A DNA stretch of 7,494 bases from Symbiobacteriaceae bacterium. GTDB taxonomy: Bacteria > Bacillota_E > Symbiobacteriia > Symbiobacteriales > Symbiobacteriaceae. The notes beneath the pieces are model-generated. The model was not told the origin of the DNA. It saw only the letters and a program-made list of their open reading frames with translations, and made no database searches. This document shows, one piece after another, positions 1 through 7,494 of this stretch (positions are counted from its first letter, which is position 1; every line of letters begins with the position of its first letter). The translations under genes were made by a program, and so were the position numbers. Where the stretch lies: the NCBI GenBank assembly GCA_027356675.1, contig DAHVXO010000193.1, positions 1 through 7,494 on the forward strand, in the 5' to 3' direction.

Positions 1-494
1 TCGACCACGCGCTTCTGGCCGTTGACATCAAGGTATACTCGCTTCCCGTAGTGGTCGGCCTCAACCCGTTCGTACCGGACACCAGTGATCAGCTCCACGC
101 CCTGCTGCTGCAGCGCGGAAGTGATAGAGGCCGAGACTTCCGGCTCGTACTCCTTCAAAACCCGATCGCCCCGCTGCATCATGGTCACCTGTGTCCCCAG
201 ATGCCGGAACAACTGACCCAGCTCCAAAGCGATGTAACCGGAGCCGATGATCGCCATGGTTTTGGGCAGCCTCTTCAGCTCTAACGCCGTTGTGCTGGTT
301 AGAAAATCGACATCCTTGAGGCCAGGGATCTCAGGCACGGCGGCAGAAGCACCAGTCGCGATCAGAAACGCCCTTCCTGAAATCACCTGCTCGCCGACCT
401 GAACGGAATGATCATCGACAAATGCGGCTTCACCGTGGATCACGTCCCATCCGTACTCTTCGACCAGGGACTCGTACTTGTTCTGCCGCATGTC
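1..494 (-). pseudogene. merA: Mercuric reductase MerA, part downstream of an internal stop (runs off left edge)
   Basis: This stretch stays open for 164 codons in the frame of the MerA N-terminal fragment and is separated from it only by the TAA at 495-497. It reads as standard flavoprotein disulfide reductase. It contains a FAD-domain ATGASAAVPEIPGL segment (about 355-318) and the second dinucleotide-binding motif AIIGSGYIALELGQL (about 254-210), which binds NADPH. The C-terminal dimerisation domain and Hg-binding cysteine pair lie beyond the left edge. There is no frameshift and no second stop, so the interruption is a single codon. An ATG at 489-491 follows the TAA after one codon and could allow reinitiation, which would give a split enzyme, but I see no convincing ribosome binding site of its own. 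Family identity is very secure. Whether any protein is made from this part is unknown. Confidence 0.85.
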
Positions 495-1031
495 TTAGAC
501 CAGTTTGTCTTTCTGGCCGGTCAGCAGCCCCAAGTCGACAGGACCGGCGCTGGTGGGCACCCCGGCGAACGGGTGGTTGCGGCTATTGAAGTAGATTTCG
601 CCGGCGCGCAGGAGTGTCTTGGAAGGCACACACCCGATGTTGACGCAGGTGCCACCCATGGTGCCCCGCTCGATCATCACCACGCGCGCTCCATTATTAC
701 GCGCCTGAATCGCAGCGGAGAAAGCAGCACCGCCCGACCCGATGATGACCAGATCGTACTGACCTTCCCCGCCCGAGCGAGACGCAACTGCGGTAGTAGC
801 TCCCAGGTACTCCAGTTCGCCTGGCTTGTAGCCGGCTGCTTCGACCGCTCGATCGAGGGCGGACGCTTCAACTCCTGCCGGGAGACGAAAGCGTGCCTCG
901 CCGCGGCGGAAGTCCGCCCTGGCTCCTTGTGCCCCAGCCTGCGTGAGCGCGTCTACCACGTGCTCCTCGCAACTGGTGCAGGTCATACCGTGAATCTCCA
1001 TGCGCACGTCACGTTCTGTCGACTGTGCCAT
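495..1031 (-). CDS. merA: Mercuric reductase MerA, N-terminal fragment ended by in-frame TAA
   Basis: MerA reduces Hg(II) to volatile Hg(0) with NADPH in the cytoplasm. This 178-residue piece holds an N-terminal heavy-metal-associated NmerA domain with GMTCTSC (Cys18, Cys21). Next come the FAD-binding motif IIGSGGAAFSA (about 96-106) and the redox-active disulfide GGTCVNIGCVPSK (Cys129, Cys134). The start is ATG 1031, with AGGTGA seven to eight bases upstream. Family members run on through a sequence like QKDxLVxxMRQxKY. Here the reading is KDKLV, then TAA, then DMRQNKY, so one sense codon (for example GAA) has become a stop. Full-length MerA with one HMA domain is about 550 residues, so this product alone should not be an active reductase. 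It is the last gene of the cluster, 193 bp after the CcdA-like gene. TAA is not a known selenocysteine or pyrrolysine codon, so recoding is unlikely. A sequencing error remains possible. Confidence 0.88.
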   Translation of the reverse strand: MAQSTERDVRMEIHGMTCTSCEEHVVDALTQAGAQGARADFRRGEARFRLPAGVEASALDRAVEAAGYKPGELEYLGATTAVASRSGGEGQYDLVIIGSGGAAFSAAIQARNNGARVVMIERGTMGGTCVNIGCVPSKTLLRAGEIYFNSRNHPFAGVPTSAGPVDLGLLTGQKDKLV

Positions 1032-1224
1032 ATGTTGTCACCTATCCTTTCTTCATGCCGGCATCGAGCCTGCCCAGGGCCACATGCAACCGCTGCTCGG
1101 TGGCATCTTTAGCGTTACCTGTACACCGTCAGGCGACTCCCGGCGGGGAATGCACCCGTTCGGCGGGGCTGTCCGCAGCACGTGACCACTCTCTTTCCTC
1201 AGGAGCAGTGGGTAGGTGCCACCG
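1032..1224 (-). other. Gap between ccdA-like gene and merA
   Basis: This 193-bp stretch has no convincing gene. On the minus strand the only short reading frame with an ATG near merA encodes about 17 residues (from about 1106) and resembles no MerP. The RNA could fold into several short stems, such as a GCCAC...GTGGC pair just upstream of merA. I see no clear promoter, terminator or riboswitch consensus. The merA ribosome binding site (AGGTGA) is at the low-coordinate end of the gap. Confidence 0.5.
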
Positions 1225-1941
1225 TTACAGGCGCTTCAACAGTCCGGCGGGACCTCCCAGCCAGTAGTACCCGATATACAGCCCCGCACCGATGATGACC
1301 AGACCCGCGACCCGCGACACATAAGGCATCCAGCGAGGCAGTTGCCGTGACAGCCAGTTGCGGGAGACAAGAGTGACAACGGACAGACCAGTCACCACCA
1401 GCCCCATGCCCAGTGAAAAACTGGCAAAGGTGACCAGGCCGTCGAGCACCCTGCCCGCCATCAGAGACTGTGAAACCAGTACGAGGAACAGCGGCAGCGC
1501 ACAACCCAGGGAGGCAACCGCGTAGGCCAGCCCATACACGTAAATGGCACTAAGGCGACTACGTGCTGAATCCGGCTGGAGCCGGCTGGCAAGGCCGGGA
1601 AGGTTAATACCCGGCATGTGCCGCCCCGAGAGCATCAGTGCTCCCATTACCACCATTACAGCGGCGGTCAGCACGGTGAGCCAGGGGATCACTCTGATGA
1701 GGCCCCGCCCGATCAGCCCCATAAGAATCCCGGCTACACCAAAAATGCTGAGGAAGCCCAAAGTCATGAGAGCCCCGACCAGGAGGCCATGCAGGATGCT
1801 GTTCCTTCGCTCTGGAGGATCGTCGCCGGTCCGCCCCAGCAAATATGAGACATAGGCGGGCAACATGGCAACCCCGCAGGGGTTGAAGGCTGCCGCTACT
1901 CCCGCTCCGAAGGCAAGACTCACTTGAACGGTGTCAAGCAC
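1225..1941 (-). CDS. CcdA/DsbD-type membrane thiol-disulfide electron carrier
   Basis: This 238-residue polytopic membrane protein is of the CcdA family (transmembrane core of DsbD). Such proteins carry reducing equivalents from cytoplasmic thioredoxin across the membrane to extracytoplasmic thioredoxin-like partners. The two diagnostic cysteines are present: Cys22 in AFNPCGVAMLPAY in the first membrane helix, and Cys147 in SLGCALPLFLVL in the fourth. About six hydrophobic segments are visible, as expected for CcdA (usual length about 220-240). The start is GTG 1941, because an in-frame TGA lies just upstream and GAGGA sits nine bases before it. An ATG a few bases upstream is in another frame. 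The gene begins 15 bp after the TlpA-like lipoprotein gene, so the pair is almost certainly co-transcribed and works together. Its presence between mercury genes suggests thiol (or selenol) maintenance during mercury handling rather than cytochrome c maturation. That role is inferred. Confidence 0.9.
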   Translation of the reverse strand: MLDTVQVSLAFGAGVAAAFNPCGVAMLPAYVSYLLGRTGDDPPERRNSILHGLLVGALMTLGFLSIFGVAGILMGLIGRGLIRVIPWLTVLTAAVMVVMGALMLSGRHMPGINLPGLASRLQPDSARSRLSAIYVYGLAYAVASLGCALPLFLVLVSQSLMAGRVLDGLVTFASFSLGMGLVVTGLSVVTLVSRNWLSRQLPRWMPYVSRVAGLVIIGAGLYIGYYWLGGPAGLLKRL

Positions 1942-1956
1942 GCCATCACGTCCTCA

Positions 1957-2544
1957 CTAGGATTTAGTTAAGAGCGGGCTGAGGGCTCTGTCCAGTAGCA
2001 GAAAGGGCGTAGGGCGCTCATCCCGGTACACGGTTTTGCCGTCCGCACCAATAATCACGGTCGTGTCCAGGCTGCTGATCGCAAACTTTTGGACCATCTG
2101 GTCAGAGTCAAGGGCATGGGGCCAATCGCCGCCATACTCCTTTGCGAACTGCTTCAGGTTCTCCGCCGTGTCGTTCACCGTATCAACGTCAACGGTGAGC
2201 AGTTGCACCTTGTCTCCGTACTTCGCCCAGACTTGCTTCAAGGCATCCTCTTCCCCTATGCAACTTGAGCACCAGGAAGCCATGAAGAAGATAACAGTCG
2301 GCTTGCCGAGGACGTGGCTAATGGGCTGCCCTGTATGCACGTCGCTCAGCTGGAAGGCGGGAGCCAGATTGTTCGCATCCGAGCCTGGTGCCTTCTGATT
2401 AGTCCGTTCCTCCGCTTGCTGGGGCTGTACAGTGGGCTGAGCCGTCTGGGAAGCTGAGCCGGATGTACAGCCTGATACCGATGCCAGCACCAATAACCCA
2501 GCAAGTCCGGCCAGTATCCGATGTTGAGTGGTTGCGCGGCTCAC
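1957..2544 (-). CDS. TlpA/ResA-like thioredoxin-fold lipoprotein
   Basis: This predicted 195-residue lipoprotein faces the outside of the membrane. I chose GTG 2544 because GGGAGG lies eight bases upstream and the reading from it starts a classic lipoprotein signal: short basic end, hydrophobic LAGLAGLLVL, then lipobox VSGC with Cys26. Longer readings upstream do not look like signal sequence. Residues about 30-58 form a low-complexity Gln/Thr/Pro linker. The thioredoxin fold follows, with active site WCSSC (Cys92, Cys95). It should receive electrons from the CcdA-like protein encoded 15 bp downstream. One odd feature is that the residue before the TT pair opposite the active site, a cis-proline in TlpA/ResA proteins, is Asp160 (SSLDTTVII). 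Loss of that proline is known in thioredoxin variants to permit metal or Fe-S binding, so a metal-binding role is possible. The family is secure; the substrate is unknown. Confidence 0.88.
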   Translation of the reverse strand: MSRATTQHRILAGLAGLLVLASVSGCTSGSASQTAQPTVQPQQAEERTNQKAPGSDANNLAPAFQLSDVHTGQPISHVLGKPTVIFFMASWCSSCIGEEDALKQVWAKYGDKVQLLTVDVDTVNDTAENLKQFAKEYGGDWPHALDSDQMVQKFAISSLDTTVIIGADGKTVYRDERPTPFLLLDRALSPLLTKS

Positions 2545-2635
2545 TGTCACTACCTCCCTGAATGTTGGGAGTGCCAGCCCGGTCGGAAGTATCCGGAGAA
2601 CTGCACCCGTTCCATGTTGTTCGCCCATGCTCCGG

Positions 2636-3307
2636 CTACTCGCAGCAACTCTTCCCGGTGCTAACAGGGACAGCGCCATTGTTCGGCATCTGTAGGTCGA
2701 GTGCACGAGCAGGGCTCGTAGCGGGTGCACAGCAATCCTCCTGTGGATGATCCGGCACCGCTATGCAGGAGGCGTCCTGAGCAGATTCGCCGGTCGATTC
2801 CTGACGGGCCGGCCCACAACAATCTACGTGCGGTTCGACGGTGGCTTCGGTCCCAGCGAAACGCCTCGTGCCTTCCTTGACGACCGAGAGCACTACGCCC
2901 AGGCAGCAGGACCCCTGCGGGTTCGTATGCTCGCAGTCGCACCCTTCGTTGTTCAGTCGGGTTTTGATGTCATCGGGCACCGTGCTCTTTCCGGTCCTCC
3001 TGATCTCGTCGTACACCTCTTCGACGGTATGGTTGAAGCAGTAGCAAATGGGCCTCGGACCGGTCGTCTCCTTGACTCCCACCCGTACCTTCAGGTCGGC
3101 CAAGGTAAATACACGCCTGCCGTCTTCGCTGAAGTAGACCACGTCGCAGCCCTGCGCGTCGCAATAGCGGTACGGCCCTTCCGTGATTCGACCCTGACAC
3201 TCGCCATTGACCAGGGAACGAAGTGTCTCGACCTTTACCGCCTTGCCCTTGGTCGCCGACACAGGGCAGATCAGCACTCTCTGCCCCGCGGTGGTTGTTT
3301 CGCTCAT
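2636..3307 (-). CDS. CopZ-like Zn/[2Fe-2S] protein with a cysteine-pair tail
   Basis: This 223-residue protein has 17 cysteines. Residues 1-145 resemble the N-terminal domain of Archaeoglobus CopZ. A likely zinc site is built from Cys14, Cys37, Cys49 and Cys54. Then ICYCF (Cys88, Cys90) and GCDCEHTNPQGSCC (Cys123/125, Cys134/135) have the spacing of a BFD/CopZ [2Fe-2S] centre. The usual HMA metallochaperone domain is absent. In its place, residues 150-223 form a hydrophilic, probably disordered tail with vicinal pairs DCCGPA, DCCAPA and a terminal SCCE. I prefer ATG 3307, with AAGGAGG eleven bases upstream. The in-frame ATG at 3331 overlaps that ribosome site. The gene follows its own regulatory gap and begins the second half of the cluster. 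It is probably a cytoplasmic metal (Hg or organomercury) binding or redox protein. The exact function is inferred from cysteines and neighbours, not known. Confidence 0.8.
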   Translation of the reverse strand: MSETTTAGQRVLICPVSATKGKAVKVETLRSLVNGECQGRITEGPYRYCDAQGCDVVYFSEDGRRVFTLADLKVRVGVKETTGPRPICYCFNHTVEEVYDEIRRTGKSTVPDDIKTRLNNEGCDCEHTNPQGSCCLGVVLSVVKEGTRRFAGTEATVEPHVDCCGPARQESTGESAQDASCIAVPDHPQEDCCAPATSPARALDLQMPNNGAVPVSTGKSCCE

Positions 3308-3351
3308 CTTGTTCGCGTCCTCCTTACACATCGGGAAACCTTAGGGTTGAG

Positions 3352-3389
3352 GTGACCGGCTCGCGGAACCATTCACGAGGGCGGGTCAC
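3352..3389 (-). promoter_or_regulatory. Leader hairpin before the copZ-like gene
   Basis: GTGACC (3352-3357) pairs with GGTCAC (3384-3389). Inside it CTCG (3360-3363) pairs with CGAG (3376-3379) across a 12-base loop. It would lie in the transcript about 45 bases before the start codon. There is no following U-tract, so it is not a classical terminator. It may affect mRNA stability or translation, or be incidental. Confidence 0.3.
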
Positions 3390-3431
3390 TACTGGCCTCA
3401 GAAGCGAACAGGCCCGAGGCTGGCGTCACAC

Positions 3432-3460
3432 ATCGTGAATTTCAAATATCTAAATACGAT
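3432..3460 (-). promoter_or_regulatory. Candidate metal-sensor operator/promoter of the second transcription unit
   Basis: An AT-rich block is bounded by ATCGT and ACGAT, an inverted repeat in otherwise GC-rich DNA. Its 17-base portion at 3444-3460 matches 5157-5173 (upstream of the arsR-type gene) in 14 positions: AAATAT, three variable bases, then AATACGAT. ArsR/SmtB regulators bind AT-rich imperfect palindromes, so a shared operator is plausible. It overlaps a -10-like TAGATA on the minus strand. This is inference from two sites only. Confidence 0.45.
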
Positions 3461-3470
3461 CAGGACAGTT

Positions 3471-3503
3471 GGGGGCCGGTTAGGGGGGGGGTTGAGGGGA
3501 GGG
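3471..3503 (+). other. G-tract cluster, potential G-quadruplex
   Basis: The plus strand has G-runs of 5, 9, 4 and 3 bases (3471-3475, 3483-3491, 3496-3499, 3501-3503), separated by short loops. This fits the pattern for an intramolecular G-quadruplex. It lies just upstream of the AT-rich candidate operator. The transcript from the minus strand would be C-rich. The 9-base run is also prone to length error in sequencing and replication. Confidence 0.45.
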
Positions 3504-3614
3504 CCGCTGCAACAAGCGTTCCCTCCACCGCAAGGCTACTTTCGCTGACCATCGTCCCCCGGTATCACGCAATTTCCATCCGGTGGCGGGCTGTACCAAA
3601 CGGGCAGGACGCCC

Positions 3615-4259
3615 TTACCGAAACAGGCCCCAGAGCTCTCTCCCCCACGCCATGGCTTGTTCCAGGTCTAACAGGAAACCTTCAACCGGACGCCCGGGCT
3701 TCCACTTGTTAAACTGCTCGACCGAGCAGAAGAAAACGATGTCCCCTCACGTGTCGCCACAGACGGATCGCCCAGCTTCAGGCGGCAACACCCAAACCAT
3801 AGCATCTGGATGCGAGGCACGCGCCAAGCGGCCCGATTGAAACTCGAAGCTAAGCGGATCGCCTGAGGAGCCACAGCGACTTTCTACTCGGGCATCAGCA
3901 TCAAGTGCTGCCGGGATGCCAACGGCGTCTAAAGCACACCAGGCGTAGAGTTCAACACCGTTGAGCAGCAACTGGTGCCGAGAGGGAACGACAGAGAGGC
4001 CATTCGCACCCGTGATGGTATCCTCGACCGGCGAAAGCGTGATCAGCCCCAAGGCAGCCATCCTGCCAACGAGATCTACAAGGGATTGTCCCTGAACGTC
4101 AACGCTATCAGCAAGCCGGCTAACCGGAAACGGGTTGCCTCCCCGGATCGATTCAAACGCTACCCGCACGATGGCCATCTCTGCCTCGGACCGCTGGGAC
4201 AGATACTCTCGCCAACGATCGAGCATCGTCTCGTAGTCCGGGCCACTGCAGCAACTCAT
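3615..4259 (-). CDS. merB: Organomercurial lyase MerB with in-frame TGA read as selenocysteine
   Basis: MerB breaks the C-Hg bond of organomercurials to give the hydrocarbon and Hg(II). The reading from ATG 4259 (AGGAGG ten bases upstream) starts MSCCSGP, followed by a helical/winged N-terminal domain. The catalytic domain then shows LYAWCALD, with Cys108 and Asp111 matching Cys96 and Asp99 of the classical enzyme, and ARVESRC with Cys129 matching Cys117. TGA 3747-3749 is codon 171. The distance 108 to 171 equals 96 to 159, so the TGA sits at catalytic Cys159. After it the frame continues as family sequence (GDIVFF, then a C-terminal helix ending ELWGLFR) to TAA 3615-3617. Total length is 214 residues, against 212 for classical MerB. 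A SECIS-like hairpin follows the TGA. A conventional gene caller would stop at 3747 and report 170 residues. The alternative, a nonsense mutation or error, is much less likely given the position and the hairpin. Confidence 0.87.
3714..3729 (-). promoter_or_regulatory. SECIS-like hairpin downstream of the merB TGA
   Basis: On the minus strand CTGCTC (3729-3724) pairs perfectly with GAGCAG (3719-3714) around a GGTC loop (3723-3720). The stem starts 18 bases after the TGA and the loop guanines fall 24-25 bases after it. Bacterial SECIS elements lie inside the coding region, just 3' of the UGA, with loop guanines about 16-37 bases away. The well-studied E. coli fdhF element has the same GGUC loop on a GCA/UGC stem, at about 19 bases. 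A lower helix is weak here (CTT/AAG or GTT/AAC pairs are possible). This should recruit SelB and Sec-tRNA. Confidence 0.75.
3747..3749 (-). other. Recoded UGA (selenocysteine 171 of MerB)
   Basis: Plus-strand TCA reads TGA in the merB frame. It replaces the codon for the second catalytic cysteine (Cys159 of plasmid MerB) with exact residue spacing from Cys108, Asp111 and Cys129, and the frame stays open and MerB-like on both sides. Selenocysteine for catalytic cysteine is the usual substitution seen in selenoproteins. Confidence 0.82.
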
Positions 4260-4476
4260 CCGCCGTGCACCTCCTGTTACTTAGTGAGACCCCACCTGCA
4301 ACCAGGATCATGGGGGCGTCTCACTGTACCCTTAGGATGCTTTGCTTGGCTTGACCTAAGTTCACGCTGGTCAGATACGAAACTCATATAAGCGCATAAA
4401 CCTAGTACCCACTGCCGCACCAACGCCGGCTGTTGCCATCAAGCCCGCCTGGATCGGTGTGCCGCAGCAGATCGGG
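4260..4476 (-). other. Gap between merE and merB
   Basis: This 217-bp gap contains a possible short cysteine-pair reading frame (see 4371-4493), a CTTAGG/CCTAAG inverted repeat (4331-4336 with 4355-4360), an 8-bp inverted repeat (4283-4325) and the AGGAGG ribosome site of merB. I see no convincing minus-strand promoter, so merB is probably read through from the arsR-type promoter. Confidence 0.45.
4283..4325 (-). repeat. Inverted repeat / hairpin in the merB leader
   Basis: AGTGAGAC (4283-4290) is the exact reverse complement of GTCTCACT (4318-4325). The stem can extend by CCC/GGG past one unpaired base, leaving a loop of about 20 bases. It sits 24 bp upstream of the merB start. There is no U-tract, so it is not a standard terminator. 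It could be a leader structure or an operator; no known consensus was recognised. Confidence 0.35.
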
Positions 4477-4493
4477 TCATCGCTTCGCAGCAC
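4371..4493 (-). CDS. Possible small CC-containing peptide overlapping merE 3' end
   Basis: This is a 40-codon reading from GTG 4493, shifted by one base relative to merE and overlapping its last five codons. It reads SDDPICCGTPIQAGLMATAG and continues with a Gly/Ala-rich hydrophobic stretch of membrane-helix type before TGA 4371-4373. The central codons are strongly G in the first position, as in real genes. There is no good ribosome binding site, so it might instead be a merE C-terminal extension reached by a frameshift at the AAG CGA codons, or a relic of a CC-type mercury membrane protein. I do not recognise a family. Confidence 0.25.
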   Translation of the reverse strand: MLRSDDPICCGTPIQAGLMATAGVGAAVGTRFMRLYEFRI

Positions 4494-4692
4494 CTTCCGC
4501 CGTCGTCTGTCGCCACAGAAGGTAGAGGGAAACGGCAAATACCGCCGTTGCAACTCCGTAAACCAGCCCCTGATTCTGCCCAACCCACGCGCCACCAGAT
4601 GTGCCAGCCAGCACTACCAGGAGGAGCGGCAGGTGACAGGGGCATGCGACGAGGGCCAAGGTGCCCAACACGACACTCTTGATTGTTTTCAT
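4477..4692 (-). CDS. merE: Broad-spectrum mercury transporter MerE
   Basis: MerE is a small inner-membrane protein implicated in uptake of both Hg(II) and methylmercury. This 71-residue version has two membrane helices. The signature LVACPCHLPLLLVVLAGTSG (Cys17 and Cys19) in the first helix closely matches the TCPCHLP...AVLAGTTAGA motif of known MerE. The length is slightly below the usual 78 because the N-terminus is short. The start at ATG 4692 is set by GGGGGA seven bases upstream. That ribosome site lies within the end of the arsR-type gene, whose TAA is only two bases before the ATG, so translation is probably coupled. An upstream ATG at 4716 would overlap the regulator and lacks a site. 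MerE supplying organomercury to the cytoplasmic lyase fits the next gene, merB. It is the only mercury transporter recognised in the window. Confidence 0.88.
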   Translation of the reverse strand: MKTIKSVVLGTLALVACPCHLPLLLVVLAGTSGGAWVGQNQGLVYGVATAVFAVSLYLLWRQTTAEGAAKR

Positions 4693-4694
4693 TG

Positions 4695-5057
4695 TTAATC
4701 CCCCATTCTTGTACATGCCCGAATCGCTTCAGCGTTATCGGCCACCAACGCTCGGGCGAGATTAATGAGATCCTTCACCCGAGGGTCAGCCACGCGGTAG
4801 TAGACGTACTTGCCCTCACTGCGCGACGTAACGTAGCCACACCACTTGAGACAGGCGAGCTGGTTGGAGATCTGCCCCTGCGACATCTGGACCGCGTCGA
4901 TCAGCTCCCCAACGTTCATCTCCCCCCGCTCCAGGAGTAGCTCGACGATCTTGAGCCGGGTTGGGTTACCCAAGCCCTGAAAGAACTTCGCGTGAAGGTC
5001 ATACTGACGCTCCGCAAGCTCTAGCGGTTCAGGCGGAGCAACCGGACGTGCAGACAT
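4695..5057 (-). CDS. ArsR/SmtB-family metal sensor, CmtR-like
   Basis: This 120-residue winged-helix repressor has the ArsR/SmtB core LGNPTRLKIVELLLERGEMNVGEL, recognition helix SQGQISNQLACLKWCGYV and wing RSEGKYVYYRV. Cysteines at 69 and 73 in the recognition helix (CLKWC) and at 115 near the C-terminus follow the pattern of CmtR, which binds Cd/Pb through Cys57, Cys61 and Cys102. ArsR-type MerR proteins of actinobacteria regulate mer operons in the same way. It probably represses the cluster until Hg or an organomercurial binds. The start ATG 5057 has GGGAGGG seven bases upstream. The gene is first in the operon behind a good promoter, and its stop is two bases from merE. It belongs to a different family from the MerR activators of proteobacterial mer operons. 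Metal specificity is inferred from context. Confidence 0.92.
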   Translation of the reverse strand: MSARPVAPPEPLELAERQYDLHAKFFQGLGNPTRLKIVELLLERGEMNVGELIDAVQMSQGQISNQLACLKWCGYVTSRSEGKYVYYRVADPRVKDLINLARALVADNAEAIRACTRMGD

Positions 5058-5105
5058 GGAACATCCCTCCCATCATCGAATTTACGTTCTTGAATATGTG
5101 GTTCC

Positions 5106-5134
5106 AATCTACACCTGACATACCAGAGTGTCAA
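5106..5134 (-). promoter_or_regulatory. Sigma70-type promoter of the mer cluster
   Basis: On the minus strand a perfect -35 TTGACA (5134-5129) is followed by 17 bases and a -10 TAGATT (5111-5106). The predicted start is near 5099, about 40 bases before the arsR-type ATG. The early transcribed region includes ACATATTCAA, an AT-rich half-site that could be part of a repressor site. It would drive arsR-merE-merB and possibly everything downstream. Confidence 0.75.
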
Positions 5135-5148
5135 CCCATTTTGCCCAG

Positions 5149-5172
5149 TCGTATTGAAATATAACAATACGA
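5149..5172. promoter_or_regulatory. 8-bp perfect inverted repeat, candidate operator
   Basis: TCGTATTG (5149-5156) and CAATACGA (5165-5172) are exact reverse complements around the AT-only spacer AAATATAA. It lies about 15 bp upstream of the -35 of the arsR promoter. A related block occurs at 3432-3460 upstream of the copZ-like gene. Such AT-rich dyads are typical of ArsR/SmtB operators, although a site upstream of -35 is unusual for a simple repressor. Confidence 0.5.
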
Positions 5173-5193
5173 TTATGCTAATGCCGAGCGTTT

Positions 5194-5222
5194 GAACGGC
5201 TCCCAGCTTGTGGGAGCCGTTC
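5194..5222. terminator. Strong hairpin between tnpC-like gene and the mer promoter
   Basis: GAACGGCTCCCA (5194-5205) and TGGGAGCCGTTC (5211-5222) form a perfect 12-bp GC-rich stem with a 5-base loop. It lies about 190 bp beyond the end of the tnpC-like gene, upstream of the mer promoter. There is no T-run on either side, so it is not a textbook intrinsic terminator. It may still separate the transposition genes from the cargo, or be a recombination-related structure. Confidence 0.45.
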
Positions 5223-5412
5223 TGGTAGTGATCATCGGGCCGGACTCGGCTACAAATTCGCCGGCAGCGGTATGCACGGTGCCGGCGTGTTTATGCGGTC
5301 CTGAGCCTCGTAAGTGGAGCATAGGAAAGTCGGGTTTCCATTCGATCTTCCGGATCGCCTGGTTTTAATGGGGTAGGCTCCGCTGCACGGTCCGACCGGG
5401 CGTTACGGTTGT
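5223..5412. other. Noncoding stretch downstream of tnpC-like gene
   Basis: No supported gene is present. The only structure seen is a second inverted repeat, CGCCGGCA (5259-5266) with TGCCGGCG (5280-5287), around a 13-base spacer. It could be a hairpin in the 3' tail of the transposition transcript. Confidence 0.4.
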
Positions 5413-5943
5413 TCAAGCCTCCTCCCCGTTGTGTAATCGAGCCTGTCGGTCTTCCGCCGTTTCGGCACGTAGCTGCCAAGTGAGGAGTTCGTCATTAAGC
5501 CGAAGCCATCGTTGTTCTGCATTCACTAGCGCCTCTTCGACAGCGATCAGCGCAGCGACCAGATCGGTTTTTGAGCGACGGCCATACCGCTTTCTCACGG
5601 CATTGAGATCGCGCCCAGGCTTAATTCGGGGAACAGCGGCATGCTGGGTAACCGGGGCGACAGCACAAGAATGCGGGGGCTTCCAAGATCGATGCTTGTT
5701 GTAGTACGCCCTCGCCTCCACATTGGTCAGTATTGCGCTCTCTGAGACGCCTTTGCCTTCCGGGGCCACGCTCGCCGAAATGGCTGCAATGGCGGCGAGT
5801 GAGATGCGCTTATTGACGGCCCGCAAAGCATCGACGGCCGCTTTGACCACAGTGGCCGTGCGCTGTTTTTTGACCTCGTAAACCTTCTCCTTTAGCCACG
5901 CCGGCGCTTCAGTCCGGTCGTGCGGTTCGGATTTGTACGGCAC
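5413..5943 (-). CDS. TnpC/DUF6262-like accessory transposition protein
   Basis: This 176-residue basic protein is encoded immediately after the large tyrosine recombinase and overlaps its end by 35 bases. That matches the tnpB-tnpC arrangement of Tn554-type elements. Residues about 20-85 look like a helix-turn-helix unit: RTATVVKAAVDALRAVNKR, an ISLAAIAAIS helix, then a SESAILTNVEARAYYNKHRS segment. This resembles the TnpC/DUF6262 pattern in which a repeated DNA-binding domain ends with a YxN-like motif. Residues about 125-172 (LVAALIAVEEALVNAEQRWL onward) have a heptad-like coiled-coil pattern, also typical. The start is GTG 5943, with GAGGA close upstream; a later start is possible. TnpC stimulates or orients transposition in Tn554. 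Assignment rests on pattern and position rather than strong sequence identity. Confidence 0.72.
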   Translation of the reverse strand: MPYKSEPHDRTEAPAWLKEKVYEVKKQRTATVVKAAVDALRAVNKRISLAAIAAISASVAPEGKGVSESAILTNVEARAYYNKHRSWKPPHSCAVAPVTQHAAVPRIKPGRDLNAVRKRYGRRSKTDLVAALIAVEEALVNAEQRWLRLNDELLTWQLRAETAEDRQARLHNGEEA

Positions 5944-7494
5944 GTTCCTCGTCCCTTCGGTAGGCGTCTATATCATCCATCTCAACGAGTTCTGCATCGC
6001 AGTCACGCGCAAGCTGCTTCATGCGCTGAGCCTCCGGCAGAAGACCTTCCTGGATGGCGAAGTCCACCTGCATTAGTGCCCACTGTTTGTGGCGCACAAC
6101 TTGCCCCCGCTTGGCTGGATCGGGTACCTTGCCGGCACACCCGACGCAGGCAAACTTTGCGGCGCAGAAGCCGTGGCTTACGCAGTGGCCGCCAACGACC
6201 TCGGCGAGGGTACCTGCCTTACCGCTGGCCTCTTCGTAGAGCTGACGGAGTTCATCAGGAGACCGTTGTACCGCTTTGCCGACGTCAATGTGGGCAGCGA
6301 GGCGGGCCAAGTGTACATCAGCCGCTTCGGCGACGAAGGACTCGGTTGGCTTACTGTAATAATCGGTGACGTCGAGGTTTTTCTGCTTGAGCCACTGACC
6401 CACGATATCTACTGGAATCCGCTCAACCTGGACGGCATGGGTGGCAAAGGCGTGGCGCAACAGATGCGCCTTGATCGCTACCGGGTCTCCTTCTCTGGTT
6501 CTGAACACCATGCCATGCAGCAGCAAACGCATGCACGCAGTGATTCCCATGTCCTTGATATGCTTTCCGTTGAACTGAAACAGGTACGGTGCCTTCTCAA
6601 ACCGATGCGATCGGGTATTGTTTGGGTCATACGCAACCGCAGGCAATTGCTCTCCTGCTTTCAGCCCGTAATGTTCAGCGAGCATCCGAGCCAACTTCAC
6701 CAGAAGCCGCTTGGTCTCTTCTCCGATGAAGTAGGGTTGTGTCCGGTTAGTACGCTCCCCTTTAGGTAGCAGCATAAAGGCATATCTGATTCGCGGGGTC
6801 TGCTCTTTGGCCCCGGGCGGAGCCGGCATTTGTAAACGGACGAAGCAGTCATCCGTCAGCCGTATCTGCAGCAGTTCGTTCATGCGCATACCTGTTGTGG
6901 TGAACAGATCTAGCGCTAACAATCCAACGGTGGCGGCGTTGTACATCTCTTCCACAGGCAAGATTACCCCGGTGGCCCTGCGCTGAGCATCCGCCATAAA
7001 GAATGCCGTGCCGCCCTTGATCCTCCAAGAACCCAACCCGGTAATGCCCGTCGCGAAGGGGGTGGTCAGCGAAGGGCCGTCCTCGCCGTATCCCCATGCG
7101 CGTAACCATGTCTGCTTCTTGCTGATTTCCTCGGGTGTGCCCAGCCGTGGGAGGGTGCCCCATACGCCTTCCTGTAGCAGTTCTGCAAACCACAAGCCCT
7201 CTGACGGGGCATCCCCGCTTAACCGTTCCGCCCTCACGAACTCCAGGAAGAGCTCGTTTCGCTCGTCGACAAATTGGTCCACACCTTCCTTGGCCTGTTT
7301 GTAGGTCGTAGCGCTGTACTTGGATTTATGGCCCATAACCCACGACCGCCGATCCCATACCCGAAAGAAGAGCCGTTCGGTGGGTCCGATGCCCTTATCG
7401 GGAGCCCCGCCTTCGGTGTAGTCGAAGGCGTAAGGCAGCGCACGACGCCCTGACTCCGAGATCACATCCAACGCTTTCCGATACGCCTGGCGGA
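5909..7494 (-). CDS. Tn554 TnpB-type tyrosine recombinase/transposase (5' end outside window)
   Basis: This is a large phage-integrase-family recombinase, open through the right edge. The first available start codon inside the window is TTG 7471, but the frame continues upstream as plausible protein (RQAYRKAL), so the true start lies outside. Counting from 7471, the catalytic residues are Arg196 (GMRMNELLQIRL), His336 and Arg339 (HLLRHAFATH), Trp360 in the third basic/His position (VGQWLKQK) and the nucleophile Tyr371 or Tyr372 (DYYSK). A C-terminal cysteine cluster (Cys430, Cys436, Cys442, Cys445, in GHCVSHGFC...CVGC) is characteristic of TnpB of Tn554-like transposons, and its size also fits. 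It cuts and rejoins DNA at the element ends through a 3'-phosphotyrosine. A tnpA partner would be expected just to the right. All key residues are intact, so the enzyme may be active. Confidence 0.88.
   Translation of the reverse strand, partial: RQAYRKALDVISESGRRALPYAFDYTEGGAPDKGIGPTERLFFRVWDRRSWVMGHKSKYSATTYKQAKEGVDQFVDERNELFLEFVRAERLSGDAPSEGLWFAELLQEGVWGTLPRLGTPEEISKKQTWLRAWGYGEDGPSLTTPFATGITGLGSWRIKGGTAFFMADAQRRATGVILPVEEMYNAATVGLLALDLFTTTGMRMNELLQIRLTDDCFVRLQMPAPPGAKEQTPRIRYAFMLLPKGERTNRTQPYFIGEETKRLLVKLARMLAEHYGLKAGEQLPAVAYDPNNTRSHRFEKAPYLFQFNGKHIKDMGITACMRLLLHGMVFRTREGDPVAIKAHLLRHAFATHAVQVERIPVDIVGQWLKQKNLDVTDYYSKPTESFVAEAADVHLARLAAHIDVGKAVQRSPDELRQLYEEASGKAGTLAEVVGGHCVSHGFCAAKFACVGCAGKVPDPAKRGQVVRHKQWALMQVDFAIQEGLLPEAQRMKQLARDCDAELVEMDDIDAYRRDEERAVQIRTARPD

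Follow-up and report, generated by a model that had tools for sequence, protein, structure and literature searches.

The 7,494-nucleotide stretch of Symbiobacteriaceae DNA analysed here (the window) holds a set of genes on one strand (minus), which encode an ArsR-type regulator, a MerE-like protein, a MerB-like protein, a CopZ-type chaperone, TlpA-like and CcdA-like proteins and MerA. The ArsR/SmtB-type metalloregulator (4695-5057) scored 89.5 bits with NF033788 (cut-off 55), and the MerE-like membrane protein (4477-4716) scored 47.1 bits with PF05052 (cut-off 22.8) and 59.1 bits with the NCBIfam MerE model, under the cut-off of 80. On the other side of merB lie genes for a CopZ-type iron-sulfur metallochaperone of the Cys-Cys form with a Cys-rich tail (2636-3331; NF047645, 113.6 bits, cut-off 100; PF18423), a TlpA/ResA-like thiol-disulfide protein whose true start is uncertain (1957-2730; PF00578, 44.9 bits) and a CcdA/DsbD-like membrane protein with CcdA homologues (1225-1941; PF13386, 25.9 bits, cut-off 24.9). 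The last gene, merA (3-1031), runs off the edge of the window, and a TAA at 495-497 splits it into two pieces. Each piece gives a match to TIGR02053 and PRK13748 and, being only a part, scores under the whole-protein cut-offs of these models. Upstream of the operon, positions 5413-7492 hold an integrase-like gene, ending at a TGA (5909-5911), and next to it a gene for 176 residues that belongs to no known family. The listed plasmid relatives of the former are site-specific integrases (the best 35% identical), and the two genes together suggest a mobile element. A search for repeats around the integrase gave nothing convincing, and a search for a 12-base repeat near the merE side gave a single copy only. 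The whole window had no near match among plasmids and contained no tRNA, while its one Rfam match, to a snoRNA family under the gathering score, was judged to be due to chance.

The merB-like gene (3615-4259, minus strand) starts with an ATG, with a likely ribosome-binding site, recognized by inspection, 8 nt 5' of it (AGGAGGTG, 4268-4275, minus strand). Its frame contains a single in-frame TGA, at codon 171 (3747-3749), preceded by Thr170 and followed by 43 sense codons and a TAA at 3615-3617, so that the product has 214 residues if the TGA is read through and 170 otherwise. MerB binds the organomercurial through Cys96 and Cys159, with Asp99 as the proton donor. The spacing of Cys108 (codon 3936-3938), Asp111 (codon 3927-3929), Cys129 and codon 171 in the window gene is the same as that of Cys96, Asp99, Cys117 and Cys159, residues that we take to be their MerB counterparts. 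When solved structures were aligned to the family profile, Cys159 of PDB chain 3f2g fell on its invariant Cys/Sec column, and the Pfam MerB domain (PF03243; 98.4 bits, cut-off 27) covers residues 88-210, spanning the UGA. An earlier note on this DNA had described a lone TGA at codon 171, lying without gaps on the catalytic Cys159 column, with family sequence resuming beyond it to a full length of 214 residues; frame reading, the residue spacing together with the 3f2g alignment, and the Pfam match, respectively, bear this description out.

A structural model of the product of read-through, in which Cys stood in for the predicted selenocysteine, was built from an alignment of 64 sequences and has a mean pLDDT of 93.7 and a pTM of 0.90. 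Foldseek comparison of the model yielded a TM score of 0.86 with MerB2 (PDB 5c17) and scores of 0.71-0.77 with MerB (PDB 3f2f, 3f2g and 3f0o), at sequence identities from 22% (3f2f) to 31% (5c17). The modelled protein thus has a MerB fold. It is like MerB (PF03243; PDB 3f0o, 3f2f and 1s6l; MerB2 5c17) in Pfam family, fold, length and catalytic spacing and it retains Cys108 and Asp111, but the gene has a UGA in place of Cys159. The scores with the NCBI MerB models NF009710 and NF033555 did not reach the cut-offs (87.7 of 193 and 80.5 of 200 bits, respectively), so the substrate may differ.

Many homologues of this protein are recorded as ending where the UGA lies. An initial protein search yielded seven proteins, including the window's own and P0003, which is 63% identical to it and has the same terminal residue. 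A profile built on the sequence that precedes the UGA matched 316 proteins, the best 120 of which were listed; although cut at the UGA, this profile still admitted longer proteins. Among 124 proteins (P0002-P0125, including that of the window), 96 end directly before the column, 27 pass it with a Cys and one is partial. P0003, P0006 and the other column-ending members are known as proteins alone, and the residue on which they end does not identify the stop codon. The named column-ending members among the matches listed come from Clostridia, Chloroflexota, Anaerolineae, Syntrophales and Rokubacteria, have 160-163 residues and are labelled organomercurial lyase or hypothetical protein.

The codon itself could be read in genomes. 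Over all scans, the UGA was found at this column in the window and in 20 genomes. When a genome collection was scanned, MerB relatives turned up at 20 loci. The column was TGA in five of them (L004, L005, L006, L007 and L014), TGC or TGT in 14, three of which (L008-L010) are apparent copies of a single gene, and TAT, encoding Tyr, in one (L011). Scans of two phyla covered 400 and 398 genomes (798 in all), with matches in 48 and seven of them, respectively. Every MerB-like place with a single TGA had it on the column (17 of 17; 13 and 4 in the two phyla). The profile placed 11 of these TGAs directly and a multiple alignment placed five (L094, L096, L097, L098 and L100), where the profile had a gap beside the TGA; in L099, where the profile match ends slightly short of the column, a shared motif was used. 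Neither of the two places with a single TAG had it on the column, the TAG lying 111 codons upstream in one and 15 downstream in the other. L090, a fragment with four stops, was excluded from the 17 places, and six further places where the match ended before the column lie outside the UGA count; in L081, where the match also ended early, the sequence likewise continues with a TGA at the column. In an alignment of 36 sequences, from which L081, L099 and the Tyr form L011 were left out, the only invariant positions were C108, D111 and column 171, with UGA read as Cys. Close twins differ in this respect, P0041 reading IVGCT-Cys-PQINFF and L084 IVGCT-UGA-PQINFF. Further sampling added no new members: one of 20 genomes matched in the phylum of G004, and one of four and one of three in the classes of G494 and G520, all of them already known, while 36 pattern matches in viral contigs gave no confirmed case. 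Relatives of the protein occur in 546 plasmid records, every one at less than 60% identity.

The scans also brought to light a second, separate MerB-like group in the phylum of G006 (L081, L082 and L092-L100). All 11 members seen carry a UGA on the catalytic column, within the motif NCAWDxxGI ... WWxDIxxT-UGA-xxxLFRSEE, and their hairpins have a GGUC loop. Two members were scanned against the SaoL and MerB models, and both fell far under the cut-offs. Another locus, L101 (L101:5907-6575), has a lone UGA on the column and is otherwise nearer to classical MerB (129 bits, cut-off 193); it sits on a long tree branch apart from the other UGA groups and is without a GGUC or AGUU loop.

These distributions bear on the alternative that merB is a pseudogene, its TGA being either a sequencing error or a nonsense mutation of the ordinary kind in an operon that is decaying. 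The in-frame TAA that interrupts merA further along this operon speaks for it, and the two merA relatives compared are uninterrupted at that position, so the merA TAA may itself be decay or error. However, a TGA at the same column in 20 other genomes, the 96 of 124 homologues that end there and the conservation, under purifying selection in relatives, of the sequence beyond it all argue against a broken merB, which we consider very unlikely. The conserved position of the codon (17 of 17 for TGA, none of two for TAG) indicates that the window TGA is not a chance nonsense codon; the earlier note had thought a chance mutation improbable, and the alignment to homologues that it proposed agrees, the column carrying Cys or UGA with one Tyr exception. 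The merA TAA does not weaken the conserved merB TGA, while it leaves the activity of this particular operon in doubt.

We compared pairs of UGA-containing genes (eight pairs in all, with 39-75 codons after the UGA) and found dN below dS after the UGA, similar to before it. For L006/L014, dN and dS were 0.249 and 1.539 after the UGA and 0.272 and 1.367 before; for L097/L098, 0.161 and 1.687 after and 0.208 and 1.471 before; for L082/L095, 0.278 and 0.853 after and 0.340 and 1.122 before; and for L095/L099, 0.330 and 1.100 after and 0.353 and 0.973 before. L005/L006 have just three changes after the UGA, and in L084/L085, L084/window and L004/window synonymous sites are saturated or nearly so. 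Judged from these substitution patterns, purifying selection acts in the relatives on what follows the UGA. The many database proteins that end at this residue would fit a working stop, giving a 170-residue product that lacks Cys159 and might bind metal instead of acting as a lyase. Selection on the stretch of 39-75 codons that follows the UGA in the tested pairs speaks against such a product, as do the alignment of the post-UGA sequence with MerB to the end of the family and the fact that the protein end would always fall on a catalytic residue, and we regard it as most unlikely.

We also searched the genomes of the relatives for the selenocysteine machinery. SelA was present in all 20 UGA genomes (the five of G004-G008 and 15 more). 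In G004-G008, the five UGA genomes tested for it, selB was over the cut-off in each, and all five have selD, each with its own single in-frame TGA. ARAGORN was used for tRNA-Sec because a tRNA score alone was unspecific, with five of 14 control genomes over the cut-off; it identified a tRNA-Sec with anticodon TCA in four of the five genomes G004-G008 and none in G005. The Cys-type genomes G001-G003 have selA, selB, selD and tRNA-Sec, and selA was also found in 20 of 23 other genomes in which only Cys forms were seen. Since selA is common in genomes with Cys forms too, the machinery does not separate the UGA from the Cys groups. It does bear on the idea that the UGA is read as some other amino acid, by a variant code or by leaky reading. 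The open frame on either side of the codon is what this idea would predict, but the integrase-like gene of the window terminates at a TGA (5909-5911), the UGA genomes carry the Sec machinery with an in-frame TGA in selD itself, and homologues with an amino acid in place of the UGA nearly always have Cys there. Decoding as another residue is therefore extremely improbable.

A SECIS hairpin downstream of the UGA is expected of a bacterial selenoprotein gene. In the window, a SECIS-like hairpin, CUGCUC-GGUC-GAGCAG (3714-3729, minus strand), lies at nt 18-33 past the UGA; it is a signal of the group, not significant for the window alone. Nine duplicated loci were removed before the tests, and related sequences were counted apart. 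A stem of at least five pairs with a loop starting at nt 19-24 past the UGA was found in all 21 UGA tails versus 12 of 42 Cys tails; after shuffling, about 30% of the UGA tails had one. A four-base loop of sequence GGUC or AGUU occurs in 18 of the 21 UGA stems versus none of the 42 Cys stems; the UGA tails without either loop are L007, L086 and L101. GGUC is also the loop of E. coli fdhF. The stems vary by lineage (CUGCUC/GAGCAG in the window, UCCGGC/GCCGGA in L005, L006 and L014, and CUUCC/GGAAG in most of a second group) while position and loop stay constant. The median folding z-score of the tails was -0.65 for UGA and +0.23 for Cys (p = 9e-5). Compared with synonymous recodings, stem length fell below 0.05 in three of the 21 UGA tails and did not single out the window (p = 0.77), and folding energy was lower in the UGA tails as a group, falling below 0.05 in 10 of 21 UGA tails and none of 41 Cys tails. 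For the seven sequences near the window the combined p-value for folding energy was 8e-4, with p = 0.23 for the window alone.

A selenoprotein of the MerB family is already on record in another setting. SaoL is listed as a MerB-like selenoprotein of the SAO system with the motif CU (PMC13188914). SaoL (NF040728) likewise belongs to the MerB family, and in L086, which is SaoL by its score (189 bits, cut-off 140), the UGA lies on the same column, so Sec at this place in a MerB-like protein is already known in kind. The earlier note had left open whether the window cluster is a relative of that system or a separate Sec version of a mer operon. If it belonged to the SAO system, the protein would be an organometal lyase of the SaoL type, acting on something other than organomercury; the shared column in L086 agrees with this, as does an ABC permease beside merB in the relative L103, weakly like SaoP (136.5 bits, cut-off 295). 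In contrast, the window protein scores 33 bits with the SaoL model (cut-off 140), has Thr-Sec (Thr170-UGA171) where SaoL has a Cys-Sec pair, and so does not show the CU motif, and its gene has neighbours that instead resemble a mer operon (ArsR-, MerE- and MerA-like). In a quick tree of 66 sequences, from which the TAG rows and two short or broken ones were dropped, the SaoL rows cluster together and apart from the rest (SH-aLRT 99), although the deeper forks that part SaoL from the window protein are not starred. Membership of the SAO system is thus very unlikely, and of the two options the better fit is a mer operon with a Sec version of its own, the SaoL score and the tree group making an SAO relative the poorer fit. 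In the same tree the UGA requires five changes, at least three of them on well supported branches, compared with 19.2 in shuffles. A single gain followed by two losses may account for three of the changes, and the 23 UGA rows include two (P0003 and P0006) that are proteins known only to end at the column.

Two SaoL-like proteins, L087 (161 bits, cut-off 140) and L088, have Cys on the Sec column. A selA match was present in G713, the genome of L088, and none was found in G586, the genome of L087.

The neighbourhoods of the relatives resemble that of the window to varying degrees. P0003 and P0127, a homologue of the CcdA-like protein (63% identical), probably belong to one operon like that of the window, since each is listed with a 32,372-base contig from the same source; the named relatives of the CcdA-like protein are mixed (Firmicutes, Alicyclobacillus and Actinomycetes) and at most 48% identical. 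L104 has an ArsR gene, an IS1182-type transposase, CopZ and the UGA-merB, and L103 has ArsR, a ferredoxin, the UGA-merB, the ABC permease, a CopZ-type gene and nitrogenase-like genes. CopZ-type iron-sulfur chaperones (NF047645; NF045877, which has Sec forms) are thus neighbours in the window and beside the UGA-merB in L103 and L104, as a likely partner and not a lyase. L007 has CcdA- and TlpA-like genes ahead of its UGA-merB, and the Cys-type relatives L001 and L003 have merA nearby, while no neighbour resembling the window's proteins was found at L004, L005, L006 or L014. Among the seven other UGA genomes nearest the window, MerA over the cut-off was found in G007 only, on a different contig; as six of the seven are without it, a mer role is not general.

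In the CopZ-type gene at L103:2901-3380, the Cys-Cys pair of the window has its counterpart in a TGA, at which the frame stops, and the Cys codon next to it. Judged by its sequence, this gene is a likely candidate for a second selenoprotein of that operon.

Taken together, the UGA on the Cys159 column, the retained Cys108 and Asp111, purifying selection, the Cys twins, selA and the modelled fold point to a Sec-containing MerB, and we think it very probable that the window gene encodes a MerB-family organomercurial lyase whose second catalytic Cys is replaced by a predicted selenocysteine. SelB and tRNA-Sec would insert Sec at the UGA, presumably aided by the downstream hairpin. At neutral pH a selenolate at position 159 would carry a charge, and its hold on Hg would be tighter. 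The organomercurial would be captured by this selenolate together with Cys108, and Asp111 would supply the proton to the carbon. The Hg(II) left between Se and S would then be handed on to MerA or to the operon's CopZ-like or thioredoxin-like partners. The stronger Se-Hg bond may favour capture and cleavage at low substrate levels. Release of Hg(II) could be slow as a consequence, which we infer might explain the adjacent CopZ-like and thioredoxin-like partners. Selones that mimic MerB react faster than their sulfur analogues (PMC11639659).

More broadly, it is likely, with somewhat less assurance than for the window gene itself, that these proteins form a large class of true organomercurial lyases with Sec as the second catalytic residue, found in Bacillota, Chloroflexota, Thermomicrobiota and other phyla, so far recorded as truncated proteins, cleaving by way of Se-Hg chemistry and separate from SaoL, with UGA and Cys swapped at least three times in the MerB tree. 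In a literature search of partial coverage, no paper was found that describes a mer operon with a Sec-containing MerB. The effect of Se on C-Hg cleavage or Hg(II) release has so far been studied with small selone mimics (PMC11639659). A natural selenol at the metal-binding position of MerB would make it testable whether Se speeds C-Hg cleavage or blocks Hg(II) release.

MerB is the best-known enzyme that destroys methylmercury. If the proposed class is real, many merB genes would be recorded as broken although they are complete, and surveys of methylmercury breakdown that require a full-length MerB with Cys159 would miss the Sec forms. In the organisms that carry them, the breakdown of organomercury would be tied to the supply of selenium.
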